In this document: piece by piece, positions 1-52,564 of the stretch
Position numbering within the stretch: position 1 is the first letter of the stretch
Layout of the letters: each line of letters starts with the position of its first letter
Assembly (NCBI RefSeq): GCF_000425365.1
Contig: NZ_AUDH01000022.1
Coordinates: 1 to 52,564 of the forward strand
DNA length: 52,564 nucleotides
From: Rubritepida flocculans DSM 14296
Lineage (GTDB): Bacteria > Pseudomonadota > Alphaproteobacteria > Acetobacterales > Acetobacteraceae
Reading direction: 5' to 3'
Translations under genes and position numbers: made by a program
Notes under the pieces: model-generated
The model's database searches: none
Seen by the model: the letters and a program-made list of their open reading frames with translations, nothing else
What the model was told of the DNA's origin: nothing

Positions 1-2
1 AG

Positions 3-295
3 ACCACCCTCGTCCAGTGCGCCTGGGCCGCCACCCGCAAGAAGGACAGCTATCTCCGCGCCCAGTTCCACCATCTGCGACAGCGCCGCGGACCGAAAAA
101 AGCCATCTGCGCCGTCGCCGCCTCCATCCTCACCGCCGTCTGGCACATGCTCCAAAACGGAACCTTCTGGCACGATCTCGGACCAAATCACTTCCACCAA
201 CGCTCGCCAGAACAGCAGGCACGTCACCTCGCCGCCCAAATCATAAAGCTCGGCTTCGCATGCTCCTTCGAACCACAAGCCGAGGGAGTTTCTGT

Positions 296-299
<4 letters not shown>
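3..299 (+). CDS. IS110-family transposase, C-terminal part (5' end outside window)
   Basis: Reading from base 3 gives an open frame of 98 codons ending at TAG 297-299 with no start, so it is the 3' end of a gene that begins left of the window. The residues match the C-terminal (Transposase_20) end of IS110-family recombinases: a Leu-Val-Gln-x-Ala-Trp-x-Ala segment, then an Arg/Lys-rich stretch (QRRGPKKA), a hydrophobic helix, and a TFWHDLG-type segment. The N-terminal RuvC-like DEDD domain is not in view. It is convergent with acs, and the palindrome CTAG at 296-299 gives the stop codon of both genes. The closing bases AGTTTCTGTCTAG recur at the ends of two intergenic repeats at 17756 and 28421. 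Whether the element is complete cannot be judged from here. Confidence 0.8.
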
Positions 300-2233
<1,934 letters not shown>

Positions 2234-2330
2234 GGCGTGGCTCCTCCCCCAACCGGGTGCGCTTTGGCGGGCATAACGGCACGGCGCCTTGCGCCGCGTC
2301 AATCGCCGGATGTCGCGGAAACGGCGGCAT

Positions 2331-2360
2331 GAAAAGAGCCCCGCCGGAGGCCGGCGGGGC
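2331..2360 (-). terminator. Rho-independent terminator between the small secreted-protein gene and acs
   Basis: A perfect 10-bp stem (GCCCCGCCGG paired with CCGGCGGGGC, 2338-2360) with a 3-nt loop is followed, on the minus strand, by CTCTTTTC. It lies about 100 bp downstream of the minus-strand gene at 2460-2723 and about 100 bp upstream of acs, so it should separate the two transcripts. Confidence 0.75.
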
Positions 2361-2459
2361 CGAGTTGTTACAAGTCGGGAGAGAGAGGACGTCGTGCGGC
2401 GAAGGCGTCGCCCGCCCGCGGGCGCCGCACCGGCCCGCGGGAGGGGAGGGGCCGGCCCC

Positions 2460-2723
2460 TCAGTTCGTCCGCGGCGCGGCGGGCGCGGGCTGCTGCGGCT
2501 GGGCGGGCCGCGCCTGGCCCTGGGCCGCGCCGGGCTGGGCCTGGGCGGGGCGCGGGGCCGTGACCTGGCCGCCCGGCTGGGCCGGGCTGGCCGCCTGGGT
2601 GCCCGTCGCGGCGGGGCGCGGCGCGCCGGCGACGGGGGCCGCGCCGCCCTGCGCGAAGGCCGGGGCGGCCGCGCCCATGAGCAGGGCGGCGGCGAGGAGC
2701 GAGGGGCGGAAACGCTGCGTCAT
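2460..2723 (-). CDS. Small secreted Ala/Pro/Gln-rich protein, function unknown
   Basis: An 87-residue protein with a clear Sec signal peptide: basic MTQRFR, then a hydrophobic core of Leu and Ala, then an AFA-Q cleavage site near residue 24. The mature part of about 62 residues is almost entirely Ala, Pro, Gln, Gly and Thr with no Cys, so it is probably disordered. A strong GGAGGA sits 6 nt before the ATG, and a terminator follows (2331-2360), which supports a real, separately transcribed gene. I do not recognise a family and give no function. Such low-complexity frames can arise by chance in GC-rich DNA, but the signal peptide, ribosome-binding site and terminator together argue against that. 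Confidence 0.6.
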
Positions 2724-2911
2724 CGGTGTTCCTCCTTCGGGAACCGCGGCGGGGATGGTCCCGCCGCGTGGGAAGGAGGGTGCCGCCCGGTCGTGGAGGC
2801 CGAAGGGCGGCGGCGAGGTCTTGTGGTGGCGCGCAAGGCGGAAGCGTGGCGATCATGGCGCGCCGCCATGATCGGGGGGCGCTTTTGCGGCCGGCCGACG
2901 GTGCGGACCTG

Positions 2912-3883
2912 TCAGCTCTCGGGGCGGATGTTCAGCCGGCGGATCACCGGCCCCCAATGCGCCACCTCCTCGCGCACCAGCTCGGCCAGCGCGGCCGGGG
3001 GCGTGCCCAGAGGCTCGAAGCCCGCCGCCTCCAGGGCGCGCCCGGTCTCGGGGTTGGACAGGGCGCGGCCCGTCTCGGCGGCGAGGCGCGCGATGCGCTC
3101 GGCCGGCGTGCCGGCGGGGGCGAAGAAGCCGATCCAGGCATAGACGCCCGCCCCCGGCTCGCCCTGCTCGGTCAGCAGCGGCACATCGGGAAGCTGCGCC
3201 ATCCGCCGGCTGCCGCTGACCCCGATGGCGCGCACCTGCCCCGCCCGCGCCTGCGCGAGCACCGAGCCCGCGGCGGCCGCCATCAGCTCGATGCGCCCGG
3301 CCACCAGCTCCGTCACGCTCTGCGGCACGGAGCGGAAGGGCACATGCGTCATCTCGAGGCCGTGGCGGGCGGCGAGTTCCGCCACCAGCAGATGCCCCGT
3401 CGAGCCCGCCCCGACCGAGCCGTAGTTCAGCCGCCCCGGATGGGCCCGGGCATGGGCGATCAGCTCCGCCAGGGTCCGCACCGGCAGGTTGGGGTTCACG
3501 CAGAGCACGAAGGGCATGCGCGCGAGCAGGCTGATGGGCGCGAGATCCGTCTGCGGATCGTAGCCGAGCTGCGGGTTGAGGATGCGCGCGATGGAGCCCG
3601 GCCCGCCGATGGTGACGGCCAGCGTGTGCCCGTCATTGGCCCGCACCGCCGCCTCCACCCCTATGGCGCCGCCCGCGCCGGCGCGGTTGTCCACCACCAC
3701 GGGCTGGCCGAGCGCAGCCTGCAGGTGCGTCGCCACCGCGCGGGCCGCGATGTCGGGGGTGGAGCCGCCGGGGAAGCCCACGATGATCCGCACCGGCCGG
3801 TCCGGCCAGGCGGGCTGGGCGGCGGCGAGGGAGGGGGCGGCGAGCAGGGGCAGGGCGAGGGCGGCGCGGCGGGTCGGGGTCAT
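2912..3883 (-). CDS. Bug/TctC-family periplasmic solute-binding receptor
   Basis: A 323-residue periplasmic receptor of the tripartite tricarboxylate transporter (Bug) family, which usually binds small carboxylates. It has a signal peptide (MTPTRRAALALPLLAAPSLAAA), the family start PDRPVRIIVGFPGGSTPDIAAR, the VVDNRAGAGG loop that closes over the ligand carboxylate, and the LTEQGEPG and FFAPAGTP segments in the C-terminal half. Start 3883 has GGAGGA 7 nt upstream; the same frame is open further upstream but reads through the CHAP gene in another frame. It stands apart from any tctA or tctB gene, as is common for the large orphan Bug sets of Roseomonas-like and Bordetella-like bacteria. The ligand cannot be told from sequence. 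Confidence 0.88.
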   Translation of the reverse strand: MTPTRRAALALPLLAAPSLAAAQPAWPDRPVRIIVGFPGGSTPDIAARAVATHLQAALGQPVVVDNRAGAGGAIGVEAAVRANDGHTLAVTIGGPGSIARILNPQLGYDPQTDLAPISLLARMPFVLCVNPNLPVRTLAELIAHARAHPGRLNYGSVGAGSTGHLLVAELAARHGLEMTHVPFRSVPQSVTELVAGRIELMAAAAGSVLAQARAGQVRAIGVSGSRRMAQLPDVPLLTEQGEPGAGVYAWIGFFAPAGTPAERIARLAAETGRALSNPETGRALEAAGFEPLGTPPAALAELVREEVAHWGPVIRRLNIRPES

Positions 3884-3917
3884 GGCGGTCCTCCAGCCCC
3901 TGGCTATCGCATGGATG

Positions 3918-4460
3918 TCACCGCGCCGCGAGGTCCATTCGTGGCAGCACGAAGCCGTGCGCGGCGAAGACCGTGGCGCCGAAATCGTTGATGCGCGGAT
4001 ACCACACCCGCACCAGCGACCAGTCGTTGCGCGGCGAGACGTCCAGCACCGGCTGGTCGCGCGCCACCCGCCCGCGCGCGGCGCCGGAGGCCCAGTTCGC
4101 GTGATCCACCCGGATTTCGCGCGGCCCCACCACGCGGCTGACCACCGCGACATGCCCCTGCGGCAGCCGGCGCGAGCGGGCCAGCACGATCACGCCCCCC
4201 GGCTGCGGCCGGCGGCTGCGGGGGTAGCGGCCGGCGGCGGCCTCCCACCACTCCCAGGCGTCGCCGCGCAACTGGATGCCCGAGCGCATGCGCGCATAGG
4301 GCACGCAGGAGAGATCCTCATCCGGCCCGTAGCCCGGCACGCCCGGGCGGGCGGGCGCGGCCACGCGCGTGCTGCCGCACCCGGCCAGCCCCGTCGCGGC
4401 CAGCCCCATTCCTGCGATCAGGCCCAGCAGCCCCCGCCGGTCCATCGCCACACCCCCCAT
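3918..4460 (-). CDS. CHAP-domain (NlpC/P60-like) lipoprotein
   Basis: A 180-residue predicted lipoprotein. The N-terminus has DRRGLLGLI, which looks like a twin-arginine motif, and a lipobox LAGC with Cys28 as the lipidated residue. The rest resembles a CHAP amidase/peptidase domain: Cys52 in the LSCVPYAR segment, His103 in PQGHVAVV, and a polar residue in the VDHANW segment, in the order Cys-His-polar expected for this fold. Such enzymes cut peptidoglycan stem peptides or amide bonds. The gene ends 34 nt before the start of the Bug receptor gene and may be cotranscribed with it. GGGAGG precedes the ATG at 4460; Met6 (4445) is an alternative start that leaves the signal intact. The substrate is not predictable. 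Confidence 0.72.
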   Translation of the reverse strand: MGGVAMDRRGLLGLIAGMGLAATGLAGCGSTRVAAPARPGVPGYGPDEDLSCVPYARMRSGIQLRGDAWEWWEAAAGRYPRSRRPQPGGVIVLARSRRLPQGHVAVVSRVVGPREIRVDHANWASGAARGRVARDQPVLDVSPRNDWSLVRVWYPRINDFGATVFAAHGFVLPRMDLAAR

Positions 4461-4706
4461 CTCGCGCCCGCCTCCCCCGAAGCGGGCAGCCTGACGAATA
4501 GCGCGCGCGCGGGGCGCGAATCCAGCGCGGGAAGGGGTGGTGGGGCATCCCGGCGGCGGCGGGCGGCCACCCGCGGGAGGCCCGCGCGGCCGCCGCTGCG
4601 CCCCGGTTCTGGCGCGCAGCCGCCTGGCCGGGCCGCCATGCGGTGCGCGTCGCTGGGCGGTGGCGAGCCGGCGCGCGCGATCCGTCCGGCGCGACCGCCG
4701 CCCCGA

Positions 4707-6788
4707 TCAGTCCTCCCCGCCCTCGCCCTCGGCGCCCTCGCCGCGGCGCTCGCCGCGCGGCTGGGGAAAGGCGGCGATGCTGCGCTCGGCGAGGCCCGGG
4801 AGCGAGTCCAGAATGTCGCGCCAGGCGGTCTCGTCGCCCAGGCGGCAGGCCTCCTCGAGCCGGCCCGCCGCATCCCTGAGCGCGATGGCCCCGAAGGTGG
4901 CGGCCGAGGCCTTGAGTGTATGCGCCTCCTCCTCGATGCGCGCGGGGTCGGTCAGGCCGTGCATGCGGCGCACCCGCTCCTTCGTCTCGGCGGCGAAGAC
5001 GCTGATCAGGCGCGGCAGCCGGCCGGGGCCCACGGCGGCGCGCAGCTCCTCCAGCGTCTCGCGGTCGAGCAGCGGGGGCAGCAGCCCGGGCTCGGGCGGC
5101 GGGGCGGGGGCGCGGGGGCGGCGGGGGCGGCTGTCGAGCACCTTCTCGACGGCGCGCAGCAGCTCCAGCCGGTCGAGCGGCTTGGCCAGATGCCCGTCCA
5201 TGCCGGCCTCCAGGCAGCGCTCGGCGTCGCCGGGCATCACGCTCGCGGTCATGGCGATGATGGGCACGCGCCCGCGCGGGCCGCGGATCTGGCGGATGGC
5301 GCGGGTGGCGGCGTAGCCGTCCATCAGCGGCATGCGCAGATCCATCAGGATCAGGTCGTAGTCGCCGGATTCGGCGGCGGCCACTGCCTCGGCGCCGTCG
5401 CGCGCCAGCTCCACCGTGTAGCCCGCCTTGCGCAGGATGGCGGCGGCGACGAGCTGGTTCGCCTTGCCGTCCTCGGCCAGCAGGATGCGCCCATGCGCGA
5501 GCGCGGGCGGCGGGGCGAGTTCGGGCCGCGGGGCGAGGCGGGTGGGCGGCGCGCCGGATTCCGGCACCGGCGGCAGGGGCAGGTCGAAGAAGAAGGTGCT
5601 GCCGCGCCCGGGCGTGCTGTCCACCGCGATCTGCCCGCCCATCAGCGCCACCAGCCGCTTGCAGATGGCGAGCCCGAGCCCCGAGCCTGACTGCTCCGCC
5701 CCCGCCTCCGCCTGGGTGAAGCGGGTGAAGAGCTTGGCGCGCAGCTTGGGCGGGATGCCGATGCCCGTGTCCGTCACGGCGAAGCCCACATGCCCGTCGG
5801 GCAGCGCGGCGAGGCGGATTTCGACCGAGCCGCGATGGGTGAACTTCACCGCATTGTCCGCGAGGTTCAGCAGCACCTGGCGGATGCGCGTGGCGTCGCC
5901 GATCAGCTCGGCCGGCAGCAGGTGATCGAGGCTCGCCGAGAGGTCTATCCCCTTCTCCGCCGCGGCGGGGGCCAGCAGGTCGAGCACGTCCTTCACCACA
6001 TCGGCGAGGCGGAAGGGGGCGGGGTGGATGTCGAGCTTGCCGGCCTCGATCTTCGAGAGGTCGAGCAGCTCGTTCACCGTGTGCAGCAGGGTGGCGCCGC
6101 AGCGGCGCGCCGTCTCGGCATAGGCGCGCTGCTCGGCGTCCAGCGGCGTGTCGAGCAGCAGGGAGAGCGTGCCCATGACCCCGTGCAGCGGCGTGCGCAC
6201 CTCATGGCTCGTGAAGGCGAGGAAGTCGCTCTTCTCCTTGTTGGCGCGCTCGGCGGCGCGGCGGGCCTTCTCCACCTCGCGCTCGGCGCGCTTGCGGGCG
6301 GTGACGTCGTGCTGGATGCCGACATAGGCGACGAGACGTCCCTCGGGGTCGAAGACCGGGGCGAGGCGCAGCTCGTTGGTGAAGCGCCGGCCGTCCTTGC
6401 GGTGGTTGGTGAACTCGACGGTGATCGGCTTCTGCTCGGCGATGGCGCGGCGGATCTGGCGCACCACGGATTTCTCGGTGCCCGGGCCCTGGAGGAAGCG
6501 GCAGTTGCGGCCCAGCACCTCCTCCGCCGGGTAGCCGGTGATCTTCGAGAAGGCCGGGTTGCAGAAGACGAGCGGGCAGTCGGGCAGGGAGGGGTCCGCC
6601 ACCGTGATGCCGGTGGGCGCGGAGGCGATGGCGAGCGCCAGCACGCCGCCCAGCCCCGCGGCGGCCACGGTGCCGTCGCTTCCCTCCAGCAGCGCGTTGC
6701 CGCCCTCGTCCCGCCTGAGCCGCGGCATGGGAAACTTGGGCCGGGCTTCGCTACGCGTCGTAGGCGACGAGGGTTTCGACGGGGACAT
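4707..6788 (-). CDS. LOV-domain hybrid histidine kinase (LOV-HisKA-HATPase-REC-Hpt)
   Basis: A 693-residue cytoplasmic sensor with a full phosphorelay in one chain. Residues about 55-165 form a LOV photosensor: the flavin-binding GRNCRFLQ motif with adduct-forming Cys96, then Asn128 (NHRKDG), Asn138 and Gln159, the residues that hold FMN. A coiled linker leads to HisKA with His195 in SHEVRTP, a HATPase with N box (NLADNAVKF), DTGIGI and GSGLGL, a receiver with phosphoacceptor Asp483 (LILMDLRMP) and Lys536, and a C-terminal Hpt with His623 (AHTLKAS). No transmembrane segment is seen. Start 6788 has AAGGAG 9 nt upstream and overlaps the end of apt by 38 nt; Met21 (6728) would avoid the overlap but has a poor ribosome-binding site. 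The final output partner is not nearby. Confidence 0.9.
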
Positions 6789-7311
6789 CGAGGCGGCTCC
6801 TTCCCTTGAGGAAGGTGAGCTCGATCATCGCCGCGACCGCGGGAACCTCGGCCCGCGCGGCCCGCAGCAGGCGGACCCCCGCGGCCATGGTGCCCCCCGT
6901 CGCCAGCAGGTCATCGAGCAGGATGACCCGCTGGCCCGGCTCCACCGCATCGGCCTGCATCTCGATCCGGTCCGTGCCGTATTCGAGGGCGTAGTCGAGG
7001 CCGATGGTGGCGCCGGGCAGCTTGCGCGGCTTGCGCAGCATGATGAAGCCGAGCCCGAGTTCGAGCGCGAGCGGGGCGGCCAGCAGGAAGCCCCGGCTTT
7101 CGATGCCCGCCAGCACATCCGGCTTGTAGGGCGCGACGCGCGCGGCCATCAGCGCCATGGCGGCCTTCCAGGCCGGCCCGTGCCGCAGCAGGGTCGAGAT
7201 GTCGTAGAACAGGATCCCGGGCTTCGGGAAATCCGGGATGCCCCGGATATGGGACTTGAGTTCGTCTGGGGTCACGGCTTTCTTCGCTGGCTGGCGGCGC
7301 GGGCGCGCCAC
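6751..7311 (-). CDS. apt: Adenine phosphoribosyltransferase
   Basis: Salvages adenine with PRPP to AMP. The core [19 protein letters not shown] and the PRPP loop [14 protein letters not shown] (acidic pair followed by the ATGGT phosphate loop) are diagnostic. The length is 186 residues with the GTG start at 7311, which has GGAGGG about 7 nt upstream; a second GTG at 7275 would give the more usual length of 174. It is the first gene of a two-gene minus-strand unit with the LOV kinase and overlaps it by 38 nt, so the two are probably translated from one message. It is divergent from the DUF2842 gene at 7413. Confidence 0.93.
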
Positions 7312-7412
7312 GCGCCGTCCCTCCGCTCTCTGTCACTCTACGCCCGCGCGCCAATATCCCGCAAGCCGAACCCCGGCTTCCTTCCCTTCCTTCCAGGAAA
7401 CAGGCCAGGAGC

Positions 7413-7610
7413 ATGTCGAGAACCACCCTTGCGTTCCTGATCGGCGCAGTCGGATTTGTCGGCTACATCGTCGCCGTGGTGACGATCGGGGATTTCTTCG
7501 TGCGCCAGCATTGGGCGGTGCAGCTCGTTTACTATGTCACCGCCGGAATCGTCTGGGTGTTTCCGGCCAGGCGACTGATGCTCTGGGGCGCGGCGGGGCG
7601 GCGGGGGTGA
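7413..7610 (+). CDS. DUF2842 small membrane protein
   Basis: A 65-residue protein with two predicted transmembrane helices (about residues 5-25 and 36-55). The pattern of a first helix, an alanine-rich turn, then LVYYVTAGIVWVFPARRLM matches the alphaproteobacterial DUF2842 family, in which the Trp-x-x-Pro-x-x-x-Leu end of helix 2 is typical. AGGAG sits just before the ATG. It faces away from apt and towards the minus-strand methyltransferase gene, whose stop lies 11 nt downstream. No function is established for the family. Confidence 0.75.
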   Translation: MSRTTLAFLIGAVGFVGYIVAVVTIGDFFVRQHWAVQLVYYVTAGIVWVFPARRLMLWGAAGRRG

Positions 7611-7620
7611 GCCGCCCGTA

Positions 7621-8736
7621 TCACTGGAAGCCGCCGCCCAGGGTGAAGCGCGGCCGCCAGCCCGCCTCGCGCGAGAGCACCAGCTCATCCGCCCGCTCCG
7701 GCCGCTCCAGCGCGCCCAGCAGGGCGCGCGTCAGCCCCTCCTCGCCCTCCACCGCATAGGGCTCGCCCGTTCGGGTGAAGGCGGTGAGGTACGGGGCGAG
7801 GCCGCGCCAGCCCTCAAGCACCGCACGCGGGCCCGGGCCGGGGCGGGCGAGCGCGGCGGCGAGATCGAGCCGCAGCACCACCAGCGCGCCCTCGGCCAGG
7901 GCCGCCCGGGCCCAGGAGGCGCCCTCCTCGCCCAGCGCCTCTGCCGCGCCGAGCCGCAGCAGATCGAGCCGCGCGAGCCCCTCGCGCGCCAGCGCGGCCT
8001 CGGGGGAGTCGAGCGCCACCGCCCGCACCCGCGCCGCGGCCACCCCGTTGCCGGCGAGATTCGCCGCCAGCGCCGCCGCGGCCTCGAGCCCCGGCTCATG
8101 CGCGACCAGCGCGGCATGCGCGGGCGCGCCGAGCGCGAAGCCCAGCGCGGCGATGCCGATGCCCGCCCCCGCATCCAGGATCACCCGCCCCGCGCCCTCG
8201 GAGGTCCAGGCGGCGCGCAGCAGCGCGGCGTGGCGCGCCGCGAGGTCGAAGCCCGGCGGCGGGCTCCCGGCCGGGCCATCGAGCCCGTGCAGCGCCACCC
8301 GCCGACCGGCGAGCCAGTGCGGGCGCGCCGGCGGGCGCGGGCGCTGCGGCGTGCGTCGCAGGAGTTCGGGCGAATCGAGCAGCAGCCGGCGCAGCGCGCG
8401 CAAATCCGGCGTCTCGGCGCGCAACGCGGCGATGGCGGCGGGGGAGGGGGGCTCGCCATCGCGCAGCAGCAGCAGCGTGGCGGCCGCCTCCGCCGTCACG
8501 GGGCCCAGGATCCAGCCGCCACGCTCCGGGAAGCCCTCGGCGGCGTGGGCGGCGAATTCGGGGCTCGCCAGAAGCGCCTCGCGCAGCCCGGCGAAATCGG
8601 CCCCGCCCAGCCAGTCGCCGATCACCTGCTCGGATTCCGGCTCGCGGCCGAGCACGAGGCGATAGGCCCAGCGCACCAGCCCACGCGTGAGCGCCGGCGC
8701 GGCGGCGATGGGGGCGGCGGCGGGCGCGGAGGTCAT
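7621..8736 (-). CDS. DUF4214-like repeats fused to a methyltransferase-fold domain
   Basis: A 371-residue protein. Residues about 15-65 read like a DUF4214 unit (Leu-Val-x-x-x-Tyr-x-x-x-Leu-Gly-Arg-Glu-Pro ... LLASPEFAA), and about 80-125 look like a second weaker unit ending LLLDSPELL. After a Pro/Arg linker, about residues 150-350 resemble a Rossmann methyltransferase of the FkbM type: VILDAGAGIGIAAL is the SAM-binding glycine motif, followed by the VAHEPGLEAA acidic strand. No signal peptide or membrane helix is seen. DUF4214 units are often found beside surface glycan or secreted-protein genes, so a role in modifying a cell-surface product is possible, but that is inference. It is flanked by unrelated genes. 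Confidence 0.65.
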   Translation of the reverse strand: MTSAPAAAPIAAAPALTRGLVRWAYRLVLGREPESEQVIGDWLGGADFAGLREALLASPEFAAHAAEGFPERGGWILGPVTAEAAATLLLLRDGEPPSPAAIAALRAETPDLRALRRLLLDSPELLRRTPQRPRPPARPHWLAGRRVALHGLDGPAGSPPPGFDLAARHAALLRAAWTSEGAGRVILDAGAGIGIAALGFALGAPAHAALVAHEPGLEAAAALAANLAGNGVAAARVRAVALDSPEAALAREGLARLDLLRLGAAEALGEEGASWARAALAEGALVVLRLDLAAALARPGPGPRAVLEGWRGLAPYLTAFTRTGEPYAVEGEEGLTRALLGALERPERADELVLSREAGWRPRFTLGGGFQ

Positions 8737-8830
8737 GGCCGCGGGCTATTCCGCGCCGGGCGGCGGGGCGTCAAGCGCCCCGGCGCGCCGCCGCCGCCGC
8801 TTGCTTCGCCTCTGCGCGCGGCCGCCCGCC

Positions 8831-9538
8831 TCAGGCGATCTCGCGCAGCAGCTTGCGGCGCACCGCGGTGCCGAAGGCGTCGAAATCCTCCGCCACGATC
8901 AGGAAGGCGCCCGGCCCGCCGATCACGTTCTGCTCGAAGTAGCGGTCGAGCGGGACGGGCGGCATGCGGCCGAAGGTGGGGCGGTCGTTCACGATGGGCA
9001 GGCCGTTGATCACGATGCCCTCGGCCACCGCCTCGTCGCGCGCCAGCTCGGCAGGCCGGCCGGAGTTGTTCACCCCGTCGCCCGAGACGTCGATCACCCG
9101 CCGCGTGCCCTCGAAGGGCGCGTCCCGCAGCACCTGGCGGGAGAAGTCGATGGCGCCGGAGATGGAGGTCCAGGAGAGCGAGGCGCGCGGCGCCTCGGCC
9201 AGCGTCTCGGCCCAGAGATCGGCGTCGCGCTGGTTCGCGATGCGCGTCCAGGGGATCACCACGCGCTGGTATTCGAAGCCCGCCCACTCGACATAGGCGA
9301 GGCCGATGGCGCCGATCATGCCGCGGCGGATCACCTCCACCACGCGCGGGTCGCTCACCGCGGCGCGGTAGCCCTCGCGCTGCAGCCGCGCCTCGTCCTC
9401 ATCGATGGAGCGCGAGACGTCCACGGCGAGCACCAGCAGCACGTCCACCGGCTCGGGCTGGGCGCGGGCGGGGCGGGGCGCGAGGCCGGCGGCGAGGCCC
9501 GCGCCGAGCCCGGTGGCGAGAAGGGAACGGCGCAGCAT
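8831..9538 (-). CDS. DUF1194 secreted von Willebrand factor A domain protein
   Basis: A 235-residue exported protein: signal peptide MLRRSLLATGLGAGLAAG with cleavage near ARA-Q, then one VWA domain. The metal-ion-dependent adhesion site is intact, with DVSRS (DxSxS) after the first strand, the conserved Thr in SWTSIS, and DVSGDG. The overall match, including GLPIVNDRP and DAFGTAVRRKL near the end, is to DUF1194, found mainly in alphaproteobacteria and of unknown function. The start at 9538 has AGAGGAGG 7 nt upstream; the frame extends 18 codons further without signal-peptide character. It probably binds a divalent cation and a protein partner in the periplasm. Confidence 0.85.
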   Translation of the reverse strand: MLRRSLLATGLGAGLAAGLAPRPARAQPEPVDVLLVLAVDVSRSIDEDEARLQREGYRAAVSDPRVVEVIRRGMIGAIGLAYVEWAGFEYQRVVIPWTRIANQRDADLWAETLAEAPRASLSWTSISGAIDFSRQVLRDAPFEGTRRVIDVSGDGVNNSGRPAELARDEAVAEGIVINGLPIVNDRPTFGRMPPVPLDRYFEQNVIGGPGAFLIVAEDFDAFGTAVRRKLLREIA

Positions 9539-9629
9539 GGCGGGCCTCCTCTCAAGACCGCCATGGAAGCGGGGCGCGAGCGGCCCCGGCAAGGGAAATC
9601 CGCCCGGCGGGGCGCTCGTTCCGCCCGCG

Positions 9630-9833
9630 TCAGCCCCATTCGCGCGAGCGATCGCGCCCGTGTTCGAGCCCGGCGAGGCCGAGCACCAGCAGCACGCCCC
9701 CGCCGGCCGCGCCGATCGCGGCGGCGAGCGGCGCGACGCGCCCGGGCATGAGCCCGTCGGTCAGCATCAGCAGGACGACGCCGAGGATCAGGATCAGTCC
9801 GGCGACGGTCAGGAAAATGGCCAGGCGCTGCAT
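9630..9833 (-). CDS. Small two-helix membrane protein, unknown
   Basis: A 67-residue protein with two hydrophobic helices (about residues 4-26 and 35-55) and a charged C-terminal tail (EHGRDRSREWG). GGAGGAG precedes the ATG by about 10 nt. It lies 90 nt upstream of the DUF1194 gene on the same strand, so they may share a transcript. I do not recognise a family. Confidence 0.5.
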   Translation of the reverse strand: MQRLAIFLTVAGLILILGVVLLMLTDGLMPGRVAPLAAAIGAAGGGVLLVLGLAGLEHGRDRSREWG

Positions 9834-9941
9834 GGCGGGGATCTCCTCCCCGCCTTCCTCCCTGGCCCGCGCGGCGCGAAGCGGGAGGCTTTGCGGCGAT
9901 TTCGTGGACCTCCATGCGCCTCGCGGGCAGGGGCCATGCGG

Positions 9942-10415
9942 CTACATCACCGCATAGACATCGTAGCGCGGCCCCGAGGGCGGGCGCTGGCCCACCCCGA
10001 TGGCCAGGGTGCGGTTGAGCCAGGCATGCTCGGGCGCGGCCGTCTGGAAGCGCATGAGGGTGCGGAAATAATACTCGGCCGGGGGCACGGCCTCCCCGGC
10101 GGCGAGCCGGGCCAGCACCTCGGGCGCGCCGGTGCGGATGCCGGCATACTGCACATGGATCAGCCCGCCCGAGGCGGCCTTGATGGTGAGCCGCACGTCG
10201 ATGTGCGCGGTGCCGTCGGCCTCCACGCGCAGCCAGTCGGCCGCCGTGCCGCCCAGCACCTCGCCCTGCAGCCGCGGCCCCGAGACGACGCCGCCGGTGA
10301 CGGGCACGATGCGCAGATCCATCTGATCCGCGCCCTTGCCCACCATCTGCGGGGCGCCCACGGCGATGTCCATGGTGAAGATGTGCGCGACGGCGAGCGG
10401 CAGCGGTGCGGTCAT
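9942..10415 (-). CDS. DUF3237 family protein
   Basis: A 157-residue soluble protein that looks like a complete DUF3237 barrel: an N-terminal PLAVAHIFTMDIAV strand, GGVVSGPRLQGEVL, the ADWLRVEADGTAHIDVRLTI strand pair, and PPAEYYFRTLMRFQT followed by AWLNRTLAIGVGQR. DUF3237 proteins are small barrels of unproven function. The gene lies downstream of tctCBA on the same strand, separated from tctA by about 296 bp that hold a GC-rich hairpin but no gene I can support. The co-orientation suggests, without proving, that it acts on a compound brought in by the transporter. The start at 10415 is preceded by GGAGGA at a normal distance. Confidence 0.75.
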   Translation of the reverse strand: MTAPLPLAVAHIFTMDIAVGAPQMVGKGADQMDLRIVPVTGGVVSGPRLQGEVLGGTAADWLRVEADGTAHIDVRLTIKAASGGLIHVQYAGIRTGAPEVLARLAAGEAVPPAEYYFRTLMRFQTAAPEHAWLNRTLAIGVGQRPPSGPRYDVYAVM

Positions 10416-10711
10416 GGCGGTCCTCCCGACGGGAGATGTTGCCGTGCGCGGCGCGGGGGCGCCAGGGCTTGCGCGCTTCCGCCGGCGTCCGCGGGCGTAA
10501 CGGGGGAGAGCAGAGAGGCCAGGCCGTCGCCCTCGCCGCTCTGTGCCGCGATGGCGAGGCTCAGGCCGGGCCGCCGCGCCGGCACCGCGGCGACGTGGCG
10601 CGGGTGGGTGTTGGCTCCCGCCGCGACGCTGTCCTTCCCGGCGGCGCAGGCCCCGCGCGAGTCCGGCGTTGGTGGCGCCGCCGGCCGTCATGCGGCCGGC
10701 AGTGTGCGGGT

Positions 10712-12208
10712 TCACGCCGGCTTCGCGCGCCCGGCCATCAGCCGGCCGAACATGGGCCAGAACAGCATCACGAGCCCCGCCGCCATGATCCCGCCCGAGA
10801 GCCAGTTCGAGAAGAAGATGGCGAGCGAGCCCTCGGAGAGCAGCAGCGCCTGGCGGAAGCTCTCCTCCGTCCGGTCGCCCAGCACCAGCGCCAGCACCAG
10901 CGGCGCGAGCGGATAGTCGAGCTTCTTCATCACATAGCCGATCACGCCGAAGACCAGCATCAGCACCACGTCGAACTCCGCCGAGTTCACCGTATAGGCG
11001 CCGATGGCGCAGACCATGAGGATGATGGCGGCGATGATGGCGAAGGGCACGCGCAGGATGGCCGCGAACCAGGGCACGGCCGCCAGCACGATGACGAGGC
11101 CCACCACATTGCCGAGATACATCGAGGCGATCAGCCCCCAGACGAAGTCCTTCTGCTCGACGAACAGCATGGGCCCCGGCTGCAGCCCCCACATGATGAG
11201 CCCCCCCAGCAGCACGGCCGCGGTGGGCGAGCCCGGCACGCCGAGCGAGAGCATGGGCAGCAGCGCCGAGGTGCCCGCCGCATGCGCCGCCGTCTCGGGC
11301 GCCACCACGCCCTCCACCCGGCCCGTGCCGAAGCTCGAGGGATCCTTCGACATGCGCCGCGCCACGCCATAGCTCATGAAGGAGGCGGGCGTGGCGCCGG
11401 CCGGCGTGATGCCCATCCAGCAGCCGATGAGGGAGCTGCGCAGGAACAGCCAGGCATGGCGCGGCAGCTCCGCCCAGGTGCGCAGCACCGTGCCGAGGGT
11501 GATGCGCGCGGACTGCCCCTTGAAGCGCAGCCCCTCCTCGATGGACTGGAAGATCTCGCTGAGGCCGAACAGGCCGATGACGACCACGAGGAAGTCGATC
11601 CCGCGCATGAGCTCGAGCGAGCCGAAGGTCATGCGCAGCTGGCCCGTCACGCCGTCCATGCCCACGCCGGCCAGCAGGAAGCCGAACATCATCGCCGCAA
11701 GCGCCTTCCAGGGCGAGCCGCGCGAGAGGCCGACGAAGCAGGCGAAGGAGAGGAACATCACCGCGAAGAACTCGGGCGGGCCGAACTTCAGCGCGAACTC
11801 CGCCACCAGCGGCGCGACGAAGGTGATCATCACCACGGCGATGAGCGCGCCGACGAAGGATGAGGTGAAGGCCGCCGTCAGCGCCTCGGCCGCGCGGCCC
11901 TGCTGCGCCATCGGGTAGCCGTCGAAGGTGGTGGCGACGCTCCACGGCTCGCCCGGGATGTTGAACAGGATGGAGGTGATCGCACCCCCGAACAGCGCGC
12001 CCCAGTAGATGCAGGAGAGCAGGATGATGGCGGAGACCGGCGGCAGCGCGAAGGTGAGCGGCAGCAGGATGGCGATGCCGTTGGCGCCGCCCAGCCCCGG
12101 CAGCACCCCGATGAGCACGCCGAGCACGATGCCCGCCACCATCAGCAGCAGGTTCTCCCACTGCAGCGCCACGGCGAAGCCCTGCATGAGGAGCGAGATT
12201 TCTTCCAT
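10712..12208 (-). CDS. tctA: Tripartite tricarboxylate transporter, large membrane subunit TctA
   Basis: A 498-residue multi-spanning protein (about 11-12 helices) that forms the transport channel of the TctABC secondary uptake system. Family marks are VLIGVLPGLGGANGIAILLPLTF near the N-terminus, FNIPGEPWSVATTFDGYPMA, and the second-half repeat LSLGVPGSPTAAVLLGG. The two Pro-Gly-rich repeats reflect the internal duplication of the family. ATG 12208 is preferred; the upstream GTG at 12217 overlaps the GAGG needed as a ribosome-binding site. It is the last gene of tctC-tctB-tctA, with a 138-nt gap from tctB. Confidence 0.93.
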   Translation of the reverse strand: MEEISLLMQGFAVALQWENLLLMVAGIVLGVLIGVLPGLGGANGIAILLPLTFALPPVSAIILLSCIYWGALFGGAITSILFNIPGEPWSVATTFDGYPMAQQGRAAEALTAAFTSSFVGALIAVVMITFVAPLVAEFALKFGPPEFFAVMFLSFACFVGLSRGSPWKALAAMMFGFLLAGVGMDGVTGQLRMTFGSLELMRGIDFLVVVIGLFGLSEIFQSIEEGLRFKGQSARITLGTVLRTWAELPRHAWLFLRSSLIGCWMGITPAGATPASFMSYGVARRMSKDPSSFGTGRVEGVVAPETAAHAAGTSALLPMLSLGVPGSPTAAVLLGGLIMWGLQPGPMLFVEQKDFVWGLIASMYLGNVVGLVIVLAAVPWFAAILRVPFAIIAAIILMVCAIGAYTVNSAEFDVVLMLVFGVIGYVMKKLDYPLAPLVLALVLGDRTEESFRQALLLSEGSLAIFFSNWLSGGIMAAGLVMLFWPMFGRLMAGRAKPA

Positions 12209-12346
12209 TCGGGACACCCTCGGCGCCCCACCCGGGCGCGCACATGGAAAGCGAGCGGGCCGGCCCGGCCGGACGCCGACGGAAACCCGACGCGGCTTCG
12301 CCGCGGCGGGGGCAGGACCTGTGAGGAAGGCAGCCTCGACGGGGAT

Positions 12347-12889
12347 TCAGTATCCCAGCCAGGTCTCGACCGGCCCTTTGGGCAGCGCCACCAGGAACCA
12401 GATCTCGAACACCGCGAAGGCCACCAGCGCGGCGGCCGCGCCCGCGGGCAGGGAACTCGCCCAGCGGAAGCCCCCGAAGCGGATCATGAAGAAGGCGACC
12501 AGCACCGCCGAGGAGAGGTAGATCCCCGCGAAGGGAATGACCGCGACGAACACCGCCGTCGGCACGAAGACCTGCGCGACCAGGCCAAGCTGCCCCCAGC
12601 TCGCGAACAGGGGCGCGCCGCCGCCCGCCGCGCGCCGGCCCGCGCGCAGCGCGGCCACGAGGTTGCCGAGGCTCGCCCCCACCAGGATCAGCCCGAGCCA
12701 GAAGGGGAAATAGCCTGATTGCGGCCCATCCGCCCCCCAGCCCGCGCCGATGCGCAGCGCATCCTGGATGGCGACGCCGCCCACCGCCATCAGCAGCACG
12801 GCGGTGGCGATCTCCATGCCCTTGAGGGTGGGGCCGCGCTCGGGGGCGGCGGTGTCGAGCAGCGCGGCGTCGCGGGTGGTGATGCTCAT
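12347..12889 (-). CDS. tctB: Tripartite tricarboxylate transporter, small membrane subunit TctB
   Basis: A 180-residue protein with four predicted membrane helices (about residues 25-45, 60-80, 105-135 and 150-172) and the TctB (DUF1468) pattern: a first helix followed by Asp-x-x-x-x, then GPQSGYFPFWLGLILVGAS, which is the typical Gly-x-Gly-x-x-Pro segment of the family. It starts 4 nt after the tctC stop, which implies translational coupling. It acts with TctA in the inner membrane as the companion of the channel. Confidence 0.9.
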   Translation of the reverse strand: MSITTRDAALLDTAAPERGPTLKGMEIATAVLLMAVGGVAIQDALRIGAGWGADGPQSGYFPFWLGLILVGASLGNLVAALRAGRRAAGGGAPLFASWGQLGLVAQVFVPTAVFVAVIPFAGIYLSSAVLVAFFMIRFGGFRWASSLPAGAAAALVAFAVFEIWFLVALPKGPVETWLGY

Positions 12890-12893
12890 GGGC

Positions 12894-13889
12894 TCAGCCT
12901 CCCGCGCCGATGAAGCCCGCTTCCTGCATGAGGGTGCGGTGGCGCGCCTCCTCGCGCGCCAGCCACTCGCGGAAGGGCTCGCCCGTCAGGCTCGTGGTGT
13001 TGAAGGCGCCCTGCAGCATCAGGTCGCGCCATTCGGGGGTCTGGCTCACGCGGTTCAGCAGCTCCACCCAGTACTGCACCTGGGCGGGGGTGATGCCGGG
13101 CGCGCCGAAGATGCCGCGCAGCATCAGGTATTCCACGTCGAGCCCCGCCTCGCGGCAGGTCGGGATGTCCTGCCAGCCCATGGTCTCGGTGATGCGGCCC
13201 TCGCCGGGCAGGCGGCGGCTGTCGAAGACGCACAAGGGCCGCAGCGTGCCGGCGCGCCAGTGGGTCACGGCCTCGATGGGGTTGTTCACCGTGGCGTCGA
13301 TGTGCCGGCCGACAAGCTGCGTGGCCACCTCGCCGCCGCCGCGGAAGGGGACGTAGGTGAAGCTGGCGCCGGTGGCGCGCTGGATCGCCACCGTGATGAT
13401 CTGGTCCTCCTGGCGGGAGCCGGTGCCGCCCATGCGCAGCCGCCCGGCCTTGGCGGCCTCGACGAACTCGGCCAGCGTATTCCAGGGGGAGGCGGCGTTC
13501 ACCCAGAGCACGAACTCGTCCAGCGCCATCATCTTGATGGGCGTGAGGTCGCGCCAGGAGAAGGGAACGCCGGTGGAGAGCGGCGTGGTGAAGAGGTTGG
13601 AGAGGCTGATGATCAGCACATGCGGGTTGCCGCGGGCGTTCTTCGCCTCGAGGAACCCCTCCGCCCCCGCGCCGCCGGCCTTGTTCACCACCATCATGGG
13701 CTGGCGCATCAGGTTGTGGCGGGAGACGATGCCCTGGATCACGCGCGCCATCTGGTCCGCGCCGCCGCCCGTCCCGGCGGGGACGATGAACTGGACGGGG
13801 CGCTGGGGTTCCCAGCCGCGCTGGGCCTGTGCCGCGCCGCTGGCGAGAAGCCCGGCGCCGAGGGCGGGGAGAGAACGACGATGCAGCAT
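12894..13889 (-). CDS. tctC: Tripartite tricarboxylate transporter receptor TctC (Bug family)
   Basis: A 331-residue periplasmic binding protein and first gene of tctCBA. The signal peptide ends at AQA; the mature part begins with the Bug strand RPVQFIVPAGTGGGADQMAR, and VVNKAGGAGAEGF is the ligand-closing loop. Later segments (TGSRQEDQIITVAIQRATG, TYVPFRGGGEVATQLVGRH) fit the subfamily linked to a cognate tctBA rather than the orphan receptors. It delivers a carboxylate ligand, not identified here, to TctAB. The intergenic region towards the divergent ligase at 14093 (about 200 bp, with a locally AT-richer stretch at 13910-14020) should hold the promoters of both genes. Confidence 0.9.
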   Translation of the reverse strand: MLHRRSLPALGAGLLASGAAQAQRGWEPQRPVQFIVPAGTGGGADQMARVIQGIVSRHNLMRQPMMVVNKAGGAGAEGFLEAKNARGNPHVLIISLSNLFTTPLSTGVPFSWRDLTPIKMMALDEFVLWVNAASPWNTLAEFVEAAKAGRLRMGGTGSRQEDQIITVAIQRATGASFTYVPFRGGGEVATQLVGRHIDATVNNPIEAVTHWRAGTLRPLCVFDSRRLPGEGRITETMGWQDIPTCREAGLDVEYLMLRGIFGAPGITPAQVQYWVELLNRVSQTPEWRDLMLQGAFNTTSLTGEPFREWLAREEARHRTLMQEAGFIGAGG

Positions 13890-14092
13890 GACGGCACGCC
13901 TCCGGTTCTGCGGGATTGAAAATGCCGTAAATCGCCGGGGGAGGGAGGGGCGCGGCGCTGCAAAGGCGTCAAAGCGATGTGAAGCGATGAAAACCTTGCA
14001 AATCCAACGACTTTGTGGGTCTCGCCCCGCTTCACCGCACCGGCGAAGCGCCGCATAAGGCGAGGCGCCAACCCCGGGGGGCTTTCACAAGC

Positions 14093-15607
14093 ATGACAGC
14101 GGTCAACACCCTTTCCGAACTCCTCGCCCGCGGCGCCGCCGATGCGCCCGCGATCCGCGCGCCCGGCCGGCCCATGCTGACCCATGGCGGGCTGCGCGCC
14201 CTCGCCCGGCGCACGGTGGAGGGGCTGAACGGCATCGGCATCGGGCGCGGGGACCGCGTGGCCATCGTGCTGCCCAACGGGCCGGAGATGGCGGCGGCCT
14301 TCCTCTGCATCGCCGCCGGCGCCTCCACCGCGCCGCTCAATCCGGCCTACAAGGAGGAGGAGTTCGCCTTCTACCTCGAGGATCTGCGCGCCCGCGCGCT
14401 GGTGGCGCAGCAGGGGGTGGAGACGCCGGCGCGCGCCGTGGCCGCGCGGCTCGGCATCCCGGTGCTGGAGCTGCTGCCCGGCGAGCCGGCGGGCGCCTTC
14501 ACGCTGCAGGGCGGCGCCCCCGCCCGCGCGCCCAACCCGGGCTTCGCCCTGGCGGAGGACGAGGCGCTGGTGCTGCACACCTCGGGCACCACGGCGCGGC
14601 CCAAGATCGTGCCGCTCAGCCAGCGCAACATCACCGCCTCGGCCGCGCATATCGGCGCGACGCTGGAGCTCTCGCCCTCCGACGCCTGCCTCAACATCAT
14701 GCCCCTCTTCCACATCCACGGGCTGATCGCGGCGGTGCTCTCGAGCATCGCGGCGGGCGGCGCGGTGATCTGCACGCCCGGCTTCGACGCGCTGCGCTTC
14801 TTCCGGCTGCTCGATGAGGAGCGGCCCAGCTGGTACACGGCCGTGCCCACCATGCACCAGGCCATCCTGGCGCGGGCCGAGCGCAACCAGGACGTGATCC
14901 AGCGCGCGCGGCTCCGCCTCATCCGCTCCTCCTCCGCCTCGCTGCCGGGGCCGGTGATGCAGGCCATGGAGGCGACCTTCGGCTGCCCGCTCGTCGAGAG
15001 CTACGGCATGACGGAGGCCGCGCACCAGATGGCCTCCAACCCGCTGCGCGGGGCGCGCAAGCCGGGCTCGGTGGGGCTGCCCGCGGGCCCCGAGATCGCC
15101 ATCATGGACGAGGAGGGCACGCTCTTGCCGCGCGGCGCGGTGGGCGAGGTGGTGATCCGCGGCCCGAACGTGACCGCCGGCTACGAGAACAACCCCGAGG
15201 CCAACGCCAAGGCCTTCACCCATGGCTGGTTCCGCACCGGGGACCAGGGCATGCTGGACGCCGACGGCTACCTGGTGCTGACCGGGCGGCTCAAGGAGCT
15301 GATCAACCGCGGTGGCGAGAAGGTGAGCCCGCTCGAGGTGGATGGCGTGCTCAGCGCCCATCCGGCCGTGGCGCAGGCGCTCACCTTCGCCATCCCGCAC
15401 GCGAAGCTGGGCGAGGAGGTGGGCGCGGCCGTGGTGCTGAAGGAAGGCGCGGAGCTGACCGAGCGCGAGCTGCGCGACTTCGCGGCGCGCCACCTCGCGG
15501 ATTTCAAGGTGCCGCGCAAGGTGGTGTTCCTGCCGGAAATCCCGAAGGGAGCGACGGGCAAGCTGATGCGCATCGGGCTCGCCGAGAAGCTGGGGATCAG
15601 TCTGTAA
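14093..15607 (+). CDS. AMP-dependent acyl-CoA ligase, oxalate-CoA-ligase-like (Pcs60/AAE3 type)
   Basis: A 504-residue ANL-superfamily ligase. The adenylate loop LHTSGTTARPKIVPLSQRN, MPLFHIHGLIAAVLSS, TAVPTMHQAIL, SYGMTEAAHQMASNP, GPNVTAGYENNPEANAKAF and KELINRGGEKVSPLEVD follow, in order and almost word for word, the pattern I know from oxalate-CoA ligases of yeast and plants and their bacterial relatives. The C-terminal GATGKLMR carries the catalytic Lys. The reaction would be carboxylate + ATP + CoA to acyl-CoA + AMP + PPi; oxalate is a good guess but not certain. The start is ATG 14093. The stop is 1 nt before the next gene (GTG 15609), so these plus-strand genes form an operon. No oxc or frc gene is adjacent, though a CaiB-family CoA transferase lies at 42683. 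Confidence 0.85.
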   Translation: MTAVNTLSELLARGAADAPAIRAPGRPMLTHGGLRALARRTVEGLNGIGIGRGDRVAIVLPNGPEMAAAFLCIAAGASTAPLNPAYKEEEFAFYLEDLRARALVAQQGVETPARAVAARLGIPVLELLPGEPAGAFTLQGGAPARAPNPGFALAEDEALVLHTSGTTARPKIVPLSQRNITASAAHIGATLELSPSDACLNIMPLFHIHGLIAAVLSSIAAGGAVICTPGFDALRFFRLLDEERPSWYTAVPTMHQAILARAERNQDVIQRARLRLIRSSSASLPGPVMQAMEATFGCPLVESYGMTEAAHQMASNPLRGARKPGSVGLPAGPEIAIMDEEGTLLPRGAVGEVVIRGPNVTAGYENNPEANAKAFTHGWFRTGDQGMLDADGYLVLTGRLKELINRGGEKVSPLEVDGVLSAHPAVAQALTFAIPHAKLGEEVGAAVVLKEGAELTERELRDFAARHLADFKVPRKVVFLPEIPKGATGKLMRIGLAEKLGISL

Positions 15608-15608
15608 C

Positions 15609-16478
15609 GTGCAACTGAGCGACTTGATCTTCCTGGGTATACTCTGCTGTTCCGTTGTCGCCGCATTACTTTTTCACCATGTCTTTCGGGTTATTCAAAG
15701 GCGGCGAATCAGACGAAAGATCGCGATTCTTGAAGGCAATATATCCAAGAAAGAAACAGAAATTCTGCTTTTAAAGACCGAATTACAGGCTTCACTTGGG
15801 CGTTGGAATGCTGCATTCGGGAGATTTTGTTCCGTTGATGTCGAAACAACGGGCATTAAGCGCGCGAGTTCGAAGATCATTCAAATTGGTCTTTGTTTAT
15901 TCGATGGGGGAGAAATCAATGGAAAACGGATCTGGTGGATCGATCCAGGAGTGCGGATCCCGCCGTCTGCAACAAAAGTAAATAACATAAAGGATTCAGA
16001 CGTTCGTGGAAAGGGGTCATTCAGTCAGCATTCGGAAAATATTAAGCGTCTTTTGACAAGATATCCGTTGGTTGGCCACAACTTGTATTTTGACATATCG
16101 ATGATAATCTCTGAATTCAAAAGAATAGGCCAACATATAGAGGTTCGACCACTTTACTGTACCATGAGGGACGTGTGGTATGATGAGGCGATAGAGCCGC
16201 CGGCGCCAAGGGATCAGCCTCGACAAAGAGAAATGCCTCGTTGGCAAAAGCTAGGACATTTGGCGGAATCTCTGGGCGTCTTGCCGCACGGGCCGCTTCA
16301 CGACGCGTTCGTTGACGCGCGTCTCGCGGGGGAGTGCTTCATAGCGCGCGCTCGCCAGGAAGTCGGGCGGAGCGAAGCAGCCTTGCAGCGAGCTGAGGCT
16401 GAGCTGGTCCGTCTCCGCGCCGAACTCGACGCCGCCCGGGCTGAGCTCAATACACGGAGGAGGAAAGTCTGGTCATGA
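15609..16478 (+). CDS. Membrane-anchored DEDDh 3'-5' exonuclease-like protein (AT-rich gene)
   Basis: A 289-residue protein. Residues 5-25 are a single hydrophobic helix followed by an Arg cluster (QRRRIRRK), then a short coiled coil (about 35-65). Residues 72-245 form an exonuclease of the RNase T/DnaQ type with all five DEDDh residues: Asp77 and Glu79 (SVDVETTG), Asp162 (GHNLYFD), His231 and Asp236 (LHDAFVDAR). The last 45 residues are a highly charged coiled coil. The N-terminal anchor would place the nuclease on the cytoplasmic face of the membrane. The gene is strikingly AT-rich (about 42% GC at 16021-16080 and 30% at 16081-16140) against 70% or more around it, but turns GC-rich again after about 16290. 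It fits tightly between its neighbours (1-nt gap before, 4-nt overlap after). The substrate is unknown. Confidence 0.8.
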   Translation: MQLSDLIFLGILCCSVVAALLFHHVFRVIQRRRIRRKIAILEGNISKKETEILLLKTELQASLGRWNAAFGRFCSVDVETTGIKRASSKIIQIGLCLFDGGEINGKRIWWIDPGVRIPPSATKVNNIKDSDVRGKGSFSQHSENIKRLLTRYPLVGHNLYFDISMIISEFKRIGQHIEVRPLYCTMRDVWYDEAIEPPAPRDQPRQREMPRWQKLGHLAESLGVLPHGPLHDAFVDARLAGECFIARARQEVGRSEAALQRAEAELVRLRAELDAARAELNTRRRKVWS

Positions 16479-17452
16479 GACTCTGCGTCTTCGGGGCCGG
16501 CGCCATCGGCGGGCTGATGGCGGCGAAGCTCGCGGCCGCCGAGGCGGCCGAGGTCACCATCATCGCCCGCGGCCCGCACCTCGCCGCCATGCAGGCGCAT
16601 GGCCTCAAGCTGCGGAGCGAGGGGACGGAGACCGTGGTGCGCCCGCGCTGCGTCGCCACCCCCGAGGAGGCGGGGCCGCAGGATGCGGTGATCGTCACCC
16701 TCAAGGCGGTGGGGCTGCCCGGCGCCGCGCCGCAGATCGCGAAGCTGCTCGGGCCCGAGACCGCGATCGTCTCGGCCGTGAACGGCATCCCCTGGTGGTA
16801 CTTCCACCGCATCGGCGGCGCGCATGAGGGCCGGCGCGTGGAGAGCGTGGACCCGGGCGGCGTCGTCTCCGCCCATCTGCCGCCCGAGCGCGCCATCGGC
16901 TGCATCGTCTATCCCGCGGCCGAGGTGCCCGAGCCCGGGGTGATCGAGCACTCCTACGGCGACCGCTTCACGCTGGGCGAGCCTTCGGGCGAGCGCACGC
17001 CGCGCGTCGAGGCGCTCTCCAAGGCGCTGATGGCCGCGGGCTTCAAGGCGCCGGTGCGGCCGAGAATCCGCGACGAGATCTGGGTGAAGCTCTGGGGCAA
17101 CCTGGCCTTCAACCCGATCAGCGCGCTGACGCTGAACACGCTCGACCAGCTCACCGGCGATCCGGGCCAGCGCGAGGTGGCGCGGAACATGATGCTGGAG
17201 GCGCAGGCGATCGCGGAGAGCCTCGGCGTGCGTTTCGCCATCGACGTGGACAAGCGCATCGCGGGTGCGGCCGAGGTGGGGGCGCACCGCACCTCCATGC
17301 TGCAGGACCTGGAGCGCGGGCGGCCCATGGAGATCGAGGCGCTGCTCGGCGTGGTGGTGGAGTTCGCGGAGCTGACGGGCCTGCCCGCCCCCACCTGCCG
17401 CACCGTGCTCGCTCTGCTGCGGGCCCGGGCGCGGGCGGCGGGGCTGCTGTAG
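16475..17452 (+). CDS. Ketopantoate reductase family protein (PanE/ApbA)
   Basis: A 325-residue NADP-dependent reductase. The N-terminal Rossmann motif is VFGAGAIGG, followed by LKAVGLPGAA and SAVNGIPWWYFH, which is the NG-x-P substrate loop. The C-terminal helical domain has KLWGNLAFNPISALTLNT, containing the conserved Asn/Ser for ketopantoate binding, and ends with the MEIEALLG helix. PanE converts 2-dehydropantoate to pantoate in pantothenate (CoA) synthesis, but many paralogues act on other 2-oxo acids, so the substrate is uncertain. The ATG overlaps the exonuclease stop (ATGA), and AGGAGGA lies upstream. The context with a CoA ligase is suggestive only. Confidence 0.85.
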   Translation: MRLCVFGAGAIGGLMAAKLAAAEAAEVTIIARGPHLAAMQAHGLKLRSEGTETVVRPRCVATPEEAGPQDAVIVTLKAVGLPGAAPQIAKLLGPETAIVSAVNGIPWWYFHRIGGAHEGRRVESVDPGGVVSAHLPPERAIGCIVYPAAEVPEPGVIEHSYGDRFTLGEPSGERTPRVEALSKALMAAGFKAPVRPRIRDEIWVKLWGNLAFNPISALTLNTLDQLTGDPGQREVARNMMLEAQAIAESLGVRFAIDVDKRIAGAAEVGAHRTSMLQDLERGRPMEIEALLGVVVEFAELTGLPAPTCRTVLALLRARARAAGLL

Positions 17453-17474
17453 CGGGCGCGCGCCGCCGCCCGTA

Positions 17475-17756
17475 TCATGCCAGCGGCCGCTGATTTCGAA
17501 TCCTGAGGAGGCGGCGCGGCCGCTGGTATGGCCCTGTTTAGGCGCGCAGCCGCCACGCCTGGTCCCATCGAAGCAAAGCTTCGATGGGTGCCTGCCAACC
17601 CTGCGCGCGATACGGGCAGCATGCCCTGCCGACCGTATCAGTTACCCACCGGCGGTCCCCACCCGCCGTGGATGAAACTGTGGCACTATGGTTTGGGTGG
17701 TGGCGAGGTCGGCATGCCGATGGTGCGCCAGAGCCCGCGTGTCAGTTTCTGTCTAG
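17475..17756 (+). repeat. Structured intergenic repeat, copy 1 (about 282 bp)
   Basis: This copy matches 28177-28421 over its whole length. Parts in order: a 55-bp unit (17476-17530) bounded by inverted repeats close to CATACCAGCGGCCGC and GCGGCCGCTGGTATG; a spacer with GCGCGCAGCCGCCAC; an extra 25-nt hairpin (17564-17588, 11-bp perfect stem, AAA loop) absent from copy 2; a decayed palindrome (17609-17639); then about 117 bp nearly identical to copy 2 with a 12-bp palindrome TCGGCATGCCGA. It ends AGTTTCTGTCTAG, the same 13 bp that end the IS110 transposase at 299. The terminal CTAG gives the stop codon of the minus-strand gene at 17753. No coding potential is supported. Confidence 0.85.
17564..17588. 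repeat. Perfect 11-bp hairpin inserted in repeat copy 1
   Basis: CCCATCGAAGC (17564-17574), loop AAA, GCTTCGATGGG (17578-17588). The corresponding place in copy 2 lacks it, so it was gained here or lost there. There is no T-run on either side, so it is unlikely to be an intrinsic terminator. Confidence 0.8.
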
Positions 17757-19540
17757 GTGAAGCCGAACATTTCGGCGGTCAGCGACGCCTTCTGCCAGCC
17801 CAGCAGCGTCAGCGTGCCGCCGTATCCTGTGTCGATCACGAGGCCGTTCCAGTCATCGGTGCTGCGCGCCAGCACATCCGCGAAACTGTCGAGCCGCGGG
17901 CCGAAGCGGCTGAACTCGATGACGTCGCCCGCCTCGAAGTCCTCGATGATGTCATGGCCGTGGGTGCGGGTGAACACGAAGCGGTCCCGCCCGTCGCCGC
18001 CGGCGTAGTGCTGGTTGCCCGCCCCGTCCAGGAAGCGGTCGTCGCCCATGCTGCCGATGAAGCGTTCGAAGCCGGTGAGGCTGTTCTGCTGGCTGCCGCC
18101 GGCGAGGGAGAGGCGCCCGCGCGCCACATCCACCACCGCGCCCCAGCCCATGGCCTGCGAGCCGAAGCCGCTGAGATCGAGCGTGTCGAAGCCCGCGCCG
18201 CCGTCGAATGCGTTGCCGCGGAAGACGATGCGCGCGACATCCCCCACCGCCTGGATGGCGAGGGAGAAGGTGTCGTTGCCCTCGCCGAGGATGACGCTGT
18301 TGTTCTCGAAGCGGATGACGGCCGTGCCGTCGCCGCCGCGCGCGCCGTCCTCGCCCGCCGCGGCGCCGAAGACGAGGGTGGCGTCCGCGCCGATCAGGCT
18401 GCTCTGGTCGGCCACGCCGGCCCCGCCCCGGCCGCCCTCGCCGCCCTGGCCGCCCACGGCGCGGAGAAACACGACGATGCTGTCATCGCCCGCGCCGGTG
18501 GCGATGCGGTTGTCCTGGAGGAGGGCCGCGGCCTTGCCGCCCGCGCCGCCGGCCCCGCCGGGCGCGGAATCCGCGAAGTCGAGGCGGGTCGTGGAGCCGC
18601 CGCCGCCCGGGGCGTTGGTCACGAGCTGGCTGCCCGAGACGGCGGCGCCGCCCTGTCCGCCCTGTCCGCCCCGCCCGCCATAACCGCCATAGGCCTCGAT
18701 GTGCAGAAGCAGCGCCTGGTTCAGCCCCTGCTGGTCGGAGAGGTCGAGCCCGCGGATGACGCCCTGGGCGTTGCCGCCCCGCCCGCCCTCGCCGCCGGCC
18801 GCGCCCGCGCCCGCGCTGCCGCCCCATCCGCCATCCAGCCCGGTGCCGCCCGCGCCGCCATCCCCGCCCTGGGCCAGGGCGTAGAGGAGGGTCATGCCCG
18901 TGTTGCGGAGTGTGAGGTTCTCGATGGCGGCGAGGCCGAGTGCGCCATGGCCGCCGCGCCCGGCCGCGCCCGCATCGCCCGCGGCATTTCCCTGCGTGGT
19001 CCAGGTGGAGCGCGAGAGCGCGCCGGAGACGGGGTCCAGGAACTCGTCCATGCGCAGGACATCGCCGCCCGCGCCGCCGCCCTGCCCGCCGCTGCCGCCC
19101 TGCCCGCCCTGGCCGCCGGTCGCCTGGGCCGAGACCCTGACGAAGCCCACCTCCGCGAGCGTCGCATCGCGCAGCGCGGCCGTGGCGCGGCCGCCGACGC
19201 CGCCCGCCCCGCCGAGGCCGCCATCGCCTCCGGCGAGGTAGCTGGTCAGGCGGCCGCCGGGCAGGAAAGCATCGGTGTATTGTTGAGACGTGCCGGCCCC
19301 GCCGCCGCCCCCGGCCCCGCCACCACCGCCGAGAGCCGTGAGGCCCCAGACGGCGAAGCCGCCGCCGTCGCCCTCCAGCACCTGGCCGCTGCGTTCGGCC
19401 ATGGCCGCGCCGCCGGGGCGCCCGACGCCCGCGGGCACGCCATCCCGGCTCGGAACGCTGAGCTGCCGGTCCAGGCCCGTGCGGCCCGTGGCGCCCTGGG
19501 CGCCGAAGGCGCTGGCGTCATCCTCGAAGGACAGGCTCAT
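17753..19540 (-). CDS. Glycine-rich type I secretion substrate with hemolysin-type calcium-binding C-terminus
   Basis: A 595-residue acidic protein without an N-terminal signal peptide. Residues about 25-400 are dominated by Gly-Gly-x-Gly-Gly repeats (GGAGGGGGAG, GGQGGQGGSGGQGG, GGRGGQGGQGG) broken by short hydrophobic strands, reminiscent of PE-PGRS-like or antifreeze-like polyglycine bundles. The C-terminal 200 residues carry RTX-like nonapeptides (GAGDDSI, GEGNDTF, GGAGFDTLDLSGF, GGDGRDRFVF), then FEAGDVIEFSRF and LTLLGWQKASLTAEMFGF, the usual end of serralysin/hemolysin-type type I secreted proteins. The start at 19540 has only a weak G-rich ribosome-binding site, so the N-terminus is uncertain. 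No secretion ABC transporter is in the window. The TAG stop is the boundary of the repeat element. Confidence 0.75.
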   Translation of the reverse strand: MSLSFEDDASAFGAQGATGRTGLDRQLSVPSRDGVPAGVGRPGGAAMAERSGQVLEGDGGGFAVWGLTALGGGGGAGGGGGAGTSQQYTDAFLPGGRLTSYLAGGDGGLGGAGGVGGRATAALRDATLAEVGFVRVSAQATGGQGGQGGSGGQGGGAGGDVLRMDEFLDPVSGALSRSTWTTQGNAAGDAGAAGRGGHGALGLAAIENLTLRNTGMTLLYALAQGGDGGAGGTGLDGGWGGSAGAGAAGGEGGRGGNAQGVIRGLDLSDQQGLNQALLLHIEAYGGYGGRGGQGGQGGAAVSGSQLVTNAPGGGGSTTRLDFADSAPGGAGGAGGKAAALLQDNRIATGAGDDSIVVFLRAVGGQGGEGGRGGAGVADQSSLIGADATLVFGAAAGEDGARGGDGTAVIRFENNSVILGEGNDTFSLAIQAVGDVARIVFRGNAFDGGAGFDTLDLSGFGSQAMGWGAVVDVARGRLSLAGGSQQNSLTGFERFIGSMGDDRFLDGAGNQHYAGGDGRDRFVFTRTHGHDIIEDFEAGDVIEFSRFGPRLDSFADVLARSTDDWNGLVIDTGYGGTLTLLGWQKASLTAEMFGFT

Positions 19541-19756
19541 GCGCGCCCCCGGCATGTCGCGGTCGTGTCGGGAACGACACTGATGCCATGCGATCCTTGG
19601 CGCAAGCGAAGATGTGCGGCGGAATGAGCCGGGCGGCCTGACATGCCGCCCGGTCTCGCGCGCCGGCACCCGGCGAGATGGCGGACCCCGCCCCGGTAAC
19701 CGGCGGGAAACCCGTCGCGCCATAGCAAGGGCTTGCCAAAAAGGGAGCCCGCCCCC

Positions 19757-21832
19757 GTGCCGCTACGCGATGTCACCGCGCGCCTCCTCCCCGCCCGGGG
19801 CCGGCCGGAAGGGGAGCGCCGCCGCGCCCCCCAGCCGGCCGGCCGGGCGCGCGGCCGCGGGGCCATGCCCTGGGGCGATCTCGGCGCCCAGGCCGTGCGG
19901 CGGCTCACGCGCGCCTACCTCCTCGCGCTCGGGCTTCTCGCGGCGCTGATCCTGGCCGGAGGGCTGCTCAGCGGCGACCTGCTGCGGCGACAGAACGAGA
20001 AGGCGGCCGCGCTGCACGCCGCGGCGCAGCTTCCCTTCACCGTGCAGCGCATCGCGCGCCTCGCGCCGGTCGCCGCCACGGGGCGGGACGCGGCGGCCCT
20101 CGCCACCGTGGAGGAGGAGGCGCGGGCCATGCTCGGCGCGCTCGAGCGCTGGCGCGCCCTGGCCGAGCGCACGGGCCTGCTGGCCGATCCCGGCCCCGCG
20201 TTTCGACACCTGGGGTTTCGGCCGCTGCTGGGCGGCGCGGAATCCTTCGCCCTGCAGGCGCTCGCGCTCGGCCCGCTCATCGAGGCGGGCGAGGCGCGGT
20301 TCGCCGCGCAGGCCGCCGAGGCGCTGCGCCATGAGGGGCAGGAGCATCTGGCCCCCCTGCTGCGGGACGGCGCGAACGCCCTGGCGCTGCGCACCGAGAC
20401 GCAGATGGCCTGGATCCAGCGCCTGCATGGCGGGCTGCTGACGCTGGCGCTGCTGCTGCTGGGCGCGCAGGCGGTGCTGATCTTCGGCCCGCTGACGCGC
20501 CGCATCGGCCGGCTCGCCGCGCGGCTGGAGGTGGAGGCGCGGACCGACTCCCTCACCGGGCTGATGAACCGCCGCGCCGTGACCGAGGCGCTGGCGCTGC
20601 GCCTCGCCCAGGGCGAGCCGCTCGCGCTCATCGCCGTGGACCTCGACCACTTCAAGGAGGCGAACGACGCCGAGGGCCACGAGGCCGGCGATGCGCTGCT
20701 GCGCGCCGCGGCCCAGCGGCTGCGGCGCAGCCTGCGCCGCACCGACATCGTGGGCCGGCTGGGCGGGGACGAGTTCGTGGCCTTCCTCCCCGGCGTGCGC
20801 GAGGAGGCGGAGGTGCGCGCCATCGCCGAGCGCGTGCGCCGCGTCCTGCACGAGAGCGTGCCCTATCGCAACCGCCGGCTGCGGCTGGGCGCCACGCTGG
20901 GCGTGGCCCTGGCGCCCGGCGACGCCACCACGGGCGAGGCGCTGCTGCGCGCGGCCGACGCCGCGCTGGTGCGCGCCAAGCGCGCCGGGCGCGGCACGGT
21001 GGGGCGCGCCGCCCCCGAGGATTCCGCCCGCTTCCAGCGCGAGGCCGCGATCGCCGAGGCGCTCTCCGCGGCCGAGGAGCTGCCGGGGCTCGAGGTGCAT
21101 CTGCAGCCGCTGCTTCCCCTCGACGGGCGGGGCGGGCCCTTCGCGGTGGAGAGCCTCGCGCGCTGGTCCCACCCGGAGCTCGGGCCCATCCGCGCGCCCG
21201 AGCTTTTCGCCGTGGCCCAGCGCATCGGCCGCGCCGTGCCGCTCGGCCGCCAGGCCCTGGCGCTGGCGCTGCGCGAGTTCTCGGCCCTGCCGCGCGAGGA
21301 GGGGCTGCGGCTCTGCGTGAATTTCTGCTCGGCGGAGCTGCTGGCCGAGGACGGGGTGGAGGCGCTGGGGGCGGTGCTGCGCGCGGCCGGGCTCGATTTC
21401 TCCTGCCTCGTCGTCGAGGTGCAGGAGGAAAGCCTCTCCGGCCGCTCGGGCCAGCGCAGCGGCGCCGCGCTCGGGGCGCTGCGCGCGGCCGGGGCCTGGA
21501 TCGCGGTGGATGATTTCGGCGGGGGCAGCCTCTCGCTCGGCGCGCTGCTCGGCCCGCGGCTCGATCTCGTGAAGCTCGACCGCGCGCTGGTGGCGCGCAT
21601 GGCGCGGGAGCCGGAGGCGCTGCGGCTCGGCGCGGGGCTGGTGGCGCTGCTGCGCCACCACGGGGCCGAGGTGGTGGGCAAGGGCGTGGAGACGGCGGCC
21701 GAAGGCGCTGCGCTGCGCGCCGCGGGCTGCCGCATCGCCCAGGGCGATGCGCTGGCGCCGCCCATGACGGGCGCCGAGCTTCTGGCCTGGCTGCGGGAGA
21801 ACGGGGTGCTCGAGCTGCGCTCGGCCCCCTGA
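19757..21832 (+). CDS. Membrane GGDEF-EAL protein with degenerate EAL domain
   Basis: About 691 residues from GTG 19757, with AAGGGAG about 10 nt upstream. Two membrane helices (about 53-72 and 225-245) enclose a periplasmic helical sensor region. The GGDEF domain is intact (GRLGGDEFVAF, residues 336-340) with an RRTD inhibitory site five residues before it, so diguanylate cyclase activity is expected. The EAL domain has Glu465 (ESL for EAL), the metal-ligand Asn in LCVNFCS, Glu in VVEVQEE, Asp-Asp in AVDDFGG, Lys in VKLDR and Gln in IAQGD, but the catalytic-base Glu of the usual EGVET motif is Lys642 (GKGVET; codon 21680-21682). That suggests a dead or regulatory EAL. A GC-rich palindrome lies in the intergenic region at about 19629-19653. 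Confidence 0.88.
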   Translation: MPLRDVTARLLPARGRPEGERRRAPQPAGRARGRGAMPWGDLGAQAVRRLTRAYLLALGLLAALILAGGLLSGDLLRRQNEKAAALHAAAQLPFTVQRIARLAPVAATGRDAAALATVEEEARAMLGALERWRALAERTGLLADPGPAFRHLGFRPLLGGAESFALQALALGPLIEAGEARFAAQAAEALRHEGQEHLAPLLRDGANALALRTETQMAWIQRLHGGLLTLALLLLGAQAVLIFGPLTRRIGRLAARLEVEARTDSLTGLMNRRAVTEALALRLAQGEPLALIAVDLDHFKEANDAEGHEAGDALLRAAAQRLRRSLRRTDIVGRLGGDEFVAFLPGVREEAEVRAIAERVRRVLHESVPYRNRRLRLGATLGVALAPGDATTGEALLRAADAALVRAKRAGRGTVGRAAPEDSARFQREAAIAEALSAAEELPGLEVHLQPLLPLDGRGGPFAVESLARWSHPELGPIRAPELFAVAQRIGRAVPLGRQALALALREFSALPREEGLRLCVNFCSAELLAEDGVEALGAVLRAAGLDFSCLVVEVQEESLSGRSGQRSGAALGALRAAGAWIAVDDFGGGSLSLGALLGPRLDLVKLDRALVARMAREPEALRLGAGLVALLRHHGAEVVGKGVETAAEGAALRAAGCRIAQGDALAPPMTGAELLAWLRENGVLELRSAP

Positions 21833-21855
21833 GGCGGGGCACCCCGCGCGAGGGC

Positions 21856-21930
21856 TGGTGCCGACGGCGAGAATCGAACTCGCGACCTACCGATTACGAA
21901 TCGGTTGCACTACCGCTGTGCTACGTCGGC
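21856..21930 (-). tRNA. tRNA-Thr (CGT anticodon)
   Basis: A complete cloverleaf on the minus strand. Acceptor GCCGACG pairs with CGTCGGC; D arm GCAC/GTGC; anticodon stem ACCGA/TCGGT with loop TTCGTAA, giving anticodon CGT, which reads ACG (Thr); five-base variable loop AGGTC; T arm GCGAG/CTCGC with loop TTCGAAT. Discriminator A and an encoded CCA (21856-21858) follow. The total is 72 nt plus CCA. It sits alone between the GGDEF-EAL gene and sppA. Confidence 0.97.
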
Positions 21931-22028
21931 GCCAGACGCGGCGGCTCTTAGCGCCCCGCCGCCCCGCGTGCAACCGGGTCCGCGCGGGGTTCGCAGCCCG
22001 CGCGGGCGCGACTATGTGAGGGGCACGC

Positions 22029-22946
22029 ATGTCGCTCGAAGCCGATCTCCTGCTGGAACGCCGCCGCCTCAAGCGCCGCCTCTCCCTCTGGCGCGGGGCC
22101 TTCGTGCTGGGCGTCGTGGCGCTGCTCGCCCTGCTCGCCGGCCGGCCGGAGGCGGCGGGCGAGTGGCTGGGCGGGGCGCATGTGGGCCGCCTCACCCTCT
22201 CGGGCGCCATCGGCGAGGACCGGCGCCTGCTGCGCGAGCTCGACCGCGCGGCGCGCGACCCCGAGCTGCGCGCCCTCATCGTCTCCATCAACAGCCCGGG
22301 CGGCAGCGTGGCCGGGGGCGAGGCCTTCCACGCCGCGATCCAGCGCGTGCGCGAGGCGGGCAAGCCCGTGGTCGCGGTGATGGGCGGCACCGCCGCCTCG
22401 GCCGGCTACATGGTGGCCCTGCCGGCGCAGCGCATCTTCGCGCGCGAGGCGACGCTGACCGGCTCCATCGGCGTGATCCTGCAATCCTTCGAGGTGTCGG
22501 AGCTGATGGCCCGGCTCGGCCTGCGCGCCGAGACGCTGGCCTCCGGCCCGCTGAAGGACCAGCCCAGCCCCTTCCGCCCGCTGACCGAGGAGGGCCGCGC
22601 CGCCCTCTCCGCCGTCATCGAGGACATGCAGGCGCAGTTCGTCGCCCGCGTCGCCGCCGGCCGCGCCCTGCCCGAGGCGCGTGTGCGCGAGCTGGCCGAC
22701 GGGCGCGTCATGTCCGGCCGCCAGGCGCTGGCCGCCGGCCTCGTGGACGCGATCGGCGGCGAGCGCGAGGCGCGCGCCTGGCTGGCCGAGGCGCATGGCG
22801 TCCCGGCCGGCCTGCGCGTGCGCGAGCTCGACCCGCGCGGCCCGGCCGAGCGCGCCCTCTCGGAAGCGGCGCGGCTGTTCTGGCAGGGGGCGGCCTCGCT
22901 GCTGCGCGCCGAGGGGTGGATGCCGGGGCAGATTCATCCGCGTTGA
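22029..22946 (+). CDS. sppA: Signal peptide peptidase SppA-like S49 protease
   Basis: A 305-residue inner-membrane serine protease with one N-terminal anchor (about residues 21-38) and its catalytic domain facing the periplasm. S49 marks are [19 protein letters not shown], the nucleophile Ser124 in [20 protein letters not shown], and the general-base Lys176 in [12 protein letters not shown]. It is the short form (about 300 residues) common in alphaproteobacteria, which acts as a homo-oligomer and digests leftover signal peptides. It lies upstream of ihfB, an order often seen in this class. Confidence 0.93.
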
Positions 22947-22959
22947 CGCAACTTCGCGC

Positions 22960-22989
22960 TGGACAAAGCCGCCCGGCCGCCGCTGGTAT
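22960..22989 (+). promoter_or_regulatory. Putative sigma-70-type promoter of ihfB
   Basis: TGGACA (22960-22965), an 18-nt spacer and TGGTAT (22984-22989) lie just after sppA. Transcription would begin near 22996, about 25 nt before the ihfB ATG. This is inferred by eye from consensus boxes only. Confidence 0.35.
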
Positions 22990-23020
22990 TCCCATCGTCG
23001 CAACCCCTGCCCGAGGACGG

Positions 23021-23323
23021 ATGACAAAGAGCGAGCTGATCGCCCACTTGGCCGCGCAGAACCCGCATCTGCGCCAGCCCGATATCGAGCGGGTGGTCGG
23101 CACCATCTTCGAGGAGATCAGCGCCGCCCTCGCCCGGGGCGACAGGGTGGAGCTGCGCGGCTTCGGCGCCTTCACCACCCGCCGGCGCGAGGCGCGCCAG
23201 GGCCGCAACCCCCGCACCGGCGAGGCGGTGGCCGTGGCCCCCAAGGGCATGCCGCATTTCCGCCCGGGCAAGGAGCTGCGCATCCGCGTCAATGGCGGCA
23301 AGGATCCCAACGACCCGGGCTGA
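23021..23323 (+). CDS. ihfB: Integration host factor subunit beta
   Basis: A 100-residue DNA-bending protein of the HU/IHF family. It begins [17 protein letters not shown], the IHF-beta start, with [16 protein letters not shown] leading into the beta arm and [27 protein letters not shown] carrying the intercalating proline. It works as a heterodimer with IHF-alpha in chromosome architecture, site-specific recombination and promoter activation. GAGGACGG precedes the ATG. It is the first gene of a likely ihfB-pyrF-trpF-trpB-trpA run, though it may also have its own transcript. Confidence 0.95.
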
Positions 23324-23355
23324 CGCCCCGCCCCGTCCGGGCTATCGGCCCCTCC

Positions 23356-24069
23356 ATGCTGCCCCGCCCCGCGACTCCCGACGCGCGCCTGATCGCCGCG
23401 CTCGACCTTCCCTCCCTGGCCGCCGCGCGCGCCATGGCCGCGCGCCTCGCCGGGGCGGCGCCCGTGCTCAAGCTCGGCCTCGAGCTCTTCACCGCCGAGG
23501 GGCCGCCCGCGCTTGCGGCGCTGCGCGGCGCGGCCCCCGTCTTTCTCGACCTCAAGCTGCACGACATCCCCAACACCGTGGCCGGGGCGGTGCGCGCCCT
23601 CGCCCCGCAGGGGGCCGCCATGCTCACCCTCCACGCGGGCGGGGGGGCGGCGATGATCGCGGCGGCGCGCGAGGCGGCCGAGAGCGCGGGGGCGGCGCGG
23701 CCCATCCTGCTCGCCGTCACTGTGCTCACCAGCATGGACGATGCGGCGCTGCGCGGGGTGGGGGTGGCCGACGCCCCCCGCGCCCAGGTGCTGCGCCTCG
23801 CGCGGCTCGCCATGGCGGCGGGGGCGGATGGGCTCGTCTGCTCGCCGCAGGAGGTGGCGGCGATCCGCGACGCGCTGGGCGCGGGGCCGCTGCTGGTCGT
23901 GCCCGGCATCCGCCCGGCGGGGGCCGCGAAGGGCGACCAGGCGCGCACCGCCACCCCGGAGGAGGCGGTGGCCGCGGGGGCGGACTGGATCGTGGTGGGC
24001 CGCCCCATCACCGCCGCGCCCGACCCGGCGGCGGCCGCGCGCGCCATCACCGCATCCCTGCCGCGCTGA
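23356..24069 (+). CDS. pyrF: Orotidine 5'-phosphate decarboxylase
   Basis: Last step of UMP synthesis. A 237-residue TIM barrel with the signature [14 protein letters not shown], holding the Asp-x-Lys-x-x-Asp catalytic array, [11 protein letters not shown] at the N-terminus, the VVPGIRP loop, and [10 protein letters not shown] at the end, which binds phosphate. Its TGA overlaps the trpF ATG by one base (TGATG), so translation should be coupled. The pairing of a pyrimidine gene with tryptophan genes in this order is common in Rhodospirillales. Confidence 0.96.
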
Positions 24070-24707
24070 TGCCCGTCGAGGTCAAGATCTGCGGCGTGAA
24101 CAGCGCTGAGGCGCTGGGCTGGGCCGCCGCGGCGGGGGCGGATTTCGTGGGCTTCGTCTTCTTCCCCGCCTCGCCCCGCGCGGTGAGCCCCGCCGAGGCC
24201 GCCGCCATCTCCGCCAGCCACCCGGGCGGGCCGCGGCGCGTGGGCCTGTTCGTGGACCCCGACGACGCCGCGCTGGCCGCCGCCCTGGCCGCGCTGCCGC
24301 TCGACCTCATCCAGCTCCATGGCGAGGAGAGCCCCGAACGTGTGGCCGCGGTGCGCGCGCGCTTCGGGGTGCCGGTGATGAAGGCGCTCGGCATCGGCAG
24401 CGAGGCGGACCTCGCCGCCATCGTCCCCCATGCCCGCGTGGCGGACCGGCTGCTGCTCGATGCCAAGCCCCCGCCCGGGGCCGCGCTGCCCGGCGGCAAT
24501 GCCGCGCCCTTCGAATGGCGGCTGGCGCGGCGGGCCGCCATCCCCGTGCCCTGGCTGCTGGCCGGCGGCCTCACCCCCGCCAATGTGGCCGAGGCGCTGG
24601 CGGCCAGCGGCGCGCCGGGGGTGGATGTCTCCTCCGGCGTCGAGCGCGCGCGGGGGGTGAAGGACGAAGCCCTGATCCGCGCCTTCATCGCCGCGGCCCG
24701 GGGCTGA
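24069..24707 (+). CDS. trpF: Phosphoribosylanthranilate isomerase
   Basis: A 212-residue TIM barrel for the Amadori rearrangement of PRA to CdRP in tryptophan synthesis. VKICGVNS holds the catalytic Cys, FVGFVFFPASPRAVSP follows, LIQLHGEES is the core strand, and LLLDAKPP contains the catalytic Asp. LLAGGLTPANVAEAL and GVDVSSGVERARGVKD bind the phosphate. It is coupled to pyrF upstream; trpB follows after 57 nt. Confidence 0.96.
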   Translation: MPVEVKICGVNSAEALGWAAAAGADFVGFVFFPASPRAVSPAEAAAISASHPGGPRRVGLFVDPDDAALAAALAALPLDLIQLHGEESPERVAAVRARFGVPVMKALGIGSEADLAAIVPHARVADRLLLDAKPPPGAALPGGNAAPFEWRLARRAAIPVPWLLAGGLTPANVAEALAASGAPGVDVSSGVERARGVKDEALIRAFIAAARG

Positions 24708-24764
24708 CGCCGCGCCGCCCCTTCGCTATCACCCTTCCTCACGCCAGCGCCGGATGCCCGAGTT

Positions 24765-26012
24765 GTGAACACGCCCCTCACGCGCCCCAACACCTATCGC
24801 TCCGGCCCCGACGCGGCCGGCAAGTTCGGCGGCTTCGGCGGCCGCTACGTCGCCGAGACGCTGATGCCGCTGATTCTGGAGGTGGAGAAGGCCTACGCCG
24901 CCGCGAAGAAGGACCCCGCCTTCGACGCCGAATGGCGGCGGCTGCTGACGCACTACGTCGGCCGGCCGAGCCCGCTCTGGTTCGCCGAGCGCGTGACCGG
25001 GCATCTGCGCGCCCAGGCCGCGCCGGGGCTGGGGGCGAAGGTGTATTTCAAGCGCGACGAGCTGAACCACACCGGCGCGCACAAGATCAACGCGGTGCTG
25101 GGGCAGATCCTGCTCGCGAAGCGCATGGGCAAGAAGCGCATCATCGCCGAGACGGGGGCGGGCCAGCATGGCGTGGCCACCGCCACCGCCTGCGCCCTGT
25201 TCGACCTGCCCTGCACCGTCTTCATGGGCGCGGTGGACGTGGCGCGCCAGCAGCCCAACGTGTTCCGCATGAAGCTGCTCGGCGCCGAGGTGGTGGCCGT
25301 CGAGAGCGGCGCGGCCACGCTGAAGGACGCGATGAACGAGGCGCTGCGCCACTGGGTCGCCCATGTCGAGGACACCTACTACTGCATCGGCACGGTCGCG
25401 GGCCCGCACCCCTATCCGGCCATGGTGCGCGACTTCCAGAGCGTGATCGGCGAGGAGGTGCGCGCGCAGATGATGGAGGCCGAGGGCCGGCTGCCCGATG
25501 TGCTGGTGGCCGCGATCGGCGGCGGCTCCAACGCCATGGGGCTGTTCCATCCCTTCCTCGACGACGCGGGGGTGCGCATGTTCGGCGTCGAGGCCGGCGG
25601 GCACGGCATCGAGACCGTGACGGGCCATGCCGCGAGCCTCACCGGCGGGCGGCCGGGCGTGCTGCACGGCAACCGCACCTATCTGCTGCAGGACGAGAAC
25701 GGGCAGATCCTGGAAGGGCACTCCATCAGCGCGGGGCTCGACTACCCGGGCGTGGGCCCCGAGCACGCCTGGCTGCACGAGCTCGGCCGCGTGGAATACG
25801 TGAACGCGACGGACGAGGAGGCGCTCTCGGCCTTCCAGCTCTGTGCGCGTCTCGAGGGGATCATCCCGGCGCTGGAGCCCGCGCACGCGCTCGCGCATGT
25901 GCTCAAGCTCGCCCCCACCCTGCCGGCGGAGACGCTGATCGTGATGAACATGTGCGGCCGCGGCGACAAGGACATCTTCACCGTGGCGAAGCTGCTCGGG
26001 GAGAAGTTCTGA
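24765..26012 (+). CDS. trpB: Tryptophan synthase beta subunit
   Basis: A 415-residue PLP enzyme that joins indole and serine to give tryptophan, working as an alpha2-beta2 complex with TrpA. PLP binds at Lys107 ([14 protein letters not shown]), the phosphate loop is GGGSNAMG, and [12 protein letters not shown] and MCGRGDKD are conserved. The GTG start at 24765 gives the normal N-terminus. Length and motifs are typical. The stop overlaps the trpA ATG (TGATG at 26010-26014). Confidence 0.97.
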
Positions 26013-26890
26013 TGCCGGCCGATCCTGCAGCGCCGCAGGCGCGGAGCGCGAACCGGCCGGCCGGCCGGCCCTCCCGCATCGCCGCGCGCTTCGCCGCGCT
26101 CCGCGCCGAGGGCCGCGGCGCGCTCATCCCCTTCCTCGAGGCCTATGACCCCGACCTCGCCACCAGCATGGAGATCCTGCGCGGCATGCCCGCGGCCGGG
26201 GCGGACCTCATCGAGATCGGCGTGCCCTTCACCGACCCGATGGCCGATGGCCCCATCATCCAGGCCGCCGGCCAGCGCGGGCTGAAGGCGGGCGCGACGC
26301 TGGCCGGCGCCCTCGCCATGGTGCGCGCCTTCCGCGAGGGCGATGACGCGACGCCCGTGATCCTGATGGGCTATCTCAACCCCATCCTCTCCTACGGGGC
26401 CGAGCGCTTCGCCGCGGATGCCGCCGCGGCGGGGGTGGACGGGATCATCGTGGTGGACATGCCGCCCGAGGAGGCGGAGGTGCTCGCCCCGCACGCGAAG
26501 GAGGCGGGGCTCGACATCATCCGCCTCGTCGCACCCACCACCGATGCGGCGCGGCTGCCGCTGGTGCTGAACGCCTCCTCGGGCTTCGTCTATTACGTGG
26601 CGATCACGGGCATCACGGGCACGAAGAGCGCGGCGCCGGAGGAGCTGGCCGCCGCCATCCCGCGCATCCGCGCGCACACGGATCTGCCCATCTGCATCGG
26701 CTTCGGCGTGCGCACGCCCGAGCAGGCGGCCCATGCGGCGCGGGTGAGCGACGGCGCCGTGGTGGCCTCGGCGCTGATCGACACGCTGGCGAAATCGCTC
26801 GACGCGGAGGGCCGCCCCGCCCCGGATTCCGCGCGCCGCGTGCTCGACCAGGTGCGCGCGCTGGCCCAGGCGGTGCGCGCGGCGCGCTGA
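26012..26890 (+). CDS. trpA: Tryptophan synthase alpha subunit
   Basis: A 292-residue TIM barrel that cleaves indole-3-glycerol phosphate and channels indole to TrpB. The catalytic Glu and Asp are in LIEIGVPFTDPMADGP, and YYVAITGITGTKSA and CIGFGVRTPEQA form the phosphate site. It is about 20 residues longer than the common size because of an Arg/Ala/Pro-rich N-terminus (NRPAGRPSRIAARF) before the core. In many alphaproteobacteria accD and folC follow trpA; here a different gene does, after 77 nt. Confidence 0.96.
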   Translation: MPADPAAPQARSANRPAGRPSRIAARFAALRAEGRGALIPFLEAYDPDLATSMEILRGMPAAGADLIEIGVPFTDPMADGPIIQAAGQRGLKAGATLAGALAMVRAFREGDDATPVILMGYLNPILSYGAERFAADAAAAGVDGIIVVDMPPEEAEVLAPHAKEAGLDIIRLVAPTTDAARLPLVLNASSGFVYYVAITGITGTKSAAPEELAAAIPRIRAHTDLPICIGFGVRTPEQAAHAARVSDGAVVASALIDTLAKSLDAEGRPAPDSARRVLDQVRALAQAVRAAR

Positions 26891-26967
26891 GGCGCGCCTC
26901 CCCCCCCCCTCGACAGGCGCCCCCGCCCGCCTGAGCATCCCCGCGCACAGGCAAGGGGGGGAAGCGG

Positions 26968-27819
26968 ATGGAAGAGGTGGGCTTCATCGGGCTCGGCATG
27001 ATGGGCCGGCCCATGGCGGAGAACCTGCACGCCAAGGGCGTGCCCCTCCTCACCTGCGATGCGGCGGGCGTGACCCTGCCCGGCGTGCCGGCCGAGGCCG
27101 CGCCCGAGGCCGTGGGGCGCGCCGCGCGCACCGTGATCCTGATGCTGCCCGACAGCCGGGCCGTCGCCGCCGTGATGGAGGCGCTGCTGCCCGCCCTCGC
27201 GCCCGGTTCGCTGGTGGTGGACATGGGCAGCAGCCTGCCCGCCGAGACGCGGCGCTGGGGCGCGGCGCTGGCCGGGCGGGGCTCGGCCATGCTGGATGCG
27301 CCCGTCTCGGGCTCCGTGCCCAAGGCGCGGGCGGGCACCCTCGCCATCATGGTGGGCGGCGAGGAGGCCGATTTCCTGCGCGCCGAGCCGCTGCTGCGCG
27401 CGATGGGCGAGGCCATCATCCGCACCGGGGCGCTGGGCAGCGCGCACGCGATGAAGGCGCTGAACAACTTCGTCTATGCCGCGGGGCTGCTGGCCGTGAG
27501 CGAGGCCGCGCTGGCCGCCGAGCGCGAGGGGCTCGACCTCGGGGTGTTCACGCGGGTGCTCAACGCCTCCTCCGGCCGCAACGTGGCGAGCGAGACGAAG
27601 CTCGCGCAGGAGATCGCGAGCGGGCGCTACGCCGGCGGCTTCCAGCTCGGCCTGATGCGCAAGGATCTGGAGACGGCCGGCGCGCTGGTCGAGGGCGCGG
27701 GCACGCCGCGCGCGCTGCTCGACCTCTGCCGCGCGCTGTGGGCCGAGGCGGTGGCGGCGGAGGGGGCGAAGGCCGACAACACCGCCATCCACCGCTTCCT
27801 CAGGGCGCGCGGTAGCTGA
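26968..27819 (+). CDS. 3-hydroxyisobutyrate dehydrogenase-family NAD(P)-dependent oxidoreductase
   Basis: A 283-residue beta-hydroxyacid dehydrogenase: N-terminal VGFIGLGMMGRPMAENL (Rossmann GxGxxG), the substrate-binding DAPVSGSVPKARAGTLAIMVGG, and the catalytic Lys163 in GSAHAMKALNNFV. Substrates in this family include 3-hydroxyisobutyrate, tartronate semialdehyde and 6-phosphogluconate; I cannot choose among them. GGGGGGAAG precedes the ATG. It is a paralogue of glxR at 28418 but clearly diverged. Its 3' end overlaps the convergent gene at 27800 by 20 nt. Confidence 0.85.
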   Translation: MEEVGFIGLGMMGRPMAENLHAKGVPLLTCDAAGVTLPGVPAEAAPEAVGRAARTVILMLPDSRAVAAVMEALLPALAPGSLVVDMGSSLPAETRRWGAALAGRGSAMLDAPVSGSVPKARAGTLAIMVGGEEADFLRAEPLLRAMGEAIIRTGALGSAHAMKALNNFVYAAGLLAVSEAALAAEREGLDLGVFTRVLNASSGRNVASETKLAQEIASGRYAGGFQLGLMRKDLETAGALVEGAGTPRALLDLCRALWAEAVAAEGAKADNTAIHRFLRARGS

Positions 27820-28108
27820 GTCCGTAGCGCAGCAGGAACTCCGCGATCCGCAGGCGTTCCGCGGCGACGAGGCAGGTCTCGGCCCCTCCGGCCTCGTGCT
27901 GGAAGCGATAGACGGTGATGTGCTCGCCCTCGATCGCCATGCGGCAGAAGCCCTTGTCGGGCGCGGGGTCGTCGCCGGGGCAGCGCGCCACGTCGTAGTG
28001 GCGCACATGCGGCTCGAACTCGGAATAGGGCACCCAGCAGCGCATCTCCTGGGCGGCGAGCGCGGCGGGGAAGAGAAGCAGGGCGCTGAACAGGGCGGCG
28101 CGGATCAT
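27800..28108 (-). CDS. Small exported protein, unknown
   Basis: A 102-residue protein with a signal peptide (MIRAALFSALLLFPAALAA, cleavage near residue 19) and a mature part of about 83 residues with four cysteines (RCW, ARC, GFC, ETC), which would allow two disulfides in the periplasm. TGGAGGA stands 4-5 nt before the ATG. It is convergent with, and overlaps by 20 nt, the dehydrogenase gene. The family is not recognised. Confidence 0.6.
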   Translation of the reverse strand: MIRAALFSALLLFPAALAAQEMRCWVPYSEFEPHVRHYDVARCPGDDPAPDKGFCRMAIEGEHITVYRFQHEAGGAETCLVAAERLRIAEFLLRYGLSYRAP

Positions 28109-28176
28109 GGTTCCTCCAGAGTCCCGGCCCGCCCATTGCAGGGCAGGCCGGGGCGCGCCGCAAGCGCGGGGATGTG

Positions 28177-28421
28177 TCATACCAGCGGCCGCTGATTTCG
28201 CCTCCTGAGAAGCCGGTGCGGCCGCTGGTATGCCCTTGTTTTCGCGCGCAGCCGCCACACCAACTCTGCGCGCGATACGGTCGGCATGTCATGCCGACCG
28301 TATCAGTTACCCACCGGCCGTGCCGACCCGCCGTGGATGAAACTGTGGCACTGTGGTTTGGCTGGTGGCGAGGTCGGCATGCCGATCGTGCGCCAGAGCC
28401 CCCGTGTCAGTTTCTGTCTAG
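28177..28421 (+). repeat. Structured intergenic repeat, copy 2 (about 245 bp)
   Basis: Second copy of the element at 17475-17756. The 55-bp unit (28178-28232) has perfect 15-bp inverted repeats CATACCAGCGGCCGC / GCGGCCGCTGGTATG. The central palindrome (28274-28304) is perfect. The last 117 bp differ from copy 1 at only a few positions and end AGTTTCTGTCTAG, with CTAG giving the stop of glxR. The 25-nt hairpin of copy 1 is missing. The two copies lie 10.7 kb apart in the same orientation, each just past the 3' end of a minus-strand gene. The 308-bp space between genes here is otherwise empty. Confidence 0.85.
28274..28304. repeat. Perfect 15-bp palindrome inside repeat copy 2
   Basis: GATACGGTCGGCATG (28274-28288), one central T, then its exact reverse complement (28290-28304). 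In copy 1 the same place (17609-17639) has several mismatches on the left arm while the right arm is kept. Confidence 0.85.
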
Positions 28422-29293
28422 CCGATCTTGTGGTTCGCCAGCCGCTCCAGCGCCTGGACGAGGGCCGAATGGTCCCAGCCCTCGCCGCCCATGGCCGCGC
28501 AGGCGGAGAAGAGCTGCTGGGCCGAGGCGGTGTTGGGCAGCGCCACCCCCAGCTCCTTCGCCGCCTGCAGGGCGAGGTTCAGGTCCTTCTGGTGCAGCCG
28601 GATGCGGAAGCCGGGGTCGAAGGTCCGGTTGATCATCCGCTCGGCGTGCACCTCGAGGATGCGGGAGTTGGCGAAGCCGCCCATCAGGGCCTGGCGCACC
28701 TTGGCGGGGTCCGCCCCCGCCTTGGAGGCGAAGACCAGCGCCTCGGCCACCGCCTCGATGTTCAGCGCGACGATGATCTGGTTCGCCACCTTCGTTGTCT
28801 GCCCCGCGCCATTGGGGCCGACCAGCGTGATGTTCTTCCCCATGGCCTGGAACAGCGGCAGGGCGCGGGCGAAGGCCGCCTCCGGCCCGCCGACCATGAT
28901 GGTGAGCGCGGCGTTCTTCGCCCCCACCTCGCCGCCCGAGACGGGCGCGTCCAGGTAGTCGCAGCCCAGCGCGTTGATGCGCGCGGCGAACTCCTTGGTG
29001 GCGGTGGGGCTGATCGAGGACATGTCGATCACGAGCTTGCCGGGCGCGAGCCCCTCGGCGACACCCTTGGGGCCGAACAGCGCGGCCTCCACATCGGGCG
29101 TGTCGGGCACCATCGTGATGACGACATCGGCCCGGCGCGCGGCCTCGGCCGTGTCGTGGACGATGGTGAAGGCGGCCCGCGCCTCGGGCTTCAGGCTGGC
29201 GCGCTCGGGCGCGATGATCGCGTGGCCGGCCTTGGCGAGGTTCTGCGCCATGGGCAGGCCCATGATGCCGAGGCCGATGAAGGCGATGTTCAT
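28418..29293 (-). CDS. glxR: 2-hydroxy-3-oxopropionate (tartronate semialdehyde) reductase
   Basis: A 291-residue NAD(P)-dependent reductase that turns tartronate semialdehyde into glycerate in the glyoxylate carboligase route. Marks: AFIGLGIMGLPMAQNL, DAPVSGGEVGAKNAALTIM, and the catalytic Lys168 in GAGQTTKVANQI. The C-terminal DHSALVQALERLANHKI is the usual GlxR/GarR end, so the protein is complete although its TAG is the boundary of repeat copy 2. hyi lies 35 nt upstream on the same strand, which makes the assignment firm. Glyoxylate carboligase (gcl) is not in the window. Confidence 0.92.
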   Translation of the reverse strand: MNIAFIGLGIMGLPMAQNLAKAGHAIIAPERASLKPEARAAFTIVHDTAEAARRADVVITMVPDTPDVEAALFGPKGVAEGLAPGKLVIDMSSISPTATKEFAARINALGCDYLDAPVSGGEVGAKNAALTIMVGGPEAAFARALPLFQAMGKNITLVGPNGAGQTTKVANQIIVALNIEAVAEALVFASKAGADPAKVRQALMGGFANSRILEVHAERMINRTFDPGFRIRLHQKDLNLALQAAKELGVALPNTASAQQLFSACAAMGGEGWDHSALVQALERLANHKIG

Positions 29294-29328
29294 GTCGTGC
29301 GGTCTCCCTCTGATCCTTCGGGCGGCGC

Positions 29329-30111
29329 TCAGCCCGCCCGATAGGGCGCGAACCAGCCGAGCCCGGCGAGCGTCTCGCCCTTCGGGCGGTATTCGCAGCC
29401 GATCCAGCCGCGATAGCCGGCCGCGTCAATGGCGGCGAAGACGAAGGGCCAGTTCACCTCGCCCGTGCCGGGCTCGTGCCGGCCCGGCGTGTCCGCCACC
29501 TGCATGTGGGCGATGTAGGGCAGCAGCGCCTGCATGCGCGGCACGAGGTCGCCCTCGGTGATCTGGCAGTGGTAGAGGTCGAACTGCAGGCCGAGGCGCT
29601 CGGGCCCCACCGCCTCGATCACCTGCACGGCGTTGCCCGTGCCCGTCAGCGCATAGCCCGGCATGTCGCGCTGGTTGATGGGCTCGATCACGCATTTCAC
29701 GCCCTGGGCGATGGCCCGCTCCGCCGCCCAGGCGAGGTTGATGGCGTAGAGCGAGGTCAGCGTGCCCTGCGCCACGCCGGGCGGGATCATCCCCGCCATC
29801 ACGTGCAGCCGCGGGCAGCCGAGCGCGCCGGCGTAGTCGAGCGCGCGCATGATCCCGTCGCGGAACTCCTGCTGGCGGCCTGGCAGGCAGGCGGTGCCGC
29901 GCTCGCCCGCCGCCCAGTCGCCGGGCGGTGCGTTGAACAGCACCTGCTGCAGCCCGTTGTCGGCGAGGCGCTTCGCGATCTCGGCGGCCGGATGCTCGTA
30001 GGGAAAGAGGAATTCCACCGCCTCGAAGCCCGCCGCGCGGGCGGCGGCGAAGCGGTCGAGGAAGGGCAGCTCGGTGAACATCATCGAGAGGTTCGCGGCG
30101 AATTTCGGCAT
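29329..30111 (-). CDS. hyi: Hydroxypyruvate isomerase
   Basis: A 260-residue TIM barrel of the AP-endonuclease-2-like family that interconverts hydroxypyruvate and tartronate semialdehyde. It starts MPKFAANLSMMFTELPFLDRF, the usual Hyi N-terminus, and carries LHVMAGMIPPG, CVIEPINQRDMPGY (metal-ligand Glu), LQFDLYHCQITEGDL, HMQVADTPGRHEPGTGE and GWIGCEYRP (second metal-ligand Glu). ATG 30111 is used because the protein then starts at the family N-terminus. It sits directly upstream of glxR in a two-gene unit. Confidence 0.94.
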   Translation of the reverse strand: MPKFAANLSMMFTELPFLDRFAAARAAGFEAVEFLFPYEHPAAEIAKRLADNGLQQVLFNAPPGDWAAGERGTACLPGRQQEFRDGIMRALDYAGALGCPRLHVMAGMIPPGVAQGTLTSLYAINLAWAAERAIAQGVKCVIEPINQRDMPGYALTGTGNAVQVIEAVGPERLGLQFDLYHCQITEGDLVPRMQALLPYIAHMQVADTPGRHEPGTGEVNWPFVFAAIDAAGYRGWIGCEYRPKGETLAGLGWFAPYRAG

Positions 30112-30184
30112 CGGGCGCTCCGCGTGGACGTTCGGGGCGGGAGGGGTAACAGATGGGGCAGGGGGCGGACACCCCCCGGCCGTA

Positions 30185-31645
30185 TCACCCGAAGCGCGCC
30201 GCCAGCGCGGCCTGGGCCTCGGGCGCCATGTGCAGGCCGAGCTTGGTGCGCCGCCAGAGCACATCCTCGGCCGAGCGCGCCCATTCGCGCGCGCGCATCC
30301 AGTCGAGCTCCGCCTCCGTCAGCCCCGCGCCGAGATCCGCCCCCGCCCGCCCGCCGGCGAAGACCTCGGGCAGCAGGGCGCCATGGGTGCGCACCAGGCG
30401 CGGCAGATGCGCGGGGTCGAGGAAGGGCAGGGCGCGCGCCATCTCGGCGGCGAAGGCGGCGTGGGTCATGCCGCCCAGATCGCCGCCCGGCAGCCGCGCC
30501 GCGGCGGTCCAGGGCGTGCCGGCGCGGCCCAATGCGGCGCCGATCATCCCCGCCGCCTCCTCGGCGAGCCGGCGGAAGGTGGTGATCTTGCCGCCATAGA
30601 CGCTGAGCAGCGGCGCGCCCGCGCGGTCGAGCTTCAGCACATAGTCGCGCGTCACGGCCGAGGGGTTCTCGGCCCCGTCGTCGTAGAGCGGGCGCACGCC
30701 GGAATAGCGCCAGACGATCTCCTCCGGCCGCACCTCCCGCGCGAACTGGCGCGAGACGGCGGCGCAGAGATAGGCGGCCTCCTCATCCGTGCAGCGGGCC
30801 TCGGCCGGGTCGCCCTCATGCGGCACGTCGGTGGTGCCGATGAGCGAGAAGCGCTCCTCGTAGGGGATGACGAAGACCACGCGCCGGTCGTCGTTCTGCA
30901 GGATGTAGGCGTGCTCCCCCTCGTAGAGGCGCGGCACGACGATGTGGCTGCCGCGGATGAGGCGCACCGCGCCGGGCTTCGGGGCCTGGGCGGCGTCCAG
31001 CGCCTGCTGCACCCAGGGGCCGGCGGCGTTGACGATGGCGCGCACGCGGATGCGCTCGCCCTTCCGGTCGGGGCCGCGCAGCGTCACCTCCCAGTGGTCG
31101 GGGTGGCGGCGCGCCTCCTCGAAGGCGGTGCGGGTGCGGATGTCGGCCCCGCGATCCGCCGCGTCGCGGGCGCAGAGCAGCACGAGGCGCGAATCCTCCA
31201 CCCAGGCGTCCGAATAGGCGAAGGCGTGGGTGATGGCGGGCGAAAGCGGCGCGGCGAGCGGGTGGCCCGCGGTGCGGAACCCCTCCGCCCCGGGCAGCGA
31301 GACGCGCCGCGCCAGGTGGTCGTAGAGGAAGAGCCCCGCGCGGATCATCCAGCGCGGGCGCATCTCGGGCCGGTGCGGCAGCACGAAGCGCAGCGGCCAG
31401 ATGATGTGCGGGGCGGCGGCCAGCAGCACCTCGCGCTCGGCCAGCGCCTCGCGCACCAGGCGGAACTCGTAGAGCTCGAGATAGCGCAGCCCCCCGTGGA
31501 TGAGCTTGGAGGAGGCCGAGGAGGTGGCCTGCGCGAGGTCCCCCCGCTCGGCCAGGATCACGGAATGGCCGCGGCCGGCGAGGTCGCGCGCGATGCCCGC
31601 GCCGTTCACGCCGCCGCCGATGACGAGGATGTCGCAACCCAGCAT
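30185..31645 (-). CDS. glpD: Glycerol-3-phosphate dehydrogenase (FAD, respiratory)
   Basis: A 486-residue membrane-associated flavoprotein that oxidises sn-glycerol 3-phosphate to dihydroxyacetone phosphate and feeds the quinone pool. FAD motif LVIGGGVNGAGIARDLAGRG; then SSKLIHGGLRYLE, DDRRVVFVIPYEERFSLIGTTD, and YGGKITTFRRLAEEA, all family signatures. The C-terminal alpha domain ends normally. No glpK, glpF or glpR is adjacent. The 111-bp space to the divergent chemoreceptor gene should hold both promoters. Confidence 0.95.
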   Translation of the reverse strand: MLGCDILVIGGGVNGAGIARDLAGRGHSVILAERGDLAQATSSASSKLIHGGLRYLELYEFRLVREALAEREVLLAAAPHIIWPLRFVLPHRPEMRPRWMIRAGLFLYDHLARRVSLPGAEGFRTAGHPLAAPLSPAITHAFAYSDAWVEDSRLVLLCARDAADRGADIRTRTAFEEARRHPDHWEVTLRGPDRKGERIRVRAIVNAAGPWVQQALDAAQAPKPGAVRLIRGSHIVVPRLYEGEHAYILQNDDRRVVFVIPYEERFSLIGTTDVPHEGDPAEARCTDEEAAYLCAAVSRQFAREVRPEEIVWRYSGVRPLYDDGAENPSAVTRDYVLKLDRAGAPLLSVYGGKITTFRRLAEEAAGMIGAALGRAGTPWTAAARLPGGDLGGMTHAAFAAEMARALPFLDPAHLPRLVRTHGALLPEVFAGGRAGADLGAGLTEAELDWMRAREWARSAEDVLWRRTKLGLHMAPEAQAALAARFG

Positions 31646-31756
31646 GGCGCGGGATTAGGGGGCGCGGGGCGGAGCGTCCAGGGCGGGGCGCGCAACCGCA
31701 CGTTAACCCTGCAAGGCTAGACTCGGACGGGTTCACCAACCGACCGGAGAGCCGGG

Positions 31757-33463
31757 ATGTCGACAGATCGTTTCGCGGGGTGGCTGCGGCTGCCCGACCT
31801 CACCCTCGCCACCCGTGTGGCGCTGGCCGGCATCGCCAGCGTCGCCCTCGCCGTGGGGCTGCTGCTCGCCTGGACCGTGATGGACGCGCGCGAACGCGCC
31901 TGGGCCGAGGTGGAGGAGCGGCTCGACCGCGACCTCGCCCTGCTGGAAGCCCTGACCGGCCCCGCCGCCGCGCCCTGGCGGCTGACGGAGAGCGGCCAGC
32001 TCGCGCGCGGCGAGCGGGTGATCGAGGGCGCGAACGATCTGGTGGACATCGTCTCCCGCCGCGGCGGTGGCGTGGCGACCATCTTCCGCGGCGAGGAGCG
32101 CGTCGCGACGACCGTGCAGCGCCCGGACGGCAGCCGCGCCACCGGCACGCGCCTCGCGCCCGGGCCCGCCCACAGCGAGGCCATCGGCGCGGGCCGCACC
32201 TATCGCGGCGTCAACACCATCCTGGGGCGCGATCATCTGACCATCTACCAGCCCATCCGGGACGCGCAGGGGAGGCAGATCGGGCTTCTCTTCGTCGGCC
32301 ACGCCGTCGAGGGGATCTACGCCCCCGCGCACCGGGAAGCCGCGCGCAAGGCGGCCGTCGCGCTGGGGCTGCTGCTCGTCCTTGCGGGCGGCTTCTGGTG
32401 GGCGATGCGCCTTCAGCTTCGGCCTCTGGATGCGCTGCGCGCGCGGATGAAGACGATGGCGGCGGGTGAGCTGGACGCGCCCACGCCGCACACCGCCCGC
32501 CGCGACGAGATCGGCGCCATGGCGCGGGATCTGGAAGCCCTGCGCCTCGCGCGGCTGGAGGCCCGGCAATTGCGCCTGGAGTCGGAGCGCGAGCGCGAGC
32601 AGGCCGAGGCCGCGCGCCGGGCGGACGCCGCCCGCGCCGCCGAGGCGCTGGAGGCCGCGCTGAGCGACGCCTCCACCCAGTTGAAGGAGCGCGCCTCCGC
32701 CACCCTCGCCGCCGCGGAACTGCTCTCCAGCGCGGCCGAACGCGCCACGCGGCAGACCGGCGCGCTGGGCGAAGGCGCCGATGGGGCGACGGCCCAGGTG
32801 CAGGCGGTGGCCGCCGCGGCGGAGGAGCTGTCGAGCAGCATCGCCGAGATCACCCGCCGCGTGGGCGAGGCCTCGCGCATCGCCGACCGCGCCATGGGCG
32901 AGGCGCAGACCACCGACCAGACGGTGCGCGGCCTCTCCAGCGCCGCCCAGCGCATCGGCGAGGTGGTGCGGCTGATCGAGAGCATCGCCGCGCAGACCAA
33001 CCTGCTCGCGCTCAACGCCACCATCGAGGCGGCGCGGGCCGGCGAGGCGGGCAAGGGCTTCGCCGTGGTCGCGGGCGAGGTGAAGGCGCTGGCCGCCCAG
33101 ACCGCCAAGGCGACGGAGGAGATCGCCGCGCAGATCGGCGGCATCCGCGCCACCACCGAGAGCGCGGCCGAGGCCATTCGGGGCATCGCCGGCACCATCA
33201 CGGAGCTGCACGGGATCAGCGGCGCGATCGCCGAGGCCATGGCCCAGCAGGGCGACGCGACGCGCGAGATCGCCGCCCGCGTGGCCGAGGCGGCGGGCGC
33301 CACCACCACCATCTCCACGGAGACGCGCGTGCTGCTGGGCGATGTCGAACGCACCGACGCCGCGGCGCGCGACCTGCGCGAGCTCGCCACCGGCCTCGAC
33401 CAGTCCGGCCGCTACCTGCGCGAGGAGGTGGCCGCGCTCGCCCAGCGCCTGCGCGCGGCCTGA
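31757..33463 (+). CDS. Methyl-accepting chemotaxis protein with periplasmic Cache-type sensor
   Basis: A 568-residue receptor: TM1 (about residues 20-42), a periplasmic ligand domain (about 43-195) resembling a single Cache fold ([18 protein letters not shown], the [17 protein letters not shown]-type segment, [18 protein letters not shown]), TM2 (about 198-218), HAMP ([22 protein letters not shown]), then a long coiled-coil signalling domain with the conserved tip [20 protein letters not shown] that contacts CheA and CheW. No C-terminal CheR-binding pentapeptide is present. The ligand is unknown, and no other che genes are nearby. Confidence 0.93.
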
Positions 33464-33520
33464 CCCTTTGCGCCCGCCCGCCGCATCCCCATCTCGCCCG
33501 CAGCGAGGGGAGATGCGGCG

Positions 33521-34060
33521 ATGGAGTTCGCAACGCTCGGCGGCGGCTGCTTCTGGTGCCTGGACGCCGCCTACCGCGAGGTGGCCGGGGTGCGCCAGGT
33601 GGTCAGCGGCTATGCCGGCGGCCACACGCCGAACCCCAGCTACGAGCAGGTCTGCGGCAAGAAGACCGGCCATGCCGAGGTGGTGCGCATCGGCTTCGAC
33701 CCGGAGGTGGTCTCCTACGCCGATCTGCTGCGCATCTTCTTCGCCCTGCACGACCCCACCACGAAGGACCGTCAGGGCGCCGACGTGGGCCCGCAATACC
33801 GCTCCATCATCCTGGCCGAGACGCCGGAGCAGATGGAGGTGGCGCGCGCCGTGATGGCCGAGGTGGAGGCCGCCGGCCTCTGGGGCGCGCCGCTGGTGAC
33901 GGAGCTCCTCCCCGCCGGCGCCTTCTGGCCCGCCGAGCCGGAGCATCAGGACTATTTCAACCGCAACCCCTGGTCCGGCTATTGCCGGGCGGTGATCGCG
34001 CCCAAGCTGGCGAAGTTCCGCAAGGCCTTCGCCCCGCGCCTCCTCCGCGCCGGGGCATGA
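33521..34060 (+). CDS. msrA: Peptide methionine-S-sulfoxide reductase MsrA
   Basis: A 179-residue repair enzyme for methionine S-sulfoxide. LGGGCFWC has the nucleophile Cys10; SGYAGGHTPNPSYEQVCGKKTGHAEVV, HDPTTKDRQGADVGPQYRS and PWSGYC (resolving Cys) follow in the standard order. The ribosome-binding site GAGGGGAGA lies about 8 nt upstream. msrB starts 3 nt after its stop, so the two form a dedicated repair operon. Confidence 0.96.
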   Translation: MEFATLGGGCFWCLDAAYREVAGVRQVVSGYAGGHTPNPSYEQVCGKKTGHAEVVRIGFDPEVVSYADLLRIFFALHDPTTKDRQGADVGPQYRSIILAETPEQMEVARAVMAEVEAAGLWGAPLVTELLPAGAFWPAEPEHQDYFNRNPWSGYCRAVIAPKLAKFRKAFAPRLLRAGA

Positions 34061-34063
34061 GCC

Positions 34064-34486
34064 GTGTTCTTCAAGCCGAAGCCCGCCCGCGACGATTTCC
34101 CCATCCGGCGCAGCGAGGCCGAGTGGCGCGCCGCGCTCGACCCGCTCGCCTTCCGCGTGCTGCGCGAACACGCGACCGAGCGCGCCGGCACCTCGCCCCT
34201 CAACCGCGAGAAGCGCCCGGGCCTCTACCGCTGCGCCGGCTGCGGTGCGCCGCTGTTCGACGCGGCGGCGAAGTTCGACAGCGGCACGGGCTGGCCCTCC
34301 TTCACCGCGCCCGTGCAGGGGCGTGTGGGCGAGCGGGAGGACAACAGCCTGTTCATGCGCCGCACCGAGGTGCATTGCGCGGACTGCGGCGGGCATCTGG
34401 GCCATGTCTTCCCCGACGGGCCGCCGCCCACCGGGCTGCGCTACTGCATCAACGGCGCGGCGCTCGCCTTCGAACCGGCGGCGTGA
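34064..34486 (+). CDS. msrB: Peptide methionine-R-sulfoxide reductase MsrB
   Basis: A 140-residue enzyme for methionine R-sulfoxide, partner of msrA. The zinc site is formed by two Cys-x-x-Cys pairs (YRCAGCG and HCADCGG), the core is [13 protein letters not shown], and the catalytic Cys is in RYCINGAAL. It uses a GTG start 3 nt after the msrA stop. Both forms of oxidised methionine would be repaired from one message. Confidence 0.95.
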
Positions 34487-34579
34487 CAACGCGGCCCCGC
34501 CTGGGGAAAACCGCCACAACGCCTTGAAAGCGCCGCCTGTTTCGGCTTCACTGAAATTCCCCTCTGCTGGACCCCCGCC

Positions 34580-35677
34580 ATGTGGCGTTTCCTGGCCGCG
34601 GCCCTGTTCCTGGCGTCCCCCGCGCGCGCCGATCTCGTCTATGTGCTGAACTCGGGCGATGCCTCCATCTCCGTGCTGGACGCGCAGACCCGCACCGAGC
34701 TGCGCCGCATCCCGGTGCTGCGCGAGGTGCACCACCTCGTCGTCACGCCCGATGGGCGGGAGCTGGTGGTGGGGGATTCCGGCGGCAATGAGCTGATCTT
34801 CCTCGACCCCGCCTCGGGCGAGGTGCTGCGCCGGCTGCGCCTGTCCAACCCCTACCACCTCGAATACAGCCCCAATGGCCGGTATTTCGTGGTGGCCAGC
34901 CTGCGGCGCGACCAGATCGACATCTACGACGCCGAAACCAAGACGCTGCTGCAGCGCTTCCGCCAGCCCGACAAGCCGAGCCACATCGCCTTCAGCCCCG
35001 ACAGCCGCTGGGTCTATGTGACGCTGCAGGGCACGGGCCAGGTGGCGGCGGTGGACATGACCACGCGCCAGACCGCCTGGATCCAGGATGTGGGCCCCGA
35101 GCCCGCCGGCATCATCTGGCATCGCGGCCGCCTGCTCATCGGCCTGATGGGCCGCGACGACTTCGTGAGCCTCGACCCCGAGACGCGCGAGGTGCGCACC
35201 GCCTTCCGCGTGGGCCGCGGCGCGCACAACGTCTTCCCCTCGCCGGACGGGCGGCGCCTCTACGCCACCTCGCGCGTGGAAAGCCGCATCGCGGAACTGG
35301 ACGCCGAGACGCTGGAGGTGATTCGCGTCTTCGACATCCCCGGCGGGCCGGACTGCATCGCCTTCGACAGCGAGGGCCGGCTCTACGCCACGCTGCGCTG
35401 GATCGGGCGGGTGCTGGTGCTCGATCCGCGCACGGGCGAGCAGGCGCAGATGCGCGTGGGCCGCAGCCCGCACGGCATCTTCGTGATGCCGCGCCGGCCC
35501 GGGCTCGGGGCGGATTTCGCCTTCGCCGAGCCGGGCGCGCGCTCGGGCCCGCGCCCGCTGCCGCAGCCCGTCACCGCCGGGGGCAGCGTGGTGCGCGCCC
35601 CGCCCGCCCACACGGCGCCGCTCGCCGCGCCGCCGCGCCTGCCGGCCCAGCCCGTGGCCGCGCCCGCGGGGCGATGA
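34580..35677 (+). CDS. Exported YVTN-type beta-propeller protein
   Basis: A 365-residue periplasmic protein: short signal peptide (cleavage near ARA-D, residue 18), then repeated blades of the YVTN/Lgl type (YVLNSGDASISVLDAQT, HHLVVTPDGRELVV, HIAFSPDSRWVYVTLQGTG, VFPSPDGRRLYATSRVES), enough for a seven-bladed propeller ending near residue 300, and a Pro/Ala-rich tail of about 60 residues. A putative promoter TTGAAA (34524-34529), 17-nt spacer, TTCACT lies about 30 nt upstream of the ATG. It overlaps the deacetylase gene by 4 nt. Such propellers often act as scaffolds or as carriers in periplasmic redox or surface systems; the exact role is unknown. Confidence 0.8.
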   Translation: MWRFLAAALFLASPARADLVYVLNSGDASISVLDAQTRTELRRIPVLREVHHLVVTPDGRELVVGDSGGNELIFLDPASGEVLRRLRLSNPYHLEYSPNGRYFVVASLRRDQIDIYDAETKTLLQRFRQPDKPSHIAFSPDSRWVYVTLQGTGQVAAVDMTTRQTAWIQDVGPEPAGIIWHRGRLLIGLMGRDDFVSLDPETREVRTAFRVGRGAHNVFPSPDGRRLYATSRVESRIAELDAETLEVIRVFDIPGGPDCIAFDSEGRLYATLRWIGRVLVLDPRTGEQAQMRVGRSPHGIFVMPRRPGLGADFAFAEPGARSGPRPLPQPVTAGGSVVRAPPAHTAPLAAPPRLPAQPVAAPAGR

Positions 35678-36423
35678 GGCTTCCGCGCCGCGCCCTGGCC
35701 GCCGCCGCGCTGGCCCTGCCCGGCCTCGCCGCGGCGCAGGGCCGGGCGGGCCGGCTCTACCTCACCATAGACACCGGCTGGTCGCGCGAGGCGGAGGAGA
35801 TCGCCGCCGCCATGCGTCGCCTCGGCGTGCGCGCCACCCTCTTCGTCGCCCATGAGCCGACCTTCCGCGGCGACCGGCAGCTCGACGAATCCTGGGCTCC
35901 CTTCTGGCGCGCCCGCGCGGCCGAGGGGCATGTCTTCGCCTCCCACACCTGGCGGCACTGGTATTTCCAGGGCGATGCGGGGCCGGGGCGCACGCGCTAC
36001 GTCTCGCGCCGCAACGAGGGGGCGGAGGTGCTGGACCAGCCCGCCCTCTGCGCCGAGCTCTCCCGCCCCGTCGAGGCGCTGCGCCGCATGGTGCCCGAGG
36101 CGGTGGTGCTGCCGCTCTGGCGCGCGCCGGGCGGCATTCTCACCCCCGAGGCGCGGCGCATGGCCGCCGCCTGCGGGCTGACCCACCAGGGCTGGACCGC
36201 CAACGGCTTCCTGGGCGACGAACTCCCCTCCGACGCCCATCCCAACGCCGCGCTGCTGCGCCGGGCGCTGGCCAGCATCCGCGACGGCGAGGTGCTGGTG
36301 ATGCACTGGGGCGTGCGCTCCCGCCGCGAGCCCTTCGCGGGCGTCTTCGCCCCGCTGCTCGAGGGGCTGCTCGCGCGCGGCTTCCGCTTCGAGACCCTCC
36401 CCCCCGAAGGACGGCCCACGTGA
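35674..36423 (+). CDS. Exported polysaccharide-deacetylase-like (NodB-fold) protein
   Basis: A 249-residue protein with a signal peptide (MRLPRRALAAAALALPGLAAA) and a NodB homology domain. LTIDTGWS replaces the usual TFDDG, so the second Asp (metal ligand) is Thr; the zinc His-x-x-x-His motif is kept (SHTWRH), and LWRAPGGILT supplies the Arg-x-Pro motif. The late motif includes EVLVMHWG with its His. It starts in the 4-nt overlap ATGA with the propeller gene and ends in a 4-nt overlap with the hydroxylase gene. The altered first motif makes catalysis uncertain. Confidence 0.8.
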   Translation: MRLPRRALAAAALALPGLAAAQGRAGRLYLTIDTGWSREAEEIAAAMRRLGVRATLFVAHEPTFRGDRQLDESWAPFWRARAAEGHVFASHTWRHWYFQGDAGPGRTRYVSRRNEGAEVLDQPALCAELSRPVEALRRMVPEAVVLPLWRAPGGILTPEARRMAAACGLTHQGWTANGFLGDELPSDAHPNAALLRRALASIRDGEVLVMHWGVRSRREPFAGVFAPLLEGLLARGFRFETLPPEGRPT

Positions 36424-37370
36424 TCGAGACCCTGGCCGACGCCTACACCCTGTTCACCGGCTGGCTCTTCGAGGCCTGGCTGCAGCCCGCCCTCTACGCG
36501 CTCGGCCTGATGGACTGGGCGGACGAGGCCTTCGAGTGGATGGATTTCGTCATCTTCGGCGCCATCCAGGTGCTGGTGGTGATGGCCGTCTGCCTGCCGC
36601 TGGAGCGCTGGCGGCCGGTGGAGCGCTGGGAAAGCCGGCGCCGCGTCTGGACCGACGTGACCTACACGCTGCTGGTGCGGCTCGGCATCCTGCCCATGCT
36701 CGGCTTCGTGCTGTTCTTCGCCGCCTCGGCGCGCATCGAGGGCTGGATCGCGGATTCCGGCTTCGTGCCGCCCACGCTCGAGACCTTCCTGCCCTTCCTG
36801 CGCGAGGCGCCGCTGCTCGCGCTGCTGTTCTACATCGTGGTGCTCGACTTCGCGGAATACTGGCGGCACCGCTTCCAGCACATGTTCGGCTGGTGGTGGG
36901 CGCTGCACTCCATCCACCACGCCCAGACGCAGATGACCTTCTGGACCGATGACCGCAACCATGTGCTGGACGACGCGATCGCCGCGGCCTGGTTCGGGAT
37001 CATCGCGGTGCTGATCGGCGTGCCGCCGGGGCAGTTTCCCGTCATCCTGATGGTGCTGCGCCTCGCCGAGAGCCTCTCGCACGCCAATGTGCGGCTCGAT
37101 TTCGGCTGGCTGGGGGAGCGGCTCGTCGTCTCGCCCCGCTTCCACCGCCTGCACCACGGGCTGCTGAGCGCGGGCGGCACGGGCAAGAACTACGGCGTGC
37201 TGCTGCCGGTCTGGGACTGGATCTTCGGCACGGCCGATTTCCGCCGCGACCACTACCCCCGCACCGGGGATCCGAGCGCGCCGCGCGCCTATGTCGAGGG
37301 CGGCTGGCTGCGCCAGCAGGCGGCAGGTCTGCGCGAGGTCTGGCGCGCGCTCAGAGGCCGGCGAGCCTGA
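36420..37370 (+). CDS. Membrane fatty acid hydroxylase / sterol desaturase family protein
   Basis: A 316-residue inner-membrane di-iron enzyme of the fatty acid hydroxylase superfamily with four or five membrane helices. The histidine boxes are all present: HRFQH (after AEYWR), HSIHH, and HRLHHG, with a further NHVLD between. Family members oxidise sterols, hopanoids, carotenoids or fatty acyl chains; the substrate here is open. It starts with GTG 36420, overlapping the deacetylase stop, and its end overlaps the convergent chrA by 20 nt. Confidence 0.88.
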   Translation: MIETLADAYTLFTGWLFEAWLQPALYALGLMDWADEAFEWMDFVIFGAIQVLVVMAVCLPLERWRPVERWESRRRVWTDVTYTLLVRLGILPMLGFVLFFAASARIEGWIADSGFVPPTLETFLPFLREAPLLALLFYIVVLDFAEYWRHRFQHMFGWWWALHSIHHAQTQMTFWTDDRNHVLDDAIAAAWFGIIAVLIGVPPGQFPVILMVLRLAESLSHANVRLDFGWLGERLVVSPRFHRLHHGLLSAGGTGKNYGVLLPVWDWIFGTADFRRDHYPRTGDPSAPRAYVEGGWLRQQAAGLREVWRALRGRRA

Positions 37371-38676
37371 GCAGCAGCCCCGCCCCGGCGGCCACCCCCA
37401 GCGTGCGCACCACGCCGAGCCGCCAGCGGAACAGGCAGAGCCCCGCGAGGGCGGCGAGCGCCAGCGCCAGCGGCTGCACGGAGAGCGGATCGGGCCAGGC
37501 GAGCGCCAGCGGCCCGGGGGTCATCCGCGCGAACAGCACGCGAAGGCCGAACCACAGCGCGAGGCTCGCGATCACGCCCACCACCGCCGCCGTCACCCCC
37601 GCCAGCGCGCCGCGCAGCCGCGGCTGGTCGTGCAGCGCCTCTACATGAGGGGCGCCGAGGAAGATCCAGGCGAAGCAGGGCAGGAAGGTGACCCAGAGCG
37701 TCAGCGCCGCGCCGGCCAGCCCGCCCCAGCCGCCATGCGCCGCCCATCCGGCGAGGAAGCCCACGAACTGCAGCACGAGGATGAGCGGCCCCGGCGTCGT
37801 CTCCGCGAGGCCGAGGCCCACCAGCATCTCGGCCGGCGTCAGCCAGCCATAGCCCTGCACCGCCTCCTGCGCGACCCAGGCGAGCACCGCATAGGCGCCG
37901 CCGAAGGTGACGACGGCCATGAGCGAGAAGAACCGGCCGATCTCGGCGAAAACCCCGCCCGCCGGCTGCAGGAGCGCCACGGGCCAGAGCCAGAGCACGA
38001 GGCAGAGCAGCCCCGCTCGCCGCGCGGCGGGCGCCATGGCGGCCAGCCGCCCCGGCTCGCGCGCCAGCAGGGCGTCGAGCGCGGCCTGTCGCACCCTCTC
38101 GCCCCCGCCATGCCCGCCGCCGGCGAAGCCGCCCGGCGCCAGCGCGCCGATCGCCGCCGCGCCCAGCACCACGAGGGGGAAGGGCAGCCCCAGCACGAAG
38201 AGCGCGGCGAAGGCGAGCCCCGCCACCGCCCAGGGCAGCGCGCCGCAGAGCGCGCGCCGCGCCACCTTCAGCAGCGCCTCGACCACCAGCACCAGCACCG
38301 CGCAGCTCAGCCCGAAGAACAGCCCCTCGACGAGGGGCACCTGCCCGAGGGCTGCGTAGAGGAAGGAGAGCGCCAGCATCACCGCCGCCCCCGGCGCGAT
38401 GAACAGAAGCCCCGCCGCCAGCCCGCCCTTCACGCCATGCAGCAGCCAGCCGAGATAGGTGGCGAGCTGCATGGCCTCGGGCCCGGGTAGCAGCATGCAG
38501 AAGTTCAGCGCATGGAGGAATCGCCGGTCGCTCACCCAGCGGCGCTCCTCCACCAGCTCGCGCTGCATCAGCGCGATCTGCGCCGCCGGCCCGCCGAAGG
38601 AGAGCAGCCCGATGCGCGCCCAGACGGCGAGCGCCTCGCGGAAGGCGGGCAGGGGCGGGGCGGGCGCATCGGTCAT
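37351..38676 (-). CDS. chrA: Chromate transporter ChrA-like membrane protein
   Basis: A 441-residue two-domain CHR-family protein with about 10 or more helices. The two homologous halves show the repeated motifs: FGGPAAQIALMQRELVEERRW and PGPEAMQLATYLGW in the first, and FGGAYAVLAWVAQEAVQGYGW and LAETTPGPLILVLQFVGF in the second. ChrA exports chromate in the characterised cases, but many homologues have no proven role. It is divergent from oxyR (88-bp gap). ATG 38676 gives the normal N-terminus. Confidence 0.9.
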   Translation of the reverse strand: MTDAPAPPLPAFREALAVWARIGLLSFGGPAAQIALMQRELVEERRWVSDRRFLHALNFCMLLPGPEAMQLATYLGWLLHGVKGGLAAGLLFIAPGAAVMLALSFLYAALGQVPLVEGLFFGLSCAVLVLVVEALLKVARRALCGALPWAVAGLAFAALFVLGLPFPLVVLGAAAIGALAPGGFAGGGHGGGERVRQAALDALLAREPGRLAAMAPAARRAGLLCLVLWLWPVALLQPAGGVFAEIGRFFSLMAVVTFGGAYAVLAWVAQEAVQGYGWLTPAEMLVGLGLAETTPGPLILVLQFVGFLAGWAAHGGWGGLAGAALTLWVTFLPCFAWIFLGAPHVEALHDQPRLRGALAGVTAAVVGVIASLALWFGLRVLFARMTPGPLALAWPDPLSVQPLALALAALAGLCLFRWRLGVVRTLGVAAGAGLLLRLAGL

Positions 38677-38764
38677 GCCGCGGGCTGTGGCACATCGCCG
38701 CCCGGGGCGCGAGGGCTTGCGGCGCGCCGCCCGCCGCGCGCAACCTCTGCGCAGGGAGTCCCGC

Positions 38765-39715
38765 ATGAATCTCGCCGCCCTCAGCCTGCGCGATCTCGAA
38801 TACATCGTGGCCGTCGCCGAGCAGCGGCATTTCGGCCGCGCGGCCCAGGCCTGCGGGGTGAGCCAGCCCACCCTCTCCGGCCAGCTTCGCAAGCTCGAGG
38901 ACTACCTCGGCGTCGAGATCTTCGAGCGCAGCCCGCGCGGCGTGCTGGTGACGCACCGCGGCGAGGAGATCATCGCCCAGGCCAGGCGCATCCTGGCCGA
39001 GGCGCGGCGGCTGTTCGAGGTGGTGCGGGTGGGGGCGGAGCCGCTGACCGGCACGCTGCGCCTGGGCGTGATCGCCACGCTCGGCCCCTATCTCGTGCCC
39101 TTCCTGCTCAAGCCGCTGCGCGAGCGTTTCCCGGCGCTGCAGCTCATGCTGCACGAGGGGCAGACGCGCCAGCTCGTGCGCCAGCTCGAGGAGGGCGAGC
39201 TGGATGCGCTGCTCGCCGCCGGGGCGCAGGGCGACTCCGAGCTGATCGAGCTGCCCCTCTTCCGCGAGGAGCTGGCGCTCGCCGTGCCGCGCGACCATCC
39301 CCTCGCCACCGCCCCGCGCGTGATGGCCGAGGACATCCCCATGGAGCAGCTCATCCTGCTCGCCGAGGGGCATTGCCTGCGCGAGCAGACGCTCGAGCTC
39401 TGCCCGCAGCGCCTGCGCGAGAACGCGCCCGAGCTGCAGGCGGCGAGCCTCGAGACGCTGCGGCAGATGATCGCGGCCGGCGCGGGCGTCTCGCTGCTGC
39501 CGCAGCTCGCCATCCAGGTGGGGGCGCTGCTGGACGACATGGTGGCCTATCGGCGCATCCAGGGCGGGCGCTTCTTCCGGGAGGTGGCGCTGTTCCACCG
39601 CCCCTCCTTCGGCCGCATCCGCGACATCCGCCTGCTGCGCACCGCCATCGGCGAAATCCTGGACGCGCAGAGCGCGGTGACGGTGCTCAGGCCCGGCTCG
39701 AAGATCAGGGACTGA
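38765..39715 (+). CDS. oxyR: Hydrogen peroxide sensor OxyR (LysR family)
   Basis: A 316-residue LysR-type regulator. The helix-turn-helix spans residues about 8-65 (LEYIVAVAEQRHFGRAAQAC ... SQPTLSGQLRKLEDYLGV). The effector domain contains the redox pair Cys204 and Cys213 (EGHCLREQTLELC), which matches the E. coli Cys199/Cys208 switch, so peroxide sensing is expected rather than a generic LysR role. It controls catalase and peroxidase genes elsewhere; chrA, divergent 88 bp away, may be a target. Its end overlaps the convergent membrane protein by 11 nt. Confidence 0.93.
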   Translation: MNLAALSLRDLEYIVAVAEQRHFGRAAQACGVSQPTLSGQLRKLEDYLGVEIFERSPRGVLVTHRGEEIIAQARRILAEARRLFEVVRVGAEPLTGTLRLGVIATLGPYLVPFLLKPLRERFPALQLMLHEGQTRQLVRQLEEGELDALLAAGAQGDSELIELPLFREELALAVPRDHPLATAPRVMAEDIPMEQLILLAEGHCLREQTLELCPQRLRENAPELQAASLETLRQMIAAGAGVSLLPQLAIQVGALLDDMVAYRRIQGGRFFREVALFHRPSFGRIRDIRLLRTAIGEILDAQSAVTVLRPGSKIRD

Positions 39716-41429
39716 TCCTCGGCGCGCGCCAGAGCCGCCACAGCGCCAGCGGCGCGCAGAGCGCGAAGACCGCAAGCGGCGGCTGGGCGGGCCAGAGGTA
39801 GAGGGTGTTGATGCCCGGCATGGCCGCCACATCGAGCCAGGCGAGCAGGAAGGCGCGGCTGCCCACCGCCAGCGCCGCGATGCAGGCCACCGCCAGCAGT
39901 GGCTCGGCCCGCCGCCGCCGCCAGGCCAGCGGCAGCGCGAGCGCGAGCGAGGGCAGGGCGAGGGCGAGCAGCGCCGCGACGAGAAGGCGATAGGCCTCGA
40001 TGGCGGCCGCCAGCGGCCCGCGCAGCGCCCGGTAGGCCAGGATGTCGAGGCTCGGCGGCGGCGGGTTCTCGGCAGGGCGGAAGCCGACCATCTCCAGAAT
40101 GGGCAGCGGCTGGAACAGGGTGCTGTGCACCGCCGAGAGGAAGCGGCCCGTCGGGCTGCTGGCCCCGCAATTCTCGGTGTAGCAGGAGAGCGCCTCGCGC
40201 GGCGGCGCGACCTGGGGCAGCAGGGCGATGAGGCGCAGCCCCTCCAGGCTGCGCGCGAGCTTGAGGGGCAGGGCGCGCCAGTCGAAGGGGGGCGCCATGC
40301 CGTGGCGCGGCGGGCCGCAGGGAATGCGCCCGGCGTCGCAGGCCGCGTTCACCTCGGCCGCGAGGCGGCCGTAGAAGGCGCGGGCCGTCCGCGCGTCGCG
40401 GTGAACGCCGGCCGCCGCGGCGGCCTCGCGCAGCGCCCACATGAACCAGGCCGCGCGGCTCGCCCCGTCGCAGGGGTTCACCTGATAGACCTCGCAGCCA
40501 TGCGCGATGAAGCCCGTGTGCAGGGGCGAGGCGAGGGGGGCCGCGAGTTCCGCCGCCGCGGGGCTGACCTCGTAGGCCAGCGCGAGGGTCTCGGGCGTGG
40601 CCACCACATGGCGCGCCACCGGGCCGGGCGGGGAGATGCGCGTCAGCGCCGCATAGGCGGAGACGAACTCGCGCTGCTTGAACTCCACGATGTCGGCCAC
40701 GCCGTAGCGCAGCCAGTTCGCGGCCTGGAACAGCCCCACCCCGCCCCAGGCGACGAGTGCGGCCACCCCCGCGCTGGCCAGGCTGCGCCGCCAGCGGACG
40801 CGCCGCTCCGCGTCCCGCCCGTCATGCGCGAGGACGAGGAGCAGCGCGGCGGCGAGCGCGGGCAGCAGCCAGGGCCCCTCCTCGCGCGTCAGCCAGAACC
40901 CCGCCAGCGCGGCGCCGAGCCCCGAAGCGGCGAGCAGCGCCGGCCGCCAGGGGCCATGGCGAAGCCGGATGGTCCAGACCGCGAGCCCGAGCACGAGCAG
41001 CGTCAGCGGCGTGTAGATCCCCTCGCGGATCACGCGCATCTGATCGCTCGCGAAGCCGAGCGGATTGGCCAGCACCAGAAGGAAGAGCAGCAGCGCCGGC
41101 CCCTCGCCGCCCAGCCAGGGCCGCAGCGCGCGCGCCAGCACCAGCGCCGCCGCCGCGTGCAGCATCGCCTGGGCGGCCAGTATGGGCAGGCCGAGAAAGG
41201 CCGCGACGGCGACGAAGAGCGGATAAAAGGGCCCCTTGGCCAGCGTCATCTGCGTGTAGGGGCCGAGCCACTGCCCGCTCAGGATTTCCATGCCGAGCCT
41301 GACGAAGAGCGCATCGTCATGCCCCGCGGGCGGCACGGCCGTCAGCGGCATCCGCGCGGCGAGCCAGACATAGATTCCGGCGAGCCCGAGCGAGAGCGCC
41401 CACCACCCGCCGCGCGCGGAATCCCTCAT
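39705..41429 (-). CDS. Multi-spanning GT-C-like membrane protein (glycosyltransferase-like)
   Basis: A 574-residue protein with about 10-12 predicted helices. The first periplasmic loop after helix 1 has PAGHDDALFVRLGMEILSG, with an Asp-Asp pair in the place where GT-C lipid-linked sugar transferases carry their catalytic acid. A large loop between about residues 250 and 425 has several cysteines (GCEVYQVNPC, SCYTENCG), probably disulfide-bonded outside the membrane. No close family is recognised; a role in moving or modifying a surface glycan is inference. It is divergent from the acyl-CoA dehydrogenase. Confidence 0.65.
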   Translation of the reverse strand: MRDSARGGWWALSLGLAGIYVWLAARMPLTAVPPAGHDDALFVRLGMEILSGQWLGPYTQMTLAKGPFYPLFVAVAAFLGLPILAAQAMLHAAAALVLARALRPWLGGEGPALLLFLLVLANPLGFASDQMRVIREGIYTPLTLLVLGLAVWTIRLRHGPWRPALLAASGLGAALAGFWLTREEGPWLLPALAAALLLVLAHDGRDAERRVRWRRSLASAGVAALVAWGGVGLFQAANWLRYGVADIVEFKQREFVSAYAALTRISPPGPVARHVVATPETLALAYEVSPAAAELAAPLASPLHTGFIAHGCEVYQVNPCDGASRAAWFMWALREAAAAAGVHRDARTARAFYGRLAAEVNAACDAGRIPCGPPRHGMAPPFDWRALPLKLARSLEGLRLIALLPQVAPPREALSCYTENCGASSPTGRFLSAVHSTLFQPLPILEMVGFRPAENPPPPSLDILAYRALRGPLAAAIEAYRLLVAALLALALPSLALALPLAWRRRRAEPLLAVACIAALAVGSRAFLLAWLDVAAMPGINTLYLWPAQPPLAVFALCAPLALWRLWRAPRISP

Positions 41430-41516
41430 GCCTCGCCCCCTTCTTCGCCCCTGGCGGCGGCCGGGGGTTTAGGCCGCGCCCCGGCCGGCGTAAACGAGGG
41501 GAGGAGGAGACCGCCC

Positions 41517-42680
41517 ATGGACCAGCCGCTGACCGGGACCGACGCCCACGCCGAAATCCGCGAGGAGGTGCGCAAGCTCTGCGCCCGCTTCCCCGGCGAG
41601 TACTGGCGCGCGCTGGACGCCCGCCGCGGCTACCCCACCGAGTTCGTGCGCGCGCTGACCGAGGCGGGCTATCTCGGCGCCCTCATCCCCGAGGAGTATG
41701 GCGGGGCGGGGCTGCCGCTCTCGGCCGCCGCCGCCATTCTCGAGACCATCCACGCCGAGGGCTGCAACGGCGCGGCCTGCCACGCGCAGATGTACATCAT
41801 GGGCACCATCCTCAAGCACGGATCGCCCGAGCAGAAGCGCCGCTACCTGCCCGGCATCGCGAGCGGGGAGCTGCGCCTGCAGGCCTTCGGCGTGACCGAG
41901 CCCACCAGCGGCACCGACACCACCAGCCTGCGCACCTTCGCCCGCCGCGAAGGGGACCGCTACATCGTCAACGGCCAGAAGATCTGGACCAGCCGCGCCG
42001 AGCACTCGGACCTGATGCTGCTGCTCGCGCGCACCACCCCGCGCGATCAGGTGGCGAAGAAGACCGAGGGCCTCTCCACCTTCATCGTGGACATGCGCCG
42101 CGCGAAGGGCCTCTCCATCCGGCCCATCCGCACCATGATGAACCACAACTCCTGCGAGGTGTTCTTCGAGGACATGGAGGTGCCGGCCGAGAACCTGGTG
42201 GGCGAGGAGGGCAGGGGCTTCCGCTACATCCTGGACGGGATGAACGCCGAGCGGCTGCTCATCGCCTCCGAGAGCATCGGCGACGCCAAGTGGTTCACCG
42301 CGAAATCCGTCGCCTATTCGAAGGAGCGCGTGCTGTTCGGCAAGCCCATCGGCGCGAACCAGGGCGTGCAGTTCCCCATCGCGCGCGCCTACGCGCAGAT
42401 GCGCGCGGCCGAGGCGCTGCTGCAGAAGGGGCTTGCGAAGTTCGAGGCCGGGCTGCCCTGCGGCGAGGAGGCGAACATGGCCAAGATGCTCGCCGCCGAC
42501 GCCGCCTGGGCGGCGGCCGAGGCCTGCGTGCAGACCCATGGCGGCTTCGGCTTCGCCGAGGAATACGACGTGGAGCGCAAGTTCCGCGAGGCGCGGCTCT
42601 ACCAGGTGGCGCCGATCAGCACCAACCTCGTGCTCTCCTACATCGGCGAGCATGTGCTCGGCATGCCGAGGAGCTACTGA
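41517..42680 (+). CDS. Acyl-CoA dehydrogenase
   Basis: A 387-residue FAD enzyme. Marks: IPEEYGGAGLP, the FAD-contacting AFGVTEPTSGTDTTSLRT, VNGQKIWTSRAEHSDLMLLLART, and QTHGGFGFAEEYDVERKFREARLYQVAPIST near the end. The usual catalytic-base Glu of the short-chain enzymes (YEGT) is missing (YQVA); Glu245 in NAERLLIAS lies where isovaleryl-CoA-type enzymes carry theirs, so a branched or unusual acyl-CoA is more likely. GGAGGAGGAG stands about 8 nt before the ATG. The CoA transferase gene follows after 2 nt, so the two probably work on the same acid. Confidence 0.9.
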   Translation: MDQPLTGTDAHAEIREEVRKLCARFPGEYWRALDARRGYPTEFVRALTEAGYLGALIPEEYGGAGLPLSAAAAILETIHAEGCNGAACHAQMYIMGTILKHGSPEQKRRYLPGIASGELRLQAFGVTEPTSGTDTTSLRTFARREGDRYIVNGQKIWTSRAEHSDLMLLLARTTPRDQVAKKTEGLSTFIVDMRRAKGLSIRPIRTMMNHNSCEVFFEDMEVPAENLVGEEGRGFRYILDGMNAERLLIASESIGDAKWFTAKSVAYSKERVLFGKPIGANQGVQFPIARAYAQMRAAEALLQKGLAKFEAGLPCGEEANMAKMLAADAAWAAAEACVQTHGGFGFAEEYDVERKFREARLYQVAPISTNLVLSYIGEHVLGMPRSY

Positions 42681-42682
42681 GC

Positions 42683-43813
42683 ATGACGCCCGGAAAGCCG
42701 CTCGAGGGGCTGCTCGTCGTCTCCATGGAGCAGGCGGTGGCCGCGCCCACCTGCTCGGCCAAGCTCGCGGACGCGGGGGCGCGCGTCATCAAGATCGAGC
42801 GCGCGGAGGGGGATTTCGCCCGCGGCTACGACGCCGCCTGCAACGGGCTCTCCACCTATTTCGTCTGGCTCAACCGCGGCAAGGAGAGCGTCACGCTCGA
42901 CCTCAAGGCGGAGGAGGACAAGGCGCTGCTCGCGCGCATGCTCGCGCGCGCCGACGTGTTCATCCAGAACCTCGCCCCCGGCGCCATGGCGCGCGCGGGC
43001 TTCGGCTCGGCCGAGCTGCGCGCGAAGCACCCGCGCCTGATCACGGTGGACATCTCGGGCTACGGGGAGGACGGCCCCTATGCCGGCATGAAGGCCTATG
43101 ACCTGCTCGTGCAGGCGGAGAGCGGGCTCTGCAGCGTCACCGGGCGGCCCGAGGGGCCCGGGCGCGTCGGCGTCTCGGCCTGCGACATCGCCTGCGGGAT
43201 GAACGCGCACGCCGCCGTTCTGGAGGCGCTGATCGAGCGCGGCATCACCGGCCGCGGCAAGGGCATCGCCGTCAGCCTCTTCGACGGCATGGCGGACTGG
43301 ATGAACGTCCCGCTGCTCTATTTCGAGGGCACGGGCCGCGCGCCGCCGCGCATCGGCCTCGCGCACCCCTCGCTCTGCCCCTATGGCGCCTTCGCGACGA
43401 AGGACGGCGCGCTGATCCTCATCTCCATCCAGAACGAGCGCGAATGGGCGCTCTTCGCCACCCATTTCCTCGACGAGCCCGCGCTGATCGAGCGCGAGGG
43501 CTGGCGGCGCAACCTCGAGCGCGTGGCCAATCGCGAGGCGGTGGACGCGCACATCGCCGCCGTCTTCGCCGCCCGCACGCGCGAGGAATGCGTCGCGAAG
43601 CTCACCGCCGCCAACACCGCCTACGGCTTCGTCAACGGCGTGGACGGGCTGGCGCGCCACCCGGCGCTGCGGCGCGTGACGGTGGAGACGGAGAAGGGGC
43701 CCGTCTCGCTCGCCGCGCCGGCGGCGCGCTTCAGCGACGGGCCGCGCGCCCTCGGCCCCGTGCCGCGGCTCGGCGAGCACAACGCGAAGGTGCGGGCCGA
43801 GTTCGCGGGCTGA
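42683..43813 (+). CDS. CaiB/BaiF family (class III) CoA transferase
   Basis: A 376-residue enzyme that moves CoA between acids. It starts with LEGLLVVSMEQAVAAPTCSAKLADAGARVIKIE, the N-terminal half of the family, and has the nucleophile Asp140 in KAYDLLVQAESGL, where the acyl-aspartate intermediate forms; GRGKGIAVSLFDGMADWM is the second signature. It sits 2 nt after the acyl-CoA dehydrogenase, and the pair would activate and then oxidise one carboxylate. The substrate is not known; the nearby Bug receptor may import it. Confidence 0.92.
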   Translation: MTPGKPLEGLLVVSMEQAVAAPTCSAKLADAGARVIKIERAEGDFARGYDAACNGLSTYFVWLNRGKESVTLDLKAEEDKALLARMLARADVFIQNLAPGAMARAGFGSAELRAKHPRLITVDISGYGEDGPYAGMKAYDLLVQAESGLCSVTGRPEGPGRVGVSACDIACGMNAHAAVLEALIERGITGRGKGIAVSLFDGMADWMNVPLLYFEGTGRAPPRIGLAHPSLCPYGAFATKDGALILISIQNEREWALFATHFLDEPALIEREGWRRNLERVANREAVDAHIAAVFAARTREECVAKLTAANTAYGFVNGVDGLARHPALRRVTVETEKGPVSLAAPAARFSDGPRALGPVPRLGEHNAKVRAEFAG

Positions 43814-43838
43814 GGGGGGCGGCCACCCGGCCCGCCGC

Positions 43839-44792
43839 TCACTCGGCGCGGATGTTCCCCGCCCGGATCACCGCGCCCCAGGCCGCGATCTCGCCCTGCA
43901 GGAACTCGCGGAACTGGGCGGGGGTGAGGTCCATGGGCAGCCCGCCCTGGCTCACGATGCGCTCGCGCTCGCGCGGGCTGGCGGCGAAGCGGCGGCCTTC
44001 CTCGTTCAGCCGCTGCACGATGGCCGCCGGCGTGCCCGCGGGCGCGACGAGGCCCGACCAGGTCTGGGTCGCGTAGCCCGGCGCGCCCTGTTCGGCGATG
44101 GTGGGCAGCTCGGGCCAGGAGGGCAGCCGCTCGCGGGTGGTGATGCCGAGCGCCTTGAGCCGCCCCGCCCGCACATGCGGCCCCGAGGAGGCGGTGCTGT
44201 CGAAGAGCAGGTCGCAATGGCCGCCGATGGTGTCCGTCAGCGCGGGGCCCGAGCCGCGGTGCGGGATGTGCGTCATCTCGATGCCCATGGCGCGGGCGAA
44301 CATCTCGGCCGAGAGGTGCGAGGGCGAGGCCACGCCGATCGAGCAGTAGTTCACCTGCCCGCGGCGGGACTGCGCCCAGGCCACCAGCTCGCGCACGGTG
44401 TTGGGCGCGCGGTTCGGGGGCATCACCAGCAGCAGCGGCGTGACCGAGGGCAGCAGCACATGCTCGAAGCTGCGGATCGGGTCATAGCCGGCCTGGAGCA
44501 TCTGCGGCAGGATGGAGAGCGGCCCGCTCGCCGTCATCGCGAGCGTGTAGCCGTCGGGCGCGGCGCGCGCCGCCATCTCGGTGCCCAGCATGCCCGAGGC
44601 GCCGGAGCGGCTCTCCACCACGAAGGGCTGGCCGAACGCCTCCTGGTAATGCTGCGCCAGCAGCCGCGCCACCGCCTCCGTGCCGCCGCCGGGCGGGAAG
44701 GGGACGATGACGCGCACCGGCCGCTCGGGCCAGGCCTGGGCGGCGGCGAGGCCCGGCGAGAGCAGAAGCAGCAGGGCGAGGAGGCGTCTCAT
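43839..44792 (-). CDS. Bug/TctC-family periplasmic solute-binding receptor
   Basis: A 317-residue receptor, convergent with the CoA transferase 25 nt away. The signal peptide MRRLLALLLLLSPGLAAA is followed by WPERPVRVIVPFPPGGGTEAVAR, the ligand-loop VVESRSGASGMLGTEMAA, and then LPTIAEQGAPGY and GLVAPAGTP. A Cys in NYCSIG and another in GGHCDLLFD are unusual for the family and could form a disulfide. The start at 44792 has GGGAGA 6 nt upstream. It may serve the dehydrogenase-CoA transferase pair, but that rests only on position. Confidence 0.87.
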   Translation of the reverse strand: MRRLLALLLLLSPGLAAAQAWPERPVRVIVPFPPGGGTEAVARLLAQHYQEAFGQPFVVESRSGASGMLGTEMAARAAPDGYTLAMTASGPLSILPQMLQAGYDPIRSFEHVLLPSVTPLLLVMPPNRAPNTVRELVAWAQSRRGQVNYCSIGVASPSHLSAEMFARAMGIEMTHIPHRGSGPALTDTIGGHCDLLFDSTASSGPHVRAGRLKALGITTRERLPSWPELPTIAEQGAPGYATQTWSGLVAPAGTPAAIVQRLNEEGRRFAASPRERERIVSQGGLPMDLTPAQFREFLQGEIAAWGAVIRAGNIRAE

Positions 44793-44902
44793 GCGTGGTC
44801 TCCCTTGGAATTCTCCCGTCGGATGAGCGTGGCATTGCGCGCGCGCCATCCGCAAGCGTCGGGATTCCCGGGCGCGCCGCGCGCGGCTATGCGGGCGGCG
44901 CG

Positions 44903-45751
44903 ATGAACATCCTCTCCATCCAGTCCTGGGTGGCCTACGGGCATGTGGGCAACGCCTCGGCCATCTTCCCCCTGCAGCGGCTCGGCGCCGAGGTCTGGGG
45001 CATCCACACCGTGCAGTTCAGCAACCACACCGGCTATGGCGCCTGGCGCGGCCAGGTCTTCGACGCGGGGCTGGTGCGGGACTGCGTGCAGGGCATCGAG
45101 GAGCGCGGCGCGCTGGCGCGCTGCGACGCCGTGCTCTCCGGCTACATGGGCGGGGCGGAGATCGGCGAGGCCATCCTGCACGCGGTGGCGCGCGCCCGCG
45201 CCCACAACCCCGCCGCCCTCTACTGCTGCGACCCGGTGATCGGCGATGTGGGCCGCGGCGTCTTCGTGCGCCCGGGCATCCCGGAATTCCTGCGCGACCG
45301 CGCCATCCCGATGGCCGACATCGCCACCCCCAACCGCTTCGAGCTGGAATGGCTGACGGGGCGCGAGGTGCGCGACCTCGCCTCCGCCAAGGCGGCGATG
45401 GCGGCGCTGCAGGCCATGGGCCCGCGCTGCGTGATGCTGACGAGCTGCGACGTGGCCGGGGTGGGCGAGGGCGAGATCGCCCTGCTCGCCGCCGAGGGCG
45501 GGCGGTTCTGGCGCGTGCTGACGCCGCGGCTGCCCATCTCCGTGAACGGGGCGGGGGACGCCATCGCCGCGCTGTTCCTGTTCCATCGCCTGGCCAGCGG
45601 GGAGGCGGGGCGGGCGCTCTCGCTGGCCGCCTCCTCGGTGTTCGGGCTGCTGCGCCGCACCGCCGAGGCGGGATCGCGCGAAATCCTCACCGTGGCGGCG
45701 CAGGAGGAGTTCGTCTCCCCCTCGCGCCTCTTCCCCGCCGAGCCCCTTTGA
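44903..45751 (+). CDS. pdxY: Pyridoxal kinase
   Basis: A 282-residue vitamin B6 salvage kinase that makes pyridoxal 5'-phosphate. The start [19 protein letters not shown], the [14 protein letters not shown] segment, [28 protein letters not shown], and the ATP/anion-hole motif [13 protein letters not shown] with catalytic Asp are all as in PdxY/PdxK. GlyQ follows 31 nt downstream. Confidence 0.94.
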
Positions 45752-45782
45752 CGGGCCGCGCCCCAGGGCTACACAGCGCGCC

Positions 45783-46645
<863 letters not shown>

Positions 46646-46652
<7 letters not shown>

Positions 46653-46676
46653 AAAGCGTTTGGATGCTTCTACCAT
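46646..46676. promoter_or_regulatory. Inverted repeat spanning the glyQ stop and vapB start (probable VapBC operator)
   Basis: Perfect 9-bp arms ATGGTAGAA (46646-46654) and TTCTACCAT (46668-46676) are separated by 13 nt; the second arm takes in the first two bases of the vapB ATG (46675-46677). Such palindromes just before an antitoxin gene are usual binding sites for the antitoxin-toxin complex. The left arm contains the glyQ TAG. Confidence 0.55.
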
Positions 46677-46938
46677 GGGCCAGTTGAACATCAAGGACGA
46701 GGAACTCATCGCCGAGGCCAAGGCGCTGGCGGCCGAATTGGGCACCAGCGTCGTCGGCGCGCTGCGCGATGCGGTGCGCGCCCGCCGCGCCGAGCGGGCG
46801 CGCCAGAAGGCGGCCGAGCAGGAGGCGCGCTTCGCCGCCATCATGGCCATCGCCGAGCGCATCTCCGCCATGGTCCCGCCGGAGCAGCGGCGCAGCGACC
46901 ATGCCGAGCTCTACGACGACGCCGGCCTGCCCAAGTGA
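46675..46938 (+). CDS. vapB: VapB-type antitoxin (Rv0623-like)
   Basis: An 87-residue protein of the Rv0623-type antitoxin family: MGQLNIKDEELIAEAKALAAELGTS is the ribbon-helix-helix DNA-binding part, followed by a charged helix (RARRAERARQKAAEQEARF) and a C-terminal toxin-neutralising tail. It is cotranslated with the toxin (GTGA overlap at 46935-46938). Together with the operator it should repress its own operon, and so might affect glyS downstream. Confidence 0.85.
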   Translation: MGQLNIKDEELIAEAKALAAELGTSVVGALRDAVRARRAERARQKAAEQEARFAAIMAIAERISAMVPPEQRRSDHAELYDDAGLPK

Positions 46939-47327
46939 TCGTGGACACCTCCGCCCTCGCGGCCATCATCTTCGGCGAGCCGGAGGGCCCTGCCTTCCTG
47001 CGCGCCATCCTCGCCGAGGAGGGTGGGGCGCAGATGTCCGCGGCGACGCTGGTGGAGCTGACCATGGTGGTGGAAGGACGCGCCGGCCCGGCCGCGGGCG
47101 CGGAGCTGGACGAGCTGCTGCGCCGCCTCGCCCTGCGCGTGCAGCCGGTGACGGAGGAGGTGGCCCAGGCCGCCCGCGAAGCCTGGCGGCGCTACGGCCG
47201 CGGGCGGCATCCGGCCGGGCTGAACCTCGGCGACTGCTTCTCCTATGCGCTGGCGCAGATGACCGGCGCCGCCCTGCTCTACAAGGGCGCGGATTTCTCC
47301 CAGACCGATGTGAAGGCGGCCCTCTGA
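46935..47327 (+). CDS. vapC: VapC PIN-domain ribonuclease toxin
   Basis: A 130-residue PIN-domain RNase. The acidic metal-binding residues are all there: Asp4 (MIVDTSAL), Glu41 (TLVELTMV), Asp100 (NLGDCFSYALA) and Asp120 (YKGADFSQTD). VapC toxins cut tRNA or rRNA and are held inactive by VapB. GTG start. glyS begins 1 nt after the stop (GTG 47329), so the toxin and the synthetase are cotranscribed. Sequence gives no sign of decay. Confidence 0.9.
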   Translation: MIVDTSALAAIIFGEPEGPAFLRAILAEEGGAQMSAATLVELTMVVEGRAGPAAGAELDELLRRLALRVQPVTEEVAQAAREAWRRYGRGRHPAGLNLGDCFSYALAQMTGAALLYKGADFSQTDVKAAL

Positions 47328-47328
47328 C

Positions 47329-49503
47329 GTGCCTGAACTCCTGATCGAACTGCTGACCGAGGAAATCCCCGCGCGCATGCAGGCCCGCGCCGCGGAGGAT
47401 CTCTGCCGCCTCGCCGCGGGCGCCTTCGCCCCGCTCATCCAGGGCCCGCCGCGCGGCTTCCACGGCCCGCGCCGCATCGGGCTGGTGGCGGAGATGGCGC
47501 TCTCGGCCGAGACCCCGGCCAGGGAGGAGCGCGGGCCGCGCATCGGCGCGCCCGAGCAGGCGCTGGCCGGCTTCCTCAGGAAGCACGAGGCCAGGCGCGA
47601 GATGCTGGTGGAGCGGAACGGCTTCCTCGTTCTCGTGAAGCCGGGCGAGACCGTCACCGCCGAGGCGCTGCTGCACCGCGCCCTGCCGGAGCTGCTCTGG
47701 TCCTTCCCCTGGCCGAAATCCATGCGCTGGGGCCTCTCCCACTTCACCTGGGTGCGGCCGCTGCAGCGCATCCTCTGCCTGCTCGACGGCCGGCCCGTGC
47801 CAGTGGCGCTGGCGCGCGGCGAGGATGCGGCGCATGGCATTGTGGCGGGCGCGGAGACGGAGGGCCATCGCGTCCATGCGCCCGGCTCCTTCGCCGTCGC
47901 CTCCGCGGCCGATCACGCGGCCCGCCTGCGCGAGCGCTTCGTGATCCTGGACGCGGCGGAGCGCGCGGCGATGATCCGCGAGGGCGTGGCGCGCCTCGCC
48001 GCCGCCGAGGGGCTGGAGGTGGTGCCGGACGAGGGGCTGCTCGCCGAGGTGGCGGGCCTCGTCGAATGGCCGGTGCCGCTGCTGGGTTCCATCGACGACG
48101 CCTTCATGGACCTGCCGGCCGAGGTGATGCGCACCTCGATGCGCGTGAACCAGCGCTATTTCGCGCTGCGCCGCCCGGACGGGCGGCCGGCCAACAGATT
48201 CGCTCTCGTGGCGAACATCGCCGCGGCCGATGGCGGGCGCGCGCTGGTGGCGGGCAATGAGCGCGTGCTGCGCGCGCGGCTTTCGGATGCGCGCTTCTTC
48301 TGGGACCAGGACCGCAAGCACCGCCTGGAGGAGTTCCTGCCGAAGCTGGATGGCGTGACCTTCCACGCGAAGCTCGGCACCCAGGGGCAGCGGGTGGAGC
48401 GGATCGCCCGGCTCGCGGGCTATCTGGCGCCGATGGTCGGCGCCGATCCCGCGCTGGCCGAACGCGCGGCGCGGCTGTGCAAGGCCGATCTCGCGAGCGG
48501 CATGGTGGGCGAGTTCCCGGAGCTGCAGGGGATCATGGGCGGGCATTACGCCCGGCACCAGGGCGAGGATCCGCGCGTGGCGGAGGCGATCGCGCAGCAC
48601 TACCGCCCGCTCGGCCCGAACGACGACGTGCCGCGCGAGCCGGTGGCGGTGGCCGTGGCGCTGGCGGACAAGCTCGATCAGCTCGCGGGCTTCTTCGCGG
48701 TGGGCGAGAAGCCGACGGGCTCGGGCGATCCCTATGCGCTGCGGCGGGCGGGGATCGGGGTGGTCCGGATCATCCGGGAGAACGGGCTGCGCCTGCCGCT
48801 TGCGCCCGTTCTGACCCATGCCCTGCTCGGCGATGTCTCCGCGAGGCCGGTGGACCTGACGCATTCGCTGCTGGCCTCCATCGCGGCCACGCTGATGCTG
48901 CCGCTCGTGAAGCTGGAGGCCGCGCTGGAGGCGGCGGGGGCGGCGCCACGCCCGCTCGAGGCCGAGTTCCCCTTCGACGCGGCGGAGATCAACCGGGAGG
49001 TGCGCGGCTTCCTCCTCGACCGCCTGCGCGTGCAGCTCCGCGCCGAGGGGCTGCGCCATGACGTGGTGGCCGCCGCCACCGGCGAGGACGACGACATCAC
49101 CCGCATCCTCGCCCGCGCCGAGGCGCTGAAGAGCCTCGTCGAGTCGGACACCGGCGCCAATCTGCTCTCCGCCTGGAAGCGCGCCCAGAACATCCTGCGC
49201 GCCGAGGAGAAGAAGGACGGCCCGCATGACGGGCCGGTGGAGGAGGCCGCCCTCGCCGCACCGGAGGAGCAGGCGCTCAACGCCGCCCTCGCCAAGGCCG
49301 AGGCGGAGAGTCGGGCATGCCTCGCGCGGGAGGATTTCGCGGGCGCCATGGCCGCGCTCGCCGCGCTGCGCGCCCCCACCGACGCCTTCTTCGAGAAGAT
49401 CCTGGTGAACGACCCGGCCTTCCGGAAAAACCGTTTGCGGCTACTCTCGCGCCTGCGCGCGGCGATGGACGCCGTGGCCGACCTGTCGAAGATCGAAGCC
49501 TGA
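47329..49503 (+). CDS. glyS: Glycine-tRNA ligase beta subunit
   Basis: A 724-residue subunit: PELLIELLTEEIPARMQARA at the start, LVEWPVPLLGSID, MRTSMRVNQRYFALR, FFWDQDRKHRLEEFLPKLDGVTFHAKLG, and SGMVGEFPELQGIMGGHYA are the family landmarks; the C-terminal DALR-type anticodon-binding domain ends in VNDPAFRKNRLRLLSRLR. It is slightly longer than many homologues (about 690), mainly through an Ala/Glu-rich insert near residues 620-660. It starts 1 nt after vapC. ppdK follows after 13 nt, the usual partner in Rhodospirillales. Confidence 0.97.
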   Translation: MPELLIELLTEEIPARMQARAAEDLCRLAAGAFAPLIQGPPRGFHGPRRIGLVAEMALSAETPAREERGPRIGAPEQALAGFLRKHEARREMLVERNGFLVLVKPGETVTAEALLHRALPELLWSFPWPKSMRWGLSHFTWVRPLQRILCLLDGRPVPVALARGEDAAHGIVAGAETEGHRVHAPGSFAVASAADHAARLRERFVILDAAERAAMIREGVARLAAAEGLEVVPDEGLLAEVAGLVEWPVPLLGSIDDAFMDLPAEVMRTSMRVNQRYFALRRPDGRPANRFALVANIAAADGGRALVAGNERVLRARLSDARFFWDQDRKHRLEEFLPKLDGVTFHAKLGTQGQRVERIARLAGYLAPMVGADPALAERAARLCKADLASGMVGEFPELQGIMGGHYARHQGEDPRVAEAIAQHYRPLGPNDDVPREPVAVAVALADKLDQLAGFFAVGEKPTGSGDPYALRRAGIGVVRIIRENGLRLPLAPVLTHALLGDVSARPVDLTHSLLASIAATLMLPLVKLEAALEAAGAAPRPLEAEFPFDAAEINREVRGFLLDRLRVQLRAEGLRHDVVAAATGEDDDITRILARAEALKSLVESDTGANLLSAWKRAQNILRAEEKKDGPHDGPVEEAALAAPEEQALNAALAKAEAESRACLAREDFAGAMAALAALRAPTDAFFEKILVNDPAFRKNRLRLLSRLRAAMDAVADLSKIEA

Positions 49504-49516
49504 GGAACAGCGGCAC

Positions 49517-52189
<2,673 letters not shown>

Positions 52190-52276
52190 TCGGGCGGCGT
52201 CGCGGGCCGCCCGTATAGGCCCCACGGCCGCTCCTGCAGCCTGTTCCCCCCGGCGTGGCGGCGGGTTAGACCATTT

Positions 52277-52564
52277 TCACATCATCCGTGGATAACCTGA
52301 GTGGGCGAAGTAGTTTGCGCACTCTTTCGGTGTGAAGGCTTCGAGGCTCTGGCCGATGGTGTTCCACAAGGCCTCGATGTCCCTGGGCGCGGCGGCGCGG
52401 ACGAGGTTCTTGAGCTTGGCGAAGACCTGCTCGATGGGGTTCATGTCGGGCGAATAGGGCGGCAGGTGGCGCAGTTCGGCACCGCGCGCCTCGATGGCGG
52501 CGCGCACGCCCGGTGACTTGTGGCATCGCAGATTGTCGCAGATCACTATGTCGCCGGGCGCAAG
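52277..52564 (-). CDS. IS630-family transposase, C-terminal part (5' end outside window)
   Basis: The minus-strand frame is open from the right edge to TGA 52277-52279 and has no start of its own; the GTG codon at 52546 is internal. It carries the last part of the DDE domain: [16 protein letters not shown] supplies the second catalytic Asp, and [19 protein letters not shown] contains the conserved Pro-Tyr-Ser-Pro-x-x-Asn-Pro-Ile-Glu motif with the final acidic residue. It ends [15 protein letters not shown], as IS630 transposases do. IS630 elements insert at TA; a TA at 52266-52267 lies near the expected end, but the other end of the element is outside the window. Confidence 0.88.

Follow-up and report, generated by a model that had tools for sequence, protein, structure and literature searches.

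Apparent rebuilding of stop codons by an IS110-family element and its MITEs at palindromic repeats in Rubritepida flocculans

The genome of Rubritepida flocculans DSM 14296 contains an IS110-family element and short derivatives of it (miniature elements, MITEs) whose right ends coincide with the stop codons of neighboring genes, and this pattern is real, genome-wide and mechanistically readable. It is very probable, with some residual doubt, that a REP-like palindromic repeat sits at the TGA stop of a gene, that an IS110 element with a guide for the target GTATC-AG inserts at the outer end of this repeat, and that the insertion rebuilds the stop as TAG, with MITEs presumably moved to the same kind of site in trans.

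The window, that is, the whole stretch of 52,564 nucleotides analyzed here (contig NZ_AUDH01000022.1), carries AGTTTCTGTCTAG exactly at 287-299, 17744-17756 and 28409-28421, and a scan of the window allowing up to two mismatches gave no fourth match. Dinucleotide shuffles of the window yielded a mean of 0.06 motif matches, and 0 of 100 shuffles reached three. The earlier note had read the CTAG of each copy as the TAG stop of a minus-strand gene, and this reading stands, as the minus-strand open reading frames end at 296, 17753 and 28418.

At the first of these places lies the 3' part of an IS110-family element that is cut by the contig start (1-297, plus strand), recognized from genome copies and from the domains of relatives, with the right end ...AGTTTCTGTCT. 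The C-terminal reading frame of its transposase (3-299, plus strand) ends in EGVSV followed by the stop TAG at 297-299. The core AG of the right junction (298-299), a dinucleotide seen at both junctions, completes this transposase stop and contributes the T in the stop of acs (TAG at 296-298, minus strand; acetate-CoA ligase, ORF 296-2302), for which the congener orthologue has TGA. The second place begins with a far-side TGA (17475-17477, minus strand; TCA on the plus strand), recognized from the sequence and the empty-site comparison, that flanks a REP-like palindromic repeat of the 166-bp class with two hairpins (17478-17637, minus strand; 160 bp without the two TGA). It is followed by an IS110-derived MITE of 115 bp in which the left and right ends of the element are fused (17640-17754, plus strand), the core AG of the MITE right junction (17755-17756) and the stop TAG (17753-17755, minus strand) of gene 17753-19723, whose protein matched no Pfam family and gave weak NCBIfam hits in its C-terminal part only. 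The third has the same build, with a far-side TGA (28177-28179, minus strand; TCA on the plus strand), a palindromic repeat of the 129-bp class (28180-28302, minus strand; 123 bp without the two TGA), a 115-bp IS110-derived MITE (28305-28419, plus strand), the core AG of its right junction (28420-28421) and the stop TAG (28418-28420, minus strand) of the gene for 2-hydroxy-3-oxopropionate reductase (ORF 28418-29293; TIGR01505, score above the cut-off), again TGA in the congener orthologue. This 28-kb locus matches the congener G018 also past the far TGA, as judged by eye. What the earlier note called two intergenic repeats do share the element's end, but each is a composite of a palindromic repeat and then an IS110-derived MITE.

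Across the whole genome, the exact 13-base motif is present in 27 copies, compared with 0 for a reversed-pattern control. AGTTTCTGT occurs 29 times, followed by CTAG in 27 cases and by CTAT (contig 7) or CTAC (contig 27) in the other two. The sequence upstream of the motif falls into two classes, the 3' end of an IS110-family transposase or the 115-bp element; by our own reading of the 29 AGTTTCTGT copies, 12 are transposase-type and 17 MITE-type, with 28 distinct right ends overall and 16 distinct right flanks among the MITE-type. The codon-usage model behind the coding calls was trained on 28 long ORFs that show a strong GC3 bias. A strongly coding minus-strand gene lies to the right of 21 of the 28 distinct right ends, and CTA is exactly its stop in 20 of these 21, whereas in sampled DNA of this genome 960 background CTA positions included 53 beside strongly coding minus-strand genes and 19 exact stops. 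With all ends in the denominator, exact stops make up 8/12 of the transposase-type and 12/16 of the distinct MITE-type right ends. The sole coding miss (L017), with its stop 4 bases further on, has the left flank GTATG and not GTATC. The seven right ends lacking a strongly coding minus-strand frame are L003, L009, L013 (an array copy), L018, L024, L025 and L068; L009 has TAG at offset 0, but its coding score is weak. The genome-wide copies and the analysis of neighboring genes thus bear out the proposals that the three repeats are ends of one element family and that insertion falls exactly at stop codons beyond chance. The comparison of all motif copies with stops, which the earlier note had called for, did not place them mostly away from stops, and the shared 13 bp did not prove to be unrelated host sequence.

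Ten further copies of the 299-bp tail at the contig start, either 98-100% identical or truncated, are present in the genome, and with shorter pieces there are 12 matches in all; no complete element was readable in this genome because the copies end contigs. The 98-aa transposase fragment of the window matched no Pfam family in an in-frame scan. The full protein is unreadable in this genome, and its assignment to IS110 rests on relatives: the relative L140 is 68% identical to the fragment over 98 aa, contains DEDD_Tnp_IS110 (PF01548) and Transposase_20 (PF02371), and matches the IS621 transposase structure 8wt6 (3.2e-13). The core dinucleotide AG stands at both junctions with no target duplication past it, as in IS110 elements, and in 2/29 copies the right-side core is AT or AC instead. 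The copy with AC (L128, contig 27, 298-309) is a transposase copy that has lost the stop, and the transposase frame of the contig 27 copy is open for 256 codons. In the remaining tail copies, the majority of them truncated where a contig stops, it is open for about 86-112 codons.

The 115-bp element consists of the left end of the full element joined to its right end at a common AGTT and is therefore a MITE; it has the element's own ends, no transposase, and multiple independent sites (17 copies with 16 distinct right flanks). In three copies at contig ends (L035, L036 and L046) the MITE's left end continues into the start of the transposase, giving the full element, and an internally deleted copy (L028) joins a MITE-like left end to the transposase tail. 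The left end at L028/L002 (contig 1, ~404.6-404.8 kb) is 75% like the MITE, and another gene end changed from TGA to TAG is found there. Three tandem MITEs on contig 13 (L013-L015, 408-816), with a period of 140 bp and the left context repeated, are a tandem duplication that includes the target.

The non-coding left end of the element appears to carry target and donor guides, as the bridge RNAs of IS110 elements do. Fourteen left ends from relatives and this genome were compared in the segment that precedes a conserved AGT[TC]GGAC; L156 and L171 yielded no left end. This segment repeats the left flank of its own element, reading GGACT in L153, GTCTG in L163 and GTATC in this genome, and the guide TTGCG belongs to a Bradyrhizobium element that lies in the repeat CATTGCGAG^GAGCGAAG. 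Target guide and left flank, compared across the six bases that precede AG, agree at 60 of 78 positions in 13 elements, against a shuffle mean of 37.7 and a maximum of 54 in 10,000, a comparison from which shared ancestry is not fully removed. The set omits L144, whose flank is at a contig edge, and includes two tandem insertions that adjoin another right end; the misses are L147 (0/6) and L146 and L170 (4/6 each). The donor guide agrees with the element's own right end at 49/56 positions in 14 elements (shuffle mean 30.2, maximum 42), with ancestry again partly remaining. A candidate guide for the gene side, on the right, matches weakly (28/72 positions, shuffle mean 21.5, P 0.023), and the choice on the gene side may therefore rest mostly on the repeat. 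An RNAalifold consensus of the 14 left ends predicts two stem regions with 36 pairs, 17 of them with at least one double-sided change, and in this fold one stem has the target guide in an internal loop, while the other has the donor guide in columns that do not pair. A long non-coding end with target and donor matches, the right-side guide being weak, is thus what was found, and a scan of four loci against Rfam gave no family at the gathering cut-off.

At the left junction, 19 of 20 distinct left ends read GTATC and the remaining one GTATG, with AG following, and GTATC-A is the outer end of the REP-like palindromic repeat. Counted with the TGA on either side, this repeat is commonly 129 or 166 bp long, and the sample contained 16 copies of each length. 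Hairpin-arm matches with up to one mismatch number 209 in the genome versus 0 for the control, and one hairpin end has 66 exact copies here compared with 0-2 in each of 20 congeners; these are, like REPs, abundant extragenic palindromes at gene ends. Element-free repeats supplied 44 outer ends, 33 of them with a coding minus-strand neighbor and 28 exactly at its TGA stop, while 3421 background TCA positions included 1577 with a coding neighbor and 139 exact stops; a small second sample of repeat ends gave 7 ends, 5 with a coding neighbor and 5 exact stops. The suggestion that stops are targeted holds to this extent, but the stop alone is not what is read: the site is the terminal GTATC-AG of a palindromic repeat that sits on a TGA stop. 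Repeat sites read gene-TGA-repeat-TGA-downstream, and G018 reads gene-TGA-downstream at L055, L059, L111 and L116, which are clean empty sites; at L050, L106, L110 and L012 the downstream alignment to G018 is partial or absent.

The flanks of the repeat bear on how it may itself spread. Among 47 repeat pairs scored, some of them inner-arm artefacts, TCA stands on both sides in 34 and TTA on both sides in one, and the matching TCA/TCA flanks look like a 3-bp target duplication. By our own count, however, 80 exact matches to TNATACCAGCGGCCGC comprise 74 TCA, 5 TTA, 1 TAA and 0 TGA, so that the orientation of the repeat is fixed and a strand-specific enzyme would fit better than a 3-bp target duplication. 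The copy with TTA on both sides and not TCA (L231, contig 1, ~384.4 kb), which is not at the stop of a minus-strand gene, suggests a 3-bp duplication. In the two repeats of the window (17478-17637 and 28180-28302) and in L225-L254, the same hairpin always faces the stop. Spread by a resident RAYT was not upheld, as no Y1 transposase (PF01797) was found in this genome, although it was present in 5/14 control genomes.

Taken as a sequence of events, the proposed mechanism would run as follows. MITEs would derive from the full element by internal deletion between two AGTT tetranucleotides. The left non-coding end of the full element would give rise to a putative bridge RNA whose target guide reads GTATC-AG, and in this genome this would direct the recombinase to the outer repeat end (gene-TGA-TACGG...), the repeats lying exactly on TGA stops. 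The recombinase would join the element at the AG core, which is CT on the gene strand, and would cut the stop as T/GA (the slash marking the junction). On the gene strand, nnC-T/GATAC would become nnC-T/AG ACAGAAAC, with T from the gene and AG from the right end of the element, so that the gene would keep its final amino acid and the displaced GA would end up at the element's other end. The transposase frame, on the opposite strand, would close with GTC-T/AG, its T contributed by the element and its AG by the target core. As the stops of the gene and the transposase are completed at one junction, the CTAG palindrome terminates two convergent genes. Having no transposase and little of the guide RNA, the MITEs would presumably be mobilized in trans by full copies. 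Read directly from sequence are the element ends, the build of the MITEs, the change from TGA to TAG, the repeat at the left junction, and the matches of target and donor guides in relatives; the production of the RNA, its guidance of the recombinase and the movement of MITEs in trans are inferred. The earlier note had pointed to the CT in the motif as the recombination core: that CT is the right end of the element, while the shared core, AG on the transposase strand, does read CT on the host-gene strand.

Whether the meeting of element and stop reflects adaptation is a separate question, on which the relatives bear. Right ends were found in 26 of 37 related loci by a pattern that itself demands YT before A, and one was too short, leaving 25. 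Eight of these have a strongly coding minus-strand neighbor, and six are at exact stops, TAA or TAG (L139, L140, L149, L156, L159 and L171), with L142 and L170 not at a stop; the right ends of L160 (GGAG) and L166 (GTAG) would give no stop. Stop-rebuilding thus seems to be common in the subfamily and yet not fixed. Several relatives show other arrangements: L146 and L151 are tandem insertions in which the right end leads directly into another left end, the full element of L151 is preceded by a second, MITE-like copy, and L148, L151, L152 and L167 are inserted beside repeats of another REP-like kind, the GAGC(G) type (GAGCGAAGCGACGAAGCAATCC or similar). The right end of L154, ...TTTTCAG, would rebuild TGA on the other strand and not TAG or TAA.

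We lean, without great assurance, to the view that the coincidence with stops is wholly inherited, the element reading the repeat only and its right end rebuilding the stop by accident, with mechanics identical to those proposed above minus any adaptation. The element-free repeats at exact TGA stops (28/33, and 5/5 in the small second sample) speak for this, as do relatives with non-stop guides (TTGCGAG, GTCTGAG) that also have right ends ...CCTAG or ...GTTAG. Against it can be held the exact stops of 6/8 relatives with other or no recognized repeats, which hint at more than the accident of one genome; listed beside these are L160 and L166, in which the right end makes no stop and the property is not fixed. 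It can be speculated, more tentatively, that the subfamily has settled on stops as safe sites, with guides that would spell CTGA, CTAA or CTAG on the gene strand and a right end that would rebuild TAA or TAG. If true, any gene with the right short motif after it would be a harmless target, with MITEs riding along.

Comparison with congeners bears on the remaining explanations of the proposed insertion at TGA. From 48 genes with exact stops (20 IS/MITE and 28 repeat) 22 were chosen and four congeners searched, giving 21 compared loci (10 IS/MITE, 11 repeat) on 20 stretches in all, taken from G018 except for one from G003. Among 60 sampled genomes, the window's own included, 4 had a match to the transposase fragment; among 20 congeners there was a weak match in G014 only, and none in G003 or G018. 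In all ten IS/MITE comparisons the protein has the same end point in the congener, which has TGA there versus TAG here, and the last residue is the same in eight and different in L007 and L016. Ten of the 11 repeat loci likewise end at the congener position (TGA in nine, TAG in L089), and in L012 (repeat, contig 9, 58.3 kb) the gene ends 13 residues earlier than in the congener. That elements or repeats carry a stop of their own and truncate genes in frame, an idea for which the early end at L012 and the congener's TAG at L089 could be cited, is very improbable given that protein ends agree at 10/10 IS/MITE and 10/11 repeat loci.

CTAG targeting is known from IS630-like elements, and an element that targets a pre-existing CTAG would meet stops through sequence composition, since GC-rich genes contain little CTAG except at TAG stops, where it is enriched. 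The background of 19 exact stops in 53 CTA positions beside strongly coding minus-strand genes does show CTA to be enriched at stops, but this explanation is slightly less credible still: the site has TGA and not TAG in 10/10 compared IS/MITE orthologues, CTAC or CTAT follows 2/29 right ends, the left junction is GTATC or GTATG and not CTAG, and the relatives are IS110 by Pfam. CTAG-specific insertion was accordingly rejected. Because ten of ten orthologues had TGA, CTAG appears to have been made by the insertion and to have been absent beforehand, and the option that the element brings CTAG has to be corrected, with CT coming from the element and AG from the target. Spread of the shared 13 bp by recombination or gene conversion between repeats and not by transposition is just as implausible, since the flanks of 28 distinct right ends are unrelated as soon as GTATC and AG are passed and the congener has precise empty sites for repeats, even though the contig 13 array of three MITEs shows that copies do recombine.

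IS900-type IS110 elements insert at translation starts, and the present elements resemble them in a target that overlaps a translation signal, the start region there and the stop codon here. The insertion of IS110 elements in REPs (PMC1525189) and the bridge RNAs or seekRNAs of IS110 elements (PMC11208160, PMC11187229) are already known. With IS621 and the REP-targeting IS110 elements of these reports, the element described here shares a DEDD transposase, a non-coding left end with guides, a dinucleotide core and insertion in REPs (PMC11208160, PMC11187229, PMC1525189). It differs from IS621 and other REP-targeting IS110 elements, as far as those accounts go, in a core that is AG on the transposase strand and not CT, a target inside the stop codon, a rebuilt stop and abundant MITEs; the terms 'stop codon' and 'MITE' are absent from the main text of PMC11208160 and PMC11187229. 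The termini of GTAG REPs often supply the TAG stop of flanking ORFs (PMC3733652), and our repeats are like these GTAG-tagged elements, as portrayed there, in that the repeat terminus coincides with the stop of the flanking ORF. They are unlike them in that the repeat (TGATACGG...GGTATGA) is at TGA, no Y1 transposase accompanies it in the genome, and a second element then inserts within that stop. A literature search of titles and abstract openings, subscription journals aside, returned no IS110 insertion at a stop codon with rebuilding of the stop and no such IS110 MITE. Stop-rebuilding insertion, as read from these junctions, and MITEs of the bridge-RNA type are what is new relative to the known REP-targeting IS110 elements.

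The finding shows how a site-specific element, probably RNA-guided, can multiply in a gene-dense genome with the genes unbroken, as the stop is hit and the stop is restored. It links three layers, namely the stop codon, the palindromic repeat and the IS110 element, with both empty and filled sites at hand. The subfamily also provides naturally occurring combinations of guide, target, donor and core, the core being AG, in addition to MITEs of the bridge-RNA type, which is useful for testing the rules of bridge RNAs. If the stop-rebuilding end is an adaptation, it would be a natural model of scar-free insertion at gene ends.
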